In this document: one piece after another, positions 1-64,000 of the stretch
Layout: every line of letters starts with the position of its first letter
Position numbering within the stretch: position 1 is the first letter of the stretch
Assembly (NCBI RefSeq): GCF_000712295.1
Contig: NZ_JMKI01000047.1
Location: 62,001-126,000, forward strand
Origin: Synergistes jonesii
Lineage (GTDB): Bacteria; Synergistota; Synergistia; Synergistales; Synergistaceae
Direction: 5' to 3'
Length of the DNA: 64,000 bases
Position numbers and translations under genes: made by a program
Notes under the pieces: generated by a model
Database searches by the model: none
What the model saw: the letters and a program-made list of their open reading frames with translations, nothing else
What the model was told of the DNA's origin: nothing

Positions 1-255
1 GGGCGCTGCGATTACGATCCACGCATCGTCGTGCTCGGACATCTGCAGCGCGGCGGCGCTCCGTCGTGTTTCGACACGGTTCTCGCGTCGCGCCTCGGCT
101 CCGCGGCCATCGATGCGCTGATAGGCGGCAGGAGCGGTGTAATGGTCGGACGCGTCAAGGGAGAGGTCGTCGAATCGCCTATTGAGATCGCATGGACCGA
201 TAAACGTACGCTCGACCCCGATATGCTGCGTCTTGTCGACATGCTGAGCATTTAA
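1..255 (+). CDS. pfkA: 6-phosphofructokinase, C-terminal end (partial)
   Basis: This is the last 84 codons of an ATP-type phosphofructokinase, which phosphorylates fructose 6-phosphate in glycolysis. The reading frame is open from base 1, so the gene starts outside the window. The signature LGHLQRGGAPSCFD matches the conserved PfkA stretch LGHxQRGGxPxxxD, and the following VLASRLGSAA fits the helix that comes next in the family. The substrate-binding N-terminal half is not visible, so ATP versus pyrophosphate use cannot be judged. The stop codon overlaps the next start (TAATG), so the two genes are probably co-transcribed. Confidence 0.9.
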   Translation, partial: GRCDYDPRIVVLGHLQRGGAPSCFDTVLASRLGSAAIDALIGGRSGVMVGRVKGEVVESPIEIAWTDKRTLDPDMLRLVDMLSI

Positions 256-1133
256 TGAAAGAGATGACGGACGCGCCTCTTCTTCCCCCTGCTTTTGCCG
301 AAAAACTGATTGCCATCGTCGCGCGTGACAGAGGCGGGCGCGGAGTGTCGAGGCTGAGCCGTGTGGAGAGCTGGCAGAAGGCGGCTCGCGCCTTTGCGCC
401 TCTTCGCAGCGTCGTGATCGTCTCTGGCTTTTATGTTCCCGACGCGAACGCTCCGGAGACCGACGGCCCCGGCGGCGCGGCGGTGCTTGCGCGCGCGTTT
501 TGCGCCGAAGGAAGGCGCGCCGAAATATGGACGGATTCTCTCTGCCTCGGCGTTATGAAGGCCGCCGCGCGCGCCCTCTCCTTTCCGGAAAAATTTGTCC
601 GCGCCGCGCCGGGGAGCCTTAAAGAAGACGCGCCCGGCGGGATAATCTTTACCGAACGCCCGGGGCGCGCGGCCGACGGACGTTACTATAATTTCAAAAA
701 AAAAGACATAAGCGAATGGTCGCCCCCCCTTGACGCGCTCGCGGCGGAAGCGGCGGCGCGCGGAATAGCGACTCTCGGCATCGGCGACGGCGGAAACGAG
801 GCTGGGATGGGCTGTTTCTACGAGGAATTGAAAAAGCTGTTCCCGGAATATTCCGGATGCTTCAGCGTCGTTAAAACTGACCACGCGCTCGCCGTCGACG
901 TAAGCAATTGGGGCGCCTACGCGTTCGCCGCCGCCCTTTCCTGTGCATGGGGCAACTGGCGCGGCGCCGAAAAATGGGAGGAGCTCGCGATGCTCGAAGC
1001 GGAAACGGCCGCAGGGGCGGTTGACGGGATAAGCCGCCTGCCGCGTCTCACCGTCGACGGCTTTGAAATAAGTGTACAGAATGATATAATATCTTCGCTG
1101 AAAGGTTTATGCGCCTCCTTCGGCGTAAAATGA
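255..1133 (+). CDS. D-glutamate cyclase-like protein (DUF4392)
   Basis: A 292-residue soluble protein of the DUF4392 family, whose vertebrate relative converts D-glutamate to 5-oxo-D-proline. Family hallmarks are ETDGPGGA near residues 68-75, the glycine-rich GIGDGGNEAGMG at 175-186 and TDHALAVDVSNWG at 208-220. No signal peptide or membrane segment is seen. It overlaps the pfkA stop by one base and probably shares its transcript. A role in recycling or fermenting D-glutamate would suit an amino-acid-fermenting anaerobe, but that is inference; only family membership is well supported. Confidence 0.8.
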   Translation: MKEMTDAPLLPPAFAEKLIAIVARDRGGRGVSRLSRVESWQKAARAFAPLRSVVIVSGFYVPDANAPETDGPGGAAVLARAFCAEGRRAEIWTDSLCLGVMKAAARALSFPEKFVRAAPGSLKEDAPGGIIFTERPGRAADGRYYNFKKKDISEWSPPLDALAAEAAARGIATLGIGDGGNEAGMGCFYEELKKLFPEYSGCFSVVKTDHALAVDVSNWGAYAFAAALSCAWGNWRGAEKWEELAMLEAETAAGAVDGISRLPRLTVDGFEISVQNDIISSLKGLCASFGVK

Positions 1134-1240
1134 TTTGTGGATTCTATATTTTTTGCGATTTTTTAATCACTTTCGTTAGAAAATCACGCTTTTCAGCTAA
1201 AATCATGATAGAATAGCGTTCAAGAGATTGGTGGAACATT

Positions 1241-1696
1241 ATGGAACGAAAGTACTTTGAAAGTTCCGGCAGACGGCCTTTGATAATTCTCGCATTCGCA
1301 GTTGTCGCGCTGGTGCTGCTAAGCGTTGCCAGTCTAAAGACGGGGCTTGTCGGCAAAACTTTCCGCATAGACAAATCAGTTGTATGTGTAGAGCTTGACC
1401 GCAGCAGACGCCCGCATAAGATAAGAGAGACGATTCAATATGGTACGAGACAGGTGTGTCTGTGGTTTCAGTACTCCGACGCGCCTGAGGGAAGCCATTT
1501 GGAGGTCTCGTGGTATTACGGAGAAGACCTCGTCCGCTCCGAACCTCTGAAGCTGATGTCAAAGAACGGCATAAGGGCCTTTTATCTGCTTCGCGAGGAC
1601 GGCACGCCGCTGCCGCAGGGAAAATACAGGGTAACGATTTCTTCTCCTACAAAATGTTTGAGCGAATTGAATTTCGAAATCATAAAAAAGAATTGA
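1241..1696 (+). CDS. Membrane-anchored protein of unknown function
   Basis: I do not recognise this 151-residue protein. It has one hydrophobic segment at about residues 13-32 after a basic N-terminus, so most of it should lie outside the cytoplasmic membrane. The remainder alternates short beta-type stretches such as RQVCLWFQYSDAP and GKYRVTISS, and could be a small immunoglobulin-like fold. There are two cysteines. A GGTGG-like ribosome site precedes the ATG. It lies directly upstream of rho, with a 45-bp gap that holds the rho ribosome site. Calling it a real gene rests on codon pattern, ribosome site and position. Confidence 0.65.
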   Translation: MERKYFESSGRRPLIILAFAVVALVLLSVASLKTGLVGKTFRIDKSVVCVELDRSRRPHKIRETIQYGTRQVCLWFQYSDAPEGSHLEVSWYYGEDLVRSEPLKLMSKNGIRAFYLLREDGTPLPQGKYRVTISSPTKCLSELNFEIIKKN

Positions 1697-1741
1697 CTTG
1701 TTCAATCACTATCACTTATATATTAAACGGAGGCTATAAAG

Positions 1742-3613
1742 TTGCCAAGGAGAAAGAAAGAACCGACAGACGAATCTGCTGTTGCCGTAAAACGGCGCTA
1801 TGTGAGAAAGGGCGGCGCCGAAAACGCGGAAGAAGCGCAGCCTGCTGACACGGAGGAGCGTCAGCCCGAAGGGACGCAGGAAGGACAGGAAGAAGCTGTA
1901 GTCAGAAGACGCACTTATACAAGAAGAAAGAAAGAAGAAAGCGCCGAAGAGGGAAGCGAAACCGAGGCGCCCGCCGAGGAGGCCGAAAAGCCGAGAAGAG
2001 GCAGGAGAAGGAAGAGCGAAGAAGACTCCGGTCAGACACTTCTCCCGTTCGAGAGGCCGTCGGGCGGAGAAGATGAAAGCGAAGAAACTCAGCCGAAAAG
2101 ACGGCGCGGAAGGATTTCAAACAAAGAAAAAGAACGCCTTGCCGCGCTCGCGTCGGGGTCGGCTGAAAAAGAGGAAGGCGGGGCGCTCGCGCCGGAAAAA
2201 GGCGGCGAAGAAGCGGAAGCCGCCATTCCTGAGGAGGCGGGAGAAAAAGATTTCACCGGGCGGGAAAACGAGAGCGCCGAAGAGGAAGAGGCCGTGAGCG
2301 AAGAGGAACCGCAGCCTTACGATTCGCAGGAAAACGGAAAAGGGCAGATACGCCACGAACATCCGAAACTAACCTTCAATCAGCTCGATGCGCAGACTTT
2401 GGCGGAGCTCCGCAAGATAGCAAAAAAAATCGGCGTCGCGTCCGTAACGACGCACCGCAAGGACGACCTTATCAACGATATACTCAAGACGCAGGCCGAG
2501 TCTCTCGGCTACCGCTTCAACGGCGGAACGCTCGAATGTACCGAGGAGGGCTACGGCTTCCTGCGCCCGTCGGGACTGCTGCCGAGCAGCAACGACATCT
2601 ACGTCTCCGCGTCGCAGATACGCCGCTTCGGGCTGCGCAACGGCGATGTCGTATGGGGAGTGATTCGCCCGCCGAAGGATCAGGAGCATTACGAAGCGAT
2701 GCTCCGCGTCGAGAACGTCAACTTCACGGACCCGGAAGCCGCGCGCCATCGTCCCCATTTTGAAAACCTCACGCCTATATTCCCGACGGAGAAGCTCCGC
2801 CTCGAAACGGATCGTAGACAGCTCGCGACGCGCATCGTGGATATCTTCGCGCCGATAGGCAAAGGACAGCGCGCGCTGATAGTCTCGCCTCCGAAGGCGG
2901 GCAAGACGACCCTGCTGAAAAATATAGCTCATTCGGTAACGACGAACCATCCGGAAGTCATTCTGATGGTGCTGCTTATAGACGAACGCCCGGAAGAGGT
3001 CACCGATATGGCGCGTTCGGTGGACGGGGAGATCATCGCGTCGACCTTCGACCGTCCCGCCGAGGAGCATCTCCGCGTCGCTAAGCTCGCTCTCGAGAAG
3101 GCCAAGCGCCTCGTCGAAGTTTCGAAGGACGTGGTACTGCTGCTTGATTCGATCACGCGTCTCGCGCGTGCGTCGAACCTCGTCGTTCCGCCGTCGGGGC
3201 GCACTCTTTCGGGAGGCATGGATCCAGCGGCCCTCTATTTCCCGAAGAAATTTTTCGGCGCCGCGCGCAACATCGAAAACGGCGGAAGCCTGACGATAAT
3301 CGGAACGTCGCTCGTAGAGACGGGGAGCCGTATGGACGACGTCATCTACGAAGAGTTCAAGGGCACTGGCAACATGGAAGTCCATCTCTCGCGCAAGATA
3401 TCTGAGCTGAGGATATTCCCCGCGCTCGACATAACGCGCTCCGGCACGCGCAAAGAGGAGCTTATGGTGCCGGAGGACGATCTGAAGCGCATTTGGGCTC
3501 TCCGCAGAAAGATCGCCAACATGGACGAGGCGGAGGTGTTGAATCTTATACTTGAAAAATTGAGAATAACGCCCACGAATCGCGATTTTCTTGCTACAAT
3601 AAAGGTCGGTTAA
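1742..3613 (+). CDS. rho: Transcription termination factor Rho with long charged N-terminal extension
   Basis: Rho is the hexameric RNA helicase that ends transcription. The core begins near residue 208 with the Rho-N helical domain, followed by the cold-shock-like RNA-binding domain (about 255-325). The ATPase has Walker [10 protein letters not shown] at 382-390 and Walker B VVLLLDS at 464-470. The start is TTG, nine bases after an ACGGAGG ribosome site. At 623 residues it is about 200 longer than E. coli Rho. The extra N-terminus is low-complexity and rich in Glu, Arg and Lys, with patches such as [10 protein letters not shown] and KPRRGRRRK. Such insertions occur in other phyla and can bind RNA; that role here is inference. 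Confidence 0.95.
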
Positions 3614-3654
3614 TTTGCGCTGGGTATTTTTGCGCCGCAACGTGAGGTGAAGCG

Positions 3655-5079
3655 ATGAAAGCCGGGAACGACGTACAGAAGATAAAGCGGCGAAAGACTC
3701 TTTGCCTCGTCATTTTCCTGATCGCCGCGGTAGGGGCCGCCGTCGCCTTCGCTGCAAAGGCGGCGGAGGACACGGGGATGTACTGGATAGGCTTCGACAG
3801 CGAATTCGTCGCCGAGCGCCCCGAGGACAGCATGGGCTTTTTCACGGTAGACGTTTCCGACTTCCTGAACAACACCGCGGCCGCTCCGGTCGAAACGCCG
3901 GCTGAGGCCGATGGCAAGGAAAAAGAGCTCGTCCCTTTAGCCATAGGTCCTCTGCCGAGCATCCCGACCCTCACCGACGAAGAGCTGAAGCTCTACGGCA
4001 TTCTCTCAAAAAGCGACGGAGTAATCTCAAGCTCGGATAAAAACGCGCTCGACGGGGACATCAAGTGGACCGAAGTCGTCCTCGAACCGGGGGACACCCT
4101 TAAATCGATAGCGGACGAATTCGGGATAAGCGAAGAAGACCTGCGCATGGCGAACGAGCTCAAAAAAGGCGAAAAGCCGAGCCTCTCCGAAGTCCTCTAC
4201 GTCCCTGACAGCCACGAAGACGTAGAGGCCACTTTGCTTTTTGTCAAAAAACTGCAAAAAGAAGAAATCCTTCTCGCAAAAAAGGGCAAGCAGATCGTAA
4301 CGACCCCCTACATCGTCAAAGAAGGGGACACGCTGTGGGGGCTTGCCGGCAAATTTGACCTCGACGTAGATACGATAGTCGACGCGAACAGAAAAATTCT
4401 GAATGGCAACATAAACCACCTCAAGCTCGGCATGGAACTGCGCATCCCCAACCAGGACGGCATATTCGTCAGGGTCTCGAAGAATGACACTATCGCAAAA
4501 CTTGCCGATAAATACGGCTCAACGGCCGACTCTGTGATGATCGCAAACGCTCTGAAGGATGAAAAGCTTGTCGCGGGGAAAGAGCTCTTCCTGCCTGGAG
4601 GAAAATCCATCGCCGATACGGAAGTCAAGATAACGACCAAAAAGAACGGAAGGGTGCGCAGCGCGACGGTCAAGATATCGAGCGGTACAGCCGTGCGCGG
4701 CTTCAGATGGCCGGTGCTCGGGCAGATATCGAGCCCCTTCGGCTGGCGCAGGAGCCCTTTCGGCAGGCGCAGGGTCTTCCATGCGGGTATAGATATCAGG
4801 GCTCCGCGCGGGACCGTCATAAAGGCCGCGGCTTCCGGAGTGGTGGTGCACTCCGGCTGGATGGGCGGCTACGGAAAGACTGTGGTCATATCGCATTCGA
4901 GCGGGCTCACGACCCTTTACGGGCATTGCAGCAGGCTTATCGCGAAAAGCGGCGCCAGAGTCTCGCAGGGACAGACGATAGCTTGCGTAGGAAGCACGGG
5001 ACGTTCGACGGGAAACCACCTGCACTTTGAGGTACGGGTCGGAGGTTCGCCGCGCAATCCGCTGAAATATCTTAGATAG
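3655..5079 (+). CDS. LysM-repeat M23 family murein peptidase
   Basis: A 474-residue cell-wall protein that should cut peptidoglycan cross-links in the periplasm. A signal-anchor lies at residues 14-34. Three LysM peptidoglycan-binding repeats follow at about 141-185, 218-265 and 270-315, each with a motif like [12 protein letters not shown]. The C-terminal M23 zinc peptidase (about 355-474) has the ligand pattern HAGID (His376, Asp380) and HLHFE (His455, His457), so the active site looks complete. It ends with the family-typical NPLKYLR. It sits between rho and pyrG and may act in growth or cell separation. An EnvC-like M23 protein occurs later in the window. Confidence 0.88.
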
Positions 5080-5119
5080 AGATTTCATAAAGAATGCTAA
5101 AAAAGGGGCGTCTAATTCT

Positions 5120-6739
5120 GTGACTAAGTATATTTTTGTAACTGGCGGTGTTGTATCGTCGCTCGGTAAAGGAATCACCGCCGCCTCTCTCGGCGCTTTG
5201 CTGAAACGCCGAGGCTATAAGGTGAGCATCATCAAAATGGACCCTTATATCAACGTCGACGCCGGAGCCATGAGCCCCTTTCAACACGGGGAGGTCTTCG
5301 TGACGTGCGACGGCGCTGAGACGGACCTTGACCTCGGCCATTACGAGCGCTTTATAGACGAGGCCATTATGGGAGACAACAGCTGCACCACCGGCAAGGT
5401 TTACTCTGCGGTGATACAGCGCGAAAGAGCCGGCGGCTATAACGGAGCCACGGTCCAGGTCATCCCCCATATAACGAACGAAATACAGGACAGGATAGAA
5501 CGCGTCGGCAAGGGCAAGGACGTAGTCATCGCGGAGATCGGAGGCACGGTAGGAGATATCGAGGGGCTTCCCTTCCTCGAGGCGATCCGCCAGTTCGCCG
5601 GCCGCGTCGGACGCAAAAATATACTTTACTGCCACGTGACGCTCGTTCCTTATATCGCGGCGTCGGGCGAGCTGAAGACGAAGCCGACTCAGCACAGCGT
5701 CAACGAACTGCGCCGCATAGGGATACAGCCGGACGTTATCGTCTGCCGCTCGCAGTATAATGTCGGCCCCGATCTCCGCGAAAAGATAGGGCTCTTCTGC
5801 AGCGTGCCGGCCGAGGCCGTATTTGAAGCTGTAGACTCCGATTCCATTTACAGGATTCCCATCGTACTTCATTCGCAGAAGTTCGATAACCTCGTGCTCA
5901 AAAAGCTCGGCATGCGTTCCGTCAAAGCGCCCGATCTGAGGGACTGGAAGGAATTCCTCCGCAAATACGACACGCGCAGAGGCGAGATCGTCGTCGCGCT
6001 CGTAGGAAAGTACACGAGCATAAAAGACGCTTACCTTTCGGTCAACGAAGCGCTTTCTCACGCGGGCATCGCGAACGGTGTAAAGGTCAGGATGTTCCCG
6101 GTAGAGGCCGAGGACCTTGAGACCGGCGACGCTGAAGAAATACTCGGACGGGCCGACGCGATACTGGTGCCAGGCGGCTTCGGGCAGCGCGGCGTCGAAG
6201 GCAAAATAGCCGCCGCGAAATACGCGCGCGAAAACGGCATCCCATACTTCGGCCTCTGCCTCGGCATGCAGGTCGCGGTCATCGAATTCGCGAGAAACGT
6301 CCTCGGGCTCAGCGGGGCGAACAGCGTCGAGATGGACGAAAAAACGCCCGACCCTGTCATCTACCTGATGAAAGAGCAGGAGAGCGTGACAGACGTTGGG
6401 GGCACCTCACGCTTAGGCGCTTATCCGTGCAAAATATGCAGCGGCTCCAAATCAGAAGAAATATACGGCACAAACGATATAGAAGAGCGCCATCGCCATC
6501 GTTTTGAATTCAACAACAAATACATAAAAGAATTTGAAGCCGCGGGAATGAAAGTCGCCGGCGTCTGCCCGACGGGAGGACAGGTCGAGATAATGGAGAA
6601 CGCGAACCATCCGTGGATGATAGGGGTGCAGTTCCACCCTGAATTCCTTTCGCGTCCGGTAAGGCCGCACCCCCTTTTCAAAGCTTTCATCGCGGCGGCT
6701 CTCGAAAGACAGAAGAAGCTTAAGAAGGAGGCAAAATAA
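5120..6739 (+). CDS. pyrG: CTP synthase
   Basis: CTP synthase aminates UTP to CTP with ammonia from glutamine, the last step of pyrimidine nucleotide synthesis. The protein has 539 residues, the usual length. The N-terminal synthetase domain opens with [17 protein letters not shown], the classical signature. The C-terminal glutamine amidotransferase has the nucleophile in GLCLGMQ (about residue 380) and the His/Glu pair in FHPEF (about 505). The start is GTG with an AAAAGGGGCG ribosome site 10 or so bases upstream. All catalytic motifs are present. The next gene starts two bases after the stop, so they are probably co-transcribed. Confidence 0.97.
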
Positions 6740-6740
6740 C

Positions 6741-7895
6741 ATGAAGAAATTTATAACGGCACTTGCGGCGGTTGCCTGCGTCCTTAGCGCGGCGCAGCTT
6801 TTCGCCGCTGAGAACACCCCCGTCCAGGCTCCGGCGGCTACGACCGCTCCGGCGAACACGGCGGCGACGGTCGCCCCGTCGCAGACTCCTGCCGCGGCTC
6901 AGGCGGAGCAGGTTCCGGAACCGGTACCTGCGATGGTCTCTACCGGCACGGAAAACGCGATAGTAAAGCCGCAGAGCGGCGAGCCGGCCTTTGAGATGCT
7001 TGACAGGATAGAAACGATCGTATACGGCTCGCCGCGCGAAGGCGGGCTCCTGAACAGGTTGAACGACGTCGAAAAGTCGGTCTTCGGCAGGGACCTCCCT
7101 GGAAGCCTCACGGAGCGCCAGACCGCCCTTCTTGATTTCCTTGAAAAGGGTACCGGCTCGCAGCCGTCGCTGCTCTTCAAGCTTTCCGTCGCTGAGTGGG
7201 GAGTCGAGCAGCAGATTCGTCCGACTTGGTCTCTCACGAAGCGCGTCGATTCGATGGAGACGATACTTGAAGGCTCGTCGCAGCCGGGGCCGCTCGTCTC
7301 CCGCACAGAGCGCCTGCTCACAAAGCTGCTACCGGACGGCATAACCGCCACTCCCTGCGACCTGCCGAAGGCGACGATCTTCAAGGCCGTGCTCAGAGAA
7401 ACGCTTACCGTAAAGAATATCAAGGTCGACGATATAGTCATCCTAGGGCTGAACGAACAGGTCGTTATTGGGGGCATGCTCGTTGCTCCGAAGAACAGCC
7501 GTGTGTTCGGGCATATCACGAAGGTGAAGCCGCCGCGCAGCTTCGGGCGCGCCGCCGAGATCGAGATGCTCATCGACAGCGTCGAAGTCCTCGGGCCGTC
7601 TACTGTGGCCGTCAACCTCGGCGAAACGGCTAAGAAGGCTATGCAGGTCGATAGCGGGATCATCGGCGCAGCTGGCGCAAGCATCGGCGGCGCTATCCTG
7701 CTTGGCCCGCTCGGCCTTGCCGGCGGCTTCCTTATCCGCGGCAACGACAAACAACTCAAAGAGGGGACTCTCTTTTATGTCGAGTCGACCGACAGCGTGA
7801 AGGTGCCGGCGTATAGCGTGCCACATCAGATCACGCCTATCACACAGCAGACGGAATCCGCTCCGCAGGGCACGAAATCGGCGCCCCTTCAGTAA
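6741..7895 (+). CDS. Exported protein with repeated YG/FG-RL motif, function unknown
   Basis: This 384-residue protein has a clear signal peptide (MKKFITALAAVACVLSAAQLFA) followed by an Ala/Pro/Thr-rich linker to about residue 65. Residues 85-195 contain two imperfect repeats of a pattern of the type E-x-x-x-(Y/F)G, short Gly/Pro stretch, Leu-x-x-Arg, as in YGSPREGGLLNRL and FGRDLPGSLTER. I associate this pattern with exported proteins of cyanobacteria and relatives. The C-terminal part has a beta-rich section and a glycine-rich hydrophobic stretch at about 310-335 that could insert in a membrane. Its place just before lptC suggests an envelope role. No enzymatic motif is visible. Confidence 0.7.
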   Translation: MKKFITALAAVACVLSAAQLFAAENTPVQAPAATTAPANTAATVAPSQTPAAAQAEQVPEPVPAMVSTGTENAIVKPQSGEPAFEMLDRIETIVYGSPREGGLLNRLNDVEKSVFGRDLPGSLTERQTALLDFLEKGTGSQPSLLFKLSVAEWGVEQQIRPTWSLTKRVDSMETILEGSSQPGPLVSRTERLLTKLLPDGITATPCDLPKATIFKAVLRETLTVKNIKVDDIVILGLNEQVVIGGMLVAPKNSRVFGHITKVKPPRSFGRAAEIEMLIDSVEVLGPSTVAVNLGETAKKAMQVDSGIIGAAGASIGGAILLGPLGLAGGFLIRGNDKQLKEGTLFYVESTDSVKVPAYSVPHQITPITQQTESAPQGTKSAPLQ

Positions 7896-7907
7896 GGAAG
7901 CCTTGCT

Positions 7908-8471
7908 GTGCCTGCGAGAAAGCTGCCTAGAAAAACATTATGCCTGCTGGCGGCGCTGATAGCCGTCGCCGCCGGCGCATACTTTTTGTGGCGCGATCTG
8001 CATCTTTCGTCGATCAAGAACGTGCCGATTCCCGACGTAGTCGTCGAAAATATCGAGCTCGAGCGCAAAATCGACGGCAAAAAGTGGAAGCTGCTGTCGC
8101 CGCGCGTCGAGCATAAGGACAACATGGTCTACGGCGATTCTATGGACGTGACGATCTCTGACCCTGCCGGCAAAGAGACGCAGATATACGCCGCCAAGGG
8201 AGTTTTTTCGCGGCATACGAACGACGTTACGCTGAGAGACGCGGTCGGCACGATGAAAGAGGCCGACGGAGCCTATGATCTGGAATCCGGCGTCGCAAAA
8301 TACGATTCCAAATCCGGAATATGGTATTTCAGCGACGGCGTAACGTTCAAGCTCACTGAAAACAATATGGTGATACGCGGCAAAAGCGGCTATTATGATT
8401 CTGAAAAGAGCGTCTGCCGCATGACCGAAAGGGGGACTATAACATGGGGCACAAATACAGAAAAGCGCTGA
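7908..8471 (+). CDS. lptC: LptC-family lipopolysaccharide transport protein
   Basis: LptC is the single-span inner-membrane protein that receives lipopolysaccharide from the LptBFG transporter and hands it to the periplasmic bridge. The 187-residue product has an N-terminal membrane helix (about 11-27) and a beta-jellyroll domain with repeating short strands typical of the LptC/LptA fold, such as KKWKLLSPRVEHKDN and IYAAKGVFS. The start is GTG with an AAGGAAG ribosome site. It overlaps the lptD-like gene by 28 bases, implying coupled translation. The presence of this pair is direct evidence for an outer membrane. Sequence identity in this family is low, hence moderate confidence in the name. 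Confidence 0.75.
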   Translation: MPARKLPRKTLCLLAALIAVAAGAYFLWRDLHLSSIKNVPIPDVVVENIELERKIDGKKWKLLSPRVEHKDNMVYGDSMDVTISDPAGKETQIYAAKGVFSRHTNDVTLRDAVGTMKEADGAYDLESGVAKYDSKSGIWYFSDGVTFKLTENNMVIRGKSGYYDSEKSVCRMTERGTITWGTNTEKR

Positions 8472-10171
8472 CCGCGGCTCTTGCGCTTCTTTTTTGCGCG
8501 GCGTCGCCGGTAGCTTTAGTCCCCTCTTACGCCGAAGATCTCGCGCCCGGTTCTGCCGCGGAAAAAGACGCGGGCGCGGCGGAGAAGCAGGAAATGAAAT
8601 CCGGCGAGGTCACGATCGACGCCGATACGGTAAATTACAGCGAAAAAACGGGGATCGCCACCGCCGACGGAAACGTGAGAATCAGGAACAGCGAAATATA
8701 CCTCACGGCGCCTTACGTTGAGTACGATTCGCAGAACAATGTCGCCGACGCCTATTCGGACCACCGCGAGAACGTCGTGATAATTTCCGGCGGCAACACA
8801 TACACCGGAAAGCATCTTAAATACAATATGACGACGAAGCGCGGCGTGCTGACGCAGGCGTCGGGAAAATCCGGAGCCCTTTATATGAGCGGCGGAAACG
8901 TTAGAGTGATGCCGATAGAGGACGCGGAGAAGATGGGCATAGTGCGCAGGGCGAAGAGAAAGCGCGCGATCTCGGAGGACGTGGCCGAGTGGCGGGACGT
9001 CACCGCGACGACCTGTAACTTCCCGGAGCCGCACTACAGGCTCGTTTCCAGAAAGGTCATAATATACCCCGGTAAGAAAACCGTTTTAAAAAACCCGAAG
9101 ATATATCTAGGCAAGACTCTGCTGATGACATACCCCTTCGACTACATCGTCGGAAAGAAAAACGAAGGGCTCGCGCCGATAATCCGCTACGATTCGACAA
9201 AGGGCGGTGGCTTCGGCATAAAGGGGCCGATCGATATAGGCAAGTTCGGCGAGCTCGACATAGCCGGCATATACTGGACCCAGGACATCTGGGAGGCCAA
9301 AGTGGACTACAGCTATGAGATCACCGACGGACTCACTCTCTTCGGCAGGAGCCTGCGCCTTTACAACGACGATACGGACGAAACCGTGTGGCGCCCGTCG
9401 TGGGGGCTCTCTTATGAGAAAAACGGCTGGGAAGCCGGAGTGTGGTGGGCCGAGCGCGAGATAATCGGCAACGACGACGATACCGGCTCGACCGACGACT
9501 ACGACGTTTGGCGCAAGCCCGAGATATACCTGAACACGCCGTGGTTCGATGAGAACCTTACGGGCGGAAGGATCCGCCTCTTCGGCAGCTGGGGGAAGTA
9601 TAAAGACGACAGCCGCTATACGAGCGACGAATTCACCGAGCGCTACGTGTACGGCGCGGCTTACAGCGGGCGCCCGAAATGGTCTCTCGGCATATTCAAA
9701 CCCTTCTACGGCGCAAGATACGCGGCGTACGAGTATCCCGACGACGACGCGTCACAGAAGGTAACTAACGCCTGGTTCGGCTTCAGATACAAGCTCGGCA
9801 GCGTCTCGCTCTCAAGCGCGTACCGCAGGCGCTGGGTCGACGGAAGAAGCCCGATGAGATGGGACAGATATTACGACAACGAATATTTTATGCAGACGAT
9901 ATCTTTCCCGCTGCCTTTCGGGCGGTCGTGGGAAAAGTGGAGCTTCTCGATAAGTGGTCAGTACGATCTGAAGAAGGACGACATATACTCCCTGCGCTAT
10001 ACTCTGACCTACGACAGACATTGCATGACGTGGAGGCTCTGGTACCACGATGACAGACATGACGACGAAAAGAAAGTAGGCCTGACCTTCTTCATCGACG
10101 CCTATCCCGAATACAAAATCAATCTGGGAGGTGGGAGCAGCAATGACAGGAAGAAGAGCGGCGACTTCTAA
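8444..10171 (+). CDS. lptD: LptD/OstA-like outer-membrane LPS assembly protein
   Basis: A 575-residue exported protein with a signal peptide (about 1-30). An OstA-type beta-jellyroll at about 45-150 is recognisable by the phrase pattern IDADTVNYSEKTGIATADGNV. The rest is made of alternating aromatic-rich strands, for example in GDFGIAGI-like and WSLGIFKPFYGARYAAYEY stretches, as expected for an outer-membrane barrel. LptD inserts lipopolysaccharide into the outer leaflet. The protein is shorter than E. coli LptD (about 780) and has few cysteines, so the disulfide-controlled maturation known there probably does not apply. It overlaps lptC by 28 bases and is followed by ddl 28 bases later. Confidence 0.78.
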   Translation: MGHKYRKALTAALALLFCAASPVALVPSYAEDLAPGSAAEKDAGAAEKQEMKSGEVTIDADTVNYSEKTGIATADGNVRIRNSEIYLTAPYVEYDSQNNVADAYSDHRENVVIISGGNTYTGKHLKYNMTTKRGVLTQASGKSGALYMSGGNVRVMPIEDAEKMGIVRRAKRKRAISEDVAEWRDVTATTCNFPEPHYRLVSRKVIIYPGKKTVLKNPKIYLGKTLLMTYPFDYIVGKKNEGLAPIIRYDSTKGGGFGIKGPIDIGKFGELDIAGIYWTQDIWEAKVDYSYEITDGLTLFGRSLRLYNDDTDETVWRPSWGLSYEKNGWEAGVWWAEREIIGNDDDTGSTDDYDVWRKPEIYLNTPWFDENLTGGRIRLFGSWGKYKDDSRYTSDEFTERYVYGAAYSGRPKWSLGIFKPFYGARYAAYEYPDDDASQKVTNAWFGFRYKLGSVSLSSAYRRRWVDGRSPMRWDRYYDNEYFMQTISFPLPFGRSWEKWSFSISGQYDLKKDDIYSLRYTLTYDRHCMTWRLWYHDDRHDDEKKVGLTFFIDAYPEYKINLGGGSSNDRKKSGDF

Positions 10172-10199
10172 ATTTTTTGAAAAAGAGGCATAAGCAAAT

Positions 10200-11144
10200 A
10201 TGAAGATCGTTGTATTATGTGGAGGGACGAGCCCTGAGCGCGAGGTCTCTCTTAATTCCGGCAGGGCCGTCGCGGAGGCCCTTTCCCAGCGCGGCTTCGG
10301 CGTAGAGCTCTGCGACGTCTCTTCGATCAGCGCGTTTATAAAAAAATGGCCCGCACATAAAGCGGACGGGACGTTTATCGCGCTGCACGGCGGATGGGGA
10401 GAAGACGGAAGGATCCAGGCTGTATTTGACGCCTTCGGGATACGCTACACCGGCTCGGGCCCTGAGGCTTGCATGCTTTCGATGGACAAGACGGCGGCGA
10501 AATTCGCCTTCGCGGCCGCCGGCGTGCCGGTGCCGCAGGGCTTCATCGCGACGAGGGAGGACGACGGCGCAGCGCGCGCGGAAAAATTTCTCGCGGAATT
10601 CGGCGGGATAATCGTAAAGCCCAACGGCGGGGGAAGCACGGTCGGTGTGACGCGGCTTTCGGACATCTCCGATTACCGCGCGGCGCTCGAACTCGCGTGG
10701 CGGTCGGAGAAAAGAGCCCTCGTCGAGGAGTTCATCGCCGGCGAAGAGGTGACGGTGCCGGTGATGGAGGGCGCGGACGGCCGCGCGGCCGCTCTTCCTG
10801 CGATACATATAAAGCCGAAGGTCGGCTTCTACGACTACAAAAACAAATATACGCCCGGCAGCACCGAGTATATTTGTCCGTCGGATTTCCCCGAAAAAAT
10901 AAATTCACAGCTCGCGGAGCTCGCCGTCAAAGCGCACAACGCGATAGGCTGCCGCTGCTACAGCAGGATAGACTTCCGTGTCTCCGAAAACGGCGCGATT
11001 TACGCCCTTGAGGCGAACACGGCTCCCGGCATGACCACGACGAGCCTCGTCCCGAAATCCGCCGAGGCGAACGGCATGTCCTTCGGAGAATTCCTCGCCG
11101 AAATAATCAAGCTCTCATTTTCGATCGACAGAAGCGAAAGATAA
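10200..11144 (+). CDS. ddl: D-alanine--D-alanine ligase
   Basis: Ddl joins two D-alanines for the peptidoglycan stem peptide. The 314-residue ATP-grasp enzyme starts with KIVVLCGGTSPEREVSL, the family's N-terminal signature, and contains HGGWGEDG (about 61-68), the ATP-grasp loop GGGSTVGV (about 143-150) and EANTAPGMT near residue 272, which holds metal and substrate ligands. A cytosolic enzyme of normal length. It closes the co-directional block that started upstream and faces lspA, which runs the other way; a terminator-like structure lies between them. Confidence 0.95.
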   Translation: MKIVVLCGGTSPEREVSLNSGRAVAEALSQRGFGVELCDVSSISAFIKKWPAHKADGTFIALHGGWGEDGRIQAVFDAFGIRYTGSGPEACMLSMDKTAAKFAFAAAGVPVPQGFIATREDDGAARAEKFLAEFGGIIVKPNGGGSTVGVTRLSDISDYRAALELAWRSEKRALVEEFIAGEEVTVPVMEGADGRAAALPAIHIKPKVGFYDYKNKYTPGSTEYICPSDFPEKINSQLAELAVKAHNAIGCRCYSRIDFRVSENGAIYALEANTAPGMTTTSLVPKSAEANGMSFGEFLAEIIKLSFSIDRSER

Positions 11145-11156
11145 TATTTCGCAGCG

Positions 11157-11181
11157 AAAAGAGGCCGCAGGGGCTTTTTTT
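11157..11181 (+). terminator. Probable intrinsic terminator between ddl and lspA
   Basis: A stem with three G-C pairs (GCC/GGC) extends through A-U and G-U pairs into a run of seven T residues (11175-11181). It lies inside a larger inverted repeat whose 12-bp arms are GCGAAAAGAGGC (11154-11165) and GCCTCTTTTCGC (11208-11219). The genes on either side converge, so the larger repeat could help stop transcription from both directions. Confidence 0.5.
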
Positions 11182-11204
11182 ATGGCTGGAAAAGCCGCGC
11201 CGCG

Positions 11205-11675
11205 TCAGCCTCTTTTCGCGGCGCGCAGCAGATCTAATACGACGACCGCCGCGCCGGCGCACAGCGAAATGTCCGCTATGTTTATCCAGAGGCCGCCCTT
11301 CAGGACTAAATGTGAAAAGGGTACGAATATCCAGTCTTTCACGCAGCCGAAGAGCAGCCTGTCCGCCGAATTGCCGAGCGCCCCGCCTATCGCGAGGCCG
11401 AGCCCGCAGGAAAAAAGCTTGTCGCTTTCGCGACGGCGCAGAAGCGCGAAGGCCGCAACGACGAGCGCGGCAGCCGCACCGGCGCTGAAGCCGGTCACAG
11501 CGGCCCCCGCGCCGGAGAAGAGGCCGAAGGAAATGCCGCCGTTGAAGTGCGCCCGGCAGCCGAAAAGCGCCAGACTGCCCTTTGAGATTCTATCGGCAAG
11601 AAAAGATAAGGCTGCGGCCGCGGCGCACAGCTGAGGGGTATTTAAACGACGGCTGATTTTCATCATCTTTCTCAC
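11205..11675 (-). CDS. lspA: Lipoprotein signal peptidase (signal peptidase II)
   Basis: LspA removes signal peptides from prolipoproteins in the inner membrane. The 156-residue product has four hydrophobic segments. The conserved boxes are present in order: DRISKG near residue 27, NGGISFGLF, then GNSADRLLFGCVKDWI with the first catalytic aspartate, and NIADISL with the second. The sequence is divergent and Ala-rich, but both aspartates and the Asn/Gly boxes are retained, so activity is expected. It runs opposite to its neighbours and appears monocistronic. At least one lipoprotein substrate candidate, the DUF362 protein, lies nearby. Confidence 0.9.
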   Translation of the reverse strand: MRKMMKISRRLNTPQLCAAAAALSFLADRISKGSLALFGCRAHFNGGISFGLFSGAGAAVTGFSAGAAAALVVAAFALLRRRESDKLFSCGLGLAIGGALGNSADRLLFGCVKDWIFVPFSHLVLKGGLWINIADISLCAGAAVVVLDLLRAAKRG

Positions 11676-11779
11676 TGCCTCTATCGCTTTATATTTTCTC
11701 TCCTATCGACTACGCCCTTAAGCACTTATAAACCGCCTTAAGCTATACGCGGCGGATATCGATATAAACGGTGCGGATT

Positions 11780-11808
11780 TTGCCGCGCCCTGCAATTTCG
11801 TGTATAGT
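11780..11808 (+). promoter_or_regulatory. Promoter of rlmD, apparently leaderless
   Basis: A -35 box TTGCCG (11780-11785), a 17-bp spacer and a -10 box TATAGT (11803-11808) match the housekeeping consensus well. The -10 box ends only seven bases before the ATG at 11816, so transcription should begin at or next to the start codon. No ribosome-binding site is seen. Confidence 0.7.
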
Positions 11809-11815
11809 ATAGCGC

Positions 11816-13189
11816 ATGATGAAGCAGGGAGATATTTTTCGCGTTAAGATAGATAATTTGAACGGCGAGGGAGAGGGCGTCGCTCGCATAGGCGAAGAGG
11901 GGCTCGTCCTATTCGTCCCGGGGGCGCTTGCCGGCGAAGAGGCTGAGGTGCGCCTCGTCACGAAAAAGAAAAATTACGGCGTCGCGAAGGTCGTAAAAAG
12001 ATTTTGCGATTCGCCGCACCGAGTGAAGCCGCGCTGCGCCTCCTTCGGCCGCTGCGGCGGCTGCGCGCTTCAGCACCTTTCATACGGAGCCCAGCTGTCG
12101 CTGAAAAAGAAAACGCTCGCCGACGCTCTGACGAGAATCGGCGGCGAACGCGAGCCGCGCGTCTTCGACTGCGAGCCGTCGCCTTCGGAGTGGGGCTACA
12201 GGAATAAGGCCTCCCTTCCCGTGCAGAGCGCCGCAGGCGAATGTCTGCGCGCGGGCTTTTACAAGCCGCGCAGCCACGACATAGTTCCCTACCGCGGCTG
12301 CGATATAGTAGCGCCCGAGATCGACGCCAAAACCAAAGAAATACTTTCCGCGCTGCGCGGCACAAGGCTATGCGGCGTGCGTCTGAACGGGAAGAGCGCG
12401 GAGCGCGAAACGATCCGCGAAATAGTTGTGCGCCGCGCGCGCTTCACCGGAGAGACGCTCTTGGCTGTGATATGCCGCCGCGCTCCGTCGTCGGCGGAAT
12501 TGAAGCTGCTGCGCGGAGCTCTGCGGGAGATAGAGGGACTTTCCGGCGCGGTATGCAATATAAACGAATCGCCGGGCAATTTCATCTGGGGAGAGAAAAG
12601 CGTGCCGCTCTTCGGGAAGGAAACGATGCGCGAAAGGCTCGGGAAATTCGTATTCACCTTCGAAGCGAGCTCCTTCTTTCAGGTGAACTCCGAGCAGGCT
12701 GCGAAGCTGTACGAATACGCGGCGTCGCTCGCGCTCGAAGATTTGCCGCGCGAAATACTCGAGCTTTACGCCGGCGTCGGCGGCATGACGGCCTTCTTAG
12801 CCGCAGGCGGCGCAAAGATAACTGCCGTGGAAAGCTGGGAGCCGGCGGCGAAGTACATCGCGTGCAACGCGGAGGCCAACGGTATAAAAAAAATCACGCC
12901 GCTCGCCGCGCGCGTCGAAGAGGCCGCGTCCGAGCTTTCCAAAAAAAACTACGGGACCGTGGTGCTCGACCCGCCGCGCGCCGGCTGCGACGAAAAAGTC
13001 GTCGCTGCGCTCTTGAAAATAGCGGCCGAAAGGATCGTCTACGTTTCCTGCAATCCCGCAACGCTGGCCAGAGACATAAAGCGCCTCGCCGAAGGCGGCT
13101 ACGAACTCGTCCACGCAAAGCCCTTCGACATGTTCCCGCAGACGGGACATGTCGAGACAGTAGTTTTGATGTCAAGGGATAAGGACTAA
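11816..13189 (+). CDS. rlmD: 23S rRNA (uracil-5-)-methyltransferase RlmD/RumA type
   Basis: An AdoMet-dependent RNA methyltransferase of the TrmA/RumA family, 457 residues. It has an N-terminal TRAM RNA-binding domain (about 1-60), then the iron-sulfur motif CASFGRCGGCALQH around residues 75-88, the AdoMet-binding region ELYAGVGGMTAFLA, DPPRAGC, and the catalytic cysteine in YVSCNPATLARD near the C-terminus. All catalytic parts are present. Whether the target is U1939 or another uridine cannot be told from sequence. Two ATG codons stand at 11816 and 11819; the promoter position supports a leaderless message starting there. Confidence 0.9.
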   Translation: MMKQGDIFRVKIDNLNGEGEGVARIGEEGLVLFVPGALAGEEAEVRLVTKKKNYGVAKVVKRFCDSPHRVKPRCASFGRCGGCALQHLSYGAQLSLKKKTLADALTRIGGEREPRVFDCEPSPSEWGYRNKASLPVQSAAGECLRAGFYKPRSHDIVPYRGCDIVAPEIDAKTKEILSALRGTRLCGVRLNGKSAERETIREIVVRRARFTGETLLAVICRRAPSSAELKLLRGALREIEGLSGAVCNINESPGNFIWGEKSVPLFGKETMRERLGKFVFTFEASSFFQVNSEQAAKLYEYAASLALEDLPREILELYAGVGGMTAFLAAGGAKITAVESWEPAAKYIACNAEANGIKKITPLAARVEEAASELSKKNYGTVVLDPPRAGCDEKVVAALLKIAAERIVYVSCNPATLARDIKRLAEGGYELVHAKPFDMFPQTGHVETVVLMSRDKD

Positions 13190-13476
13190 CCGCTGTAAAG
13201 AGCTTGGAGCGGGTTTACTGGTATATGATTTGAGGGAAAACGGCTTGTGTGTTCATTTTAAACTACAAAACGCCCTTATAGATCAGCCCAAAGCACCAAA
13301 CCGACAGGGTGACGGTATAGGGGGCGGTTTGGGAGCCGGTTTGGCGGATAAGATTATTAGGATTAGTTGCAACAACGATGACGGCGTGCGGCGCTCGTTC
13401 GAAGCGTCGCCGCTTATCGCGAACTTTTTCTAGCACGAAGAAGCCAAAAAATCTGCGAAGAAGGGAATGAAAAGCC

Positions 13477-14310
13477 ATGCCTGAATTGCCGGAAGTGGAA
13501 ACGATAAGACGGGTTCTGGAGCCTCAACTTGTCGGGCGGAGGGTCACAAGCGTTTCCCTGCTCAATGCGCGGGTAATCGCTTACCCGGACAGGGACGACT
13601 TCATTAAGATGTTTTCCGGACAAGTCGTTCAAAAGATGAGCCGCAGGGGCAAATATTTAACAATGCGTTTTGAAAGCGGGGACCGATTGACCGTACATTT
13701 GAGGATGACCGGGCAGCTGCTCGTCACCCCGGGCGATTATGAGATGGAAAAGCATACGCATCTGATCGCAGGTTTATCGGACGGAAATCAACTTCGCTAC
13801 ATTGACGTGCGCAGATTCGGAAGATTCTGGTATCTGAAAAAAGACGAGGCGGACAGCGTCACCGGGCAGGAAAAGCTGGGGCTTGAGCCGGACGACGACA
13901 ATCTGACAGCTCTCTATCTGAAAAGCAGGCTTTGTAAGCAGAAAAAATCGATCAAGGAGATGCTGCTCGATCAGACGTTTATAGCGGGGATCGGCAATAT
14001 TTATTCGGATGAGATCCTGTACGAGGCGGGCATATACCCCGGAGCAAAGGGCGGCGAACTGAGTGATGAAGATATTGCACGTCTTGTTAAGGTAATTCCC
14101 AAAGTCATTTCGTTTGAAATCAGCGCCAATGAGACGACGGAACAGGAATATTTGGCCGATAAAGGCCAGGAATACCGCAACACGCCATATTTAAAGGCAT
14201 ATGGACACGCCGGTCGGCAATGCCCTGTCTGCGGAGAGATATTTAAAAAAATAAAAATTGCCGGCAGGGGCAGCTGCTACTGCCCTGGATGTCAGAGAAA
14301 AAGAAATTGA
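13477..14310 (+). CDS. mutM: Formamidopyrimidine-DNA glycosylase
   Basis: MutM (Fpg) excises oxidised purines such as 8-oxoguanine and cuts the abasic site. The 277-residue protein begins MPELPEVETI, giving the catalytic Pro2 and Glu3. It keeps the helix-two-turn-helix region (IAGIGNIYSDEIL) and a C-terminal zinc finger with CPVC and CPGC pairs. The ribosome site AAGGGA lies eight bases upstream. Base composition is less G+C-rich than rlmD upstream, and the wording resembles clostridial MutM, so acquisition by transfer is possible. It stands alone, with 286 bp of unrecognised sequence before it. Confidence 0.95.
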   Translation: MPELPEVETIRRVLEPQLVGRRVTSVSLLNARVIAYPDRDDFIKMFSGQVVQKMSRRGKYLTMRFESGDRLTVHLRMTGQLLVTPGDYEMEKHTHLIAGLSDGNQLRYIDVRRFGRFWYLKKDEADSVTGQEKLGLEPDDDNLTALYLKSRLCKQKKSIKEMLLDQTFIAGIGNIYSDEILYEAGIYPGAKGGELSDEDIARLVKVIPKVISFEISANETTEQEYLADKGQEYRNTPYLKAYGHAGRQCPVCGEIFKKIKIAGRGSCYCPGCQRKRN

Positions 14311-14505
14311 TAATTGATGACGGCTTTTCAGATATTGTGAGGCGCTTGAAAGACATGCGGGGCTATGTTTGGAGGGATTCATCTCGATTAAGCGCGCCAA
14401 AAGATCACTTCCGATATGGGAAACGTTAGCCGGTGAGGGCGCCGCTTGCTAATTAGGTAAGAAACATCCTGTTACAAGGCTGAAATTTCAAGGGGGTTGC
14501 GTCAA

Positions 14506-15288
14506 ATGATAAATTTGCTGACGGTTGAAGGCCTGATGATTCCATTTCTGGGAACAACGCTCGGGGCCTTGTGCGTCTTATTCATGAAAAATCAGCTGAA
14601 AGCAGAAGTACAGAAGGTCTTGGCAGGTTTTGCCGCAGGAGTCATGGTGGCGGCTTCCGTCTGGAGCCTGCTGATTCCGGCGATGGAAGAGTCGGCGGGA
14701 ATGGGAAGACTGGCTTTCATACCTGCTGTTATGGGGTTTGGCTTAGGCATGCTTTTCCTTCTTCTTTTGGATACGGTAACGCCTCATATGCACATTGACG
14801 AATCGTTGGAAGGTCCTAAGAGCCATCTTCGTAAAACGACTATGATGGTTCTGGCGGTTACTCTCCATAATATTCCGGAAGGTATGGCAGTCGGGGTCTT
14901 ATTTGTAGGCTGGTTAAACGGAGACGGACAGATCACGCAGGCTGGTGCCTTTACTCTGGCGCTCGGTATTGCCATACAGAACTTCCCGGAAGGCGCCATT
15001 GTTTCTATGCCCTTACATGCGCAGGGATTGTCAAAAGCAAAATCATTCGGATATGGGGTTCTTTCAGGACTTGTAGAGCCGATCGCGGGAATCCTGACAG
15101 TATTGCTTTCTTCTTTGATCATTCCAGTTCTGCCGTATCTGTTGAGCTTTGCGGCGGGCGCAATGATCTATGTCGTCATTGAGGAACTGGTGCCGGATAT
15201 GGCATCCGGCTCCCATTCCAACTGGGGGACATTGGCGTTTATGATTGGATTTGCCTTAATGATGTCTCTGGATGTCGCATTGGGATAA
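14506..15288 (+). CDS. ZIP family divalent metal transporter
   Basis: A 260-residue integral membrane protein of the ZIP family, which imports zinc and related metals. About eight hydrophobic segments are visible. The family signature HNIPEGMAVG and the paired second motif QNFPEGAIVS, which together form the metal path, are both present, and EELVP appears in the seventh helix. I chose the ATG at 14506 because AAGGGGG lies nine bases upstream; a TTG at 14497 is in frame but too close to that site. Base composition is lower in G+C than the surrounding housekeeping genes. It resembles ZupT-type and GufA-type members; metal specificity is not predictable. Confidence 0.88.
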   Translation: MINLLTVEGLMIPFLGTTLGALCVLFMKNQLKAEVQKVLAGFAAGVMVAASVWSLLIPAMEESAGMGRLAFIPAVMGFGLGMLFLLLLDTVTPHMHIDESLEGPKSHLRKTTMMVLAVTLHNIPEGMAVGVLFVGWLNGDGQITQAGAFTLALGIAIQNFPEGAIVSMPLHAQGLSKAKSFGYGVLSGLVEPIAGILTVLLSSLIIPVLPYLLSFAAGAMIYVVIEELVPDMASGSHSNWGTLAFMIGFALMMSLDVALG

Positions 15289-15360
15289 GAAGCAGAATAC
15301 GATATGAGTATCCCTGCCCTTAAAATCGAATCTGTCCCGTTGCAACGCGCTGTCATTTTG

Positions 15361-15474
15361 ATGTGTCCTCAGCTCGTTGAATCTCCAAGAGCGGTTCAGC
15401 AGGTTTCTTAAAATCAGCAGTTTCCACTTGCTGCCGATCAACTGGAGCGTAGCGGCCAGCGGAGCCCAATGCCC
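15361..15474 (-). pseudogene. Fragment of an HxlR-type regulator
   Basis: On the minus strand this stretch reads PLAATLQLIGSKWKLLILRN and continues as NLLNRSWRFNELRTH, which matches the N-terminal half of HxlR winged-helix regulators. The intact HxlR gene at 33817 has the parallel VETTLVLIGNKWKVLILRDL. After NELRTH the similarity stops, and there is no plausible start codon or C-terminal half. It points away from the NimA-like gene at 15526, the usual divergent arrangement for such regulators, so it is probably the remains of that gene's regulator. Confidence 0.65.
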
Positions 15475-15525
15475 TGAAAAAGGTATAAAATTTTGATGAA
15501 AAAAATCTGAGGAGCGTGAATCAAA

Positions 15526-16014
15526 ATGTTCAGAAAAATGAGGCGTTTCGGGCAGCAGCTGCCCGAAGAGGAAAGCGTTCAAATATTGAAGGAGGGCTCT
15601 CACGCGGTGCTCGCGCTGCACGGCGATGACGATTACCCTTACGCTGTGCCTGTAAGCTATGCGTACGAGGATGGGAAAATATATTTTCACGGCGCGAAAG
15701 CCGGGCATAAGGTTGACGCGATAAACAAGGACGAAAAAGTCTCGCTGTGCGTAGTCGCGGCAGACGACGTCGTAGCGAGCGAGGCCACGACGTATTTCAA
15801 AAGCGTGATCGCCTTCGGCAGGGTAAGGCAGCTCACAGAGGAAAGCGAGATAAGGGCCGCCGCCGTCAAGCTAGGCGAAAAATACAGCTATGACTACAGG
15901 GAAAAGTATATGGGGGATATCGACAGGCAGATAGGCGCCCTCGCGTGCTTTGAAATATCGATAGAGCACTTGACGGGCAAGGAGGCCGTAGAGCTCACGG
16001 CAAAAAGACGGTAA
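15526..16014 (+). CDS. NimA-like pyridoxamine 5'-phosphate oxidase family flavoprotein
   Basis: A 162-residue split-barrel flavoprotein related to nitroimidazole-resistance (NimA) proteins. Typical features are the opening MRRFGQQLPEEE, GDDDYPYAVPVSY at about residues 36-48, and IYFHGAKAGHKVDAI, which holds the position of the histidine that binds cofactor in Nim proteins. It is cytosolic. The ribosome site GAGG lies about ten bases before the ATG. Members of this family reduce nitro compounds or bind flavin/heme; which applies here cannot be read from sequence. A broken HxlR regulator lies directly upstream. Confidence 0.8.
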   Translation: MFRKMRRFGQQLPEEESVQILKEGSHAVLALHGDDDYPYAVPVSYAYEDGKIYFHGAKAGHKVDAINKDEKVSLCVVAADDVVASEATTYFKSVIAFGRVRQLTEESEIRAAAVKLGEKYSYDYREKYMGDIDRQIGALACFEISIEHLTGKEAVELTAKRR

Positions 16015-16219
16015 TGCAAAACGCCGCTGCGCCCGGCATCCGCGTACCAGCGCGCTGTGACACCGGGCCGCGGCTTTCGTCAGTTTACAGCTGCTTCTTG
16101 TTATCGGAACCCGGGGTAGTAAAGAGAGGAACGAAGGCGACGTGATGAATCAGTGCCGCAAATGCGACCACAGAAACTGAAGGGAAGCGCCCTCCGGCGA
16201 AATTCTGACGCTACGACTT

Positions 16220-17122
16220 TTATATGAAGAAATTAACCGACAGGCCGGTAGCAAGGGCAAAAATCATGACAAAAACAAGATAGAGGATGAAGCGCTTTGC
16301 GCCCATCGCAATTTTCAGCGCGCCGAGGTTGGTGATTTTTGTCGCCGGTCCGGCTATCATGAACGCGGAAGCGGAACCGAGACTCATGCCGTCGGCGAGG
16401 CACGCCTGCAGGAGGGGAATCGTCCCACCGCCGCACGCGTAGAGCGGCACCCCTGCCGTCGCTGCGGTCAGAACGCCGAAGGCTTCGTTCCCTCCAAAAG
16501 TTTTTGTCACCAAATCGGCTGGCACGTACCTCTGAAACAGCGCGGAAAGAGCGACGCCCGCCAGAAAGTACGGGCCTGTCGCGACGGTGTTCCGCCATAC
16601 GTTTTTCAGATAGCGCGCCGGCAAATTCGGGTCTGTGTCGCGGCTGCCCGGATCTTCGAAGCCCTTAAAGCTGAAAAAAGATTTTTCGTGACAGAAGCAG
16701 TGTATCAGTAAAGCGGCGGCGGCTCCGCAGAGGAAGCAGGAGGCGACACGCACCGCGAGCGCCGTCGCCCCTAAAGCTGCGCTGTAAAGAATCAGCTGCG
16801 GATTCAGCAGAGCCGACGACATCATAAACGCCGCAAGCCAGTCGTCCCTTACGCCGCTTTTTGAAAAGGAGGCGGCAATCGGAATCGTCCCGTACATACA
16901 GAGCGGCGAAGCGATGCCCAGCGCGGAAGCCGCGAAGATCCCCAAAGCGCCGGGCCTCTTTTCGCCGAGGACGCGGAAGGCGCCGTGTATGCGCTCCTTG
17001 AGAAAGACGGAGACGGTGGAGCCCAGCAGCATTCCCCAGAGCCAGTAAAAGAATATCTGACGGAATTGCACGTCGAAGTAATACCAGAGATAAACCGCTT
17101 CCCGCTTTATGATTTCATCCAT
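16220..17122 (-). CDS. DUF318/ArsP-like membrane permease
   Basis: A 300-residue polytopic protein of the DUF318 permease family (PF03773), which includes ArsP-type exporters. About eight to ten membrane segments are visible. The duplicated family motif appears as CMYGTIPIAASF near residue 75 and CGGGTIPLLQACL near 232, one in each half, with a polar, His- and Cys-containing loop between. The start overlaps the end of the DUF362 lipoprotein gene by eight bases, so the two are translated from one message. Function is unproven; a role in exporting an organic or metalloid compound, paired with a periplasmic partner, is inference. Confidence 0.82.
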   Translation of the reverse strand: MDEIIKREAVYLWYYFDVQFRQIFFYWLWGMLLGSTVSVFLKERIHGAFRVLGEKRPGALGIFAASALGIASPLCMYGTIPIAASFSKSGVRDDWLAAFMMSSALLNPQLILYSAALGATALAVRVASCFLCGAAAALLIHCFCHEKSFFSFKGFEDPGSRDTDPNLPARYLKNVWRNTVATGPYFLAGVALSALFQRYVPADLVTKTFGGNEAFGVLTAATAGVPLYACGGGTIPLLQACLADGMSLGSASAFMIAGPATKITNLGALKIAMGAKRFILYLVFVMIFALATGLSVNFFI

Positions 17123-18128
17123 CGATATTTTTCAGCTTATATTTGCGGCTGCCGAGCCCGATTTTTTCCGCCTGCTCCAGAGTATGGGGCCCGTTTCTCG
17201 ATTCTATGCGCTCGATAAGAGTTTTGCCGTCTTTGGCTGCGTAAACGAGATCGACGCAGGCCTGGTCCAGAGCGACCGGGTCATGGGAAGCGAGGATGCC
17301 TATGTCGTGCATGTCGGGCTCGGCCGGATTGCCGTCGCAGTCACAGTCCACCGACAGACGATTCATAACGTTGACGTAAACGATCCGTTCTCCCTTTCCG
17401 AGGTAGTCGGAGACAGATTTGCCCGCCTCCGCCATTGATTCGAGGAAGGCGTCCTGCTCGCCGCCCCACGGGTTTGTTTTGTTTTTGCCGCCGCTGTGTA
17501 TCCAGCTCTTGCCCGCGCTTGATGCGAGCCCGATGGATATATTTTTTATCGCTCCGCCGAAGCCGGCCATAGCGTGCCCCTTGAAATGAGAAAGTATCAG
17601 GTAGCAATCGTAATCCGCGAACGCGGCGCCTACGTAGTTTTCTTTAAGGCGGCTCCCTCCTGCGACGGGCAGAGCCATAGAACCCTTCTCGTCAAGAATC
17701 TGAAATTTCGCGATTTTGGTAAATCCGTGATCCTCGGCGACCTGATAGTGCATCGCCGTTGCCGCGCGCGAACCGCCGTAGGCGGTGTTGCATTCCACTA
17801 TCGTCCCGCTAACGCGCCGCACGAGATCCTTAATCAACTCGGGGCGGAGGTAGTTGCTTGCCGGAGGCTCGCCTGTGCTGAGCTTTACGGCGACTTTTCC
17901 CTTCGGCTGCCATTCCAGAGCCCTGTAGACCGCCGTCAGTCCTTCGGGGCTGATGTCTTTGGTCATATACACTACTTTTTGTGATGCGGCGGCTTGGCTG
18001 TTCGAAGTTGTGGGCGATTCTTTTACGCCCGTCTCCGCCGGCTGCGGAGTTATTATCCCGCAGCCGGCGAAGAGGCACAGGGCGAACAACAGCCCCATGA
18101 GAAGCGCGGTCGATTTTTTTATTTTCAT
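17115..18128 (-). CDS. DUF362-domain lipoprotein
   Basis: A 337-residue exported protein with a lipoprotein signal (basic start, hydrophobic core, lipobox LFAGC, lipid-modified Cys at about 23). The DUF362 domain fills about residues 50-310 and includes CNTAYGGSR, the typical LSHFKGHAMAGFGGAIKN and DPVALDQACVDLVYAA. In cytosolic relatives this domain is often fused to ferredoxin modules; here no ferredoxin is present, although the pair CDCDGNPAEPD is noteworthy. It is followed with overlap by a DUF318 permease gene. The biochemical role of DUF362 is unknown to me. A GGAGGGATAAG ribosome site precedes the start. Confidence 0.82.
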   Translation of the reverse strand: MKIKKSTALLMGLLFALCLFAGCGIITPQPAETGVKESPTTSNSQAAASQKVVYMTKDISPEGLTAVYRALEWQPKGKVAVKLSTGEPPASNYLRPELIKDLVRRVSGTIVECNTAYGGSRAATAMHYQVAEDHGFTKIAKFQILDEKGSMALPVAGGSRLKENYVGAAFADYDCYLILSHFKGHAMAGFGGAIKNISIGLASSAGKSWIHSGGKNKTNPWGGEQDAFLESMAEAGKSVSDYLGKGERIVYVNVMNRLSVDCDCDGNPAEPDMHDIGILASHDPVALDQACVDLVYAAKDGKTLIERIESRNGPHTLEQAEKIGLGSRKYKLKNIDG

Positions 18129-18723
18129 TTCTTATCCCTCCAGTCTTTAGCTTTTTGTTTTACCCGACGGAGTCTGCGCCGAGTTGCGATGAAGCCGTGC
18201 GGCTTACCGGAATATGGCATCGATAGGAGAACGCCCAGGGACAGGAGAGAACGCCCCGCGCGACATTTTATCTGCCGAGCGGACTTTGTGATCGGCGAAA
18301 GGCAGCGACGCAGGAAGATAGAATATACAGCCGGGTTTTTTCACTTTTGATGTCTCCGCCGCGATTGTTTTTCACATGCTTTGCGCAATAAGCGAGCTAA
18401 AGGCATTCTATCGAAATCTTTTCGTGCACAATCCCATACGCAATACAGGGAAAACCGTTTCTTTGCCTTCTATGCGTATCTGCCTCTGTCCGTTCCCTGT
18501 CGACGCGATCTTTTGCCGAATATTATAAAAAAATCGCCTTGAAACATCAATAAGCCTTTCGCGGCAAATTTTTCTCAATGAAAAGATGTCAATTGAAAAG
18601 GACGGCGGCGGGAAAAAATGATAATATTATTTATTAAGCGGCGGAAAAAATAAAATGGATACTCGACCGCCGTATTTGCAGCGGCCTAACGGCCTAAAAA
18701 CAGACGCCTGGAAGGAGAGTTCA
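18129..18723. other. 595-bp gap between divergent transcripts, no gene recognised
   Basis: This gap separates the DUF362 lipoprotein gene (leftward) from nfeD (rightward) and must hold both promoters. I see no convincing gene. On the minus strand around 18345-18530 two short open stretches in different frames look protein-like, which may mark a decayed gene that I cannot identify. Confidence 0.4.
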
Positions 18724-19179
18724 ATGGAAGGATTCGTTGCTCTGATAATGGAAAACCCTGTGATCTTTTGGCTCATCGTCGCGGTCGCCTCAGGAGTTGT
18801 CGAAGCCTTGACGGCAGGGCTCGTTTCGATATGGTTTTCCGCCGGGGCTCTGATCGCGATGCTGCCGGCGGCGCTCGGCGCATCTTTCAATTTCCAGATC
18901 GCCGTCTTCATCGCAGCGAGCGCCGCGGCTTTGTTCTTTACGCGTCCCTTCCTTAAAAGAGTCCTGCGCGTGAAAAAGACGCCTACGAACGCCGATCAGG
19001 TGATAGGTATGCGGGGTGTCGTCGTCTCGCCCGTAGACAATATAAGGGGCGGAGGGCGCGTGCTCGCGAACGGCCTCGAATGGGAGGCTCGCACGCTGAG
19101 CGGCACAAGGCTCGAAGAAGGGGAGGTCGTCGTAGTGAAGGAACTTCGCGGCGTGACCCTTTTCGTTGAGAAAATATAA
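18724..19179 (+). CDS. NfeD-like membrane protein
   Basis: A 151-residue protein of the short NfeD family: two or three membrane helices in the first 80 residues followed by an OB-fold domain, recognisable in GMRGVVVSPVDNIRGGGRVLANG and WEARTLSG. NfeD proteins work with SPFH/stomatin proteins in membrane microdomains, and the SPFH partner is the next gene. I start at the ATG at 18724 because AAGGAGAG lies eight bases upstream; a longer in-frame ATG at 18655 would add 23 hydrophilic residues before the first helix without a ribosome site. Confidence 0.85.
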   Translation: MEGFVALIMENPVIFWLIVAVASGVVEALTAGLVSIWFSAGALIAMLPAALGASFNFQIAVFIAASAAALFFTRPFLKRVLRVKKTPTNADQVIGMRGVVVSPVDNIRGGGRVLANGLEWEARTLSGTRLEEGEVVVVKELRGVTLFVEKI

Positions 19180-19209
19180 AATACTCTTTCCGCGGAGGTA
19201 GGAAAATTT

Positions 19210-20139
19210 ATGGAAATATTCTCGACAGCAGTTCTGATATTCGTCGCAGCTATACTGATAGCGGCCGTGGCCGCGAACGTGCGCATAGTGCCGCAGGGAA
19301 ACGTCTACGTGATCGAACGTCTCGGCACGTACCTCTGCACATGGGGCGCGGGGCTTCACGTAAAACTTCCGTTTGTGGACAGGATAGCAAACAACGTATC
19401 CGTCAAGGAGCAGGTCGTTGACTTCGTGCCGCAGTCCGTGATAACCAAGGACAACGTCACGATGCAGATAGACACCGTCGTTTTCTTCCAGGTTACGGAT
19501 GCAAAGATGCTCACCTACGGCGTCGAAAGCCCTCTCGCCGCAATAGAGAATCTAACGGCGACTACGTTGAGGAACATCATCGGCTCTATGGAGTTGGACC
19601 ACACATTGACGTCGCGCGATTACATAAACTCGACGATAACCGAGACGCTTGACAAGGCCACCGACAAATGGGGCATCAAGGTCAATCGCGTCGAGGTCAA
19701 GAATATAGTTCCGCCTAAGGAGATAATGGCCGCGATGGAGCGCCAGATGAAGGCCGAACGCGAAAAGCGCGAATCTATACTGTTGGCCGAGGGCGAAAAA
19801 CAGAGCAAGATACTCATAGCGGAAGGAGAAAAAGAATCGGCGATACTACGCGCCGACGCGGTAAAGGAGCAGAAAATCCGCGAAGCCGCCGGCGAGGCCG
19901 AAGCCGTAAGGGTCGTACAGCAGGCCGTCGCGGACGGCATCAGGATGCTGAACGAAGCCGCGCCGACGAAAGAAATAATCGCGTTAAAGAGCCTCGAAGC
20001 ATTCGGCAGAGCCGCCGACGGCAGGGCGACGAAGATAATCATCCCATCCGAAATACAGGGCATAGCCGCTCTGGCCTATTCGTTGAAAGAGCTGATGAGG
20101 GACGACGCGTCGGTGAAAAGGGAGGCGGCTGAAAAATAA
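19210..20139 (+). CDS. SPFH/band-7 domain protein (stomatin/QmcA type)
   Basis: A 309-residue membrane-anchored SPFH protein. One N-terminal hydrophobic segment (about 4-22) is followed by the band-7 domain with VPQGNVYVIERLGTY and VSVKEQVVDFVPQ, then a long charged coiled coil at about 180-235 rich in repeats of EGEK. Such proteins form large membrane-bound cages that organise membrane domains and modulate proteases. It follows nfeD by 30 bp with a CGGAGG ribosome site, and the pair is a conserved operon in many bacteria. Confidence 0.92.
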   Translation: MEIFSTAVLIFVAAILIAAVAANVRIVPQGNVYVIERLGTYLCTWGAGLHVKLPFVDRIANNVSVKEQVVDFVPQSVITKDNVTMQIDTVVFFQVTDAKMLTYGVESPLAAIENLTATTLRNIIGSMELDHTLTSRDYINSTITETLDKATDKWGIKVNRVEVKNIVPPKEIMAAMERQMKAEREKRESILLAEGEKQSKILIAEGEKESAILRADAVKEQKIREAAGEAEAVRVVQQAVADGIRMLNEAAPTKEIIALKSLEAFGRAADGRATKIIIPSEIQGIAALAYSLKELMRDDASVKREAAEK

Positions 20140-20202
20140 TTGAGGGAAGCCGGCGCAGAAAGCGTAACGCTTTTCTGTCCGTTGGGGGTAAGGAGGCAGA
20201 GC

Positions 20203-20856
20203 ATGATCTATTTTATAAACGGAAGCCCGAGGACGAACGGGAACACCGCGGTGCTGCTCGATAAAGCTATGGAAGGCGCTAAAGCGGCCGGTGTTGAAAC
20301 GGAGAGAATCGACCTGTATAAATTAGATTACAAAGGCTGCGCAAGCTGCTTCGCGTGCAAGCTGAAGGGGGGCGGATCCAAGGGGCGCTGCGTCCAGAAG
20401 GACGGGCTGAGCCCGCTGCTCGAAGCGCTTCGCGACGCTGGCGCCGTTGTGATAGGCTCGCCGGTATATTTTTTCAACATAACCGGAGCTACGCAGTCAT
20501 TCCTTGAAAGATTTTTCTATCCTTACGGATTATATACGGAAGAAACGACTTGCTTCCCGCGTAGGATACCGTCCGCCTTCATCTACACGATGAACATGAA
20601 AGAGGATGCGGCGCATGAGGCCGGCGTAATTGCAAACCTGCGCCCGGGTCAGATATTTGCAGCGCGCTTGCTCGGAGAAGAGTCGGAAGCGCTCTTTTCC
20701 TTCGATACGAAGCAGTTCGACGATTACGGTAGATATGAAGCGTCAAAATTTTCTGAAAAAGAGAAGATCGAGCGCCTCAGACTGCAATTTCCTTTGGACT
20801 GTCGCGCCGCGTTCGAGATGGGAAAGAGAATCGCGGAAAGATCCGGCGTAAAATAG
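20203..20856 (+). CDS. Flavodoxin-like NADPH-dependent FMN reductase family protein
   Basis: A 217-residue flavodoxin-fold protein. The N-terminal IYFINGSPRTNGNTAVLLDKA provides the FMN phosphate loop, CASCFACK at about residues 47-54 resembles the cysteine-bearing segment of iron-sulfur flavoproteins, and VIGSPVYFFNITG is the second flavin loop. It could be an iron-sulfur flavoprotein or a quinone/chromate reductase; the cysteine spacing is not enough to decide. The ATG at 20203 has an AAGGAGG ribosome site seven bases upstream. It follows the SPFH gene by 63 bp. Confidence 0.83.
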   Translation: MIYFINGSPRTNGNTAVLLDKAMEGAKAAGVETERIDLYKLDYKGCASCFACKLKGGGSKGRCVQKDGLSPLLEALRDAGAVVIGSPVYFFNITGATQSFLERFFYPYGLYTEETTCFPRRIPSAFIYTMNMKEDAAHEAGVIANLRPGQIFAARLLGEESEALFSFDTKQFDDYGRYEASKFSEKEKIERLRLQFPLDCRAAFEMGKRIAERSGVK

Positions 20857-20974
20857 CGCCCCTCTCGGCTATATCGCTTCCGCGTTATGCCCGCCTTGTC
20901 GCGCCGTGTCTTTGTTCGTATATGCATCCCGGCATCCCGGCTTATAAAAACGCTGCCACAGTGAAACGTCGGTA

Positions 20975-21003
20975 TGGACAACATGCAAAAGTCGTTATAA
21001 AAT
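20975..21003 (+). promoter_or_regulatory. Promoter of the first ompH/skp gene
   Basis: TGGACA (20975-20980), a 17-bp spacer and TAAAAT (20998-21003) lie 57 bp before the start codon. The same TGGACW-17-TAAAAT layout precedes the second ompH gene. Confidence 0.65.
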
Positions 21004-21060
21004 CTTCGAAGTGCGGCCATGACATATGACGCCGTATGTGATAAGTGGGGAGGAATAACT

Positions 21061-21483
21061 ATGAAAAAAACAGCTGTGCTTCTGCTTGCCGCGCTCGCGC
21101 TTTTGGTATTCGGGGCAGCCGCATATGCAGCGGAGGATACGGTAGGCTACGTAGATGACATGGCAGTTCTGCGCCAGTTCTCGAAATTCCAGCAGGCTCA
21201 GAAACAGCTTGAAGAGCTGGATAAGAAAAAATCAAACGCAGCCAAAGCCGAGTTCGACAAAGAGAAGGACGAGGCGAACAAGAGAAATATAATCGAAAAG
21301 CTTCAGCTGGAGATGAGAGAAGAAGAAGCGAAGCTCATGAACCCCGTGCTCAGGGAAGTGAACGACACGGTCGCAAAAGTTGCAAAACAGAAGGGCGTTA
21401 CGATTGTCGTCAATAAAGTCCTCGTATATTACGGCGGCGTCGACCTTACTCAGGACGTCGTAAACGCGCTGAAGACAAAATAA
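21061..21483 (+). CDS. OmpH/Skp-family periplasmic chaperone (paralog 1)
   Basis: A 140-residue exported protein with a signal peptide (about 1-23, ending AYA) and the Skp/OmpH architecture. A short strand VGYVDDMAVLRQF leads into a charged coiled-coil hairpin (about 45-100), and a closing strand ends the protein (GVTIVVNKVLVYYGGVDLT). Skp holds outer-membrane proteins in the periplasm before barrel insertion. The ATG at 21061 has a GGGGAGG ribosome site; an upstream in-frame ATG at 21019 would place extra residues before the signal peptide. It stands alone between its own promoter and terminator. A paralog is at 49942. Confidence 0.88.
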   Translation: MKKTAVLLLAALALLVFGAAAYAAEDTVGYVDDMAVLRQFSKFQQAQKQLEELDKKKSNAAKAEFDKEKDEANKRNIIEKLQLEMREEEAKLMNPVLREVNDTVAKVAKQKGVTIVVNKVLVYYGGVDLTQDVVNALKTK

Positions 21484-21517
21484 GCCGCGCAAACGCGCAA
21501 AAAAAAAAGTGAAAGGT

Positions 21518-21558
21518 ATTCCCCGAGCGAGCCCTTCGAAACGCTTGGGGAATTTTTT
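21518..21558 (+). terminator. Rho-independent terminator after ompH paralog 1
   Basis: A 12-bp stem, ATTCCCCGAGCG (21518-21529) against CGCTTGGGGAAT (21542-21553) with one G-U pair, is followed directly by TTTTT. Confidence 0.92.
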
Positions 21559-21697
21559 ATGCTTGGCTGCGCCGCGGAATTTTAGCAGTGTAATCCGGAG
21601 GCGAAACGTTTAATTTCTATGCGAGCGTTTCCAAGATTTTACAGAAACAGCAAAAACAACCATAACCACCGACGAAACCGGGGGGGCTGATTCAGAC

Positions 21698-21734
21698 AAA
21701 AAAGCGGAAATCCAACCTATCACTGGATTCCCGC
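21698..21734 (-). terminator. Rho-independent terminator of the tRNA transcript
   Basis: Read on the minus strand, an 11-bp stem with one mismatch (arms at 21724-21734 and 21704-21714) is followed by six T residues. It lies 39 bp downstream of tRNA-Thr and ends that leftward transcript. Confidence 0.88.
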
Positions 21735-21772
21735 CAACTTTTGGATTTATAAAAATCCTAAAGATTATCAAA

Positions 21773-21848
21773 TGGAGCCAGCGTCCAGATTCGAACTGGA
21801 GACCTGCGCATTACGAGTGCGCTGCTCTACCTGCTGAGCCACGCTGGC
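21773..21848 (-). tRNA. tRNA-Thr (anticodon CGT)
   Basis: The minus strand folds as a full cloverleaf. The acceptor stem is GCCAGCG/CGCTGGC, the D arm GCTC...AGC, and the anticodon loop CTCGTAA gives anticodon CGT, which reads ACG. The T loop is TTCGAAT. Discriminator T and CCA are encoded. It is 76 nt long and lies six bases downstream of tRNA-Gly, so both come from one precursor. Confidence 0.96.
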
Positions 21849-21854
21849 CTCTTT

Positions 21855-21930
21855 TGGAGCGGACAACGGGATTCGAACCCGCGACCCTTAGCTTGGGAAG
21901 CTAATGCTCTACCAGCTGAGCTATATCCGC
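21855..21930 (-). tRNA. tRNA-Gly (anticodon CCC)
   Basis: A 76-nt cloverleaf on the minus strand. The acceptor is GCGGATA/TGTCCGC with G-U pairing. The anticodon stem TTAGC/GCTAA holds loop TTCCCAA, giving anticodon CCC for GGG. The T loop is TTCGAAT and CCA is encoded. It is first in a two-tRNA unit with tRNA-Thr. Confidence 0.96.
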
Positions 21931-21946
21931 ATAACCAACAGCGGAT

Positions 21947-21975
21947 ATATTACCATACTTTTTTAAAATCTTCCA
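21947..21975 (-). promoter_or_regulatory. Promoter of the tRNA-Gly/tRNA-Thr unit
   Basis: On the minus strand TGGAAG (21975-21970), a 17-bp spacer and TAATAT (21952-21947) lie just upstream of tRNA-Gly. The -10 box ends 16 bases before the mature tRNA 5' end. Confidence 0.6.
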
Positions 21976-22206
21976 GTCTTATTTTATTCGAAGTTGGCAA
22001 TTTGGCGTTTGCAATCATTCTGCATTATTGATGGCGCTGAACAAGCCATCTATAGCGATTTTGAGGCAGTTGGACGTGCAGGCGCTGCGTCGTCTACCCA
22101 GTTCATGATTTGACGCGAATGTTAAAGCGCCGCGGCGGCCTGCCGAGACGGCATAAAAAATCGCCCTCGCGCACTATTACGACAGGAGCGACAATGTTGT
22201 CAAAAA

Positions 22207-22299
22207 TGGCGGAGAAGGTGGGATTTGAACCCACGTAACGGCTCATCACCGCTAAGACGATTTCGAGTCGCCCGCCTTCGACCACTCGGCCACCTCTCC
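22207..22299 (-). tRNA. tRNA-Ser (anticodon CGA)
   Basis: A 93-nt class II tRNA on the minus strand. It has acceptor GGAGAGG/CTTCTCC, discriminator G and an encoded CCA. The anticodon stem GGCGA/TCGTC holds loop CTCGAAA, giving anticodon CGA for UCG. The long variable arm and a T arm with loop TTCAAAT are typical of serine tRNAs. Confidence 0.96.
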
Positions 22300-22467
22300 G
22301 CGCAAGGGCAACTCAGATATTATACACGATTTGCCGAACTTTTCAATCCAAAATACACGGCCTGGCCTGGGCAATCGTTTACGAAAAAGATTGCGTGCAA
22401 ATCGCCTTGTAAGGCGGTAGAATAAAAACAAAACCGAGAACGCCGACAGGAAGCAACAGTATGAAAC

Positions 22468-22611
22468 ATGCCAGACATAGCCTTACGCGATGATGACTGC
22501 CGTGCGAGAGCGAAGAACGCAGCCGAAGTGATGAATATTCTGCGGGAAACAGGCCTTACAGATACCAAAGACCTGCGGCACATGCAAATGTGGTATGAGG
22601 AGCAAGCGTAA
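22468..22611 (+). CDS. Possible small protein of 47 residues
   Basis: A short frame in the tRNA-flanking gap. The product is hydrophilic and helix-rich, with DDDCRARAKNAAEVMNILR followed by a KDLRHMQMWYEEQ tail. An AGGAAG sequence lies about 12 bases upstream of the ATG. I do not recognise it. It overlaps a second short frame by 17 bases in a coupled manner, and a terminator follows both. It could be the relic of a mobile-element gene or a real small protein. Confidence 0.35.
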   Translation: MPDIALRDDDCRARAKNAAEVMNILRETGLTDTKDLRHMQMWYEEQA

Positions 22612-22684
22612 GCTCTGCGGACTTGACATTCCTACGGCTCTGCAGGCCTTGGGACTGGCACTTACCGGCGCACTTATTTCGTAA
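22595..22684 (+). CDS. Possible 29-residue hydrophobic peptide
   Basis: This frame begins inside the end of the 47-residue frame. It encodes a basic start (MRSKRKLCG) followed by one hydrophobic helix, IPTALQALGLALTGALIS, then stop. The layout suits a tiny membrane peptide, but nothing proves translation. A TATGAGG context gives only weak ribosome-site support. A terminator lies 15 bp downstream. Confidence 0.3.
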   Translation: MRSKRKLCGLDIPTALQALGLALTGALIS

Positions 22685-22698
22685 GCGGATTGCCCTGT

Positions 22699-22733
22699 AA
22701 AAGCCTTCCGTCGTTTTGCATCGGGGCTTTTTT
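22699..22733 (+). terminator. Rho-independent terminator after the small frames
   Basis: AAAAGCC (22699-22705) pairs with GGCTTTT (22725-22731), and the U-rich tail continues to 22733. It separates the small frames from the NTF2-like gene. Confidence 0.7.
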
Positions 22734-22780
22734 GTGGATATAATAGGAATGGACGAACTTGAATTTTGTGGGAGAAAACT

Positions 22781-23149
22781 ATGGACATAAAAGGCTTTTG
22801 GAAAGATGTTCTTTCGCAGAATAGAGCTGAAATGCCAAAATATTTTCGTGATGATGCCGTTATTCGTTGGCATTGTTCTAATGAGCAATTTGAAGTTGCG
22901 GAATATATTCGGGCAAACTGCGATTATCCAGGTAAATGGGATGGGGAAATTGAACGTATTGAGGAAATTGGTAATTCTATAATTTCAGTTGTTCACGTTT
23001 TTTCAGCGGATAGAGCTACTTCATTTCATGTGGTGAGCTTTATAAAATTCAATGAAGATTTGATTGTGGAAATGGACGAATATTGGTCTGATGATGGAAA
23101 AGTGCCTGAATGGCGACGAGAAATGGGGATAGGAAAGCCGATTCGTTAA
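22781..23149 (+). CDS. NTF2-like/SnoaL-like small protein
   Basis: A 122-residue cytosolic protein with the NTF2-like cone fold pattern: an N-terminal helix IKGFWKDVLSQNRAEMPKYF, the strand DDAVIRWHCSNEQF, and C-terminal strands ending in DEYWSDDGKVPEWR. Close relatives are common in gut Firmicutes and of unknown function. The ATG at 22781 has GGGAG six bases upstream; an in-frame TTG at 22766 would put that site inside the gene. The gene is markedly A+T-rich compared with its neighbours, which suggests recent transfer. Confidence 0.75.
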   Translation: MDIKGFWKDVLSQNRAEMPKYFRDDAVIRWHCSNEQFEVAEYIRANCDYPGKWDGEIERIEEIGNSIISVVHVFSADRATSFHVVSFIKFNEDLIVEMDEYWSDDGKVPEWRREMGIGKPIR

Positions 23150-23297
23150 AGGGAGGGGTTTCGGAAGATTCTCAAAGATGCCAATAGATATGCCCAAAAA
23201 GCTTAGCAATTCACCGCTCAACTCTGTGGAGAGGAGCTACAGCTTGCCGTTACTACTCAGAGGATGAAATTTTATTATTGTCGAAGGAGGAGCACAC

Positions 23298-23942
23298 ATG
23301 GCAGAATTTGATTGTGTTAAAATGCGCAATCAGCTCAGAGCCGAGAAGGTTATAAAAGAGCTGAAGGGCAGAAATATGACCGGCTATTACGCCGACAGCA
23401 GAGAAGAGGCTCTCCGCATGGCGCTCGAAATTATCCCGAAGGGGGCTTCCGTCAGCTGGGGCGGGACGATTTCGATCGAACAGATCGGGCTGAAGGACGC
23501 GCTAAGGAAGGGCGGATATAAATTATACGCAGTCGACGATATTAAAGACCCGGAGGAGAGGCGGCGCGCTGAAACGCTGGCCTTTAACGCCGATTATTTC
23601 CTCACAAGCTGCAACGCGGTCAGCGAGGATGGCATACTTGTAAACATAGACGGCAGATCGAACCGCGTGTCGAGTATCGCCTACGGCCCGAAGCACGTAC
23701 TGATGATCGTCGGAATGAATAAGATAGCGCGCGACCTGGACGCAGCGCTGTCCCGAGCAAAAAACGAGGCGGCCCCGCTCAACGCCGTGCGCCTTTCCGC
23801 AGACACGCCGTGCGCGAAGACCGGCGTATGCTTCGACTGCAAAGCTCCGGGTACGATATGCTGTCAGTATCTTGTAACGCGCTATTCGCGCCAGACTGGA
23901 AGGATGATTCTGATTCTGGTGAACGACTATTTGGGGTTATAA
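23298..23942 (+). CDS. LUD-domain protein (LutC/YkgG-like)
   Basis: A 214-residue LUD-domain protein. The domain is seen in the N-terminal helices, SVSWGGTISIEQIGL at about 50-64, ADYFLTSCNAVSEDGILVNIDG at about 97-118 and the GMNKIARDLDAAL segment. It ends with a cysteine cluster (CAKTGVCFDCKAPGTICC), which could bind a metal or iron-sulfur cluster. Some LUD proteins belong to lactate oxidation (LutC), but no LutA or LutB is nearby, so that role is not supported here. The ribosome site GAAGGAGG precedes the ATG. Confidence 0.85.
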   Translation: MAEFDCVKMRNQLRAEKVIKELKGRNMTGYYADSREEALRMALEIIPKGASVSWGGTISIEQIGLKDALRKGGYKLYAVDDIKDPEERRRAETLAFNADYFLTSCNAVSEDGILVNIDGRSNRVSSIAYGPKHVLMIVGMNKIARDLDAALSRAKNEAAPLNAVRLSADTPCAKTGVCFDCKAPGTICCQYLVTRYSRQTGRMILILVNDYLGL

Positions 23943-24054
23943 GCCACGCCGTTCGACAAAAAATTTCGCACGGAAATAATTATTGTCGTGGACAATGCGT
24001 CGTCATCGTCCGCGCTGATTTTATCGGAGACGCCCGGTGTTGCGGCCGCGCGCT

Positions 24055-24738
24055 TCAGCTCTCGCAGAAGCGCGGCTTCACTCTTCTGCCCTCGATTTCC
24101 AGTATCCCCTCTTCTGCCATCTTCGTAAATTCTCTGGAGAGCGCGCTGCGGTTCACGCAGAGAAATTCTGCGAGCGCGGTCTTCGTGAATGGGAGCGTGA
24201 CATATCCGTCGGAGCGTTTGGGCAGCGATGATAGATACATGAGTATGCGGTCTCTTACGCCCTTTTGAGCGAGAATGTGTAGCCTGCTGTTAAGAAAAAC
24301 ATTTTTCCCCGCAAGCAGCCGGGCGAGGTTGACGGTGAGCGTATGTCCGTATTCGAAGCCGTCGCTTGCGCGGCTCAGCGGAGATAGATCCAACAGCAGC
24401 ATGAGGCTTTCTTCGACCGCCGTTAATTGGACGGGGCTGTTCGCGTTCCTAAGGAACGCGAGGGCCTCTCCCATTAGGCTTCCGGGAAGAAAGCGGTTTA
24501 TGTTTATCTGATTGTAAGCCCGATTAAAAAAAGAAAGTTCGACCTCGCCGCGCAGCAGATAATAGGCGTAGGGGAAATCGTCGCCGAGCACCCGAATGAT
24601 CTCGCCTTTCCCGTAGGGCCGGAGTTTTGCCTGCAAAGAGCGCAGCGTTTCCGGATAAAGCTCTTCCGGTATGCCAGTGAATAGGCGGCATTTTCTAATT
24701 ACTCCAATATACTGGCCCAACGCTTCCTGTATATCCAT
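24055..24738 (-). CDS. Crp/Fnr family transcriptional regulator
   Basis: A 227-residue regulator with an N-terminal cyclic-nucleotide-binding-type beta-roll (about 15-120), a dimerisation helix and a C-terminal winged helix (about 165-215; recognition region FLCVNRSALSREFTKM). The N-terminal half has a single cysteine, so an FNR-type iron-sulfur cluster is unlikely; heme or another ligand, as in HcpR or Dnr proteins, is possible. It is divergent from the flavodiiron protein gene. An 18-bp inverted repeat in the shared gap lies exactly where a class II activator would bind, so it probably activates that gene. Confidence 0.9.
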   Translation of the reverse strand: MDIQEALGQYIGVIRKCRLFTGIPEELYPETLRSLQAKLRPYGKGEIIRVLGDDFPYAYYLLRGEVELSFFNRAYNQININRFLPGSLMGEALAFLRNANSPVQLTAVEESLMLLLDLSPLSRASDGFEYGHTLTVNLARLLAGKNVFLNSRLHILAQKGVRDRILMYLSSLPKRSDGYVTLPFTKTALAEFLCVNRSALSREFTKMAEEGILEIEGRRVKPRFCES

Positions 24739-24813
24739 TGTTACGCTCCTACGAAACGATAAAACTTAACGCACAGCCCCGATATTGCATCCACGCCCTC
24801 AATTTTATCATGA

Positions 24814-24857
24814 CTGTTGTCAAAGTAACAGAATTATTATGCGCGAAGCGTTAAAAT
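24814..24857 (+). promoter_or_regulatory. Crp/Fnr-type operator and class II promoter of the flavodiiron gene
   Basis: The inverted repeat CTGTTGTCAAAGTAACAG (24814-24831) is followed by a -10 box TAAAAT (24852-24857) with no -35 box. From the repeat centre to the first -10 base is 29.5 bp, the spacing of class II Crp/Fnr promoters (site centred at -41.5). Confidence 0.7.
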
Positions 24858-24923
24858 AATGCTTACGGAGGCGCAACGTAAAATTTATAATGTCGATAAA
24901 CGACGGAAAGAGAAGGTGAATAA

Positions 24924-26114
24924 ATGAAAAGGCTTGTAAAGGGCAATGTGAGCTGGGTGGGCTATATCGACTGGGAACTGGAGAGCTTCCACGGGGACGA
25001 TTATTCCATTATGAACGGCTCCAGCCAGAACGCGTATTTGATAGAGGAAGAAAAGACGGTCTTGATCGATACGGTATGGAAGCCGCACCGTTTTGATTTT
25101 GTCGAGAGCCTTAAAAAAGCAGTCGAACTGAAGAAGATCGATTTTGTCGTGGCCAATCACGGGGAATGCGATCATTCGGGCGCGCTGACGGCTCTAATGG
25201 ACGAAATTCCCTCTGTGCCGATTTACTGTACGGCTAACGCTGTAAAGAGCATCGAAGGGCAGTATGGGAAACGCGGCTGGAACTTTCACATTGTAAAGAC
25301 GGGGGATTCGCTTGACATCGGGAACGGTAAAAAGCTTATTTTCGTCGAGATGCGGATGCTGCATTGGCCGGATTCCATGGCGACGTTTATGACCGGCGAC
25401 AACATACTCTTCTCCAACGACGCCTTCGGCCAGCATTACGCAGTGGGGGAACTCTTCAACGATAAGGCGGATCAGTGTCTGCTGAATAAAGAAGCGATGA
25501 AGTATTTTGCCAATATATTGAATCCCTTTGCTCCGATTCTCGTGAAAAAACTGGATGAGATCGGCAAGCTGAAACTTCCGATCGAGATGATCGCGCCCTC
25601 TCACGGCGCTATCTGGAGGAAGGACCCTTTGCAGATCGTCGACAAGTACGCCGCATGGGCGAACGCTTATCAGGAAGAGCAGGTGACCGTAGTCTACGAT
25701 ACGATGTGGGAGGGAACGGCAAAGATCGCGCATAAAATTGCCGAAGGAATAAACATGCAGAGCCCGGAGACTGTCGTTAAGCTGTTCAACGTCGCGAAGT
25801 CCGATAAAAATGAAGTAATGACTGAGGTATTCAAATCGAAAGCGATTGCGGTCGGCTCCCCTACGGTATCGAGCAGTATCCTATCGGGCATCGCCGGGTG
25901 GCTGGAGTTTCTGAGGCAGCTGAAGTTCAAGAATAAAAAGGCGGCCGCCTTCGGCTGCTACGGCTGGAGCGGAGAATCCGTCAAGGTGCTGCAAGAGCGC
26001 CTGCGCGACGCCGGCTTCGAGGTGATCGAAGAAAACGTGCGTTCTCTCTGGAATCCGGAAGAAAGCGATTTTGCCAAGATTCCGGAACTGGCTGCGAAAC
26101 TCCTCGCGAAATAA
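24924..26114 (+). CDS. Flavodiiron protein (A-type flavoprotein, FprA/ROO family)
   Basis: A 396-residue flavodiiron protein that reduces oxygen to water or nitric oxide to nitrous oxide in anaerobes. The N-terminal metallo-beta-lactamase-like domain (about 1-245) has the di-iron motif HGECDH (His79, Glu81, Asp83, His84) and further ligands in MLHWPDSM, TGDNILFSNDAFGQH and SHGAIW. The C-terminal flavodoxin domain starts at VVYDTMWEGTAKIA (about 255), and GSPTVSSSIL binds FMN. No rubredoxin domain is attached. The ribosome site is AGAAGG. Oxygen versus NO preference cannot be decided by sequence alone, but the divergent Crp/Fnr regulator suggests stress-induced expression. Confidence 0.95.
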   Translation: MKRLVKGNVSWVGYIDWELESFHGDDYSIMNGSSQNAYLIEEEKTVLIDTVWKPHRFDFVESLKKAVELKKIDFVVANHGECDHSGALTALMDEIPSVPIYCTANAVKSIEGQYGKRGWNFHIVKTGDSLDIGNGKKLIFVEMRMLHWPDSMATFMTGDNILFSNDAFGQHYAVGELFNDKADQCLLNKEAMKYFANILNPFAPILVKKLDEIGKLKLPIEMIAPSHGAIWRKDPLQIVDKYAAWANAYQEEQVTVVYDTMWEGTAKIAHKIAEGINMQSPETVVKLFNVAKSDKNEVMTEVFKSKAIAVGSPTVSSSILSGIAGWLEFLRQLKFKNKKAAAFGCYGWSGESVKVLQERLRDAGFEVIEENVRSLWNPEESDFAKIPELAAKLLAK

Positions 26115-26164
26115 AGAAGGAGAGATCTCACGATAATATAGTTCGCAGAGCCGAAGCGCATCAA

Positions 26165-26192
26165 GAGGGGCCGGCCGCCGGTCGGTCCCCTC
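26165..26192. other. Strong hairpin after the flavodiiron gene
   Basis: A 12-bp stem with one bulged T (GAGGGG-CCGGCC against GGTCGG-T-CCCCTC, three-base loop) lies 50 bp after the stop. There is no T run, so it is not a typical intrinsic terminator; it may protect the message 3' end or aid Rho-dependent stopping. Confidence 0.55.
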
Positions 26193-26287
26193 ATAGGAGC
26201 TCCTCTGTACAGATGTGTTGTATGTCGCAAAAGCTGCAAATTATGGAGATAAAAACGCTGTCGTCATGAGGGTAAAGGGGGAAGCGG

Positions 26288-26941
26288 ATGAACGAAGTCG
26301 CGGGAAAGATTTTTTCAATAGCGAAAGAAAACGCGTCCGTACCAGGCTGCACGATTTCGAAGGCCGTGAGCGACGCGAATGGAAATTACGTGATGCACTT
26401 CTCGTTGGCGGAAGGGACCAACATCAGCGCGGAATTATACTCCTATCGCAAGCTCTGGATCGTGCACGAAGGGGAACTTCGCGTTACGGGAAAAGGCGGC
26501 GCGGCGGCGTTGAAAGAAGGAGAAGCCTTTATCACGCCGGCCGGCGTAGCGGTAGGCTCCGCCTCTGACGGAGGTTGCGTCTATACGGAAATTACATTGA
26601 AGGAGGAATCCGCGATGAACGAAATTTTAAAGGACAAGAAAGTTTTTGCGCTGAAAGATTTGATCCCATACGCCGAAGACAGGGTCATAAACATGGACCT
26701 GATCGACGAGGAAAAGCTGAAATTCGTCGTTATGAGCTTTACGGCTGGCACCGGGCTCCCGGAGCACGCGGCTACTGGCGACGCTCTGGTCTTCGCACTG
26801 GAGGGAGAGGCTACGATTCGCTATGAAGGAGGAGATTACCGCATCCGCGCCGGCGAAAACTTTAAGTTTGCGAAGGGCGGAGCCCATTCAATTGCCGCGG
26901 ATCAGAACTTCAAAATGGCGCTTCTGCTGATATTGGAATAG
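26288..26941 (+). CDS. Two-domain cupin protein
   Basis: A 217-residue protein made of two cupin barrels, about residues 20-100 and 130-215. The second has the clearer pattern: ELPEH-like region GLPEHAATGDALVFALEGEA followed by RIRAGENFKFAKGGAHSI, including possible metal ligands His, Glu and His. The first domain lacks an obvious His cluster and is probably structural. Cupins of this shape occur as small-molecule binding or isomerase-like proteins beside stress genes; no specific function is suggested by the sequence. GGGGGAAGCGG provides the ribosome site. Confidence 0.75.
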   Translation: MNEVAGKIFSIAKENASVPGCTISKAVSDANGNYVMHFSLAEGTNISAELYSYRKLWIVHEGELRVTGKGGAAALKEGEAFITPAGVAVGSASDGGCVYTEITLKEESAMNEILKDKKVFALKDLIPYAEDRVINMDLIDEEKLKFVVMSFTAGTGLPEHAATGDALVFALEGEATIRYEGGDYRIRAGENFKFAKGGAHSIAADQNFKMALLLILE

Positions 26942-27041
26942 CAGAGGAAATTCCTAAACGGCCGCCGCCGCAGGTGTGCCCTCTGCGGTCGTCGGTGCCC
27001 GTCTTGTTCCAGCGCTGCCGCAGAGGTGGATATTCTGCACA

Positions 27042-27516
27042 TTACACCTCAAGGCCGCGCGCGTCTTTTAAGAAATCTTCGACGCTCATGATAGCGGGCC
27101 TTTTTCTGTCCTGCCTTCCCGAAACACATCGCATAGCGAGGGGCGCGTCTATGCCTGCCGGCAGGTCAGGGTCAGACGGGGCCCGCTGTCCGATGATGCA
27201 AACAATGGTTCAACATCGAGATCACGGTAGGTCTGCCCTTGTATTTTTCAGGACTTAGCTCTGGATTTGAGCCTTTCCGTGGTCGATAAAGTATTCGATG
27301 CATCCAGCTCCCGGCGGCTGATGTTATAGTATAGCAAGTCCTTTTCCTCCATCTTTTTCTTGATGTAGGAAGGTAAATAAGCGCGGTAAATTCTACAATC
27401 AGCTTGCCTTCCGGATAATTCTCGGAAGAAGTTAAAGGCCTTCTGAAATCCGGGCGGTCTTTCAGCTCTCCGAAGGCCTCTTCATCGACATCTATTGTAC
27501 GATACAAGCGGAGCGC
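27042..27516 (-). pseudogene. Decayed IS4/IS1634-type transposase, C-terminal part
   Basis: Minus-strand frames together read like the end of a DDE transposase: AFGELKDRPDFRRPLTSSEN, then EGKLIVEFTALIYL (down to about 27364). After a one-base frameshift it continues with SYIKKKMEEKDLLYYNISRR and a stop at 27248. A further stretch ends at 27042 (MSVEDFLKDARGLEV). The upstream two thirds, including the first catalytic aspartates, are gone. No terminal inverted repeats were found. It begins right behind the mmsA stop codon. Confidence 0.65.
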
Positions 27517-27530
27517 TATAATCGGCTCTG

Positions 27531-29048
27531 TTACGCCTCCGTACTGCCTTCCCATGTGCCGACGCGGCGCTTTGCGGCTTCTTCGTCGAACCAGTGCGTC
27601 GTCACCGTCTTCGCGCGCGTAAAGAAGCGCACGCCGTCGCGACCGAGCACGTGTAAGTCGCCGAAGAAGGAAGCTTTGTTGCCGGAGAAGGGGAAGTAGG
27701 CGGTCGGCACGGGAATGCCGACGTTGACTCCGACCATTCCGCCGTCCGTCTCCATCACGAAGCGGCGCGAGCAGTAGCCGTTCTGCGTGAATATGCAGGA
27801 GCCGTTGGCGAAGGGGTTCGCGTTCATCACGCGGATGCCCTCTTCGTAATCCTTGACGCGCTTTACCGTCGTCACGGGGCCGAATATCTCGCAGTCGCCG
27901 ACGCTCATGCCGGGCTCGACGTGGTCGAGTATCGTCGGCCCTACGAAGAAGCCCTTCTCGTATCCCGGCACGACGACGCCGCGTCCGTCGAGAACCAGCT
28001 CCGCGCCTTCGTCGACACCGCGCCTCACCCAGTCGCAGACCTTCTGTTTATGCGCTGCGGAGACGACTGGGCCGAGCTGAGTATTTTCGTCGTAAGCGCA
28101 GCCGACTCTGAGAGCCTGAGCCTTTTCCTTCAGCAGCGCGACGAAGCGGTCAGCTATGCTTTCCTGCACGCATACGACCGGCAGCGCCATGCATCTCATT
28201 CCCGCGCAGCCGTAGGTCGAGTTGATTATCGCGTTGGTCGCGGCTTCGAGGTCCGCGTCCGCGAGCAGCAGCGCGTGGTTCTTCGCCTCACACTGAGCCT
28301 GAACGCGCTTGCCGTGAGCGGCGGCTGTGGAGTAGACGCTCTTGCCGATTCCGGTCGTGCCGACGAAGGTCACGGCCTTGACGCGCGGGTCGGTTAGGAG
28401 CATCCCAGCTTCGCTGCGGCCGCAGGTGACGAGGTTCACGACGCCCGAGGGAAAGCCGCCTTCTTCGTAGAAGAGCTCAAGTATGCGTATCGAGGTCAGA
28501 GGCGTGCTGCTGTTCGCCTTAAGCACGACGGTGTTGCCGCAGGCTATCGCAAGAGGCACCATCCACCCCCACGGAATCATCGCGGGAAAGTTCATCGGCA
28601 CGATGCCGGCTGTGACGCCGAGCGGCATCCTGTAGGTCGACGTGTCGTAGCCGGACGTCACCTGCAGCGCGCACTCTCCTTCAATCAGCGAGGGCAGGGC
28701 ACAGGCGAGCTCCGTCGGCTCTATCGCCTTCTGCACGTTGCCGCGCGCCTCGCCGAGAGTCTTGCCGAGCTCTTTCGAGCATAGAAGCGAAAGCTCCTCC
28801 TTGTGAGCGATGAGGATGTCGCGCCATTTGAACATGAACTGGGTGCGCTTAGCGAGCGAAAGGTGCGACCATTCCGAGAAGGCCTTCTGAGCCGACGTGA
28901 TCGCCGCGTCGACTTCGTCAGGCGTGCAGCAGGGGACCTCGGCGATGAGCTCTCCGCTGCTGGAATCCGTCACCGGCATGTAGCGGTCGGCCTTTGATTC
29001 GATCCATCTGCCGTCGGCGCAATATTTTTTTCTCTCGACTGTGCTCAT
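27531..29048 (-). CDS. mmsA: CoA-acylating methylmalonate-semialdehyde dehydrogenase
   Basis: A 505-residue aldehyde dehydrogenase that oxidises methylmalonate or malonate semialdehyde to propionyl- or acetyl-CoA. The catalytic cysteine is Cys286 in GCAGMRCMALPVV. The general-base glutamate of ordinary aldehyde dehydrogenases is replaced in the AKNHALLLADAD segment, as is normal for the CoA-dependent MMSDH branch. The C-terminal block FPFSGNKASFFGDLHVLGRD is diagnostic. AAAGGAG precedes the start. In this setting it could serve valine, beta-alanine or inositol breakdown; no other genes of those pathways are nearby. Confidence 0.93.
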   Translation of the reverse strand: MSTVERKKYCADGRWIESKADRYMPVTDSSSGELIAEVPCCTPDEVDAAITSAQKAFSEWSHLSLAKRTQFMFKWRDILIAHKEELSLLCSKELGKTLGEARGNVQKAIEPTELACALPSLIEGECALQVTSGYDTSTYRMPLGVTAGIVPMNFPAMIPWGWMVPLAIACGNTVVLKANSSTPLTSIRILELFYEEGGFPSGVVNLVTCGRSEAGMLLTDPRVKAVTFVGTTGIGKSVYSTAAAHGKRVQAQCEAKNHALLLADADLEAATNAIINSTYGCAGMRCMALPVVCVQESIADRFVALLKEKAQALRVGCAYDENTQLGPVVSAAHKQKVCDWVRRGVDEGAELVLDGRGVVVPGYEKGFFVGPTILDHVEPGMSVGDCEIFGPVTTVKRVKDYEEGIRVMNANPFANGSCIFTQNGYCSRRFVMETDGGMVGVNVGIPVPTAYFPFSGNKASFFGDLHVLGRDGVRFFTRAKTVTTHWFDEEAAKRRVGTWEGSTEA

Positions 29049-29446
29049 AATGAGTTCTCCTTTCGCGTTCCGCCGCGAACGCAGGCATTTTTATTTTTTA
29101 TCCGCGGCGGTTATAGGATAGCATAATTGCGCGGCGTGCGGCACGATAAAGCGGAGCAATTATTTACGCGCTCACGGCCCGCGGATTACGGTAGCAGACG
29201 GTGCAAGCCTGAGAATCTGGCGCAGAACATGCAAGAAAGGTCCCGGCCGTCGGGTCGTCTAAATGAAAACAAGCTGCTCTTGTTTTTACATACTGACATA
29301 GAACTATTCGTGTCGTCTGTTATACAAACTGAAATTCCAGAGCGCATTCCACGCTAACGGTGACTTTGTCACTGAGAAAAGTCTTTGCAGATTTTAAACT
29401 CCAAATTAAACAAACGGTTTTTCATCTGTAAAGGAGGAGCAAAAGC
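29049..29446. other. 398-bp divergent intergenic region
   Basis: This gap lies between mmsA (leftward) and the flavoenzyme at 29447. The only structure I see is the palindrome and -10 box described separately near its right end. A short frame at 29127-29357 has no ribosome site and no recognisable product. Confidence 0.4.
29360..29400 (+). promoter_or_regulatory. Palindrome and -10 box upstream of the NADH oxidase-like gene
   Basis: The perfect inverted repeat GTGACTTTGTCAC (29360-29372) is followed by a weak -10 box TAAACT (29395-29400) and no -35 box. The centre-to-box spacing is 29 bp, close to the 29.5 bp at the flavodiiron promoter, and the core ACTTTG is shared in reverse complement. 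Confidence 0.5.
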
Positions 29447-30886
29447 ATGTCTGAGAAGAAAAGAGCAACGCGCTCGGCAAAACTCTTAATCGTCGGCGGC
29501 GGCCCCGGCGGCAGAGTATCCTACATCATGGCTCGCCGCTTCGGCGTGGAACCGGCGGTGATGGTGCTGAACGAAGAGCCGACGGTCATCTGCAGCCTTC
29601 CCTATGGAGTGGGGCGCCGTCTGATCCCCGACGGTCCCGGAGCGACGGTCGTAGATCTGTCCAAAGAGAAACGTCTGCCGCCCGACATGGCAAAAGACGT
29701 GGTCTTCGGCACCGTGACGGCGATCAACAGCGCATCGAAGAGCGCGATTGTCGAAGGTACGAACGGAGAGACGGAGATCGTTTACGAAAATCTGATCCTC
29801 GCGCCCGGCGCCGTCCCATGGCTACCGCCGGCGGATGGCATCCTTAAGGACAAAGGCGCCGAAACAGGACTGGTTGTCGCTGTGAGCGATCAGCTCGTGA
29901 ATCGCTCGCGTCTGGCAGAAGGCGTCTACGTCCTCAGAGGCGCCGAAGATGCCCGCGCTCTCGACGAACTGGCCGCCTGCGCCAAGAAAGTAGCCGTAGT
30001 CGGCACGGGAGCCGTCGGGCTGGAGATCGTCGAAGCCCTCTCCGACCGCGGAGCGGCGGTCGTTGCCATAGAGGCGCTTAAACATGCCGTTTCGGCGCTC
30101 GACGCCGACATGGCCGCGGCAGTGGAGAGGCGCATGCACGAACGTGGCGTGGAGCTGCGGCTTGCGGACGCAGTAAAAAGCTGGGCTCCCGGCAAGCTGA
30201 CGTTGCAAAGCGGCGCTCTCGCCGTCGACGCGGTCGTATTCGCTTCGGGCGTGCGCCCGCGACTCGATCTGGCGCGCGCCATGGGGCTCAAAATCGAGCG
30301 TGGCCTCGTCGTCGATGCCGCGCAGAAGACGTCGTTGCCCTCGGTCTGGGCTGTCGGCGACGCTGTACAGATCGCAGACGCAGCTTCCGGTCGTCCCGTC
30401 CTGCCGTTGATCGGCACGCTGGCGATGCGCCAGGCTATGACTGCGGTCATGGATATAGCCGGCCTTCCTGCGCAGCTTCCGCCGGCGACACTTTGGGGCG
30501 TAAGCGAGATATTCGGCCTCCACTGGGGCTCCGTGGGTTGGGGCGAGGAAGCAGCTCGGCGCGCCGGATTCAGAGTGACCTCGCTCTCGCTGCCGGTGCG
30601 CAGCCGCGATCCCTTCATGCCATCCGGCAAAGACGCTCTTTGGAAGGTCGTCCTATCCACTGGCGAAGACGAAGGATTTAAATCCGGACAAATTCTGGGA
30701 TTCCAACTCGTCTCCGACGGAGATAATCCAGCGCATCTCGCCGAACGTTTCGTGGACATGATAGCGCGCCGCGAAACCGTGCAGGAGCTCTTCGGACACT
30801 ATTTCATCCATTCCCCCGCTCACAACTCAGTGGACGATCCCTTCCTGGCCCTTATCGCCCTTGCGATGGGGAAACGGCCCCGCTGA
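29447..30886 (+). CDS. FAD-dependent pyridine nucleotide-disulfide oxidoreductase (NADH oxidase / CoA-disulfide reductase type)
   Basis: A 479-residue flavoenzyme with an N-terminal FAD-binding Rossmann motif VGGGPGG (about 16-22), a single candidate redox cysteine at position 49 in VICSLPYGVG, and a second NAD(P)H-binding motif VVGTGAVGLE at about 183-192. The FAD-binding AVGDAVQ follows near residue 302. The lone Cys followed by LPY is the pattern of CoA-disulfide reductases and NADH oxidases/peroxidases (usually CGLPY). The C-terminal dimerisation domain is present. It could detoxify oxygen, peroxide or disulfides. The start has an AAAGGAGGAG ribosome site. Confidence 0.87.
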   Translation: MSEKKRATRSAKLLIVGGGPGGRVSYIMARRFGVEPAVMVLNEEPTVICSLPYGVGRRLIPDGPGATVVDLSKEKRLPPDMAKDVVFGTVTAINSASKSAIVEGTNGETEIVYENLILAPGAVPWLPPADGILKDKGAETGLVVAVSDQLVNRSRLAEGVYVLRGAEDARALDELAACAKKVAVVGTGAVGLEIVEALSDRGAAVVAIEALKHAVSALDADMAAAVERRMHERGVELRLADAVKSWAPGKLTLQSGALAVDAVVFASGVRPRLDLARAMGLKIERGLVVDAAQKTSLPSVWAVGDAVQIADAASGRPVLPLIGTLAMRQAMTAVMDIAGLPAQLPPATLWGVSEIFGLHWGSVGWGEEAARRAGFRVTSLSLPVRSRDPFMPSGKDALWKVVLSTGEDEGFKSGQILGFQLVSDGDNPAHLAERFVDMIARRETVQELFGHYFIHSPAHNSVDDPFLALIALAMGKRPR

Positions 30887-30920
30887 CGGCGCAGGGACTT
30901 CTGATATCCTCTTAGGTTGT

Positions 30921-30955
30921 GGGGTGAGGCAGACGGGGTTCGCCTGCTTCGCCCC
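30921..30955 (+). terminator. Hairpin after the NADH oxidase-like gene
   Basis: A 12-bp stem (GGGGTGAGGCAG against CTGCTTCGCCCC with two G-U pairs) lies 35 bp after the stop codon. The following T content is low, so it is a weak or Rho-assisted terminator at best. Confidence 0.5.
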
Positions 30956-31153
30956 GCGTCTGTCTTTACGCGCTGCGGATGCGTAAAAAAGCAGTGAGGG
31001 ACAGTCGTTGCAATTTTATTCGAACAAATACAATCAAATCAACGGGCGACATTTTTAGATCTCTAAGACCGGCGCCCTCCCTATGCGTAACTGCTTTTCA
31101 GATCATGGCTGTTCTTTTTTCAGATAGTCCCTGTACATATGTGTGATCGGACG

Positions 31154-31192
31154 AAAACGCCGCGCTTCGCAGGGGTCATTTGAAGCGCGGCG
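31154..31192 (-). terminator. Rho-independent terminator of the macrodomain-sirtuin operon
   Basis: On the minus strand a perfect 11-bp stem (arms CGCCGCGCTTC and GAAGCGCGGCG) is followed by GTTTTCG. It lies 25 bp after the sirtuin stop codon. Confidence 0.8.
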
Positions 31193-31216
31193 GCAAAATA
31201 ATTCACATTTTTACCG

Positions 31217-32071
31217 TCAGTTATTTTTCAATTCGTTCAAGACTTTCCCTATATCCGCGTTCAGGCGTATGCCGCGCGATTCTATTTCGCGCGGAATGAA
31301 CGCTTCGCCGGAATTTACGCAGGCGTAGACGGCGTTCGAATTTTTCGCAGTCATCTGCCAGAAGGGATATTTGATAATTAGCGGCGTGTTTGATCCTACG
31401 CCGAGCTCGAGAAGGAGCAGATGCGTATCCTCATGGCTTGCGAGAAAGGCGGCGTAGCGTTCGGCCGCGTCATACCAGCCTTCGTCCTGCACAAATTTGT
31501 CGTCGCTGCGCAGGTTCATCGTCATGAGAGCTCCGCAGAGAGGACAGAGGGGGAGCAACTTCGGAGGAATCTTCATATTTTTCTGCTCAGCGGCCATCCT
31601 GCGGACGGCTTTCTCGTTGTCGTAGGTTCTCTGATGACACGGCTCGGAACACTGCCACAGGCCGTAATCACCCTGAGTGTAAAAGAGGCGCTTTCTATCA
31701 AAGCCGGCAAGCTGGAACTGATGATCGACGTTCGTCGTGAGCACGAAGTAATCCTTATCGCGGAGAAGTTCGAACAGATCGGAATAAGTTTTTCCGACTC
31801 CGGCCTCGTAGCGGTTCAAGAGGATGTGCCTCGACCACCACGCCCAATATTCCTCCGGCGTCTCATAACGATAGAAGCCGCCGGAGTACATGTCCGTTAT
31901 GCCGTATTTTTTATGAAAATCGGCGAAATTCTTTTCGAAGCGTTCGCCGTCGTACGTCATGCCGGCGGCTGCGGACATGCCGGCACCCGCACCTACGAGC
32001 AGCGCGTCTGAGGTTTCGATTTCCCTTTTCAGCAGCCTTATAGCTTCCGTGTAGGCCATGCGTGAGCTCAC
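31217..32071 (-). CDS. Class M sirtuin (SirTM), probable protein ADP-ribosyltransferase
   Basis: A 284-residue SIR2-fold protein of the macrodomain-linked class. NAD-binding motifs LLVGAGAGMSAAAG (about 24-37) and TTNVDHQFQ are present. The position that carries the catalytic histidine in deacylating sirtuins reads TQGDYG here, with glutamine instead, as known for SirTM enzymes that ADP-ribosylate proteins. A zinc knuckle is formed by CSEPC and CPLC. The LELGVGSNTP segment is also class-typical. The GTG start overlaps the macrodomain stop (GTGA), showing coupling. In characterised operons the target is a lipoylated GcvH-like protein; none is encoded nearby. Confidence 0.88.
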   Translation of the reverse strand: MSSRMAYTEAIRLLKREIETSDALLVGAGAGMSAAAGMTYDGERFEKNFADFHKKYGITDMYSGGFYRYETPEEYWAWWSRHILLNRYEAGVGKTYSDLFELLRDKDYFVLTTNVDHQFQLAGFDRKRLFYTQGDYGLWQCSEPCHQRTYDNEKAVRRMAAEQKNMKIPPKLLPLCPLCGALMTMNLRSDDKFVQDEGWYDAAERYAAFLASHEDTHLLLLELGVGSNTPLIIKYPFWQMTAKNSNAVYACVNSGEAFIPREIESRGIRLNADIGKVLNELKNN

Positions 32072-32853
32072 CGTCCGTTCAGCAGTTTGTCGTAAATATC
32101 AAGGTCGCTCTCTTTGAATACGTTGAAGACGACCCGCCTTATCGTGTCGTTTGTTTTTAGAAAATCCGATACGGAGCGCAGCGCCGTTTCGGCCGCTTTG
32201 TCGGCGGGGAAGCGGAAGACCCCGGTGGATATGCAGCAGAAGGCGATCGATTCGCAGCCGTTGGCGGCGGCTAGTTCGAGCGACGAACGGTAACAGTCCG
32301 CCAGAAGTTCGCAGTCACGGCGGCGCAGAGGGCCGCTCACTATCGGGCCGACGGTGTGGATCACGTATTTTGCCGGAAGGTTGTAGCCCGGAGTGATCTT
32401 TGCCTTTCCGCTCTCCTCTTCATGTCCCTGAGCTTCCATTATCTCGCCGCATTTGATTCGCAGTTCGACGCCGCTCATCGTGTGTATTATGTTGTCGACA
32501 CAGCCGTGCAGCGGTATCCAGCAGCCGAGCAGCTCGCTGTTTGCGGCGTTCACGATCGCGTCCGCTTTTAATGTCGTTATGTCTCCGCGCCAGAGGCAGA
32601 GGCGCCCGCCCATAAGAGAGGGCTTCAGAGCCCTGCAGTCTGTAATGCCCTTCTCCTTCGTCATCTCCGTCAGGAATTCGTCCTGAATCTCAAGAAATTC
32701 CCTTGACGCGGGACGCGCCGGCCTGACGTTGAAGAGGCTCCTCAGAAGCAGCCACTGCCCGTCGGCGTCTTCGGGAATCTTATGAGCCGCACAGCGCGGC
32801 ATTTCCCTCTGCAGCTCCTTTATCAGCCAGATTCTTTTTTCGTCCTGCGTCAT
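32068..32853 (-). CDS. Zinc-containing macrodomain ADP-ribosyl hydrolase (SirTM partner)
   Basis: A 261-residue protein with a helical N-terminal extension (about 1-90) and a macrodomain (about 95-261). The macrodomain core reads GDITTLKADAIVNAANSELLG. The following GCWIPLHGCVDNIIH supplies the Cys/His set seen in zinc-dependent macrodomains, and CISTGVFRFP is the diphosphate-binding loop. Such proteins remove the ADP-ribose that the neighbouring SirTM attaches. GGAGGGATAAA precedes the ATG. It overlaps the sirtuin gene by four bases and follows the oxidoreductase gene at 32892 by 38 bp. Confidence 0.9.
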   Translation of the reverse strand: MTQDEKRIWLIKELQREMPRCAAHKIPEDADGQWLLLRSLFNVRPARPASREFLEIQDEFLTEMTKEKGITDCRALKPSLMGGRLCLWRGDITTLKADAIVNAANSELLGCWIPLHGCVDNIIHTMSGVELRIKCGEIMEAQGHEEESGKAKITPGYNLPAKYVIHTVGPIVSGPLRRRDCELLADCYRSSLELAAANGCESIAFCCISTGVFRFPADKAAETALRSVSDFLKTNDTIRRVVFNVFKESDLDIYDKLLNGR

Positions 32854-32891
32854 TTTATCCCTCCGGCGCGGCGCCGCGGAGAGGGGCGCCT

Positions 32892-33521
32892 CTATTCTCT
32901 TACGACGCTGATGCGCCTGCCGATATTGTGCCCCTTTATCGCTTCGTCGACAACTGCTATCGCGTAATCCGCGTAGCTTATCACGCTTTCGCCCTTCGAA
33001 TTGAGAGTCAGCTCTTCGCCGCCGCGGATGTATTTGCCGCTTTTCTCTCCCTCCGCCTGAAAATCGCCGGCGGGGCTGATGTAGGTCCATTTGACGTCGC
33101 TGCGCGCGCGGAGCTCCTGAAGCGCCTTCGCCATAGCCGCCGCGAGGGGTTTGAAAGCGGTGGGAAAGTCTGGGCTGTCTGCGACACAGGCCGTGTGTTC
33201 CTTGTTTGTATAAAGGCTTCCTGCTCCGCCGACGACCAGAAGCCTCGTGTTGCTGTGTGAGAGCAGGTCGCATAGGTGTTTCAGAGAAGAGCTGTGTTGC
33301 GGCAGCTTTTCCGGCGTCCAGACGCCGAAGGCGTCGACGACGACGTCGAAGCCGCGTAGATCCGCGCCCGTCAGGTCGAAAATATCCTTTTTCAGCGAAT
33401 TTGGCGCCTCTGTTATATTTTCCCCTCTTACTATCGCTGTAACGTCGAGTCCTCGGGAAAGTGCTTCTTTGACTATCAACCTTCCTGCCCTGCCATTTGC
33501 ACAAACAACCGCTATTTTCAT
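32892..33521 (-). CDS. NAD(P)-binding oxidoreductase (NmrA/BVR-B-like)
   Basis: A 209-residue Rossmann-fold protein. The dinucleotide motif is unusual but recognisable, KIAVVCANGRAGRLIVKEA, and is followed by the typical VTAIVRG, LRGFDVVVDAFG and LLVVGGAGSL strands; YISPAGDF marks the substrate side. It resembles small NADH-flavin reductase/NmrA-like proteins that are often controlled by a divergent HxlR regulator, as found here at 33817. The ATG at 33521 has AGGAGG seven bases upstream; a GTG directly before it is less well spaced. Substrate is unknown. Confidence 0.82.
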   Translation of the reverse strand: MKIAVVCANGRAGRLIVKEALSRGLDVTAIVRGENITEAPNSLKKDIFDLTGADLRGFDVVVDAFGVWTPEKLPQHSSSLKHLCDLLSHSNTRLLVVGGAGSLYTNKEHTACVADSPDFPTAFKPLAAAMAKALQELRARSDVKWTYISPAGDFQAEGEKSGKYIRGGEELTLNSKGESVISYADYAIAVVDEAIKGHNIGRRISVVRE

Positions 33522-33816
33522 CACGATTCCTCCTTGAGTCGAATCGCCGGAGCAAAGCCGGCGGTATTTTTCGTCATACCGGGCGTCCGGCGGGGCAAGC
33601 GGCCGCGACGCCTTTTACTATATTATATTGAGGAATATTTTTTGCATAAAGTAAGCACTTTATTGTTTTATAGTTACCGAAGTGGAACCAGCGGGATATT
33701 TTTGTATTTTTGCGCGTATCGCCTCTGTGAGATTTTTGCCGTATGTTTTAAAAAGAAATATAGGGTAAAATAGTATCGTAAGCAGTTTTAAAAAATCAAA
33801 GCGCGGAGGAGAGAGC

Positions 33817-34155
33817 ATGGAAAAACCTGCGAAAAAATTTCCGGCCTGTCCGGTGGAAACGACTCTCGTACTTATCGGAAACAAATGGAAGGTGCTTATC
33901 CTGCGCGACCTCATCCTCGGCACGAAGCGCTTCGGAGAACTCAGAAAGTCTCTCGGCGGCGTATCGCAGAAGGTTTTAACGACGCAGCTGCGCGATATGG
34001 AAGAGAAGGGGCTCGTCAGCCGCAAGATTTACGCCGAGGTGCCTCCGAGGGTGGAGTATTCGCTCACAGGGCTCGGGGCGAGTCTGAAGCCCGTTCTCGA
34101 CGCTATGTGGGAGTGGGGCGAGATGTATAAAAAATCTATAGCGGCGCGTCCATAG
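33817..34155 (+). CDS. HxlR family transcriptional regulator
   Basis: A 112-residue winged-helix regulator of the HxlR family. CPVETTLVLIGNKWKVLILRD is approximated at residues 12-32, containing the conserved N-terminal cysteine that senses thiol-reactive compounds in some members. It is followed by the helix-turn-helix and VEYSLTGLGASLKPVL. It is divergent from the oxidoreductase gene at 32892-33521, which is its likely target. GCGGAGGAG gives the ribosome site. The intact gene also serves to recognise the HxlR remnant at 15361. Confidence 0.92.
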   Translation: MEKPAKKFPACPVETTLVLIGNKWKVLILRDLILGTKRFGELRKSLGGVSQKVLTTQLRDMEEKGLVSRKIYAEVPPRVEYSLTGLGASLKPVLDAMWEWGEMYKKSIAARP

Positions 34156-34181
34156 CGGCGGGGTGGCTCCGCTGCGAGTAA

Positions 34182-34218
34182 AAACGAAAAGGGACGCCTA
34201 CAGAGGGCTGCGTCCCTT
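34182..34218 (-). terminator. Terminator of greA
   Basis: A perfect 9-bp stem, AAGGGACGC (34189-34197) against GCGTCCCTT (34210-34218), is followed on the minus strand by TTCGTTTTT. It sits between converging hxlR and greA and may act weakly for hxlR too. Confidence 0.85.
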
Positions 34219-34242
34219 CGTCGTTTATTGTCACGCGAAAAA

Positions 34243-34731
34243 TTACTTAAGCTGAATCTTTACGACCTTTAGATGACGGATGCCGCGCGGCGTCCGCGCC
34301 ATCGTCTCCTCTTCGACATGCTTGCCCATCAAGGCCTTGCCCACGGGGCTCGCCGCGGAAATTTTTGATTCCTTTATGTCGGCCTCTTCGGTGCCGACGA
34401 GCGTGTAGACGAGAGTCTGTTTTTTGTCAAGATCTTCGATAGTGACCGTAGTTCCGAGGCTCACGATGCTCGTGTCTATGTCTTCCGTTTCTACGATTTT
34501 GGCTTTGGAGAGCTGATATTCAAGCTGAAGGATTCTATTCTCTATTTTTTCCTGTTCTTCTTTTGCCGTGTGATATTCGGCGTTCTCGCTCAAGTCTCCG
34601 AACGCCCTCGCCTCTTCCAGCTTTGCGGCTATCTCCGAGCGCCCATCCGTGCGGAGCGAAACAAGTTCGGATTTCAGCTTCTCATAGCCTTCCCTTGTCA
34701 TTACGACTTTATCGTCCGTTGATTTTGCCAC
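34243..34731 (-). CDS. greA: Transcription elongation factor GreA
   Basis: GreA rescues backtracked RNA polymerase by stimulating transcript cleavage. The product has an N-terminal coiled coil with MTREGYEKLKSEL and the tip region GDLSENAEYHTAKEEQ, whose acidic residues enter the polymerase channel. The C-terminal FKBP-like domain has ISAASPVGKALMGK. I start at the GTG at 34731, giving 162 residues, the normal length. An upstream ATG at 34800 is in frame, but the -35 and -10 boxes of a good promoter lie inside that extension. Confidence 0.95.
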   Translation of the reverse strand: MAKSTDDKVVMTREGYEKLKSELVSLRTDGRSEIAAKLEEARAFGDLSENAEYHTAKEEQEKIENRILQLEYQLSKAKIVETEDIDTSIVSLGTTVTIEDLDKKQTLVYTLVGTEEADIKESKISAASPVGKALMGKHVEEETMARTPRGIRHLKVVKIQLK

Positions 34732-34771
34732 GACAAATCCCACCCTGCAAATCTCACTTAAGATCGTGTGA

Positions 34772-34800
34772 ATTTTATCAGAAAACAGAATAAATTTCAA
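34772..34800 (-). promoter_or_regulatory. Promoter of greA
   Basis: On the minus strand TTGAAA (34800-34795), a 17-bp spacer and TAAAAT (34777-34772) match the consensus closely. It leaves a leader of about 35 bases before the GTG start. Confidence 0.75.
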
Positions 34801-34919
34801 ACGCTAATTTAATTTTGTGCGCCCTGCATAAAATATTATGAAAAAGACAAAGTGTCGTCAAATGTTGTAGCCCAATTCCTAAAGTCGTGATACGATAATA
34901 CTGGAGGGGAGTTGTGTTT

Positions 34920-36629
34920 ATGACTGGACCCGATAATATAAATGGCATTTCGCGCAGGGAGCGTAAGAAAAAGTCCGATCTTTTCGTGTGTCCTCTCGGC
35001 GGAATGGGCGAGATAGGAAAAAATCTTACCGTCTTCGGATACGGAGAAGATTATATCGTTATAGACTGCGGATTGAAATTTCCCGAGGAAGATATGCTGG
35101 GAATAGATTTTGTAATTCCAGACGCGACGTTCCTCGTTGAGAACAAATCAAAAATACGCGGAATCTTTATCACCCACGGTCATGAAGACCATATCGGCGC
35201 GCTGCCGTTCATCCTGCCCCGTCTCGACGTACCCGTATACTGTTCCCGCCTCGCGGGAGGCCTTATAGAAAACAAGATGCTCGACGCGAATACCGGCTAT
35301 CATCCGGACTTTCGTTACGTCGAAGCGTGCGACAAGGTGTCAGCCGGATGCTTTGAAGTCGAATTCATACAGATGTGCCATTCGATCCCCGACGCCTTTG
35401 CGCTCGTCGTGCACACTCCGGCCGGCGCGATAGTGCACAGCGGGGATTTTAAATTCGATCCGACGCCGATAGACGGCAACCGCGCGGATTACAGCGCGCT
35501 CGCCCGTCTCGGCGACGAGGGCGTGCTGCTGCTTATGTCCGACTCGACGAATGTCGAGAGGCCCGGCTCGACGCCTTCCGAAAAGATGATAGGGCAAACT
35601 TTTGAGAGGCTCTTCCGCCTTTATAAGGACCGCAGAATCGTCGTCGCGACCTTCTCGAGCAATCTGAACAGAACGCGCATGATTTTCGCTACTGCGGCGC
35701 GCTTCAACAGAAAAGTTTTGCTCGTCGGGCGCAGCATGGTCGCGAACGTGGAGCTTGCGCTGCGCCTAGGCACCCTTGACGTTCCCGAGGGGCAGATGAT
35801 CTCCGCGCAGGAAGCCGAAGAGCTTCCCGACAACCGCGTCGTCATCCTGACTACGGGAAGCCAGGGAGAGCCCTTCTCGGGGCTCGTCATGATGAGCCGC
35901 GGCACTCACAGGCAGGTCAAACTCGGCTCGAAGGATCTCGTCATAATATCAGCGACGCCGATACCGGGGAATGAAAAGCTTGTCAGTCAGACGGTCAACC
36001 GTCTTTTTGCGTGCGGTGCCGAGGTGATCTACGAACGCGACGAAAAGATTCACGTCTCGGGACACGCCTCGCGCGACGAGCTGATGTTGATGCTGAGCCT
36101 CACGCGCCCGAGATTTTTTGTCCCCTGTCACGGCGAATACCGCCATCTTGTGCGGCACGCGCAGCTCGCCAGAGAGATGGGCGTGAACGCGAAGAATATT
36201 TTTATCCTGCAAAACGGAGACATCTTGAAATTCAGCGGCTCGTCGAAGGCGGAGGTCGCCGGGCACGCGCCCGCCGACGCTGTGCTGATAGACGGCTTCG
36301 TGCTCGGAGAGTTCGAGGGCAGCATACTGCGCGAAAGGCGCGAAATGGCGGAAAACGGCGTCGTCGTGGTATCGGTAGTTCTGAACGGCGATATGCGCCC
36401 GGCCGCGCCGGTGCAGATACAGACGCGCGGCAGCGTCTATTCCTCCGAGGACGGAAGCACGCTGCGCGAGCTTGAATCCGCCGTGCTCGCGGCGCTCGCA
36501 CAATTTTCGCGCTCGCCCGGGGCGCGCAGGGAGACGCTGCCGACGGAGATTCGCAAGAGGATACGTGAAAAGCTTGATATGAATCCCCGCTGTTATCCGA
36601 CGATAATTCCTCTTGTAACCTATATTTAG
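34920..36629 (+). CDS. rnj: Ribonuclease J
   Basis: RNase J is a metallo-beta-lactamase/beta-CASP nuclease with endonuclease and 5'-3' exonuclease activity in mRNA decay. The zinc motif THGHEDHIGALPF lies near residues 82-94. Further motifs are CHSIPDAF, HSGDFKFD, SDSTNVERPG and, in the beta-CASP part, TTGSQGEPFS and HVSGHASRDELM. Length, about 569 residues, is normal. The start could be the ATG at 34920 (GGAGGGG nine bases upstream) or the GTG at 34914. The gene opens a long co-directional series that runs to about 49.8 kb. Confidence 0.94.
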   Translation: MTGPDNINGISRRERKKKSDLFVCPLGGMGEIGKNLTVFGYGEDYIVIDCGLKFPEEDMLGIDFVIPDATFLVENKSKIRGIFITHGHEDHIGALPFILPRLDVPVYCSRLAGGLIENKMLDANTGYHPDFRYVEACDKVSAGCFEVEFIQMCHSIPDAFALVVHTPAGAIVHSGDFKFDPTPIDGNRADYSALARLGDEGVLLLMSDSTNVERPGSTPSEKMIGQTFERLFRLYKDRRIVVATFSSNLNRTRMIFATAARFNRKVLLVGRSMVANVELALRLGTLDVPEGQMISAQEAEELPDNRVVILTTGSQGEPFSGLVMMSRGTHRQVKLGSKDLVIISATPIPGNEKLVSQTVNRLFACGAEVIYERDEKIHVSGHASRDELMLMLSLTRPRFFVPCHGEYRHLVRHAQLAREMGVNAKNIFILQNGDILKFSGSSKAEVAGHAPADAVLIDGFVLGEFEGSILRERREMAENGVVVVSVVLNGDMRPAAPVQIQTRGSVYSSEDGSTLRELESAVLAALAQFSRSPGARRETLPTEIRKRIREKLDMNPRCYPTIIPLVTYI

Positions 36630-36682
36630 AACGTTTTACATGCGGCTGCGGCCGCATATATTCTGAGGGGAGATATAATTTT

Positions 36683-38344
36683 ATGTCATTTGGCGATTTG
36701 CTTCAGGTCCTGGCAGGGGTGGGGGTTCTGCTCTACGGAATCATCATCATGGGAGATTCTCTGCAGATCATAGCCGGGGACAGGCTGCGAAAGCTTATCG
36801 GATCGCTGACGGCGACGCCTATCAAGGGGCTTCTCGTCGGCACCGCTGTAACCTCGATTCTGCAGAGCAGCAGCGCTACGACGATTATGGTCGTCAGCTT
36901 CGTCGATGTCGGCTTTATGACGCTCACGCAGGCTATCGGGGTGATACTGGGGGCGAATATAGGCACGACGGTTACGGGACAGCTGATAGCCTTCGACATA
37001 ACCAACGTGGCTTACATATGCGTTCTAGTTGGAGCCGCAATATGCATCCTCGCGCACAAGAAGAGGGTGAAGCATATAGGCGTGGGTATAGTCGGTTTCG
37101 GACTGCTTTTCATAGGTATGGAGATGATGCAGGGGCCGCTTTCATTTTTGAAGGAACGTCCGGAGGTCACCGCGGCCTTCAGCAGCCATCCCGCGGTGGC
37201 CTTCCTTGCCGGGCTCATCCTTACGCTCATCGTGCAATCGAGCTCGGCTACGGTCGGCCTTACGATGGCTATCGCGGTACAGGGCGTTATACCGCTTCAG
37301 ACGGCGATCGTCATCATACTCGGCGACAACATCGGGACTACGATTACGGCCGTTCTCGCGTCTCTCAGCGCGAACAGGGCCGCGAAACAGGCGGCCGCGG
37401 CGCACGTCATGATAAAGATACTCGGCACGTTGGTCATACTGCTAGTCCTGCCATTCTATACCTCGTTGATAGAGATGACGGCAAATACTATTTCCAGGCA
37501 GGTTGCAAACGCTCATACTATTTTCAATATAATAATCGCTCTGCTTTTCCTGCCCTTCGTCTCCCAGTATGCCAATTTCATCAGAAAGCTCATACCTGAC
37601 GACGAGAGCGTGCAGGCAACGAGCCCGATATACCTCAACCGCGCGCTCTTGACCGTTTCCAGCGCTGCCGCGATCGACGCGGTGCGCAAGGAAATGATAC
37701 GCCTCTCGCGCACCGCGCGCCAAATGATCGAGGACTGTCGCAGGCTGATAGTCGAGGGCGACGAGAAGCTCGTCGAAGAGGTAGAGCGCAGCGAGTCAAA
37801 CGTCAACGAGATGACGCGCGATATCGTCCAGTATGCCTCGGAGGTCGGACAGGGAAGGCTTTCGACGGACATGTCGACGCTGCTGAACCTCTCGACTAAC
37901 GCGGTCAGCGACGCAGAGCGCATCGGGGACCACGCTACGAACCTGGTGGAAATGTACCAGTACCTTCAGGATCACCACCTGACTCTTTCCCCGAAGGCGC
38001 TTGAGGAGGGCAACGAGATGTTCGCGCTCGTCCTCACGGCTCTCGACAAGAGCATCCAGGCGCTCGACGAGGAAAATCCGGATCTCGCCGCCGAGGCCAT
38101 CAAGCTGGAGCAGCGTATCGACGACATGGAGAAGGCGCTGCGCGCCCAGCACATCGAACGCCTGAACAGGGGGCTCTGCAAGCCGGGGGCCGGAGTCGTC
38201 TTCATAGATATACTGAGCAATCTTGAAAGGGTAGGAGACCACGCGACTAACCTCGCCGATATGGTCATCGAGGTTTCCAAGCTGCATAAAAATAAAAAAT
38301 CAAAGACGGAAAGCGCGCCTAAGGGCAAGGAGGCGGCGAAATGA
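36683..38344 (+). CDS. Na/Pi cotransporter family protein with PhoU-like domain
   Basis: A 553-residue membrane protein. The first 310 residues carry two Na/Pi cotransporter repeats, each with the motif QSSSAT (LQSSSATTIM and VQSSSATVGL) and about eight membrane helices. Residues 330-530 form a PhoU-like helical domain with two copies of an ERVGDHATN-type motif (ERIGDHATNLVEM and ERVGDHATNLADM). The family imports phosphate driven by sodium; the PhoU part may sense or regulate. It overlaps uppP by four bases. A short palindrome (ATGCGGC/GCCGCAT, 36640-36657) lies before it. Confidence 0.92.
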   Translation: MSFGDLLQVLAGVGVLLYGIIIMGDSLQIIAGDRLRKLIGSLTATPIKGLLVGTAVTSILQSSSATTIMVVSFVDVGFMTLTQAIGVILGANIGTTVTGQLIAFDITNVAYICVLVGAAICILAHKKRVKHIGVGIVGFGLLFIGMEMMQGPLSFLKERPEVTAAFSSHPAVAFLAGLILTLIVQSSSATVGLTMAIAVQGVIPLQTAIVIILGDNIGTTITAVLASLSANRAAKQAAAAHVMIKILGTLVILLVLPFYTSLIEMTANTISRQVANAHTIFNIIIALLFLPFVSQYANFIRKLIPDDESVQATSPIYLNRALLTVSSAAAIDAVRKEMIRLSRTARQMIEDCRRLIVEGDEKLVEEVERSESNVNEMTRDIVQYASEVGQGRLSTDMSTLLNLSTNAVSDAERIGDHATNLVEMYQYLQDHHLTLSPKALEEGNEMFALVLTALDKSIQALDEENPDLAAEAIKLEQRIDDMEKALRAQHIERLNRGLCKPGAGVVFIDILSNLERVGDHATNLADMVIEVSKLHKNKKSKTESAPKGKEAAK

Positions 38345-39150
38345 ATTCAAACGCGATTCTGCTTGGGTTTATCCAAGGCTTCACCGAATTTCTGCCGGTC
38401 AGCAGCTCTGGTCATCTGGCCCTGGCGAAAATTTTTCTCGGCATGGAGATGCCGCCGCTGAACTACGACCTTGTACTGCATGTTTCGACGGTGCTTGCGA
38501 CTCTTATATTTTTCGCGCCGGACATCGCCGTGCTTTTAATCGAATGGTCTTCCGGCTTTTCTAACGCACAGCGGCGCAGGAGCGCTGGGTGGAGCATAGG
38601 CTGGGCCGTTATCGCCGGCACGGTCATCACGGCGGCGATAGGGCTCGCGCTGAAGAACTTCGCCGAAGAGGCGTCTATGAACTCGATCATGGTCGGAGCC
38701 GGCCTCGTCGTCACTGGCGTCGTCCTTCTGATTTCGAGGAAGATGGGAAACGGCTGCGGGCACGTCGCCTTCACCGACGGGCTGTACGTCGGCATAGCTC
38801 AGGGGCTAGCGGTATTCCCCGGCGTGTCGCGCTCGGGCATGACGATAATGGCGGGGCTTGCCGCGGGGCTTTCGAAGGAGGCCGCCTTCCGCTTCTCGTT
38901 CCTTCTATCCATTCCGGCGATACTCGGCGCTGCGCTCGTGCAGGCTCTTGAGATCGGAGGCTGGCGTGAATTTGTTTCTTCCCTGCCATCCGGCTGGTTT
39001 TTAGGCGCGCTCTGCGCGTTCGCCTCGGGGCTCTTTTCACTGTTTGTTTTGAAAAAGCTCGTGATAACGTCAAAGTGGTGGCTCTTTGGGGTATACTGTC
39101 TTGCAGCGGGTGTCGCTGCGATCGGAGTAACTTGTCTGGGAGCGTGGTAA
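38341..39150 (+). CDS. uppP: Undecaprenyl-diphosphatase UppP/BacA
   Basis: UppP dephosphorylates undecaprenyl pyrophosphate so that the lipid carrier can be reused for wall and polysaccharide synthesis. The 269-residue membrane protein has the two signature motifs: GFTEFLPVSSSGHL at about 14-27 and PGVSRSGMT at about 160-168, together forming the active site. About eight helices are predicted. It overlaps the Na/Pi gene (ATGA), a sensible pairing since the reaction releases phosphate. Next to it are DUF4321 and maf. Confidence 0.95.
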   Translation: MNSNAILLGFIQGFTEFLPVSSSGHLALAKIFLGMEMPPLNYDLVLHVSTVLATLIFFAPDIAVLLIEWSSGFSNAQRRRSAGWSIGWAVIAGTVITAAIGLALKNFAEEASMNSIMVGAGLVVTGVVLLISRKMGNGCGHVAFTDGLYVGIAQGLAVFPGVSRSGMTIMAGLAAGLSKEAAFRFSFLLSIPAILGAALVQALEIGGWREFVSSLPSGWFLGALCAFASGLFSLFVLKKLVITSKWWLFGVYCLAAGVAAIGVTCLGAW

Positions 39151-39151
39151 T

Positions 39152-39400
39152 ATGTCGCTGTTGAAGAATTCGTCCTTCAAATGGGGCGTCGTTCTGTTAT
39201 GCATGATACTGGGGACCTGGCTGGGGATATTTTTGCAGAATTTCCGCGCTACGGCGGCGATTTTTGCGAACGTGACCGACTTTACGTTCGATATCCGCCA
39301 GATCGATCTCGTGATGCTCAGGTTCGGCGTACTTTTTTCGATGAGGATCAATCTGGGAACTATCATCGGAGCGGTAGCGGGAATACTGATAACGAAATGA
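39152..39400 (+). CDS. DUF4321 family small membrane protein
   Basis: An 82-residue protein with two hydrophobic helices, one at the N-terminus (WGVVLLCMILGTWLGIFL) and one at the C-terminus (GTIIGAVAGILITK), separated by a polar loop that ends in DLVMLRFGVLFSMRIN. This layout fits the DUF4321 family, common beside maf in Firmicutes. The function is unknown. It starts two bases after the uppP stop and overlaps maf by four bases. Confidence 0.8.
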   Translation: MSLLKNSSFKWGVVLLCMILGTWLGIFLQNFRATAAIFANVTDFTFDIRQIDLVMLRFGVLFSMRINLGTIIGAVAGILITK

Positions 39401-39990
39401 AGGAAGCGCTGATACTCGCATCGGGAAGCCCGAGGCGGAGGGAGCTGCTTTCGCGCGTCTGTCGAGACTTTGAGGTCGTGCCGTCGAATATGGTGGAAAA
39501 GGAGGCCGGCTCGGCGCCGCCCGCGGAATATGTGAAAATGCTCGCCGACGAAAAGGCCTCGGAGGTCGCTTCACGCTTTCCGTCGCGCTGGGTCGTCGGC
39601 GCTGATACCGTCGTCGCGTCGGAGGGGAAAATTTTAGGGAAGCCTGCGGACGAACGCGAGGCCGCGGCGATGCTTCGGGCGCTTTCGGGGCGCGCTCATT
39701 CGGTCTTCACAGGAGTGGCCCTGATCGCTCCGGACGGCGGCAAAAATGTCTGCTCAGAAGAGACGCGCGTCTTTTTCCGCCCTCTTTCGGACGATGACAT
39801 CAGGGCCTATGTCGCGCTCGGCGAAAGCGCGGACAAAGCTGGCGCTTACGCGATACAGGGAAGCGGTGCGCTGCTTGCCGAACGGATAGAAGGGTGTTAT
39901 TTTAATGTCGTCGGCCTGCCTCTTTCAAGGCTCTCAAAAATGTTTGAAGAGATGGGCGTGCCTCTCGCGGCTCAGTGGAGGGATGAATGA
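39397..39990 (+). CDS. maf: Maf family nucleotide pyrophosphatase
   Basis: Maf proteins hydrolyse non-canonical or canonical nucleoside triphosphates and influence septation. The 197-residue protein begins with ILASGSPRRRELL, the phosphate-binding signature, followed by VVGADTVVASEGKILGKP and GRAHSVFTGVAL, and ends with YFNVVGLPLSRL. It is probably the dTTP/UTP-type member. The ATG overlaps the DUF4321 stop (ATGA), and the stop overlaps the following start in the same way, so all three are translationally coupled. Confidence 0.94.
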   Translation: MKEALILASGSPRRRELLSRVCRDFEVVPSNMVEKEAGSAPPAEYVKMLADEKASEVASRFPSRWVVGADTVVASEGKILGKPADEREAAAMLRALSGRAHSVFTGVALIAPDGGKNVCSEETRVFFRPLSDDDIRAYVALGESADKAGAYAIQGSGALLAERIEGCYFNVVGLPLSRLSKMFEEMGVPLAAQWRDE

Positions 39991-41906
39991 GAATGGATAT
40001 AAATAAACGCGTATTGCTGTGGAGCGCGCTTGCGGCGGCTTTTGTCTGCGCCGCGGCTGGGCTGCTGCCGAGAGTAGCGGCGGAGAAGGCGAATAAGAGC
40101 GTGGCCTTTGTCGCCGAGTACAGAGAGGTCGCTTCTCTCGCTTATCAGAACAACGTGGAGCCGGCCGACGTATGGCGCAGGATCAACGACTTGGGGGTGC
40201 TAGGGGTCGCCGCCGCCGAATACACCGGCGACGAGCTCGCGTCTCATAACCCGATGCCGGTGCGCTTCGGCTCGGCTTCGCTGCTCTGCGCTTCTGCCGC
40301 GAAGAAAAATTTCAGCCGCGCGGTGCTGCGCTTTTTACCTGATTTTGTTTACGCCGACATCCTCTGGGAATATATAAAGGCGAAGCTGCCGGCCTCCGAG
40401 CTGATAGCTGACGGCGGATATAAGGTCATACTTCTGCCGGGTTCCGTCGAAGAGCTTAAATTTTCGGCGTTCGTGCCCGACGTAGCGGCTCTCGAATTCG
40501 CGCGCGCGAGCGGCGTTCCCGCTCTCTTCCGCCCGGGCCCCTGCACTCCGGCCTCCGGGCAGAATGTCGCGGACGCCTTCTCGCTTCTGCTTGAAAAATA
40601 TCCGAATATCAAAAATATAACACCCGCCGGGCTCGTCGCCCCGGGCTATCCGGAGCTCGAGCCTCTCGTTTCCGTGATGAAGGCTCACGATATCACCATG
40701 TCTCAGGTCGAGTTTATAAAACAGGTGGGCGTGCCTCAACTTGCAAAGATGGCGGCCCCGTATGTCATTCCAATGCACAGCCTCACGCGCGACGAGATCA
40801 TTTCGCGCGGCCTGAGCCGTCGCACTATAGCGGACAGGTTCGTTCGCGCGGTGCACGAGCGTTCGATAAGGCTGATAATGGTCCACCCTTACGATTTGCA
40901 GATGGGCGGGCGCCTTGATATATTCGCCGGCGACCTCGCCGTTTATAAGGAGGCGCTCGAAGCACGCGGCTGCAAAATGGAATGGCCGCATACCTCGCCG
41001 GTGCGCTCTTCGCCTCTTGCCGGAGCTGCGGCGTGCGGGATAGTCTTCGTCTTTACGCTGTGGTTCTATTTCGCGCGGCTCACCGCATCGGAGGCTGAAA
41101 ACGTCTCGCCCTTCACCGCCGCCGCGCTCTTTGTCGCTTCGCTAGTCCTTGGCGCCGCCATGTGGAAGCTCCCTTTGCTCGCTAAGCTGCAGGGCGGCCT
41201 CTGCGGTGCGCTCGTCGCGGCCGAGGCGGCGCTTTCCGCGCTCGACTGCTGGAAAAGGCGCCCGATATGCTCGATTGGCGCGCTTCTGATCGTGCTCGCC
41301 GGTGGACTTTCGATAGCCTCCTTCTACGGGACTTCGGCGGCCGCGCTGCGCCTTACTCCATTCTCGGGCGTGAAGCTGACGTTGCTGCTGCCGCCTCTGA
41401 TGGTACTCTATCACGACCTCGTGCGCCGCGTGCACCCCGAGCCACTCGGCGAGATAGTTTCGCGTCCGGTGCTTTGGGGCGAGCTCGTTCTGATCGGCGT
41501 GATGCTGCTCGCTCTGCTTGTCATGGCTGTGCGCAGCGACAACGTTTCGAACGTCCCCGTGCTCGAGGTCGCCTTCCGCGACTTTATGGAGCGCGCTCTC
41601 GCGGTGCGCCCGCGCACCAAGGAGTTCCTCGTCGGTTATCCGGCGCTCGTGCTTTACTGGTACCTTGTGCGCCGCGACTATCTCCCGCACTACCGCGAGG
41701 CGGCGCGCCTCGCTGCGTCGCTCGCCTTCTGCTCGGCTGTGAACACCTTCTGCCATTTCCACACGCTCCTTCAGCTGAGCGTCATCCGCGTTCTGAACGG
41801 CTGGTGGCTCGGCATGGCGGTCGGGCTTGTTTTCACCGCGCTGCTGCATTTCGCCTTCGTCCCCTTCTGCCGCAGGGCCCGCTCTTATCTGGCAAGCAAA
41901 CATTGA
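39987..41906 (+). CDS. DUF5693 family membrane protein
   Basis: A 639-residue protein with an N-terminal membrane segment (about 8-28), a large outside domain (about 30-345) and about eight helices in the C-terminal half. The outer domain contains FRPGPCTPASGQNVADAF and VIPMHSLTRDEI, and ends in IMVHPYDLQMGGRLD. This matches the DUF5693 family as I know it, which commonly lies just before csaB in Synergistota and Firmicutes. The role is unknown; position argues for polysaccharide or wall assembly. It overlaps maf and csaB by four bases each. Confidence 0.8.
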   Translation: MRMDINKRVLLWSALAAAFVCAAAGLLPRVAAEKANKSVAFVAEYREVASLAYQNNVEPADVWRRINDLGVLGVAAAEYTGDELASHNPMPVRFGSASLLCASAAKKNFSRAVLRFLPDFVYADILWEYIKAKLPASELIADGGYKVILLPGSVEELKFSAFVPDVAALEFARASGVPALFRPGPCTPASGQNVADAFSLLLEKYPNIKNITPAGLVAPGYPELEPLVSVMKAHDITMSQVEFIKQVGVPQLAKMAAPYVIPMHSLTRDEIISRGLSRRTIADRFVRAVHERSIRLIMVHPYDLQMGGRLDIFAGDLAVYKEALEARGCKMEWPHTSPVRSSPLAGAAACGIVFVFTLWFYFARLTASEAENVSPFTAAALFVASLVLGAAMWKLPLLAKLQGGLCGALVAAEAALSALDCWKRRPICSIGALLIVLAGGLSIASFYGTSAAALRLTPFSGVKLTLLLPPLMVLYHDLVRRVHPEPLGEIVSRPVLWGELVLIGVMLLALLVMAVRSDNVSNVPVLEVAFRDFMERALAVRPRTKEFLVGYPALVLYWYLVRRDYLPHYREAARLAASLAFCSAVNTFCHFHTLLQLSVIRVLNGWWLGMAVGLVFTALLHFAFVPFCRRARSYLASKH

Positions 41907-42934
41907 GAAAAGAGTTCGAGATACTTCTCATAGGCTATTACGGCTTCGGAAATCTCGGCGACGAACTGCTCGCCGAGGCCTCGATAAAGCTTCTCGTCAG
42001 ATGCGGCGTAAGGCCGGAGAAAATAGCGATGCTTTCCGCAGGGCCCCAAGAGAGCGAAAAAAAATTCGGTGTGCGCGCTTTTAACCGCTGGAAGCCCTCC
42101 GAAGTGATCAAGGCCTGCAGGCGGAGCGGCGCGCTGCTGCTCGGAGGGGGGGGGCTCTTCCAGGATGCGACGAGTGCGCGCTCCTGCGTTTATTACTGGG
42201 GTGTCACGCTTATCGCTAAACTATGCGGCATGAAGATATTCGCGGCTGGGCAGTCTGTCGGCCCGTTGCGCGGAGGAATGTCGCGTGTTTTTGCGAAGCA
42301 CGCACTTTCGATGTGTTCTGAGATATCTCTCCGCGACGAAACCTCGATGAAGCTCGTAAAGGGCTTCGGGCTGGACGCGCGCATGACGCCGGACCTCGTA
42401 CTGACTCTCGGACTTCCGGCGAAATCGCGCGGCGGCGGAGCTATGCTCTTCAACGCACGCCCTTCCTACGGCGCGCTCGCCGAGGAGTCCGCTAAAAAAT
42501 GCGCCGTCATCGCGCGTGAAAGAAAGTGCGAGGTCGTCGGCGTAGCTCTCGCCGACGAGGACGTGTCGGAGATGAAAAGGCTCGAAGTGCTGGATTATAT
42601 AAAATTCCGCGATATAATTACCGTGCGGAGTCTCGAAGATTTTTCGCGTGTCGCGGAGGACGCTTCCGCGGCGATAGGGATGCGGCTCCATTTTCTGGAG
42701 CTCTGCGCGCTCGCCGCTCTTCCCGCGGCCGGCTGCCCTTACGATCCTAAGGTCTCGGACTTCTGTATGCGTTATAATATAGCGACGACAAACGACGGGC
42801 TGGAAGCGCCGCGGCTCGACGTTGCGGCGATACCCGCCGAAGAGGGCGAAGAAGCGCTTAAGAATTTCAGGGAGGCGCTCTTTCTTATTATTGGTAATAC
42901 AGATGGACGAAAAGAAATTTGCAAAGCTGAATAA
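41903..42934 (+). CDS. csaB: Polysaccharide pyruvyl transferase CsaB
   Basis: CsaB adds pyruvate to a secondary cell-wall polysaccharide, which in other bacteria anchors S-layer SLH-domain proteins. The 343-residue protein has the pyruvyl-transferase family pattern: ILLIGYYGFGNLGDELL at the start, LLLGGGGLFQDATS at about 76-89, GQSVGPLRG, and GMRLHFLELCALAALPA near residue 256. The start is TTG overlapping the preceding stop (TTGA). In a diderm with SLH-type outer-membrane proteins it could tether the outer membrane; that is inference. Confidence 0.9.
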   Translation: MRKEFEILLIGYYGFGNLGDELLAEASIKLLVRCGVRPEKIAMLSAGPQESEKKFGVRAFNRWKPSEVIKACRRSGALLLGGGGLFQDATSARSCVYYWGVTLIAKLCGMKIFAAGQSVGPLRGGMSRVFAKHALSMCSEISLRDETSMKLVKGFGLDARMTPDLVLTLGLPAKSRGGGAMLFNARPSYGALAEESAKKCAVIARERKCEVVGVALADEDVSEMKRLEVLDYIKFRDIITVRSLEDFSRVAEDASAAIGMRLHFLELCALAALPAAGCPYDPKVSDFCMRYNIATTNDGLEAPRLDVAAIPAEEGEEALKNFREALFLIIGNTDGRKEICKAE

Positions 42935-43709
42935 TATCTCTGCCGAGGTGCGCAAGGATATTCTGCGGATGGTCGGCATCGCGCGCTCCGGCCCGCTTGA
43001 GAAGTCGCTCTCGGCCGCGAGCCTCCTCGTCTATCTTTATTGGGAAGAAATGCTTTTCGTTCCCGGCGAACCTCGGAGGGAGGATCGCGACCGCTTCATG
43101 ACCGATGTGCCGGAGGCCGTCCCCGCTCTCTACGCGGTCCTCGCGCGGCGCGGTTTTTTCGAGCGCGAACATCTGTGGCATTACAGACGCCTCGGCGCGA
43201 TGCTCCAAGCTCTGCCGGATTTCGGCCGTATCCCGGGCGTTGACGCGCCGTGCGTCGCCGCGCGCCCGCAGATCGCTATGGCCGGTGCGCTCGCGCGCGA
43301 GCTCTTCCCTGCCGAGAGTTCGCCGAGGGTGATCTTCCTCACGGACGAAAAAAATCTGCTCTGCGACGAATTTATCGCCGATCTTAAAAAATCGTCCGGC
43401 AAATATACGCCCAATCTGCTCGTCCTTGTCCTGCAAAATCTTCGCGGCGACACAGCGAGGATAGCGGCGCCGGCGAGACTTTCCTCGTTCGGCTGGGACG
43501 TGCGCGAAGCGTTTTCCAGCGATTTCGAATCGCTGGAAAACGCTTTCATGTCTTTTAATTTCGCTGAGGGCGCTCCGAAGGCGCTTGTCGCGCTTCAGTC
43601 GGAAGATGTTTTCGTGAAGCTGGAGCATTCGGAGGCCTTCCGTTCGCTGAGCATGGGCGAGCTTGATATGGCTCTTGAAGAATTGGAGGAGAAATCCAAT
43701 GAACGCTGA
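42903..43709 (+). CDS. Transketolase N-terminal-like protein, cofactor motifs lost
   Basis: A 268-residue protein that aligns with the first half of transketolase, for example DRFMTDVPEAVPALYAVLA against the usual SKGHAAPALYAVLA type and LGAMLQALPDFGRIPGVDA against the QGHP type. Both thiamine-diphosphate histidines (KGH and GHP) are absent, and the metal-binding GDG...N motif reads TDEK and lacks its partner. It therefore looks non-catalytic. It overlaps csaB by 32 bases and the matching C-terminal half by 11. A structural or regulatory role is likely; what it binds is unknown. Confidence 0.72.
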   Translation: MDEKKFAKLNNISAEVRKDILRMVGIARSGPLEKSLSAASLLVYLYWEEMLFVPGEPRREDRDRFMTDVPEAVPALYAVLARRGFFEREHLWHYRRLGAMLQALPDFGRIPGVDAPCVAARPQIAMAGALARELFPAESSPRVIFLTDEKNLLCDEFIADLKKSSGKYTPNLLVLVLQNLRGDTARIAAPARLSSFGWDVREAFSSDFESLENAFMSFNFAEGAPKALVALQSEDVFVKLEHSEAFRSLSMGELDMALEELEEKSNER

Positions 43710-44640
43710 CGGAAACCTATCGGCCCTTTCGGCTTTCTGCGCCGCGCTCTCCGAGCGCGCGGCCGGCAAAGATTTTATATTCGTCGCTTCCGAGGAGACG
43801 GCGGAAAAAGAACTCAAAGATCTTCTGCCCTTCTCTTCGGAATCGCTTTCACCGTCGATAGAGGGCGCTGTAATGAGCGCGGCCGGCTTTGCGCTGGCGG
43901 GAAGGAAGCCTTGGCTCATAGGGCGCGCCGCGGATATAGCGGGGCGCTGCTATTCGCGCATACGTGAGGCGATCGTGCAGACGGGACTGCCCGTGCGCAT
44001 CGTCTCCTTCGACGGCGGCATCTCCTGCGTCCACGAGGGTGCGTCTTCGCAGATGCTCGAAGACATCGCCCTGATGCGTGCGATGCCCCGAATGAACGTG
44101 ATAGTGCCTGCGGACGAAGAGACAGCCGTGCGCGTGATCGAAGCGGGCGATGAGATATCGTGCCCCTTTTACATGCGCCTTGACGGCGCCGCCCTTTCGC
44201 AGAAATACGAGAACGCTTCGGAGCCGTTTCACATCGGCGGCGCGAGGATACTGCGCGGAGGCGGCGGCGTCACTATATGCGCGTGCGGCGCTATGGTCGC
44301 CCGCGCGCTGAAGGCCGCGGAAAGGCTTGAAATGCAGAATATAAACGCAGAGGTGATCGATTGCTACAGCTTGAAGCCCTTCGCCGAGAACGTCCTTCTC
44401 TCGTCGGTGCGGAGGACGGGCTGTTGCGTCGCCGCTTCCGAGGAGAACGCCTTCGGAGGGCTTTTCGGCGCCGTCGCCGAGTGCCTGGGGCGCACATATC
44501 CGGTCCCGCTGAGAAGCGTCGCGGTCGGCGACGAGTTTGTCAACAGTGGAACGCAGGAGGAGCTCTGCGAATATTACGGACTCACATGGAAAGAGATTGT
44601 GGACGCTGCGGCGCAGGTCTGGGCGCTGCGTAGGAGGTAG
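43699..44640 (+). CDS. Transketolase C-terminal-like protein
   Basis: A 313-residue protein like the pyrimidine-binding and C-terminal domains of transketolase. Matching segments include GAVMSAAGFALAGRKPW, SQMLEDIALMRAMPRMNVI followed by VPADEETA, and INAEVIDCYSLKPF. The THQ histidine of active enzymes is replaced (GASSQ). Together with the preceding half it forms a split transketolase-like pair that probably lacks activity. The ATG at 43699 has GGAGGAG nine bases upstream. It is followed by ftsE after seven bases. Confidence 0.75.
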   Translation: MNADGNLSALSAFCAALSERAAGKDFIFVASEETAEKELKDLLPFSSESLSPSIEGAVMSAAGFALAGRKPWLIGRAADIAGRCYSRIREAIVQTGLPVRIVSFDGGISCVHEGASSQMLEDIALMRAMPRMNVIVPADEETAVRVIEAGDEISCPFYMRLDGAALSQKYENASEPFHIGGARILRGGGGVTICACGAMVARALKAAERLEMQNINAEVIDCYSLKPFAENVLLSSVRRTGCCVAASEENAFGGLFGAVAECLGRTYPVPLRSVAVGDEFVNSGTQEELCEYYGLTWKEIVDAAAQVWALRRR

Positions 44641-44647
44641 CTTGTCG

Positions 44648-45343
44648 ATGGAAATTCAGTTCTCCGGCGTATCTAAGACGTTCCCGCCGGATATCAACGC
44701 TCTGGAAAATATTTATCTCAACGTGGACAAAGGCGAATTCGTCTATCTGATAGGCGAGACGGGCTCTGGCAAGACGACGCTGATGCGCTGCATATTCCGC
44801 GAAGTGGTGCCGTCGCGCGGGCATATAAGCGTAGGCGGGCACGCCCTGCGCAAGATGGGGCGCTTCGAACTCGCTCTTTTCCGCCGCGATATAGGAGTCG
44901 TCTTTCAGGACTTTGCGCTGCTTCCCAATCTGACGGCATTCGAAAACGTCGCTTTCGTACTCGAAGTGATGGGCATGCCGAAAAAAGAGATAGAGGGGCG
45001 CGTCGTCGACGTGCTGAAAACCGTCGGGATATGGCGGCGCAGAGCGCTCTTTCCTCAGCAGCTTTCCGGAGGGGAGCAGCAACGCCTTGCGATAGCGCGC
45101 GCTGTGGTAAACGAGCCCTCTTTGCTGCTTGCGGACGAACCGACGGGGAACCTCGACAATCATACCGCCGATGAAATAATGCAGCTTCTGCTCGATATAA
45201 ACGCCGCCGGGACGACGGTTATCATGGCGACGCATAACCAGTACCTCGTCGACAGCTACAGGCACCGCGTCGTCAAGCTGAGACGCGGGCGCATAGTGCG
45301 CGACGACAGAGAAGGAGGCTATGAGAGCAATGTCGAGGATTAA
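44648..45343 (+). CDS. ftsE: Cell division ATP-binding protein FtsE
   Basis: FtsE is the ATPase of the FtsEX complex, which controls septal peptidoglycan hydrolysis. The 231-residue protein has Walker [10 protein letters not shown] (about 36-44), the Q loop [13 protein letters not shown], signature LSGGEQQR (about 139-146), Walker [13 protein letters not shown] and the switch histidine in MATHN. A TTG at 44642 is also possible; both starts follow the AGGAGG site at 44632. It overlaps ftsX, and an EnvC-like activator follows, giving the full functional module. Confidence 0.95.
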
Positions 45344-46214
45344 ATACGTATTCAGAGACGGCTGGCGTTTAGTCTGGCGCCACTTCGGTATGAGCCTTCT
45401 GACGATATTCACCGCGATGTCTGTCTTCTTCGTCGTCGGCGCGACGATGCTCTTTATACTCAATATACAGAACATGGTGAGGGTGATGGAGGGACAGCTT
45501 TCGATTCAGGCCTACGTGAAGGGGGACGCTGAGCTTGACGCCGTTGCGCAAAAGGCAAAGGCCATAGCCAACGTCCGCGAGGTAAAAATAGTTACGAAGG
45601 AAATGGCGCTCGAACGCCTGCGCGCGAGGCTGGGGAACCAGGCCAACGCGGTGACGCTGCTTGGCGAAAACCCTCTGCCCGCTTCGATAGAAGTGAAGGT
45701 CAGCCATGCCGCCGACGTATCGGATACGGCGCGGATGCTCATAGCCCTGCCTGAAGTCGAGGACATAGTCTACGCGGGGCAGGTTGTAGAAAAGCTCTCG
45801 CGCGTAGCGGATTTCGTCCAGCAATTTTCGCTTGTGATGCTGATCGTGGCGATAACAGCCTCCGGAGTAGTGCTCTTCAACACGATAAGGATATCCGTCT
45901 ACTCACGCGCCGAGGAGATTGCCGTGATGCTTAAAGTCGGCGCGACGTCGACCTACGTCGCCTTTCCCTTCGTGATACAGGGCTTCATACTCGGCCTTTC
46001 CGGCGCGCTCTTTGCGTCGGCTGCGCTCGGATACGCTTATTTCCGCGCTATAACCTGCCTTAAAGAGATGCTGCCCTTCCTCACTTTCATAGAAGCCACG
46101 CGCTATCTCGGGAAGCTCAGCCTCGTGCTGATACTCTGCGGCACGGTCCTGAGCCTCTTCGCGAGCCTGATAGCGGTCGAGAAATTCATCAGAAAGGCGG
46201 CCAGGCCGCTGTAG
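45330..46214 (+). CDS. ftsX: Cell division protein FtsX
   Basis: FtsX is the membrane half of FtsEX; it transmits ATP hydrolysis to periplasmic murein hydrolase activators. The product has one N-terminal membrane helix (about 22-45), a periplasmic domain with alternating strands to about 160, and three more helices with the FtsX pattern IRISVYSRAEEIAVMLKVGAT. Two ATG codons fit: 45321, two bases behind AGGAGG, and 45330, eleven bases behind; I prefer the latter. It overlaps ftsE. Confidence 0.93.
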   Translation: MSRIKYVFRDGWRLVWRHFGMSLLTIFTAMSVFFVVGATMLFILNIQNMVRVMEGQLSIQAYVKGDAELDAVAQKAKAIANVREVKIVTKEMALERLRARLGNQANAVTLLGENPLPASIEVKVSHAADVSDTARMLIALPEVEDIVYAGQVVEKLSRVADFVQQFSLVMLIVAITASGVVLFNTIRISVYSRAEEIAVMLKVGATSTYVAFPFVIQGFILGLSGALFASAALGYAYFRAITCLKEMLPFLTFIEATRYLGKLSLVLILCGTVLSLFASLIAVEKFIRKAARPL

Positions 46215-46225
46215 CGGGGCAAGCT

Positions 46226-47440
46226 ATGGGATTTTCCGCTAAAAAATTCCTGCCGCTCCTGCTCCTTCTCGTTGCCGCCGCTCTCTGCTCCGAGCCTGCG
46301 CTTGCAGCCGCCAAGACGGCGGCCCAGATCGAAAACGAAATAAAGCAGCAGGAGCAGGCTTACAAAAAAATACAGAGCCAGATGTCCAGGGTCAACAGGA
46401 ACATACAGGACAAGCAGCGCCAGGAGAAGAGCGTCACGCAGCAGATAGGCGTGCTGAGCCAGAAGATATCGCTTACGCAGCAGAGGGCGAACGTCGTCGC
46501 TTCGAAGATAAAGAAGCTGCAGAACAATATTTTTACCCTCGCGCGCGACATAGAAAAAGCGAATAAAGATATCCGCACGGCGCAGGGCGTGCTGAAAAAA
46601 CGTCTGATAGACATCTACAAATACGGAGGCGTCGCCGAATTCAACCTTCTGATGTCCTCGCAGGGCGCCGAGGACGCGCTCGCTAACGCCTATCTGCTCG
46701 GCAGGATCGCCGATCAGGATAAAAAGCTAATCAACGACCTGACGGAGAGGAAGCACCGCCTGACGATGACGCAGGAAGAGCTGAGAAGAGAACAGACAAA
46801 GCTGAAAGGGCAGAACGACGACCTCAGGCAGCAGAACAGAGAGCTCAAGAGCGCTGCGGACGAACGAAACGCGCTTCTTTCAAAAGTGCGCAAAGATAAG
46901 GCGCTTTTCATCGCGCAGCAGCAGGAGCTGATGCGCGCATCCCAGGAAATGCAGTCCGCCATCAAGAAGCTGCTTGCCGAAAAGCAGAGGCTCCGCGAAG
47001 AGGAGCGCAGAAAAAAGGGCGCGGCGGCGCGCCCGTCTACAACCTATTACAAGGGCGGACGCCTCATGTGGCCGGTTCAGGGCACGATAAACAGCCCATT
47101 CGGGACGCGCGTTCACCCCGTCTTCAAGACCAAGATCACGCACACCGGCATAGACATCGGCGCGCCGAAGGGGGCGCCCGTAGGCGCGGCTGAGGCCGGT
47201 GAAGTCCTTTACACCGGCTGGATGCGCGGCTACGGACAGGTCGTAGTCATCGACCACGGAGGCAACCTGACGACGGTCTACGCCCACCTGTCGAAGATAG
47301 AGACGTCGGAAAACGCGAGGGTGAAGCGCGGCAGCGTGATCGGGCGCGTTGGGTCCACCGGAATCACGACCGGCAACCATCTGCACTTCGAGGTGCGCGT
47401 CAACGGAAACGCCGTCAACCCGATGAATTATCTGAGGTAA
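46226..47440 (+). CDS. EnvC-like murein hydrolase activator (coiled coil plus M23 domain)
   Basis: A 404-residue exported protein. A signal peptide (about 1-27) is followed by a very long charged coiled coil (about 30-265) and a C-terminal M23/LytM domain (about 285-404) with HTGIDIGAPKGAP, HLHFEV and the ending NPMNYLR. The zinc ligand positions (HxxxD and HxH) are retained, so unlike EnvC, which is degenerate, this one may itself cleave peptidoglycan. Position right after ftsEX supports the role of hydrolase or activator driven by FtsEX. Confidence 0.9.
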   Translation: MGFSAKKFLPLLLLLVAAALCSEPALAAAKTAAQIENEIKQQEQAYKKIQSQMSRVNRNIQDKQRQEKSVTQQIGVLSQKISLTQQRANVVASKIKKLQNNIFTLARDIEKANKDIRTAQGVLKKRLIDIYKYGGVAEFNLLMSSQGAEDALANAYLLGRIADQDKKLINDLTERKHRLTMTQEELRREQTKLKGQNDDLRQQNRELKSAADERNALLSKVRKDKALFIAQQQELMRASQEMQSAIKKLLAEKQRLREEERRKKGAAARPSTTYYKGGRLMWPVQGTINSPFGTRVHPVFKTKITHTGIDIGAPKGAPVGAAEAGEVLYTGWMRGYGQVVVIDHGGNLTTVYAHLSKIETSENARVKRGSVIGRVGSTGITTGNHLHFEVRVNGNAVNPMNYLR

Positions 47441-47462
47441 CGGAAAAATTTCGGAAAGGCAT

Positions 47463-48665
47463 GTGAGAAATTTGAAATCCAAAATCTTATCTTTCGCCGC
47501 TGGCGCTATAGCCGGAGCCGTCATCTGCGCGGGGACGGGCGCACTCTCGCAGGCCACCGGCGCGGAGTGGGAAAAGAGCCTTCCCTTCACGCCGCAGCAG
47601 CTCGCGGTAATCAAGCAGGTAAAGCTCGCGCTGTCTACGTACCAGGTCGACGGAGACAAAAAGGGCAAGATAGACGACACGAAAATGTATTACGGCGCTC
47701 TGAAGGGGCTCGTCGCGTCGCTTGAAGACCCCTATACGAGATTCGTCGACCCCAAGGACCTCGCCGAAGAGAACGTCGAGATGGAGGGCGAATACGGCGG
47801 ACTCGGCATATATATCGCGTCGCGCGAAGGTCGCACTACGATAATCGCGCCGATAGAGGACACTCCCGCCGACCGCGCAGGAGTGAAGCCTCTCGACGAG
47901 ATCGTCAAGGTTGACGACAAAAACGTCTGGGGGATGGAGAGCGACGAGATAGTCAAACTCCTCCGCGGCCCCGCCGGCAAGCCGGTGACCCTGCAGATAC
48001 GCCGCAAAAACGTCAACAAGCTCATACCCGTCAAAATGGTGCGCGAGATAATCAAGATAAAGACGGTGCGCAGCGAAATGCTTGACGGCGGCATCGCGTA
48101 CATCAAGCTCAACCACTTCAACCTCAAGAGCGACGGAGAAGTGCGCGCCGCGCTGGAGAACGCGAAGAAGAAGAACGCAAAAGGCGTGATCATGGACCTA
48201 CGCAACAACCCGGGCGGGCTGCTCGACGTGTGCGTAGACGTCACGTCGCAGTTCATCCCCAAGGGAGTCGTCGTAGGGATGAGGGGACGCTTTGAAAAAG
48301 CCAACGAAACGCTCTACGCAAAGGAGGGACGCGCCAATAAACTGCCCTTAGTTGTCCTGATCAACGAAGGAAGCGCGAGCGCCGCGGAAATTTTCGCCGG
48401 CGCGGTGAAGGACCACAAGCGCGGCACTGTCGTCGGAGCGAAGACCTTCGGCAAAGGATCGGTGCAGACGCTCTTCAACCTGCCCGACGGCTCCGGAATC
48501 TACGTAACTATCGCGCGCTACAATACTCCCTCCGGCTTCGTCCTCGACCACAAGGGATTGCAGCCCGACGTCGCCGTCGCCGGCGAACCGAAGAAAAATA
48601 AAAAGGAAGACAAGCAGCTGCAGAAGGCCATCGGGATCATGAAACAGAAATTGAAGGCGAAATGA
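47463..48665 (+). CDS. ctpA: S41 family C-terminal processing peptidase
   Basis: A 400-residue carboxyl-terminal processing protease with a signal peptide (about 1-30), an N-terminal helical part, a PDZ domain (about 105-180; YGGLGIYIASREGRTTI and IKIK boundary) and the S41 catalytic domain. Nucleophile serine is in EGSASAAEIFAG and the general-base lysine in GAKTFGKGSVQT. It acts in the periplasm, often on wall hydrolases. The start is GTG with CGGAAAGG upstream. It lies between the EnvC-like gene and a deacetylase-like gene, a conserved neighbourhood in many diderms. Confidence 0.93.
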   Translation: MRNLKSKILSFAAGAIAGAVICAGTGALSQATGAEWEKSLPFTPQQLAVIKQVKLALSTYQVDGDKKGKIDDTKMYYGALKGLVASLEDPYTRFVDPKDLAEENVEMEGEYGGLGIYIASREGRTTIIAPIEDTPADRAGVKPLDEIVKVDDKNVWGMESDEIVKLLRGPAGKPVTLQIRRKNVNKLIPVKMVREIIKIKTVRSEMLDGGIAYIKLNHFNLKSDGEVRAALENAKKKNAKGVIMDLRNNPGGLLDVCVDVTSQFIPKGVVVGMRGRFEKANETLYAKEGRANKLPLVVLINEGSASAAEIFAGAVKDHKRGTVVGAKTFGKGSVQTLFNLPDGSGIYVTIARYNTPSGFVLDHKGLQPDVAVAGEPKKNKKEDKQLQKAIGIMKQKLKAK

Positions 48666-48669
48666 CGAA

Positions 48670-49767
48670 TTGGGCAAGCATTATCGCAAAGAAAGCAAAA
48701 AGAGCCGTATAATAAAAATTACCATCCTCTTCCTGCTCGCAGCGGCGGCGCTCTACGCCGCTGCCGCTTTCGTGGCGAGGCACGAAAGGCGGCCGTCGGT
48801 CGAGGCTCCGATCTCGACAAGCGCGGATAAGGACGAGGAAAAAGTTGCCGAAAAGGAGGACTTCGGCGAAAGATACGCCGGCGGGGAAAAGAGAGCGGAT
48901 AACGAACATCCGTCCGTTGAAAAGAAAGAGCTGGAAGAAAAGGCAACTACCGCCTTCGAAAGGAGCGCCGACAAAAAAATTTCCCAAGGGCAAAAACGGG
49001 CTGCATACGAAGAGCCCGAGGAAAGAAAATATTCCGGCCCCCTTCCGCTGCTCGCGATAATCGTCGACGACGGCGGCTTCCGCCTCGACTACGCGAAGCG
49101 TGCGGCGACGCTGTCGCTGCCTCTCACGTGGGCTATAATACCTTATCAGCCTTGCTCAAAAAAAATGCTCGAACTTGCGAAGGAAAAAGAGATACCTGCG
49201 CTTCTGCATCTGCCGATGCAGGCGATAACGGACAGGGACGCGTCGCGGTACATAATCGGAAAAGGTATGAGCGCCGGCGAAGTAAGGAAAAAAACCGCGG
49301 ACGCCTTAGCGTCGCTCAGCGGCGTTATCGGAGTCAACAACCACAGGGGCTCTATGTCGACCGCCGACGACTCGCTTATGTCCCCCTTTCTCGACGAGCT
49401 CAAGGAGCGCTCGCTGATATTCGTAGACAGCAGGACTATCGGAAGCAGCGTCGCCTACGCCGCCGCGCGCAAAAAGGGCGTACCCGCTCTGAAAAACGGA
49501 GGCTTCATCGACAACGTATCCGACAAAAAAGCGATAGAAACGGCCTTTGCAAACGTGCTGCCGGCCGCGAAGAAAAAAGGCCATCTCGTGATCATCTGCC
49601 ACTTCAGGCCCGCGACGCTGCTCTTTCTCGAAGAGCTCGACAAAAAATATGAAAATCTTCCCGCGCGCTTCGTCACGGTCCCGGAGATGATCGAGCTGCT
49701 CGACGCGCAGGGGGAGGAGAGAAAAAGCGACATCTCGAATAACTTGAAGAAAGAGATGGAAAAATAA
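48670..49767 (+). CDS. Divergent polysaccharide deacetylase (YibQ-like, PF04748)
   Basis: A 365-residue protein with a membrane anchor (about 15-34), a long charged linker (about 35-115) and a deacetylase-fold domain. The domain begins with LLAIIVDDGGFRLDYAKRA and contains LHLPMQA, GVNNHRGSMSTAD and VIICHFRP, the metal-site and active-site segments of the family. The start is TTG. E. coli also has yibQ directly after envC, so this order is conserved across phyla. The substrate is unknown, probably a wall polymer. Reading frame is intact. Confidence 0.85.
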   Translation: MGKHYRKESKKSRIIKITILFLLAAAALYAAAAFVARHERRPSVEAPISTSADKDEEKVAEKEDFGERYAGGEKRADNEHPSVEKKELEEKATTAFERSADKKISQGQKRAAYEEPEERKYSGPLPLLAIIVDDGGFRLDYAKRAATLSLPLTWAIIPYQPCSKKMLELAKEKEIPALLHLPMQAITDRDASRYIIGKGMSAGEVRKKTADALASLSGVIGVNNHRGSMSTADDSLMSPFLDELKERSLIFVDSRTIGSSVAYAAARKKGVPALKNGGFIDNVSDKKAIETAFANVLPAAKKKGHLVIICHFRPATLLFLEELDKKYENLPARFVTVPEMIELLDAQGEERKSDISNNLKKEMEK

Positions 49768-49844
49768 TATAGCCCGTCCCTTTCAGGAGAAGCGCCGCTT
49801 TGCTTTTGCAATCGTAGCGGCCGTGCGTTTTGTAAAAAAATTCA

Positions 49845-49873
49845 TGGACTTTATCTGAAAAAGATTGTAAAAT
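49845..49873 (+). promoter_or_regulatory. Promoter of the second ompH/skp gene
   Basis: TGGACT (49845-49850), a 17-bp spacer and TAAAAT (49868-49873) lie 68 bp before the start codon, with the same layout as the promoter of the first ompH gene. Confidence 0.62.
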
Positions 49874-49941
49874 ATTGCGGTCAGGCAGACGGAGTTCGTT
49901 TGAAAAATTCGCTGCGATAGATTTAAGAGGAGGAAATATCT

Positions 49942-50370
49942 ATGGTTTCAAGAAAGACTATAACGGTATCGATTATCGCGGTCGCGGCCGCGATATTTAT
50001 GGCGGGCTCGGCGCTGGCGGCGGACGTAATCGGCACGATAAGCACGCAGAAGATAATGTTCCAGCATCCAAAGTTCGAACAGGTGCAGAAACAGCTGAAG
50101 GATATATCGTCGACGAAGCAGAAGGAAGCTCAGAGCGCCATCGACAAGGAGACGGACGACAAGAAAAAAGCCCAAATCTATCAGTCGAAGCGCCAGGAAC
50201 TTGCCAAGGAAGAGCAGAAGCTCATGGAGCCTCTCTTCAAGGACATCAACCTCGCCATAAGGACCGTAGCCAACCAGAAGAAGCTCACGGTCGTCGTCGA
50301 TAAGGAGGCCGTCTTCTTCGGCGGAGTCGATATCACCGACGCGGTGATAACTGAGCTTAAAAAGAAATAG
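49942..50370 (+). CDS. OmpH/Skp-family periplasmic chaperone (paralog 2)
   Basis: A 142-residue exported protein with a signal peptide (about 1-27, ending ALA) and the Skp-like arrangement: strand VIGTISTQKIMFQHPKF, a charged coiled-coil hairpin (about 48-100) and closing strand KLTVVVDKEAVFFGGVDIT. It is clearly related to the protein at 21061, sharing the ending pattern VYYGGVDLT / VFFGGVDIT. AAGAGGAGG is the ribosome site. It has its own promoter and terminator, so dosage may differ from paralog 1. Confidence 0.88.
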   Translation: MVSRKTITVSIIAVAAAIFMAGSALAADVIGTISTQKIMFQHPKFEQVQKQLKDISSTKQKEAQSAIDKETDDKKKAQIYQSKRQELAKEEQKLMEPLFKDINLAIRTVANQKKLTVVVDKEAVFFGGVDITDAVITELKKK

Positions 50371-50396
50371 CGCGAACGCGGCGCAATGATATTTTC

Positions 50397-50427
50397 GGCG
50401 GTTTCCGTTGCGGAGGCCGCCCTTTTT
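50397..50427 (+). terminator. Rho-independent terminator after ompH paralog 2
   Basis: An 11-bp stem, GGCGGTTTCCG (50397-50407) against CGGAGGCCGCC (50411-50421) with two G-U pairs and a three-base loop, is followed by CTTTTT. Confidence 0.92.
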
Positions 50428-50437
50428 GATTCCGCTG

Positions 50438-50446
50438 TGCTATACT
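50438..50446 (+). promoter_or_regulatory. Extended -10 promoter of the adenosine-specific kinase gene
   Basis: TGCTATACT is an extended -10 element without a recognisable -35 box. It would give a leader of about 105 bases that can form a small GGCAGA/TCTGCC stem. Confidence 0.5.
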
Positions 50447-50559
50447 TTTTTTAATTGGGCAGATGACGCGTATTCCTCTGCCGCGCCGCGGCGAAGGCCG
50501 TCTTTATGCCCTCTTCCGCGGCCCAGCGAGAAAATAAAAATTTTTACGGAGGTGTTTTC

Positions 50560-51057
50560 ATGGCGGATGAATTGAAGATAGGAATCGTGCAGGTGGATAT
50601 CCCCGAGGATGCCAACGTTATCATCGGGCAGAGCCACTTTATAAAGACGGTCGAGGATCTCTACGAGGCTATGGTGACGTCCGCGCCCTGCATCGAATTC
50701 GGCATTGCATTCTGCGAGGCGTCGGGCGACTGCCTTATTCGCCACGACGGCAACAATAAAGACATGGAGCTCGCGGCGGTAGAGAACGCAAAAAAGATAA
50801 ACGCCGGGCACGTCTTTATAATAGCGATGCGAGGAGGCTACCCGATCAACGTCCTGAGCAGAATCAAGGACGCGCAGGAGGTCTGCCGCATCTTTGCGGC
50901 GACCGCAAACCCATTGCAGCTTGTCGTCGCAGAGAGCGGACAGGGCAGAGGTGTTATGGGGGTCATCGACGGATTTGGGACAAAGGGCGTCGAAGATGAA
51001 AAGGATATGGATTCGCGAGTAAAGCTTCTGCGCGACATCATCGGATATAAAAGGTGA
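50560..51057 (+). CDS. Adenosine-specific kinase-like protein (PF04008)
   Basis: A 165-residue protein of the adenosine-specific kinase family, first described structurally from thermophilic archaea. Typical segments are [20 protein letters not shown]-like ([19 protein letters not shown]), [35 protein letters not shown] and [16 protein letters not shown]. It is small, soluble and of normal length. The ATG at 50560 follows ACGGAGGTG. True activity in bacteria is uncertain. It has its own promoter and is separated by 275 bp from the nitrogenase-like operon, so a functional link is not implied. Confidence 0.88.
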
Positions 51058-51136
51058 TTCATCGGAGAAGTGAAAAAGTGACGCCGGGGCGGCGCACGCC
51101 GCTTCGGCGTCATGGGCGCGCGGCGGAGCCCGCCGT

Positions 51137-51218
51137 AAATAAAATCGTTAAAGTTTTCGTTGCCGATGCGCCCGTATCGTGTTATTATTCACACAGTGAG
51201 AGTTGAAATAAAATCGTT
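51137..51218 (+). repeat. 13-bp direct repeat flanking the nitrogenase-like operon promoter
   Basis: AAATAAAATCGTT occurs at 51137-51149 and again at 51206-51218, 69 bp apart. One copy lies before the -35 box and the other after the predicted transcription start, so they bracket the promoter and could be operator half-sites. Confidence 0.6.
51160..51188 (+). promoter_or_regulatory. Promoter of the nitrogenase-like operon
   Basis: TTGCCG (51160-51165), a 17-bp spacer and TATTAT (51183-51188) form a good housekeeping promoter. Transcription from about 51195 would make a leader of roughly 138 bases. Confidence 0.68.
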
Positions 51219-51245
51219 CTGAATTGACGATGATTCGTTCGGAGT

Positions 51246-51313
51246 CGGAAGGCGAGCTTTTGAGAGAGGTCACTGTATTTTTTGTCCTTCCGTCTGCGGC
51301 GGAGGGGTTTTTT
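51246..51313 (+). promoter_or_regulatory. Leader attenuator: terminator with competing antiterminator
   Basis: CCTTCCG (51286-51292) can pair with CGGAGGG (51300-51306) to form a terminator hairpin followed by TTTTTT (51308-51313). It can instead pair perfectly with CGGAAGG (51246-51252), which would prevent the terminator. The structure ends 20 bases before the first gene. Confidence 0.6.
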
Positions 51314-51332
51314 ATTTTATGGGGGGCTGCAA

Positions 51333-52088
51333 GTGATAAAGATGGCGATTTACGGCAAGGGCGGCATAGGAAAATCCACCACGGCGTCGAACATTGCGGC
51401 GGCCTTCGCGCAGAACGGCATGCGCGTCATGCAGATAGGCTGCGACCCGAAGGCCGATTCGACCGTGAATCTGCGCGGCGGCGGGAGCGTCCCGACTGTT
51501 CTCGAACTTATAAGGGAGCGCGGCGCGGCGCTGACGCTCGAAGAGCTCGTTACGCCGGGCTTCGCCGGAGTGCTTTGCGTCGAAGCCGGCGGCCCGGCGC
51601 CGGGGCTCGGCTGCGCGGGACGCGGCATCATCGCGGCGATGGAGAAGCTGAAGGAGAAGAGGGCCTTTGAAATTTACAAACCCGACGCGGTGATTTACGA
51701 CGTTTTGGGCGACGTCGTCTGCGGCGGCTTTGCGATGCCGATACGCGAAGGCTACGCGAACAAAGTCTTCGTCGTGACCTCCGGCGAAAACATGGCGCTT
51801 CACGCCGCGGCGAATATCGCGGAGGCCGTCGCGAATTTCCGTTCACGCGGCTACGCGACGCTCGGAGGGATAATTTTGAATCGCCGCAACGTACCGCGCG
51901 AGGAAGAGAAAGTCGCGGAGCTCGCGTCGGACGTCGGTACGAAAATCGTCGGCGCGCTGGATTTCAGCCCGACGGTGCAGCGGGCCGAGGAGATATCGAA
52001 GACGGTGCTCGAAGCCTTTCCCGAGAGCGAAATGGCCGGCGAATACCGCGAGCTCGCCCGCCGTCTCCTCGCGGCTTGCGGTGAATGA
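51333..52088 (+). CDS. NifH-like nitrogenase reductase homolog
   Basis: A 251-residue P-loop iron protein of the NifH/BchL/CfbC type, which passes electrons from a bridging [4Fe-4S] cluster to a partner reductase using ATP. P-loop GKGGIGKST is at 8-16, CDPKADST at 37-44. The two cluster cysteines are Cys94 (GLGCAGRG) and Cys130 ([10 protein letters not shown]), so it should be functional. It is shorter than true NifH (about 275-295). The GTG start has GGGGGG upstream; the ATG at 51342 would leave too little before the P-loop. It overlaps the next gene by eight bases. Confidence 0.9.
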
Positions 52089-53418
52089 GATGATCGACCT
52101 CCACAATCCCGACTGGAGCGGCGCTTCGCTGAAAATCAAAGAAGCGGCCTCTCTCGATCCCTTCGAATACGGCCTTGAATACGGCTCGCCGGCGCGCGGG
52201 CTGTGGAATATCGTGCACACGGGGATGCTGCTGCCTGAGAGCCATCAGATATTCGTATGCGCGCAGGGCTGTCTGCGCGGCGTGGTCCTGACCGCGGCGG
52301 AGATGAACGCGCAGGATAGGTTTTCTACGGTGGCGGTATGCGAGAACAACGTCCTCGACGGCGACATGGAATCTCTTATAATCGACGGCGTCGCCGACGT
52401 CATCCGCAAGCTGCCGCGGAAGCCCAAAGCCGTGCTCGTCTTCACGAGCTGCATCCACAACTTTATGGGCTGCGATCTGAAATACGTTTATTCGCAGCTC
52501 CGCGGACGCTTCCCCGATATTTATTTCACGGACTGCTACATGTATCCGATAATGCGCAAGACGAAGACGCCGCCGGATCCGATGATGCGCATGAGGCTCT
52601 ACAGCTTCCTGCCGAAGTCCGCACATTGCGACGCGGAAAGCGTCAATATCATCGGGAACAACTACCCGACGGAAGACTCCTCCGACTTCGCGCGGATGCT
52701 GCGCGGCGCGGGTTACGAAATACGCGACATCACGCGCTGCCGCAGCTGGGAGGAGTACCGGAAGATGGGTGAAAGCCGACTGAACGTCGGCTATATGCCT
52801 CCCGCGCTTCCGGCGCTGCGCGACCTTAAAGAGCGCCTATGTATGGATTATATTTATATGCCTCTTTCCTATGATTACGAAGAGATAAGGAAGAGTATCC
52901 AGGCTCTATCCGAACGCCTCGATATTCCCGAAATAAACGCCGCGCTGCTAGAAGCCGACGCGGAGCGCGCGCTTGAGGCGGCGAAGCGCCTCCTCCGCGA
53001 TACGCCCGTCGTGCTCGACTACACCGCGACGCCGCGCCCGCTCGGCCTCGCGGAGCTGCTGCTGGATCACGGCTTCAACGTCCGCACCGTTTACGCCGAC
53101 GCGTTCATCGCCGAGGAGCGCCCTGCCTTCGACCGCCTGCGCGAAAAATTTCCCGAGCTTGAGCTGCGCGCGACCGTCCATCCCAAGATGGGGCTGCTGC
53201 CGCGCGCCGCGGCGAATCGCGATGAGAAAGTACTGGCGATCGGACAGAAGGCGGCGTATTTCGAAGACACCACTTACTTCGTGAACATGCTCGAATGCGG
53301 CGGCTATTGGGGTTTCGACGGAATTTTGCGCGTCGCCGAAGAGATATGCGACGCCTTCGTCGAAGAAAAAGATACGAAAAAAATTATACAGGTCAAGGGC
53401 TGGGGGTGCTGCTGTTGA
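52081..53418 (+). CDS. Nitrogenase component 1-like subunit (NifD/E-type)
   Basis: A 445-residue member of the nitrogenase component-1 superfamily (PF00148). Cysteines at 60, 64, 87 and 124/131 ([15 protein letters not shown] and [11 protein letters not shown]) match the places of the cluster ligands in the first domain. The C-terminal domain has [20 protein letters not shown], recalling the cofactor-side segment. The protein ends in an odd GWGCCC. It is too divergent from NifD for nitrogen fixation to be assumed. It overlaps the NifH-like gene by eight bases and the next gene by four. Confidence 0.85.
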
Positions 53419-54551
53419 AACAGACCTGCGCTATTCTGTCGACCTACGCGGCCGACGTTTCCGGCGTCTGCTCGGCGCTCTACGAAATGGGCGGGATGAC
53501 CGTGATGCACGACGCCTCAGGCTGCAATTCGACCTACAACACGCACGACGAGCCGCGCTGGTACGATATGCCGTCGATGGTCTTCATCTCGGCTCTCGCC
53601 GAGGTCGACGCCGTGATGGGCGACGACGAAAAACTCATAGGCGACGTCTGCCGCGCCGCGGAAGAGCTTCGCCCGCGCTTCGTCGCGCTCGCCGGCACGC
53701 CGATCCCGATGATGATGGGAACGGATTTCAAAGGCGTCGCGCGTCTGATAGAAAGCCGCACGGGAATACCGACGTTCGGCTTTGCGACGAACGGGATGCA
53801 CTCCTACAACAAGGGCGCGTCTACGGCGCTGGCCGCCGTCGCGGAGCGTTTCTGCGATCCATCGCTTTCGCGGCGTGAGCTGGCGGCGGAGGAGGCGCCG
53901 GAGGTCAATCTGCTCGGCGTCACGCCTCTTGATTTTTCCGTCACCGGCAACGTCGAAGCGATGAAAAAATCCTTCGTGGACGCCGGCTTTCGCGTCAACA
54001 GCTGTTGGGCGATGGGCGACGGCTGGGAGCGGCTGATGGAGGCCGGAAGGGCTCATGTGAACGTCGTCGTCTCATCGTGCGGCGAAGGGTTGGCGAAGGT
54101 CCTGCGCGAAAAATACGCCATTCCAGCAGTGACGGGAATACCGATCGGCGCGGCCGCGCAGCGGGAGCTATTCGACGCGGCGCGCGCGGCGGCGAGGGAC
54201 GGAAATGACAGAAAAATGCCCGCGCCCGACGCGGAAGGCGCGGAGTTTATCGTCGTAGGCGAGCCGGTGCAAAGCGCCGAGATAGCGCGCGCGCTGCACC
54301 GCGATTTTGGAATCGAAAGCGTCGGCGCGATTTCACCTCTCGATTTTCCCGACGAGGACAAGATATTCGCTCAATTGAAAAACGCTCGCACGGTAATCGC
54401 CGACCCGCTTTACAAGCCGGCCCTGCCTAAGGGCTGCCGCTTCCTTTCTCTGCCCCACGAGGGCTATTCGGGAAGGATTTTCAGGGATCAGATTCCGCTC
54501 ATCATGGGCGGAAATTTTAACGAATGGATTAAAAAGGAGCTTTCTCTATGA
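53415..54551 (+). CDS. Nitrogenase component 1-like subunit (NifK/N-type)
   Basis: A 378-residue second component-1 subunit. N-terminal cysteines 5, 19 and 37 (TCAILS, GVCSAL and DASGCNSTYN) lie where cluster ligands occur, followed by FISALAEVDAVMGDDEKL, a typical superfamily stretch. At the site of the third ligand the sequence reads ALAGTPIPMMMG with no cysteine. It is short for NifK (about 520) and close to the size of BchB- or CfbD-like proteins. The TTG start overlaps the preceding stop (TTGA), and its stop overlaps the binding-protein start (ATGA), so translation is coupled. Confidence 0.83.
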   Translation: MKQTCAILSTYAADVSGVCSALYEMGGMTVMHDASGCNSTYNTHDEPRWYDMPSMVFISALAEVDAVMGDDEKLIGDVCRAAEELRPRFVALAGTPIPMMMGTDFKGVARLIESRTGIPTFGFATNGMHSYNKGASTALAAVAERFCDPSLSRRELAAEEAPEVNLLGVTPLDFSVTGNVEAMKKSFVDAGFRVNSCWAMGDGWERLMEAGRAHVNVVVSSCGEGLAKVLREKYAIPAVTGIPIGAAAQRELFDAARAAARDGNDRKMPAPDAEGAEFIVVGEPVQSAEIARALHRDFGIESVGAISPLDFPDEDKIFAQLKNARTVIADPLYKPALPKGCRFLSLPHEGYSGRIFRDQIPLIMGGNFNEWIKKELSL

Positions 54552-55639
54552 AAAAGTTTATTGCTTTACTTATCTGTGCAGCGCTGTTGACGATTTCGGC
54601 GGGCGCGGAAGCGTCGCACATTATAACGGACCACGCCGGCGACAGCGTCGCCGTGCCGGAAAAGATCGAGCGCATCGCGGTGGCGGGGATACTGCCGTTC
54701 CCGTCGGTGCTCACGGTGTTTTTAGGCTCGGCTGAGAAGCTCGTCGGCATACCGCCTGCGTCGATGGGCGCGGCGAAGGCCGGCCTGCTGGGTGAAATTT
54801 TCCCCGAGATACTGAAGGCTGAGACGAATTTCACGTCTGGGCTCGACCTCAACATCGAAGAGTTGATGCGCCTGCGTCCGGACATAGTCTTTTACCTCGC
54901 CGGCAACAAGGAGATGGGCAGAATGATAAAAAACGCCGGCTTGACCGCCGTGGCGATATCGCCGACTAAATGGGATTACGATGTGATGCGCACGTACGAC
55001 GAATGGATAAAGACGCTGAGCTCCATCTTCCCGGAGAACAAAAAGGCGGAAGCCGCCTCCTCGTACAGCCGGGGCATCTACGGCGACGTGCAGAAGAGGG
55101 TGAAGAACGTTATGCCGGAAGAGCGCAAAAAAGTCCTCTTCCTCTTCCAGTACGACGACAAGCGCATGGTGACGTCGGGGCGCAGCTTCTTCGGGCAATA
55201 CTGGTGCGACGCCATAGGCGCCAAGAATGCGGCCGAGGAGGTGCCGGCGGACAACGCTAACGCCGTCATCACGATGGAGCAGGTATATAGGTGGAATCCC
55301 GACGTGATCTTCATAACGAACTTCACGCCGGCGATGCCGGACGATCTATACAACAACAGGATAGGCGGCGACAACTGGTCCAATGTGGCGGCCGTGAAGA
55401 ACCACGCGGTCTACAAGATGCCTCTCGGCATGTACCGCTCTTACACGCCCGGCGCGGACACGCCGATAACCTTCATGTGGATGGCTCAGAAGGTCTACCC
55501 CGAGCTCTTCGGCAAGATAAACGTGGAGAGGGAGGCCTATTCATATTACAAAAAGATTTTTGGAATCACCCTAACGGACAAACAGCTGAAGGGTATCTTC
55601 AATCAGGGGCGCGCCTCCGCCGAAGGCTTCAGACAGTAG
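54548..55639 (+). CDS. Periplasmic substrate-binding protein of the FepB/BtuF class
   Basis: A 363-residue binding protein (PF01497) with a cleavable signal peptide (about 1-22, ending AEA) and no lipobox cysteine, so it should be free in the periplasm. The two lobes are joined by one long helix, as in cluster A-II receptors for siderophores, heme and cobalamin: IERIAVAGILPFPSVL and IEELMRLRPDIVFYL mark the first lobe, and MEQVYRWNPDVIFITN the second. The ligand cannot be read from sequence. It starts inside the stop of the component-1 gene and is followed by the permease after three bases. Confidence 0.9.
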   Translation: MKKFIALLICAALLTISAGAEASHIITDHAGDSVAVPEKIERIAVAGILPFPSVLTVFLGSAEKLVGIPPASMGAAKAGLLGEIFPEILKAETNFTSGLDLNIEELMRLRPDIVFYLAGNKEMGRMIKNAGLTAVAISPTKWDYDVMRTYDEWIKTLSSIFPENKKAEAASSYSRGIYGDVQKRVKNVMPEERKKVLFLFQYDDKRMVTSGRSFFGQYWCDAIGAKNAAEEVPADNANAVITMEQVYRWNPDVIFITNFTPAMPDDLYNNRIGGDNWSNVAAVKNHAVYKMPLGMYRSYTPGADTPITFMWMAQKVYPELFGKINVEREAYSYYKKIFGITLTDKQLKGIFNQGRASAEGFRQ

Positions 55640-55642
55640 CTG

Positions 55643-56641
55643 ATGCGTGAAAGAACCGCGTTCGCCCTGATAGCCGCCGCGCTTGTAGTTTCTCCCGTAA
55701 CGGCGGTGATGGCGGGCAGATTTCCCCTTTCGGCGCACGATACGATCTCGGCGCTCTGCCCTTGGCTCTGGAGCTCCGAAGCGCCGCAGGTGGTGCGCGA
55801 CGTGGTGCTGAATATACGGCTGCCGCGCGTGCTGCTCGCGATGCTTGCAGGTTCCGGGCTCGGCGTTGCGGGCGGAGCCTTTCAGGCGCTCTTTTCCAAC
55901 CCGCTCGCCACTCCCGATACTCTCGGCGTGGCGACGGGCGCCTCCTTCGGCGCGGCGCTCGGCATTTTGCTCGGGCTTCCGTCGTTCGGCGTGCAGCTCT
56001 GCGCCCTTGCGTCGGGGCTCTTCGCGGTGGCGCTCGTGATGTTCGTCAGCCGCATCCGCGGCTCCTCGTCGGTGATCATGATGATACTTGCCGGCATGGT
56101 GACGAGCGCGCTCTTTTCCGCGCTCGTGTCGCTTGTGAAATACGCCGCGGATCCACAAGACGTTCTGCCTGCCGTGACCTTCTGGCTTATGGGCAGCCTT
56201 TCCGGCACCACGCGCGAAAGCGTGACGCTCGGCGCGCCTCTGATAGTCGCCGGGGTGACGGTGATATGGCTTTACCGCTGGAGGCTCAACGCTATGACCC
56301 TTTCGGAAGACGAGGCCGTTTCCCTGGGAGTAGACGTCAAGAGGACGCGCTTTGCCGTGATAGCGAGCGCGGCGGCGATAACCGCCTCCGTCGTTTCGAT
56401 GTGCGGCCTTATCGGATGGGTGGGGCTGCTTATACCTCACGCTTCGCGCATGGCCTTCGGCAACGACAACAGGCGCGTCGTGCCGGCGAGCGTCGCCTTC
56501 GGCGCGCTCTTCATGCTCGCTATAGACACTGCTGCGAGGAGCTTGACGGCGTCCGAAATACCTGCGTCTATACTGACGGCCGTCATAGGAGCGCCTTTTT
56601 TCATCTTCCTGCTGAGAAAGACGGGGGGAATCAAGGCATGA
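55643..56641 (+). CDS. FecCD-family ABC transporter permease
   Basis: A 332-residue permease with about ten helices, of the family that imports iron chelates, heme or cobalamin. Typical motifs are LPRVLLAMLAGSGLGVAGGA, FQALFSNPLATPDTLGVATG and CGLIGWVGLLIPHASRM, the last forming the contact with the ATPase. It starts three bases after the binding-protein stop and overlaps the ATPase gene by four. A single gene presumably forms a homodimer, as in BtuC. Length and motifs are normal. Confidence 0.93.
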   Translation: MRERTAFALIAAALVVSPVTAVMAGRFPLSAHDTISALCPWLWSSEAPQVVRDVVLNIRLPRVLLAMLAGSGLGVAGGAFQALFSNPLATPDTLGVATGASFGAALGILLGLPSFGVQLCALASGLFAVALVMFVSRIRGSSSVIMMILAGMVTSALFSALVSLVKYAADPQDVLPAVTFWLMGSLSGTTRESVTLGAPLIVAGVTVIWLYRWRLNAMTLSEDEAVSLGVDVKRTRFAVIASAAAITASVVSMCGLIGWVGLLIPHASRMAFGNDNRRVVPASVAFGALFMLAIDTAARSLTASEIPASILTAVIGAPFFIFLLRKTGGIKA

Positions 56642-57732
56642 CGGCCGAAAATACCGCCGCCGAGCCGATGGCCCCCCTTTTTGAAGTCCGCGGCGGCTGC
56701 TTCTCCTACGGCGACGGCGACGTGCTCTGCGATATAAATTTCTGCGTCGGCGAGCCGGATATACTCTGCGTATTAGGCGCGAACGGCGCGGGAAAGACGA
56801 CCCTGCTGAAATGCATGCTCGGCCTGCAGAAGTGGAAGCGCGGCGCCTCCTATCTGAGAGGCAGAAGGGTCGAAAGTATCCGGGCGAAAGAATTTTGGAG
56901 CTCCGTGGGCTACGTCCCTCAGGCGAAGCTCTCCTCCTTCGCCTATACCGTCGGCGAAATGGTGCTGCTTGGAAGGAACTCGCACATCGGCGGACTTTCA
57001 ATGCCGAAGGAGCGCGACAGGGAGGCGGCGCGCGGCGCTATGGAGCTTGCCGGCGTATCGGACCTCTCCGGCAGGCTGTGCAGCAGGATAAGCGGCGGCG
57101 AATATCAGCTTGTGCTGATAGCGCGCGCCCTTGCCGCCGAACCTCGCCTCCTTGTGCTCGACGAGCCGGAGTCGAACCTCGATTTTAAAAATCAAAAGAG
57201 GGTGCTCTCGACGATATCGACGCTCTGCAAGGAGCGCGGTATAGCCGCGATACTTAACACCCATTACCCGGAGCACGCTATGGACATCGCGCAGCGCGCC
57301 CTGCTGCTGCTCCCGGACAGGAGCGCGATATACGGCAGCGCCGCGAACGTGCTGAACGAGGAAAATTTAAAGCGCGCGTTTGAGATCGACGTATACATAC
57401 ACCGCTTCAAGATAGGAGGACGCGCTTACGCGAGCATCCTGCCCGTCGACGGCGAAGAAAAGAGACAGACGGAAAGGCTGAGAGAAATGGAGACAAGGAT
57501 AGCGCAGATAGGAATAATAGTAGAGGACCCGGACGCGGCTGAGAAGATAAACAAGCTGCTGCACGAATACAGCGAATTTATCATAGGGCGCATGGGCATG
57601 CCGTACAGAGAGCGCAACATTTCGATAATAAGCGTGATCATCGACGCGCCGAACGAAAAAATAAGCGCCCTCTCCGGAAAGCTCGGAATGTTTCCAGGGG
57701 TGAGCGCGAAAACGGTTTACTCAAAGCTGTGA
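56638..57732 (+). CDS. FecE-type ABC ATPase fused to a TM1266-like regulator domain
   Basis: Residues 1-260 are an ABC ATPase with Walker A GANGAGKTT (47-55), signature ISGGEYQ (151-157), Walker B LLVLDEPESNLD (171-182) and switch His209. From residue 284 to the end (364) a second domain follows: RIAQIGIIVEDPDAAEKIN, then IIGRMGMPYRERNISIISV and ISALSGKLGMFPGVSAK. This is the pattern of the small TM1266 family, annotated as iron-only hydrogenase system regulator, with a ferredoxin-like ACT/NikR-type fold. The frame is continuous across the junction. Met284 (57487) could be an internal start. Last gene of the operon. Confidence 0.88.
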   Translation: MTAENTAAEPMAPLFEVRGGCFSYGDGDVLCDINFCVGEPDILCVLGANGAGKTTLLKCMLGLQKWKRGASYLRGRRVESIRAKEFWSSVGYVPQAKLSSFAYTVGEMVLLGRNSHIGGLSMPKERDREAARGAMELAGVSDLSGRLCSRISGGEYQLVLIARALAAEPRLLVLDEPESNLDFKNQKRVLSTISTLCKERGIAAILNTHYPEHAMDIAQRALLLLPDRSAIYGSAANVLNEENLKRAFEIDVYIHRFKIGGRAYASILPVDGEEKRQTERLREMETRIAQIGIIVEDPDAAEKINKLLHEYSEFIIGRMGMPYRERNISIISVIIDAPNEKISALSGKLGMFPGVSAKTVYSKL

Positions 57733-57880
57733 TGCGGCGCTTCGTCAGGGCTTGTCGTCACAGCGAGCCCTTCAGCCCGAGCATCATGTCGCCGCCCTCG
57801 AAGAGAAATATCGGCGCGCCCGGCCTCCTCCTCGCGGCAGGGTAGGATGCAGCAGTGGCGAAAAAGCGTTGCACCGCCTA

Positions 57881-57909
57881 TTGTATGGGAGGCGCGCTGC
57901 GGATATACT
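57881..57909 (+). promoter_or_regulatory. Promoter of the metallophosphoesterase gene, apparently leaderless
   Basis: TTGTAT (57881-57886), a 17-bp spacer and TATACT (57904-57909) are followed by the ATG at 57916 after six bases, with no ribosome site. This parallels the rlmD promoter. Confidence 0.6.
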
Positions 57910-57915
57910 ATTGCC

Positions 57916-59055
57916 ATGTTTATGCTGTTTCCGTTCCTTCTTCCTATATACGTGACCCTGAGGCTCCTCCTGCCGCTGCAGCTTTCGGTCCCCGTAAAAA
58001 TCGCCGCTTCCTTTCTACTCTTTGCCGCGGCGCTTAAACAACAGTTCTTCATGCGCTTCGGCGGGGACTTCTTTTCGCCGGAGCTGCCGCAGTGGCTCAT
58101 AGTCGCCTACGGCTGCGCGTTCAGCGCCCTATTTCTGCTCTTTGTCTTCACGCTCTGCAAGGATGTCTTTCAAATCGTGGCTTTGTCCGCGAGATTCTTC
58201 TTTCCGCGGCTGCCGCGTTTTTCTCCGACCTCCCGCGCGGCGGCGGCAATCTCCGCGCTCTCCCTGCTGCTCGCCGTCTACGGTGCTTACGAAGCGCAGC
58301 GTCTGCCGCGAGTCGTGGAGATAAAAATTCCACTAGCGAATCTGCCGCCGGAATTTGAAAACTTCAAAATCGCTCTGCTCTGCGACCTGCATATAAGCGC
58401 GTCGCGGCGCGCGGATTTTGCGCGCGCCGTCTCCGAGAGGACGAACGCACTGTCGCCCGACCTGATACTGATCGCGGGGGATTTTATCGACGGCGCGAGA
58501 GAAGTCAGAAGCGGAGACGTCCTTCCCCTCGCTGCGCTGCGCGCGCCGTGCGGAGTCTTGGGAATCCTTGGCAACCACGAATATTATTTTGGGCCAGACG
58601 AATGGATGAGCTTTTTCGAAGAAGAGCTCGGCATAAAAATGCTGCTGAACGCGCATGCGCTGATTTCGCGCGGCAACGCGGAAATCGCCGTCGCCGGCCT
58701 GGCGGACGAAGTGGCGCGCCGTTTTTCCGGCCGCGAGCCTCCGGATGTGAAGAAAGCCCTTTGGGGAATCCCTGCCGGTGTTCCGATAATACTTTTAGAC
58801 CATCGGCCCGGGGCCGCGAAGAGAAACGCCGCGGCGGGCGCGGACTTGCAGCTCTCGGGGCACACGCACGGCGGTATGGCTCCCTTTCTGTCGCCCATAG
58901 TGAAAAAATTCAACGGCGGCTACCTGCGCGGCCTCTACCGCGTCGGCGCGATGAAGCTCTACGTCTCTCCCGGCACGGGCATATGGAACGGCTTTCTGCT
59001 GCGCCTCTTCGATCCTTCCGAGATAACCGTGATACTGCTTACGGCGTTGAAGTGA
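57916..59055 (+). CDS. Membrane-associated metallophosphoesterase (YaeI/YkuE type)
   Basis: About 379 residues, with four or five hydrophobic helices in the first 130 and then a calcineurin-like phosphoesterase domain. Metal-ligand motifs are all present: LLCDLHIS, AGDFIDG, GNHEYYFG and SGHTHGG. Related proteins hydrolyse lipid A precursors or act on other phosphodiesters at the membrane. The start is uncertain: an in-frame ATG at 57847 would add 23 residues, but a good promoter lies across that stretch, so I prefer 57916. It stands apart from the preceding ABC operon. Confidence 0.83.
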   Translation: MFMLFPFLLPIYVTLRLLLPLQLSVPVKIAASFLLFAAALKQQFFMRFGGDFFSPELPQWLIVAYGCAFSALFLLFVFTLCKDVFQIVALSARFFFPRLPRFSPTSRAAAAISALSLLLAVYGAYEAQRLPRVVEIKIPLANLPPEFENFKIALLCDLHISASRRADFARAVSERTNALSPDLILIAGDFIDGAREVRSGDVLPLAALRAPCGVLGILGNHEYYFGPDEWMSFFEEELGIKMLLNAHALISRGNAEIAVAGLADEVARRFSGREPPDVKKALWGIPAGVPIILLDHRPGAAKRNAAAGADLQLSGHTHGGMAPFLSPIVKKFNGGYLRGLYRVGAMKLYVSPGTGIWNGFLLRLFDPSEITVILLTALK

Positions 59056-59257
59056 TTCCCTGCCGTGAAAATTTCCGGCGCATAAAAGACAGATAATCTA
59101 CCGGCCGCGCTGTCGGAATACTCCGCGTTCGTCGCGCTAAACGGCAAATGTCAGATGCGCGCGGGCACTTTCTGGATGTAAAATATCAGAGGCGGCCGCG
59201 GGCTGTCGTTTTGCGACGGCCGAATCCTTTTGGCGGCGAGGCATTGGAGTGAGCGAT

Positions 59258-60103
59258 ATGGTCGGCGTTGTTGATGTTGGAGGAGGTATGCGCGCGGTGT
59301 ACGGCGCTGGCGTCTTTGATTACTGTCTGGATCGCGGCATCCGCTTCGATTACGGCATCGGCGTCTCAGCCGGAGGCGCGAACATAATATCTTACCTTGC
59401 GGGACAGAGGGGGCGGAATTACCGTTTTTACACGGAGTATTCGCTTCGGAAGGAATACATGGGCGTCGGACGCTTTCTGAAGACGGGAAATTATATCGAC
59501 CTCGATTACATCTACGGAACTCTGACGAATTCCGACGGCGAGGACCCCCTCGATTACGACGCCGTGATGAACTCGGATATCGATATGTGCATCGTCGCGA
59601 CGGACGCGGAGAGCGGGGAAGCCGTCTATTACGCCAAAAAAGATTATAAGAGGGACGACTACGGGATGATCAAAGGCTCCTGCTGCGTCCCGATCGCCGA
59701 CAGGCCGTACCGTTACCGCGGAAGGCTGCTCTACGACGGCGGGCTGAGCGATCCTATCCCGCTCGAAAAGGCGCTTGCCGAAGGGTGCGACAGGGTCGTC
59801 GTCATCCTGACGAGGCCGAGGGATTACGCCGAGAGGGAGACTCTCATCTCTTTTCTCATAAGAAAAAAATATCCTAAAGCGGCAAAGGGGCTTTCGATGC
59901 GCGCGAAACGCTACAACGCACAGCTCGCGCTCTGCAAAAGATACGAAAGCGAAGGCAGAGTCCTCATCGTTGCGCCGGATGACATAGGACGTGTGAGGAT
60001 GTTGTCGAAAAACAGGAACGCGGGAAAATATCTGTACGAAAAAGGATATCGCGACGCCGAAGCGATATCGCGCTTTTTAAAAAGGGGCAGAGGACGCAAA
60101 TAA
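59258..60103 (+). CDS. Patatin-like phospholipase
   Basis: A 281-residue patatin-fold hydrolase. The oxyanion loop is VGGGMRAVYGAGVFD, the nucleophile serine lies in GVSAGGAN (about 39-46) and the catalytic aspartate in YDGGLSDPIP (about 163-172), so the Ser-Asp dyad is complete. The small size and C-terminus resemble YjjU-type bacterial patatins. It is cytosolic or peripheral and probably hydrolyses phospholipids or other acyl esters. The ATG at 59258 has GGAG eight bases upstream; a GTG at 59249 lies too close to that site. Confidence 0.9.
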   Translation: MVGVVDVGGGMRAVYGAGVFDYCLDRGIRFDYGIGVSAGGANIISYLAGQRGRNYRFYTEYSLRKEYMGVGRFLKTGNYIDLDYIYGTLTNSDGEDPLDYDAVMNSDIDMCIVATDAESGEAVYYAKKDYKRDDYGMIKGSCCVPIADRPYRYRGRLLYDGGLSDPIPLEKALAEGCDRVVVILTRPRDYAERETLISFLIRKKYPKAAKGLSMRAKRYNAQLALCKRYESEGRVLIVAPDDIGRVRMLSKNRNAGKYLYEKGYRDAEAISRFLKRGRGRK

Positions 60104-60320
60104 AGCGCCTTGCCGGCTCGCCGACGGAATGCTGTTTAATCTATGAAATTTCAGGTCAAGATATCATCGTCGAGCGAACTGCGCCTCGAAATAAAAAAAC
60201 GGCGGTGCGGTTGAGACCCATGGAAAAAATTTTCGCGATGCGGGTGTGAAATGCCGTCACTTATGTTAAAATGCTATGGTTGAACGTAGGGCGTTGGAAT
60301 ATTTGAAAGGGGAAAATAAA

Positions 60321-61679
60321 TTGAAGACAGAGATACTTTCGCAAGAGAAGGAAATAGTTGAAGCTAAAGCGCAGTTCACCGCCGAAGAGATCGCAAAGGC
60401 GATCGACGAGACTTACAAAAAAATTTCAAGAGAGGCCAACATTAAGGGTTTTCGCAAGGGCAAGGTGCCGCGCAGGGCTATAGAGCTCTATTTCCCGAAG
60501 GAGACGGTGCTGGCCGAGACGCTTGAAAAAATCATTCCGGACGCCGTTGACAAAATGGTCGAAGAGTTCGAGCTGAAGCTCATCGGAGAGCCGGAGCTGA
60601 AGCCGGAGAAAATAGAAGAAGGCAAGGGTTACGAGTTCACGGTCAAATTCGAAGTGACACCGGATATAGAGCTTCCCGACATCTCCGAGATAGAGATCGA
60701 AAAGCCGATATACGAGACGACGCCGGAGATGGTGCAGGCCAGGATGGATAGTATAATCGACGCCTACAGCGAGTTGGTCCCGACCTACGAAGAGCGCCCG
60801 CTTACAAAGGAGGACTATGCCTCCGTGAAGTTCGACACGATAGTATGCCATGAGGATGGCAGCGAGGAAAAGGCCGAAGAGGGGCGGAAGACGGAGATTT
60901 TCCTCGGAGCTCCGAACTCGCGCCCCGAAGTGGTAGACGCCATAGTCGGCAGAAAGCCCGGAGAAAAAGTATCGGTCGAGCTTCCCCTATCGGGCGAAGA
61001 TGCGAAGACGGATCATGCGCTGAAGAGCCGTCATGAGATAGAGATACTCGGCATAATGAAGAAGAAGGACGACGAACTGACCGACGAAAAGGTGAAGGAA
61101 ATCACCGGCAAAAGAATCGGCAGCATCGACGAATTCAGGGCCGAGATCGAGAAGCACCTTAAGGAAGCCGGCGAGGCGCGCAGCGCGGAGGCCATGAAGG
61201 ACAACGCGCTCTTCGCGCTCTGCGACAAGATAGAGGTCGAGCTGCCGCAGAAGCTCGTCGAGCGCCAAAAGGCCGCGATGAAGAAGCAGCAGGAGGAGCG
61301 TCTCAAGGGAGACGACAAGACGTCGTTCGACGAGTACCTCGAGAAGAACGGAATGGACAGGGAAGTCTACGATACGGAGCTCGACGCTGCGGCGAGAAAC
61401 ATAGTGAAGCAGGCGCTCGTCCTTGAAGCCGTGGCCGATGAAAACGACATCCAATGCACGCCGGACGACCTTTCTAAGGAGATCGCGTCCGTTGCAAGGC
61501 GAATCGGAGTCGAGGAGAAGAAGTTCCAGGAATACGTCTACGGAGACGCCAACCGCCTTTACAACATAGCTGACAAGCTCCGCCACCGCAAGACGCTCGA
61601 CTATCTCGTCTCTGCAATGAAGGTCAAGGAAAGCGCGCCGGAAAAAGAGGAAAAGGCGGAGGAAAAAGAGGGGGAATAG
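60321..61679 (+). CDS. tig: Trigger factor
   Basis: Trigger factor is the ribosome-bound chaperone that meets nascent chains. The 452-residue product has the N-terminal ribosome-binding domain with the loop GFRKGKVPRR (signature GFRxGKxP), a central FKBP-like prolyl isomerase domain (about 145-235) and a helical C-terminal domain. The tail is rich in Glu and Lys. The TTG at 60321 follows AAAGGGG by about seven bases and gives the normal N-terminus; an ATG at 60276 would add 15 residues. It is first of tig-clpP-clpX-lon. Confidence 0.95.
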   Translation: MKTEILSQEKEIVEAKAQFTAEEIAKAIDETYKKISREANIKGFRKGKVPRRAIELYFPKETVLAETLEKIIPDAVDKMVEEFELKLIGEPELKPEKIEEGKGYEFTVKFEVTPDIELPDISEIEIEKPIYETTPEMVQARMDSIIDAYSELVPTYEERPLTKEDYASVKFDTIVCHEDGSEEKAEEGRKTEIFLGAPNSRPEVVDAIVGRKPGEKVSVELPLSGEDAKTDHALKSRHEIEILGIMKKKDDELTDEKVKEITGKRIGSIDEFRAEIEKHLKEAGEARSAEAMKDNALFALCDKIEVELPQKLVERQKAAMKKQQEERLKGDDKTSFDEYLEKNGMDREVYDTELDAAARNIVKQALVLEAVADENDIQCTPDDLSKEIASVARRIGVEEKKFQEYVYGDANRLYNIADKLRHRKTLDYLVSAMKVKESAPEKEEKAEEKEGE

Positions 61680-61682
61680 CTT

Positions 61683-62267
61683 ATGAGTTATTACATTCCA
61701 TTCGTTGTCGAGCAATCCGGGCGCGGCGAACGCTCCTATGACATTTACAGCCGTCTGCTGAAGGATAGGATAGTATTCCTCGGGACGGAGATCGACGATT
61801 CAGTGGCGAACGTCGTTGTCGCTCAGCTTCTCTTCCTTGAGAGCGAGGACCCGGACAAAGACATTTCACTTTATATAAACAGTCCGGGCGGCTCCGTTTC
61901 GGCCGGGCTCGCCATATACGACACGATGCAGTACATTCACCCCAACGTCTCGACCATATGCCTCGGCATGGCGGCGAGCATGGGTGCGGTGCTGCTGACG
62001 GCCGGCGCGTCCGGGAAGCGCTTCGCGCTGCCGAATGCGAAGATAATGATTCATCAGCCGATGGGCGGCATGCAGGGGCAGGCCTCTGACATAGAAATAC
62101 ACGCGAAAGAGATAGTCAAAACGCGCGAAACTCTGAACAAAATACTTGCAAAACACACAGGACAGCCGCTCGAGAAGATAACGACGGACACCGACAGGGA
62201 TTATTATATGACGGCCGAGGAGGCTCTTTCCTATGGCCTTGTCGATAAGATAATCGAAAAAAGATAA
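61683..62267 (+). CDS. clpP: ATP-dependent Clp protease proteolytic subunit ClpP
   Basis: ClpP is the serine protease ring that degrades proteins unfolded by ClpX. The 194-residue protein carries the catalytic triad in the normal order: Ser in GMAASMGAV (about residue 98), His in MIHQPMGG (about 123) and Asp in TDTDRDYYM (about 172). The N-terminus [19 protein letters not shown] is typical. It starts three bases after the tig stop, with clpX next, in the widespread tig-clpPX order. Confidence 0.98.
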
Positions 62268-62277
62268 CACATCTCAC

Positions 62278-62303
62278 GAGGGGATTCCTGCGGGAATCTC
62301 CTC
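62278..62303 (+). other. Hairpin between clpP and clpX
   Basis: An 11-bp stem, GAGGGGATTCC (62278-62288) against GGAATCTCCTC (62293-62303), lies between the two genes. It is followed only by ATTTATG, so it is more likely a partial terminator or message-processing element than a full stop. Confidence 0.6.
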
Positions 62304-62324
62304 ATTTATGCAAGAGGTGCTTTC

Positions 62325-63662
62325 ATGGCTATGGACAAGAACAACGATACAAAAGAGGCGGCAAGGGAAAGGGCTAAGAGCAGAAGGGGGCGCTGCTCCT
62401 TCTGCGGGAAGTCGCAGGACGAAGTTCCGAGGCTTTTCGCTGCTCCGCAGTCCAACGTTTACATCTGCTCAGACTGCGTACAGATATGCAACATGATGAT
62501 GAGGGACAGCATGCCTCAGATGACTTACGAGTCTCCGCGCTATGATTCCGCCGGCTCCCCGGCTTCGCTTCCGGCTCTCGACGAGCTCCCCAAACCGCAT
62601 GAGATAAAGGAGTACCTCGATCAGTACGTGATAGGGCAAAACCAGGCTAAGAAGGTCCTCTCTGTCGCCGTGTATAACCATTACAAGAGGATAATGAATC
62701 CGGCCGATGAAAGCGACGACGTAGAGCTGCCGAAGTGCAACGTGCTGCTCGTCGGTCCTACTGGGAGCGGAAAGACTCTGCTCGCGCAGACCCTCGCGAA
62801 GCGCCTCAGCGTGCCCTTCGCGATGACGGACGCGACTACGCTTACCGAAGCCGGCTATGTCGGTGAAGACGTAGAGAATATTCTACTGCGCCTCCTTCAG
62901 GCGGCCGATTTTGACATTCAGGCCGCGGAGCGCGGCATAATATATATCGATGAAATAGATAAAATCGCGCGCAAATCGGAATCCACCTCAATAACGCGCG
63001 ATGTTTCCGGCGAAGGAGTGCAGCAGGCGCTGCTGAAGATAATAGAGGGCACCGTCGCCAACATTCCGCCGAAGGGCGGGCGCAAGCACCCGGCGCAGGA
63101 GACGATCCCCATGGATACTCACAACATCCTCTTCATCTGCGGCGGAGCTTTCGACGGGCTCGACAAGATCATCGCGCAGCGCACGAGCGAAAAACAGCTC
63201 GGCTTCGGCTCGGAGATAAAATCCAAAAGCGTGGGCGGCGATACGAACGAGCTGCTTAGAAAGCTCGAACCGGACGATCTCCGTGCCTTCGGCTTCATAC
63301 CGGAGTTTATCGGCCGCCTTCCCGTTCTCGTCGCGCTCGACGCGCTTTCCGACGAGGACCTGATACGCATACTCAAGGAGCCGAGGAACGCACCGCTCAA
63401 GCAGTATAAGAAGCTCTTCTCGCTCGAGGATATAGACCTCGAATTTACGGACGACGCGGTTAAGACGATCGCGCAGAAAGCGGTCAAGCTGAACACCGGC
63501 GCGCGCGGCCTGCGCACGATCCTCGAAAAGCTCATGCTCGACCTGCAATACGAAATTCCCAATAAAGCGACGAATATCAAATCTCTTACGGTTACTAAGG
63601 AGTCAGTCGAAGGTACCGAAAAACCTATAATGGAGAGTGCTTCGCGTGCCAGTTCAGAGTGA
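62325..63662 (+). CDS. clpX: ATP-dependent Clp protease ATP-binding subunit ClpX
   Basis: ClpX is the AAA+ unfoldase that feeds ClpP. The 445-residue protein has an N-terminal zinc-binding domain with CSFCGKS and CSDCVQIC, Walker A GPTGSGKT (about 146-153), Walker [12 protein letters not shown] and the ClpP-contact IGF-type loop (LGFGSE region). The sensor arginine segment and C-terminal domain are intact. AGAGGTG provides the ribosome site. Its last 17 bases overlap the start of lon. Confidence 0.97.
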
Positions 63663-64000
63663 GAGAAATATAGTCTGCCCCGTTATACCGGTCAGGGGGC
63701 TTGTAATTTTCCCCGGCGTGGTCTCGCCGCTCTTCGTCAGCAGGCCGCGTTCGATTCGCGCAGCGGAGGAAGCGGGGGAGCGCGACCGCATTATTTTCGT
63801 CGCGGCGGAAAAACGTCCCTATGCGGAAACGCTTACGCCGGGCAACCTCTACTCCGTCGGCACGGTCTGCAAAATGCTGCAGAACGTCCGGCTGCCCGAC
63901 GGCTCTCTGAAGGTCGTCGCCGAAGGGGGTTACAGGGCGAAGAGCGTCAGGTTCGCGGACCACGACTCGTATATGCAGGCGTCGGTGGCGCCGCTCGACG
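63646..64000 (+). CDS. lon: Lon protease, N-terminal part (cut by the window end)
   Basis: The visible 118 codons encode the N-terminal substrate-binding domain of Lon, an ATP-dependent serine protease. The opening [21 protein letters not shown] is approximated by the family pattern PVIPLRDxVxFPxxxxPLFV, followed by [11 protein letters not shown] and, further on, [20 protein letters not shown]. The start is GTG with GGAGAG eight bases upstream, overlapping clpX by 17 bases. The ATPase and protease domains lie beyond base 64000. A LonA-type enzyme is most likely. Confidence 0.9.

Follow-up and report, generated by a model that had tools for sequence, protein, structure and literature searches.

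A probable family of cis-acting RNA attenuators shared by [FeFe]-hydrogenase maturation genes and a nitrogenase-like operon

Introduction

A 64,000-nucleotide stretch of the Synergistes jonesii genome (contig NZ_JMKI01000047.1, positions 62,001 to 126,000), called the window here, carries an operon of nitrogenase-like genes. A preliminary description noted that one segment of its leader, CCTTCCG, can pair either within a terminator hairpin or, as an antiterminator, with CGGAAGG further upstream, and likened the layout to that of a riboswitch or protein-controlled attenuator. The locus raises the question of whether this leader belongs to a wider family, how it would control the genes that follow, and what might bind it.

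Results

The leader and its operon

Features of the leader and operon are listed in Table 1. Rechecked on the sequence, the three pairing segments (the third, CGGAGGG, at 51300-51306), the T tract (six T, 51308-51313) and the start codon all lie where they had first been placed; the NifH-like gene opens with GTG about 20 bases beyond the T run. Because a promoter-like site with TGn-TATTAT lies ahead of the leader structure, transcription is expected to start upstream of that structure, near 51195. Of 31 type A/B leaders, 21 have an extended -10 element no more than 110 nt ahead of the core; shuffles average 1.8. Folding of the leader by itself showed no significant stability beyond shuffled sequences (z = -1.25; 20 of 200 shuffles as stable or better), so the attenuator claim must rest on comparative evidence.

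Table 1. Features of the leader and the nitrogenase-like operon (window coordinates)
Feature	Position	Strand	Remarks
Promoter, sigma-70-like	51160-51188	+	TTGCCG-17-TATTAT, TGn ahead of -10 hexamer; predicted
Conserved leader core	51210-51259	+	69.1 bits with model R2, whose training included the window sequence
P1, 5' strand	51214-51217 and 51219-51220	+	RNAalifold consensus; pairs valid in window
P2 hairpin	51226-51246	+	consensus pairs valid in window
P2a	51226-51228/51244-51246	+	
P2 purine loop, GA/GA	51229-51230/51242-51243	+	
P2b	51231-51233/51239-51241, loop 51234-51238	+	
Antiterminator 5' strand, CGGAAGG	51246-51252	+	complementarity across family
P1, 3' strand, AGGCGA	51250-51255	+	RNAalifold consensus; AGG common to P1 and antiterminator
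CCTTCCG, antiterminator 3' strand and terminator 5' arm	51286-51292	+	
Intrinsic terminator hairpin and T6	51284-51313	+	mechanical finder: 11 pairs, 3-nt loop
NifH-like gene	51333-52088	+	GTG start; under every equivalog cut-off
Nitrogenase component 1-like gene	52081-53418	+	PF00148
Second nitrogenase component 1-like gene	53295-54551	+	PF00148
Periplasmic substrate-binding protein	54548-55639	+	PF01497
FecCD-type permease	55643-56641	+	PF01032
ABC ATPase with C-terminal TM1266-like domain	56638-57732	+	PF21699 from about 57487, same frame

Against NCBIfam equivalogs, the NifH-like protein scores 324.3 bits where the nifH cut-off is 394.35, and 318.7 where that of CfbC is 402. The component 1-like proteins fall far under all cut-offs or have no match. 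Since no equivalog cut-off is reached, the proteins are not classed as NifHDK, CfbCD or BchLNB. The second component 1-like gene probably has its true start later, near 53400. The TM1266-like C-terminus of the ATPase resembles the regulatory domains that some importers carry; in the relatives G013, G014, G043, G044, G046, G047 and G048, too, the TM1266 match falls within a frame of about 366-692 codons. Within the family to which S. jonesii belongs, 27 of 52 genomes encode the NifH-like protein. One relative has an 88% identical protein. A species-level genome collection yields 43 loci, most of them in Clostridia. In two loci (L057, L059), the NifH-like match is followed some 3 kb downstream, at about 6280-6736, by a second, partial one with 59-62% identity.

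The S. jonesii genome has a second TM1266 gene elsewhere, 5' of hydF (L128/L298, G000:C31 near 26355). Its leader has a terminator hairpin and no recognisable motif, and HydE queries, HydG queries and HydA motifs have no match within 20 kb around it.

Homologous leaders precede hydrogenase maturation genes

The leader core is nearly identical in the Synergistaceae loci L003, L004, L006, L007 and L008, conserved also in L111, and clearly related in seven loci from Clostridia (L033-L037, L039, L048). Across these homologous leaders paired changes preserve the antiterminator, as CAGAAGG/CCTTCTG in L008 and GGAAGGCG/CGCCTTCC in L006. A radical SAM gene lies between leader and NifH-like gene in six of the seven Clostridial loci, the exception being L035, where the leader is directly 5' of the NifH-like gene. 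In a further Clostridial locus, L113, the one tested, the radical SAM protein of the nitrogenase-like operon scores above the HydE cut-off (TIGR03956, 557.7 bits; cut-off 254.6). In G044 the leader stands 5' of the importer alone, and the NifH-like gene was not found in that genome.

Thirteen nitrogenase-like leaders (alignment A1) were used to build a covariance model, R1. Searched against the 40 genomes of the NifH-like loci, R1 gave 9 matches above 34 bits, 7 of them known beforehand; one new site is directly before a NifH-like gene and the other before TM1266 and hydG. Among 391 Clostridia genomes there were 15 matches at E <= 0.001, one from a training genome. All 14 new sites precede TM1266-hydG, TM1266-hydE, hydE-hydG or hydE plus a NifH-like gene; genes at R1 sites were mostly named by eye from translations, with L113, L114 and L115 confirmed by profile and the TM1266 gene of L121 identified separately. 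In 149 Synergistota genomes, seven of eight matches are real; the eighth (L112, 27.6 bits) was rejected as false, lying inside an ORF that by eye resembles a release factor.

Genes with PF21699 occur in 92 of 148 Clostridia genomes, and 90 such loci were read. Model R2, which covers types A and B, scores at least 30 bits upstream of 9 of the 90; a third form, type C, was recognised by eye in 31 more, for a total of 40, and about 50 have no motif recognisable by either route. Model R3 was constructed from 31 type C leaders drawn from 148 of the 391 Clostridia genomes. Applied to all 391, it finds 72 matches in 66 genomes, of which 61 precede hyd maturation, nitrogenase-like or related regulon genes, an association only partly out of sample because the training leaders come from genomes within the search. 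All 30 fetched loci precede TM1266, hydE, hydF, hydG, aspA or a NifH-like gene (L270), nine further matches are directly 5' of PF21699 genes, and 22 of the 33 others have such contexts. Three more (L321, L342, L350) stand before SsuABC/TauABC-type importers, and eight are without evident link. The substrate of these importers could be the ligand or a precursor of it. One of the eight counted as unlinked, a well-formed motif before two genes of the chromate transporter family (L336, the first gene with PF02417), could be real. R3 also gives 15 matches at E <= 0.05 in 149 Synergistota genomes, 6 of them before hydG, and 7 at E <= 0.01 in 198 Spirochaetota genomes, 3 of them before hydG or hydF.

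The regulon so outlined comprises hydE, hydF, hydG, TM1266, aspA, nitrogenase-like genes with HydE, and importers of FecCD, ECF and SsuABC type. In L261 the motif precedes TM1266-FecCD; in L246 an ECF substrate-binding component, just above the Pfam cut-off for PF12822, is found beside TM1266. A membrane protein follows TM1266 in L246, L247, L254 and L272. According to PMC11736057, AspA can supply ammonium for the dithiomethylamine ligand of the H-cluster and aspA often occurs near hyd genes, so its membership here is understandable. Neither general iron-uptake genes nor methionine genes turned up among the contexts examined. The window leader is one copy of a widespread RNA element whose regulon is that of hydrogenase maturation, not the nitrogenase-like operon alone. 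To call it the leader of the nitrogenase-like operon is correct in the window and too narrow for the family, which occurs chiefly before [FeFe]-hydrogenase maturation genes.

Structure and covariation of the leader core

In members of the family, P1 and P2a are each followed by a purine internal loop, and a capped stem completes the module. In an alignment of 31 R1 matches (17 of type A, 14 of type B), P1 is formed by UCGU-n-CU with AGGCGA, and P2 by 3 bp, GA/GA, 3 bp and a loop. Double changes occur at 6 of the 12 pairs in the RNAalifold consensus of these leaders. Counted over a slightly different pair list for the same 31, double-change cells number 43 against 16.0 after shuffling, with 0 of 500 shuffles as high, and slid registers all score far below the true one. 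Most of this covariation is in P2; P1 shows little variation. A first guess at the end of P1 (A2 columns 11-12/57-58) was discarded, with 20 of 31 sequences paired at one position and zero double changes, and the RNAalifold P1 was adopted.

The type C form reads CUGA, four pairs, RA, a short stem, GA, four pairs and RAAGG. Both strands of the core in this, the largest subtype, are CUGA-N4-RAAG, which gives near two-fold symmetry. A strict descriptor, requiring CU(G/A)A-N4-RA on both strands, matches 18 of the 90 regions upstream of TM1266 and, among controls, none of the 90 reverse complements and 2 sequences over 20 x 90 shuffles. A looser mechanical descriptor, some of whose top-scoring placements miss the real core, matches 31 of 90 native sequences, no reverse complement out of 90 and between 0 and 4 of 90 in each shuffle. 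In an alignment fitted to the covariance model (A4, 49 matches), 95.4% of type C cells are paired and double-change cells number 100 against 23.2, with 0 of 500 shuffles as high, statistics that are inflated because A3 was chosen by eye and A4 filtered by context. A3 consists of the 31 of 90 TM1266 upstream regions picked by eye for fit to the motif; A4 consists of matches kept for a hyd, nitrogenase-like, aspA or importer context, with other matches and the A3 loci excluded.

Copies of the module recur in some leaders. With R3, additional type C copies are placed some 50 nt 5' of certain type B cores (L083, L115-L118, L126), and lone hairpin halves precede several type A cores, in 17 of 62 leaders against 1 in 10 x 62 shuffles; in several of these 17, the half counted is the inner one of a type C core itself. 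A pattern search of the window leader found no permuted module copy.

Three alternative structures

The antiterminator 5' strand includes the final base of P2a together with the AGG of P1, and the antiterminator 3' strand is also the terminator 5' arm. The conserved P1-P2 (51214-51255) therefore competes with the antiterminator, and there are three alternative structures. The attenuator layout first proposed survives with this amendment to its two alternatives, and the mutually exclusive terminator and antiterminator hairpins are borne out by conservation and covariation in homologous leaders. By computation, these leaders are conserved, their pairings covary, they are associated with a particular set of genes, and their alternative structures exclude one another by sequence.

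For the window RNA, the predicted energy is -32.0 kcal/mol with the antiterminator and -25.6 with P1-P2 forced; for the nascent RNA the values are -21.4 and -13.1 kcal/mol. Because the free RNA is predicted to favour the antiterminator, P1-P2 would need a stabiliser to switch the operon off. Complementarity of the P1 3' strand to the terminator 5' arm, measured with a wider strand and a folding-based terminator finder in the second of two tries, exceeds the mean of a leader's own shuffles for 21 of the 31 leaders of types A and B (Wilcoxon p 2.7e-4) and for 27 of the 30 of type C (p 1.6e-7). The first try, with a narrower strand and a strict terminator finder that located terminators in 24 of the 31 A/B leaders, was weaker, with p <= 0.05 reached by 4 of 24 A/B leaders and 10 of 30 of type C. 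Some leaders of other Synergistota and of Clostridia instead have a Shine-Dalgarno sequence in the P1 3' strand, a few bases from the ATG of hydG (L256, L273, L275, L278-L280, L285), which predicts the same OFF polarity as the terminator type. As the P1 3' strand either pairs with the terminator 5' arm or carries the Shine-Dalgarno sequence, stabilisation of the motif should turn expression off.

In the mechanism we propose, CGGAAGG of the free RNA would pair with CCUUCCG and the operon would be transcribed. A bound signal would stabilise P1-P2 with its two purine loops and sequester the CGGAAGG strand; the terminator could then form, and transcription would end about 20 nt before the first gene. 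In some hydG leaders, a stabilised P1-P2 would hide the Shine-Dalgarno sequence and block translation. The polarity, OFF upon binding, is inferred from sequence. We judge it quite probable that these leaders constitute a family of cis-acting attenuators with an OFF layout, serving [FeFe]-hydrogenase maturation genes and the nitrogenase-like operon, a judgement that leaves the binder aside. Weighing against it is that many TM1266 leaders, among them the one of the TM1266-hydF operon of S. jonesii, have no recognisable motif.

Comparison with known elements

At gathering score, Rfam 15 has no match for the window leader, in keeping with the first impression that it resembles no recognised riboswitch class, nor for the related type A, type B and 20 type C loci; scans of the related loci returned a single match, to a tRNA. 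Known riboswitches (cobalamin, Moco and others) were ruled out by Rfam scans that included permissive ones. The only matches in the window at gathering threshold are three tRNA genes at 21776-22299 on the minus strand.

The Moco/Tuco riboswitch likewise is a leader RNA over a metal-cofactor assembly regulon of biosynthesis, importer and enzyme genes, but it differs in sequence and structure and matches none of the present leaders by Rfam. PMC11109978 describes a weak riboswitch candidate associated with nifV in Geobacter, which resembles the present element in its tie to a nitrogenase-cofactor gene and in having the Shine-Dalgarno sequence inside the structure; it is known there from four representatives of one genus, with a different gene and lineage. 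PMC11423573 describes IsrBHDK/MarBHDK systems, in which nitrogenase-like HDK genes have a radical SAM gene and an importer next to them, as here; the text consulted does not call the radical SAM proteins HydE and does not describe RNA control. No description of the element was found in the literature searched, which was mostly non-subscription, so a report elsewhere is possible. The accessible portions of PMC11423573, PMC10418091, PMC3543383, PMC11736057, PMC11109978, PMC8632094, PMC6429828, PMC5651825 and PMC6239172 give no account of it, and term searches of the accessible text of PMC9431212, PMC2864571 and PMC7325909 returned zero matches.

Discussion

The nature of the binder is a separate matter from the existence of the switch. 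The leader joins a conserved, covarying, aptamer-like P1-P2 to an expression platform that shares a strand with it, the arrangement expected of a riboswitch. A small molecule or ion that signals the state of the iron-cofactor pathway has, in our estimate, about an even chance of being the binder, and direct binding of a ligand stands somewhat ahead of binding by the TM1266 protein.

The protein alternative, in which a TM1266 family member binds the symmetric module and represses its own operon, deserves serious weight, although we lean against it. PF21699 is present in 47 of the 51 motif-bearing genomes tested (28/30 plus 19/21), compared to its 92 of 148 among Clostridia generally. In many of these operons TM1266 comes first after the leader, and in the window it is fused to the importer ATPase. 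The symmetry of type C, along with the extra and half copies, would suit a symmetric dimer, and basic residues (R4, R35, K/R43, K/R65, K75) are conserved across 90 TM1266 sequences. An attenuator ahead of the gene for a candidate RNA-binding protein recalls the autogenous L10(L12)4 leader of B. subtilis; RNA binding by TM1266, however, is only putative, with none reported for the family in the literature searched, and its only solved relative, 2nzc, carries the name hypothetical protein. The L10_leader model scores 13.6 bits on the window leader, against a gathering score of 44. Co-occurrence of TM1266 with the motif is weak evidence because TM1266 and hyd genes go together anyway. Four motif-bearing genomes (G054, G064, G399, G166) lack PF21699. 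Three of these assemblies may be incomplete, but G166 is a single contig, rated 89% complete, with a well-formed motif before hydG.

A direct ligand need not be specific to hydrogenase. Tandem purine loops are plausible sites for an ion or small ligand, and HydE and HydG are iron-sulfur, SAM-dependent enzymes; on these grounds, the leader could be a riboswitch for free Fe(II), SAM or an amino acid. We consider such a general signal unlikely, given how narrow the regulon is in the contexts examined (hyd, aspA, nitrogenase-like genes, importers); in particular, the lack of general iron-uptake genes there would speak against plain Fe(II). The more specific proposal is that the RNA directly senses an organometallic compound formed during H-cluster assembly, as intermediate or product, such as an iron-carbonyl-cyanide synthon, or a precursor imported by the FecCD, ECF or SsuABC-type systems, with the nitrogenase-like operon and its own HydE placed in the same cofactor pathway. 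This is speculative, and we rate it unlikely as worded; if true, it would to our knowledge be the first RNA sensor of such an organometallic cofactor intermediate.

The polarity could also be reversed, with binding favouring the antiterminator or some other arrangement over P1-P2. Such an ON switch is given some room by a polarity read from sequence, but P1-P2 is the conserved, covarying structure, it excludes the antiterminator, and the Shine-Dalgarno variants predict OFF as well; we find an ON switch quite doubtful. That the terminator is unregulated, or works by leader-peptide or tRNA (T-box) attenuation with an alternative pairing due to chance, is very improbable: a lone leader folds no better than shuffles, but conservation spans three lineages with covariation and gene association, neither T-box nor any other Rfam leader matches, and the conserved letters sit in helix strands and internal loops.

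With its shared leader, the HydE of the Clostridial operons and the TM1266 domain, the orphan nitrogenase-like operon is tied to the hydrogenase maturation pathway. A short RNA together with a regulon of hydE, hydF, hydG, aspA and three kinds of importer narrows the candidates, which makes the ligand question directly testable. The element would represent a common RNA-level control point, not found described in the literature searched, for [FeFe]-hydrogenase maturation, a process central to anaerobes and to biohydrogen work.

Follow-up and report, generated by a model that had tools for sequence, protein, structure and literature searches.

An ABC importer ATPase encoded in the window (the whole 64,000-nucleotide stretch of Synergistes jonesii DNA analysed here) continues in frame into a C-terminal TM1266 domain, and this fusion is confirmed as real. 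At a probability of roughly 55%, we favour the reading that the TM1266 domain is a regulatory add-on of a type II importer feeding [FeFe]-hydrogenase cofactor assembly, that it probably works by trans-inhibition, and that free TM1266 is also made. To our knowledge, the function of the TM1266 family is not known and TM1266 has no known ligand site; a literature search found no description of a TM1266 function, nor of an operon that combines nitrogenase-like genes with HydE. The fusion suggests a type II importer under regulation and provides a handle on a possible role for TM1266.

A TM1266 domain on an importer ATPase

The plus-strand reading frame at 56638-57732 contains no stop between the ATPase and TM1266 parts, and its start overlaps the stop of the FecCD permease gene by 4 bases (Table 1). 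The ATPase has the features expected of a type II ABC importer (BtuD/FhuC/HmuV/MolC type): Walker A, signature and H-loop are present, and a FecCD permease and a binding protein are encoded in the same operon. In a profile search ABC_tran matched residues 32-177, and the closest solved nucleotide-binding domain (NBD) is that of the type II importer 2nq2 (HI1470).

Table 1. Features of the operon and of related loci. Positions are those of the window unless a contig or genome is given.
Feature	Position	Strand	Details
NifH-like iron protein	51333..52088	+	both cluster cysteines; start GTG 51333 or ATG 51342
nifX1, nitrogenase-like component 1 subunit	52081..53418	+	
nifX2, nitrogenase-like component 1 subunit	53376..54551	+	NifE/BchB-like; exact start not fixed
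Periplasmic binding protein of importer (Peripla_BP_2)	54548..55639	+	closest solved 4ovk
FecCD-type permease of importer	55643..56641	+	PF01032, 284 bits
ABC importer ATPase with C-terminal TM1266 domain	56638..57732	+	364 aa
ATPase (NBD) part	56677..57423	+	residues about 14-262; Walker A GANGAGKTT, signature SGGEYQ, H-loop NTHYPEH
Linker	57424..57486	+	residues 263-283
Shine-Dalgarno-like GGAAAGG	57471..57477	+	ends with the AGG codon of Arg280; spaced 9 bases from internal ATG
TM1266 domain	57487..57732	+	residues 284-364; conserved internal ATG
HypF-HypD-HypE locus with TM1266 and/or HydE, HydA genome (L134)	G480:C38, 820-13150		
Same (L135/L136)	G398:C58		
Same (L077)	G139		
Same (L079/L159)	G140		

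The preliminary description had assigned residues 284-364 to the TM1266 family and to an ACT/NikR-type fold, and both assignments hold. Residues 287-359 cover the whole PF21699 model (E = 7e-33, 112.9 bits against a cut-off of 27), and the domain scored 113.5 bits against TIGR03959 (cut-off 60.8). When the PDB was searched by sequence with the domain, the best match was TM1266 itself (2nzc, E = 4e-16), with no other significant solved relative. An AlphaFold model of residues 281-364 (pLDDT 94) has the order beta-alpha-beta-beta-alpha-beta and superposes on 2nzc with a TM score of 0.90 and an rmsd of 1.0 Å; the NikR C-terminal domains rank next in the fold comparison (TM up to about 0.85). The full-length model of the fused protein was weak in the C-terminal part.

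Likeness to NikR does not extend to nickel. In the window the TM1266 domain contains a single His and lacks Cys altogether. The NikR nickel site is therefore missing, which makes nickel sensing as in NikR unlikely; a profile search found no ribbon-helix-helix DNA-binding domain in the protein. The allosteric control of import suggested in the preliminary description is plausible. A second, stand-alone TM1266 gene lies beside hydF in the same genome, and the fused copy is thus an extra one.

The upstream genes of the operon are separated by short overlaps or gaps. Both cluster cysteines of the NifH-like protein are retained in 25 of 25 relatives, and the protein reaches 324 bits against the nifH model (cut-off 394). 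No NCBIfam model matched nifX1, and nifX2 is far under the NCBIfam cut-offs, so that none of the three reaches the cut-off of any named nitrogenase or nitrogenase-like enzyme that has an NCBIfam model. An adenosine-specific-kinase-like gene (50506-51057) precedes the operon; it is followed, at 57847-63662, by unrelated neighbours, namely a metallophosphoesterase gene, a patatin-like gene, trigger factor, clpP and clpX (all these names by recognition from sequence).

Conservation, history and internal start of the fusion

The in-frame fusion is found in eight Synergistaceae species (the window's genome, G137, G138, G167, G168, G170, G171 and G172). The uninterrupted frame described for the window is therefore shared by seven further species, which rules out an assembly or frameshift artefact, or chance. 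Across these seven, identity to the window is 85-93% in the TM1266 part and 68-76% in the ATPase part. Candidatus Merdivicinus (L007, Bacillota) has TM1266 as a gene of its own, which lies 17 bases past the ATPase stop, is preceded by a ribosome site, AGGAG, and starts METRIA, equivalent to Met284-Ala289 of the window protein. ATPase and TM1266 are also separate, with hydF in between, in L121, L122 and L161, while seven Bacillota loci (L123-L129) carry a different fused TM1266 on the ATPase of this operon.

The split loci fall together with the fusions of Synergistaceae in the ATPase tree (95/100), which rejected a single clade for all fusions (p-AU 0.0003). The two fused groups are separate in the domain tree (100/99 and 97/96), although this short tree (83 columns) did not reject a single fused group (p-AU 0.30). 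The simplest reading of these trees would be two independent fusions, one in Synergistaceae and one in Bacillota; a single fusion that was later split is possible. Related operons without any TM1266 were found at L089, L093 and L094. The distance from the first of these (G114:C1:178000-195000) to hydA, hydE and hydF is no more than about 25 kb, and the genome that holds it also has HydG. The Synergistaceae genera g11/g12 have more distant relatives of TM1266 (L083-L088, L091 and L092), with about 32-36% identity in those measured; in L087 and L088 they lie directly before hydG.

As the preliminary description had noted, an ATG lies within the frame at 57487-57489, where it encodes Met284. Seven distinct Synergistaceae fusions retain this Met, and in each the ATG is preceded, at a distance of nine bases, by a run of purine-rich sequence whose last bases are AGG. 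Arg280 is the sole invariant residue of linker positions 272-283, and its codon is AGG in 7/7 fusions although AGG accounts for 33 of the 175 Arg codons in these genes, a count that is suggestive and not a clean probability, as the seven fusions are related by descent. The split orthologues starting at the equivalent Met and the conserved Shine-Dalgarno-like AGG support, at the level of sequence, the earlier idea that the domain may also be produced separately. Most Bacillota fusions have no internal Met, and the one Met present is unlike a start; a separate TM1266 gene is found in the operon at six of these seven fused loci. Almost all versions of the operon thus seem to come with free TM1266.

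Hydrogenase-maturation genes in related operons and genomes

HydE and HydF are not encoded in the window's operon. In L007 and G169, HydE (TIGR03956, cut-off 254.6) is encoded directly upstream of nifH, with scores of 539 and 497 bits. Three sets of Bacillota loci (L121, L122, and L120 with L161) have the order hydE-nifH-X1-X2-pbp-fecCD-abc-hydF-TM1266. The order in L123-L125, also from Bacillota, is TM1266-fecCD-ABC~TM1266-hydE-nifH-X1-X2-pbp; L127-L129 are variants of this order with no hydE in the operon, and L126 is a variant without free TM1266 and with hydF. TM1266 genes lie beside hydE, hydF, hydG or nifH-like genes in many loci. The preliminary description had tied the nitrogenase-like system to hydrogenase metabolism, and HydE, HydF and free TM1266 in the sister operons make that link stronger than could be seen from the window.

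To examine the maturation genes at the level of genomes, carriers were defined by a nifX1 match below 1e-100, which gave 13 carriers in a sample of 394 genomes (order of G188, Bacillota). HydE and HydF are present in 13/13 carriers and [FeFe]-hydrogenase HydA is above cut-off in 10/13, while HydG is found in 0/13 compared to 153/394 overall (Fisher p = 0.002). HydG-model matches of 172 bits occur in carriers G225, G289, G342, G188 and G480. A hidden, divergent HydG was rejected for the first three, whose 417-aa proteins do not have the C-terminal C-x2-C-x22-C motif of HydG and are most likely ThiH.

The absence of HydG was dropped as a simple marker. HydE was found in only 3/60 non-carriers with HydA and without HydG, which are thus mostly genomes simply without maturation genes (57/60 also have no HydE, and HydF is also absent in 4/4 tested). 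HydG absence on its own is therefore hardly informative; the operon goes together with the combination of HydE present and HydG missing, in a comparison that is partly circular where hydE sits in the operon and whose carriers are not independent samples, several being metagenome assemblies. Across all 394 genomes, HydA was found in 334 and HydG in only 153; together with the sampled non-carriers, these counts mean that hydrogenase-like proteins occur without known maturases. HydE was found with neither HydG nor the operon at L138 (G298), L139 (G282) and L137 (G227), as would arise from missing assembly or another route; it lies beside TM1266 in two of these three genomes, and also near HydF in one.

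Within Synergistaceae, four genomes that are 93-100% complete (G170, G172, G139 and G140) have HydA, HydE and HydF, and HydG was not found in them. HydG is above cut-off in the window's genome (G000), where its C-terminal C-x2-C-x22-C motif is intact, and in G137, G138, G167 and G171, so replacement of HydG cannot be general.

HypF, HypD and HypE, which are otherwise [NiFe]-hydrogenase factors, follow a further nitrogenase-like set in four HydG-less genomes, two from Bacillota (G480 and G398) and two from Synergistaceae (G139 and G140; Table 1). HypF of G480, HypD of G480, G398 and G139, and HypE of G480 and G398 are above cut-offs; HypE of G139 was detected by search only, and the other Hyp proteins of these genomes were assigned by similarity. 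The second set is preceded by TM1266 in G480, G139 and G140, and by hydE in G480. In G398 the run continues into nifX1-nifX2-hydF, with hydE about 1.4 kb further on. A concatenated query of E. coli HyaB/HycE found no [NiFe] large subunit in the four genomes at 1e-20, a search that could miss distant types; the same query matches G486, G412, G108, G111, G114, G118 and G119. No importer gene follows nifX2 in G398, nor in the 820 bases left in G480, and HypFDE with the second set may therefore, to judge from these few genomes, make internally what the importer otherwise supplies.

Proposed role and comparison with known systems

In the accepted model of H-cluster assembly, CO and cyanide are made from tyrosine by HydG. 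HydG yields [Fe(Cys)(CO)2(CN)]-, which HydE converts into a dinuclear complex; completion and delivery are the task of HydF (PMC11736057). Carriers that have HydE and HydF and are missing HydG need another source of the CO/CN ligands. We infer that the BtuCD/FecCD-type (type II) importer would bring in an H-cluster precursor, which the nitrogenase-like, ATP-dependent reductase would process and hand to HydE and HydF. Genomes without HydG would obtain their CO/CN ligands, or an Fe-CO-CN synthon, from this supply in its place; the window's genome has HydG, and there the operon would provide a second supply, which is regulated. The TM1266 domains would most likely pair across the two ATPases of the dimer. 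By binding a cytoplasmic pathway ligand they would keep the ATPases apart once its pool is filled. Such trans-inhibition by C-terminal domains of an importer ATPase has precedents in MetNI and ModABC (PMC10710835). The internal start would yield free TM1266 to act on the rest of the pathway.

We put forward more tentatively a HydG-independent route to the H-cluster, in which a nitrogenase-like reductase would work with HydE, HydF and TM1266 on a CO/CN-bearing iron precursor that is either imported by ABC~TM1266 or made by HypF-HypD-HypE and the second nitrogenase-like set. If true, this would be a new kind of pathway. The operon would fill the H-cluster gap with an importer and a nitrogenase-like reductase, joined in four genomes by HypDEF, and thereby names genes for deletion.

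Other roles for the domain have to be weighed. TM1266 could be a docking module and not a sensor, one that holds HydE, HydF or the NifH-like protein at the importer for direct transfer of a labile or toxic precursor. The maturation and nifH-like genes that adjoin TM1266 in many loci fit such a tether, as does the conservation of the domain over that of the ATPase, which is expected for a partner-facing surface, and the domain has no obvious metal site. However, NikR/ACT-fold domains usually bind small ligands at dimer interfaces, and we regard docking as unlikely, if still worth serious attention. A somewhat less probable alternative is that the importer carries a metal, an oxyanion (molybdate/tungstate), a siderophore or haem for the nitrogenase-like enzyme, that the product of this enzyme is not an H-cluster part, and that TM1266 is a recruited general sensor. 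HI_1472 (3psa), one of the closest binding proteins, pairs with the closest solved ATPase, HI1470, in a type II importer known for molybdate/tungstate; haem or siderophore models, IsdE included, give weak matches too, and plain operons without TM1266 exist. Against this stand the Bacillota operons, with their HydE, HydF and free TM1266 in carriers without HydG.

It is very improbable that the fusion is a near-neutral loss of a stop codon, with free TM1266 from the internal start as the working product and the attached copy idle. The split orthologue that begins at the same Met, the AGG codon of Arg280 and the invariably kept Met284 would all be expected in that case, but the fusion has been retained in eight species. 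Moreover, most members of the second fused group lack an internal start, and a separate TM1266 gene accompanies them, which suggests that the attached copy is retained in its own right.

The favoured reading, that of a regulated type II importer serving hydrogenase cofactor assembly, can be set against several known systems. Like NifHDK, DPOR, CfbCD, MarHDK and NflHDK, the operon combines two component-1 subunits with a NifH-like ATPase that keeps both cluster cysteines; its proteins differ in falling below the curated cut-offs (for those enzymes with an NCBIfam model) and in their gene neighbours. HydEFG maturation is shared in part, as the Bacillota operons come with HydE, HydF and TM1266, whereas those genomes have no HydG, and the nitrogenase-like enzyme with the importer, or HypF-HypD-HypE, sits with HydE/HydF instead. 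The predicted fold is that of the NikR C-terminal domain, although the window protein has neither the DNA-binding domain nor the nickel ligands of NikR. With the TM1266 family it shares scores above curated cut-offs, the fold and, in its relatives, the company of hydrogenase-maturation genes; this last trait is absent in the window and present in orthologous operons and at the second copy in the same genome. Known members of the family are stand-alone, in contrast to the window copy, which is fused to an importer ATPase in a nitrogenase-like operon. MetN (C2/NIL domain) and ModC also have a small regulatory domain at the ATPase C-terminus, and that of MetN is also ferredoxin-like, but the likeness is one of architecture only: they belong to type I importers with methionine or molybdate as ligands, whereas the window protein is of the BtuCD/FecCD type and carries an unrelated domain. 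The window protein would thus be a new form of C-terminally regulated importer ATPase, a kind known already.
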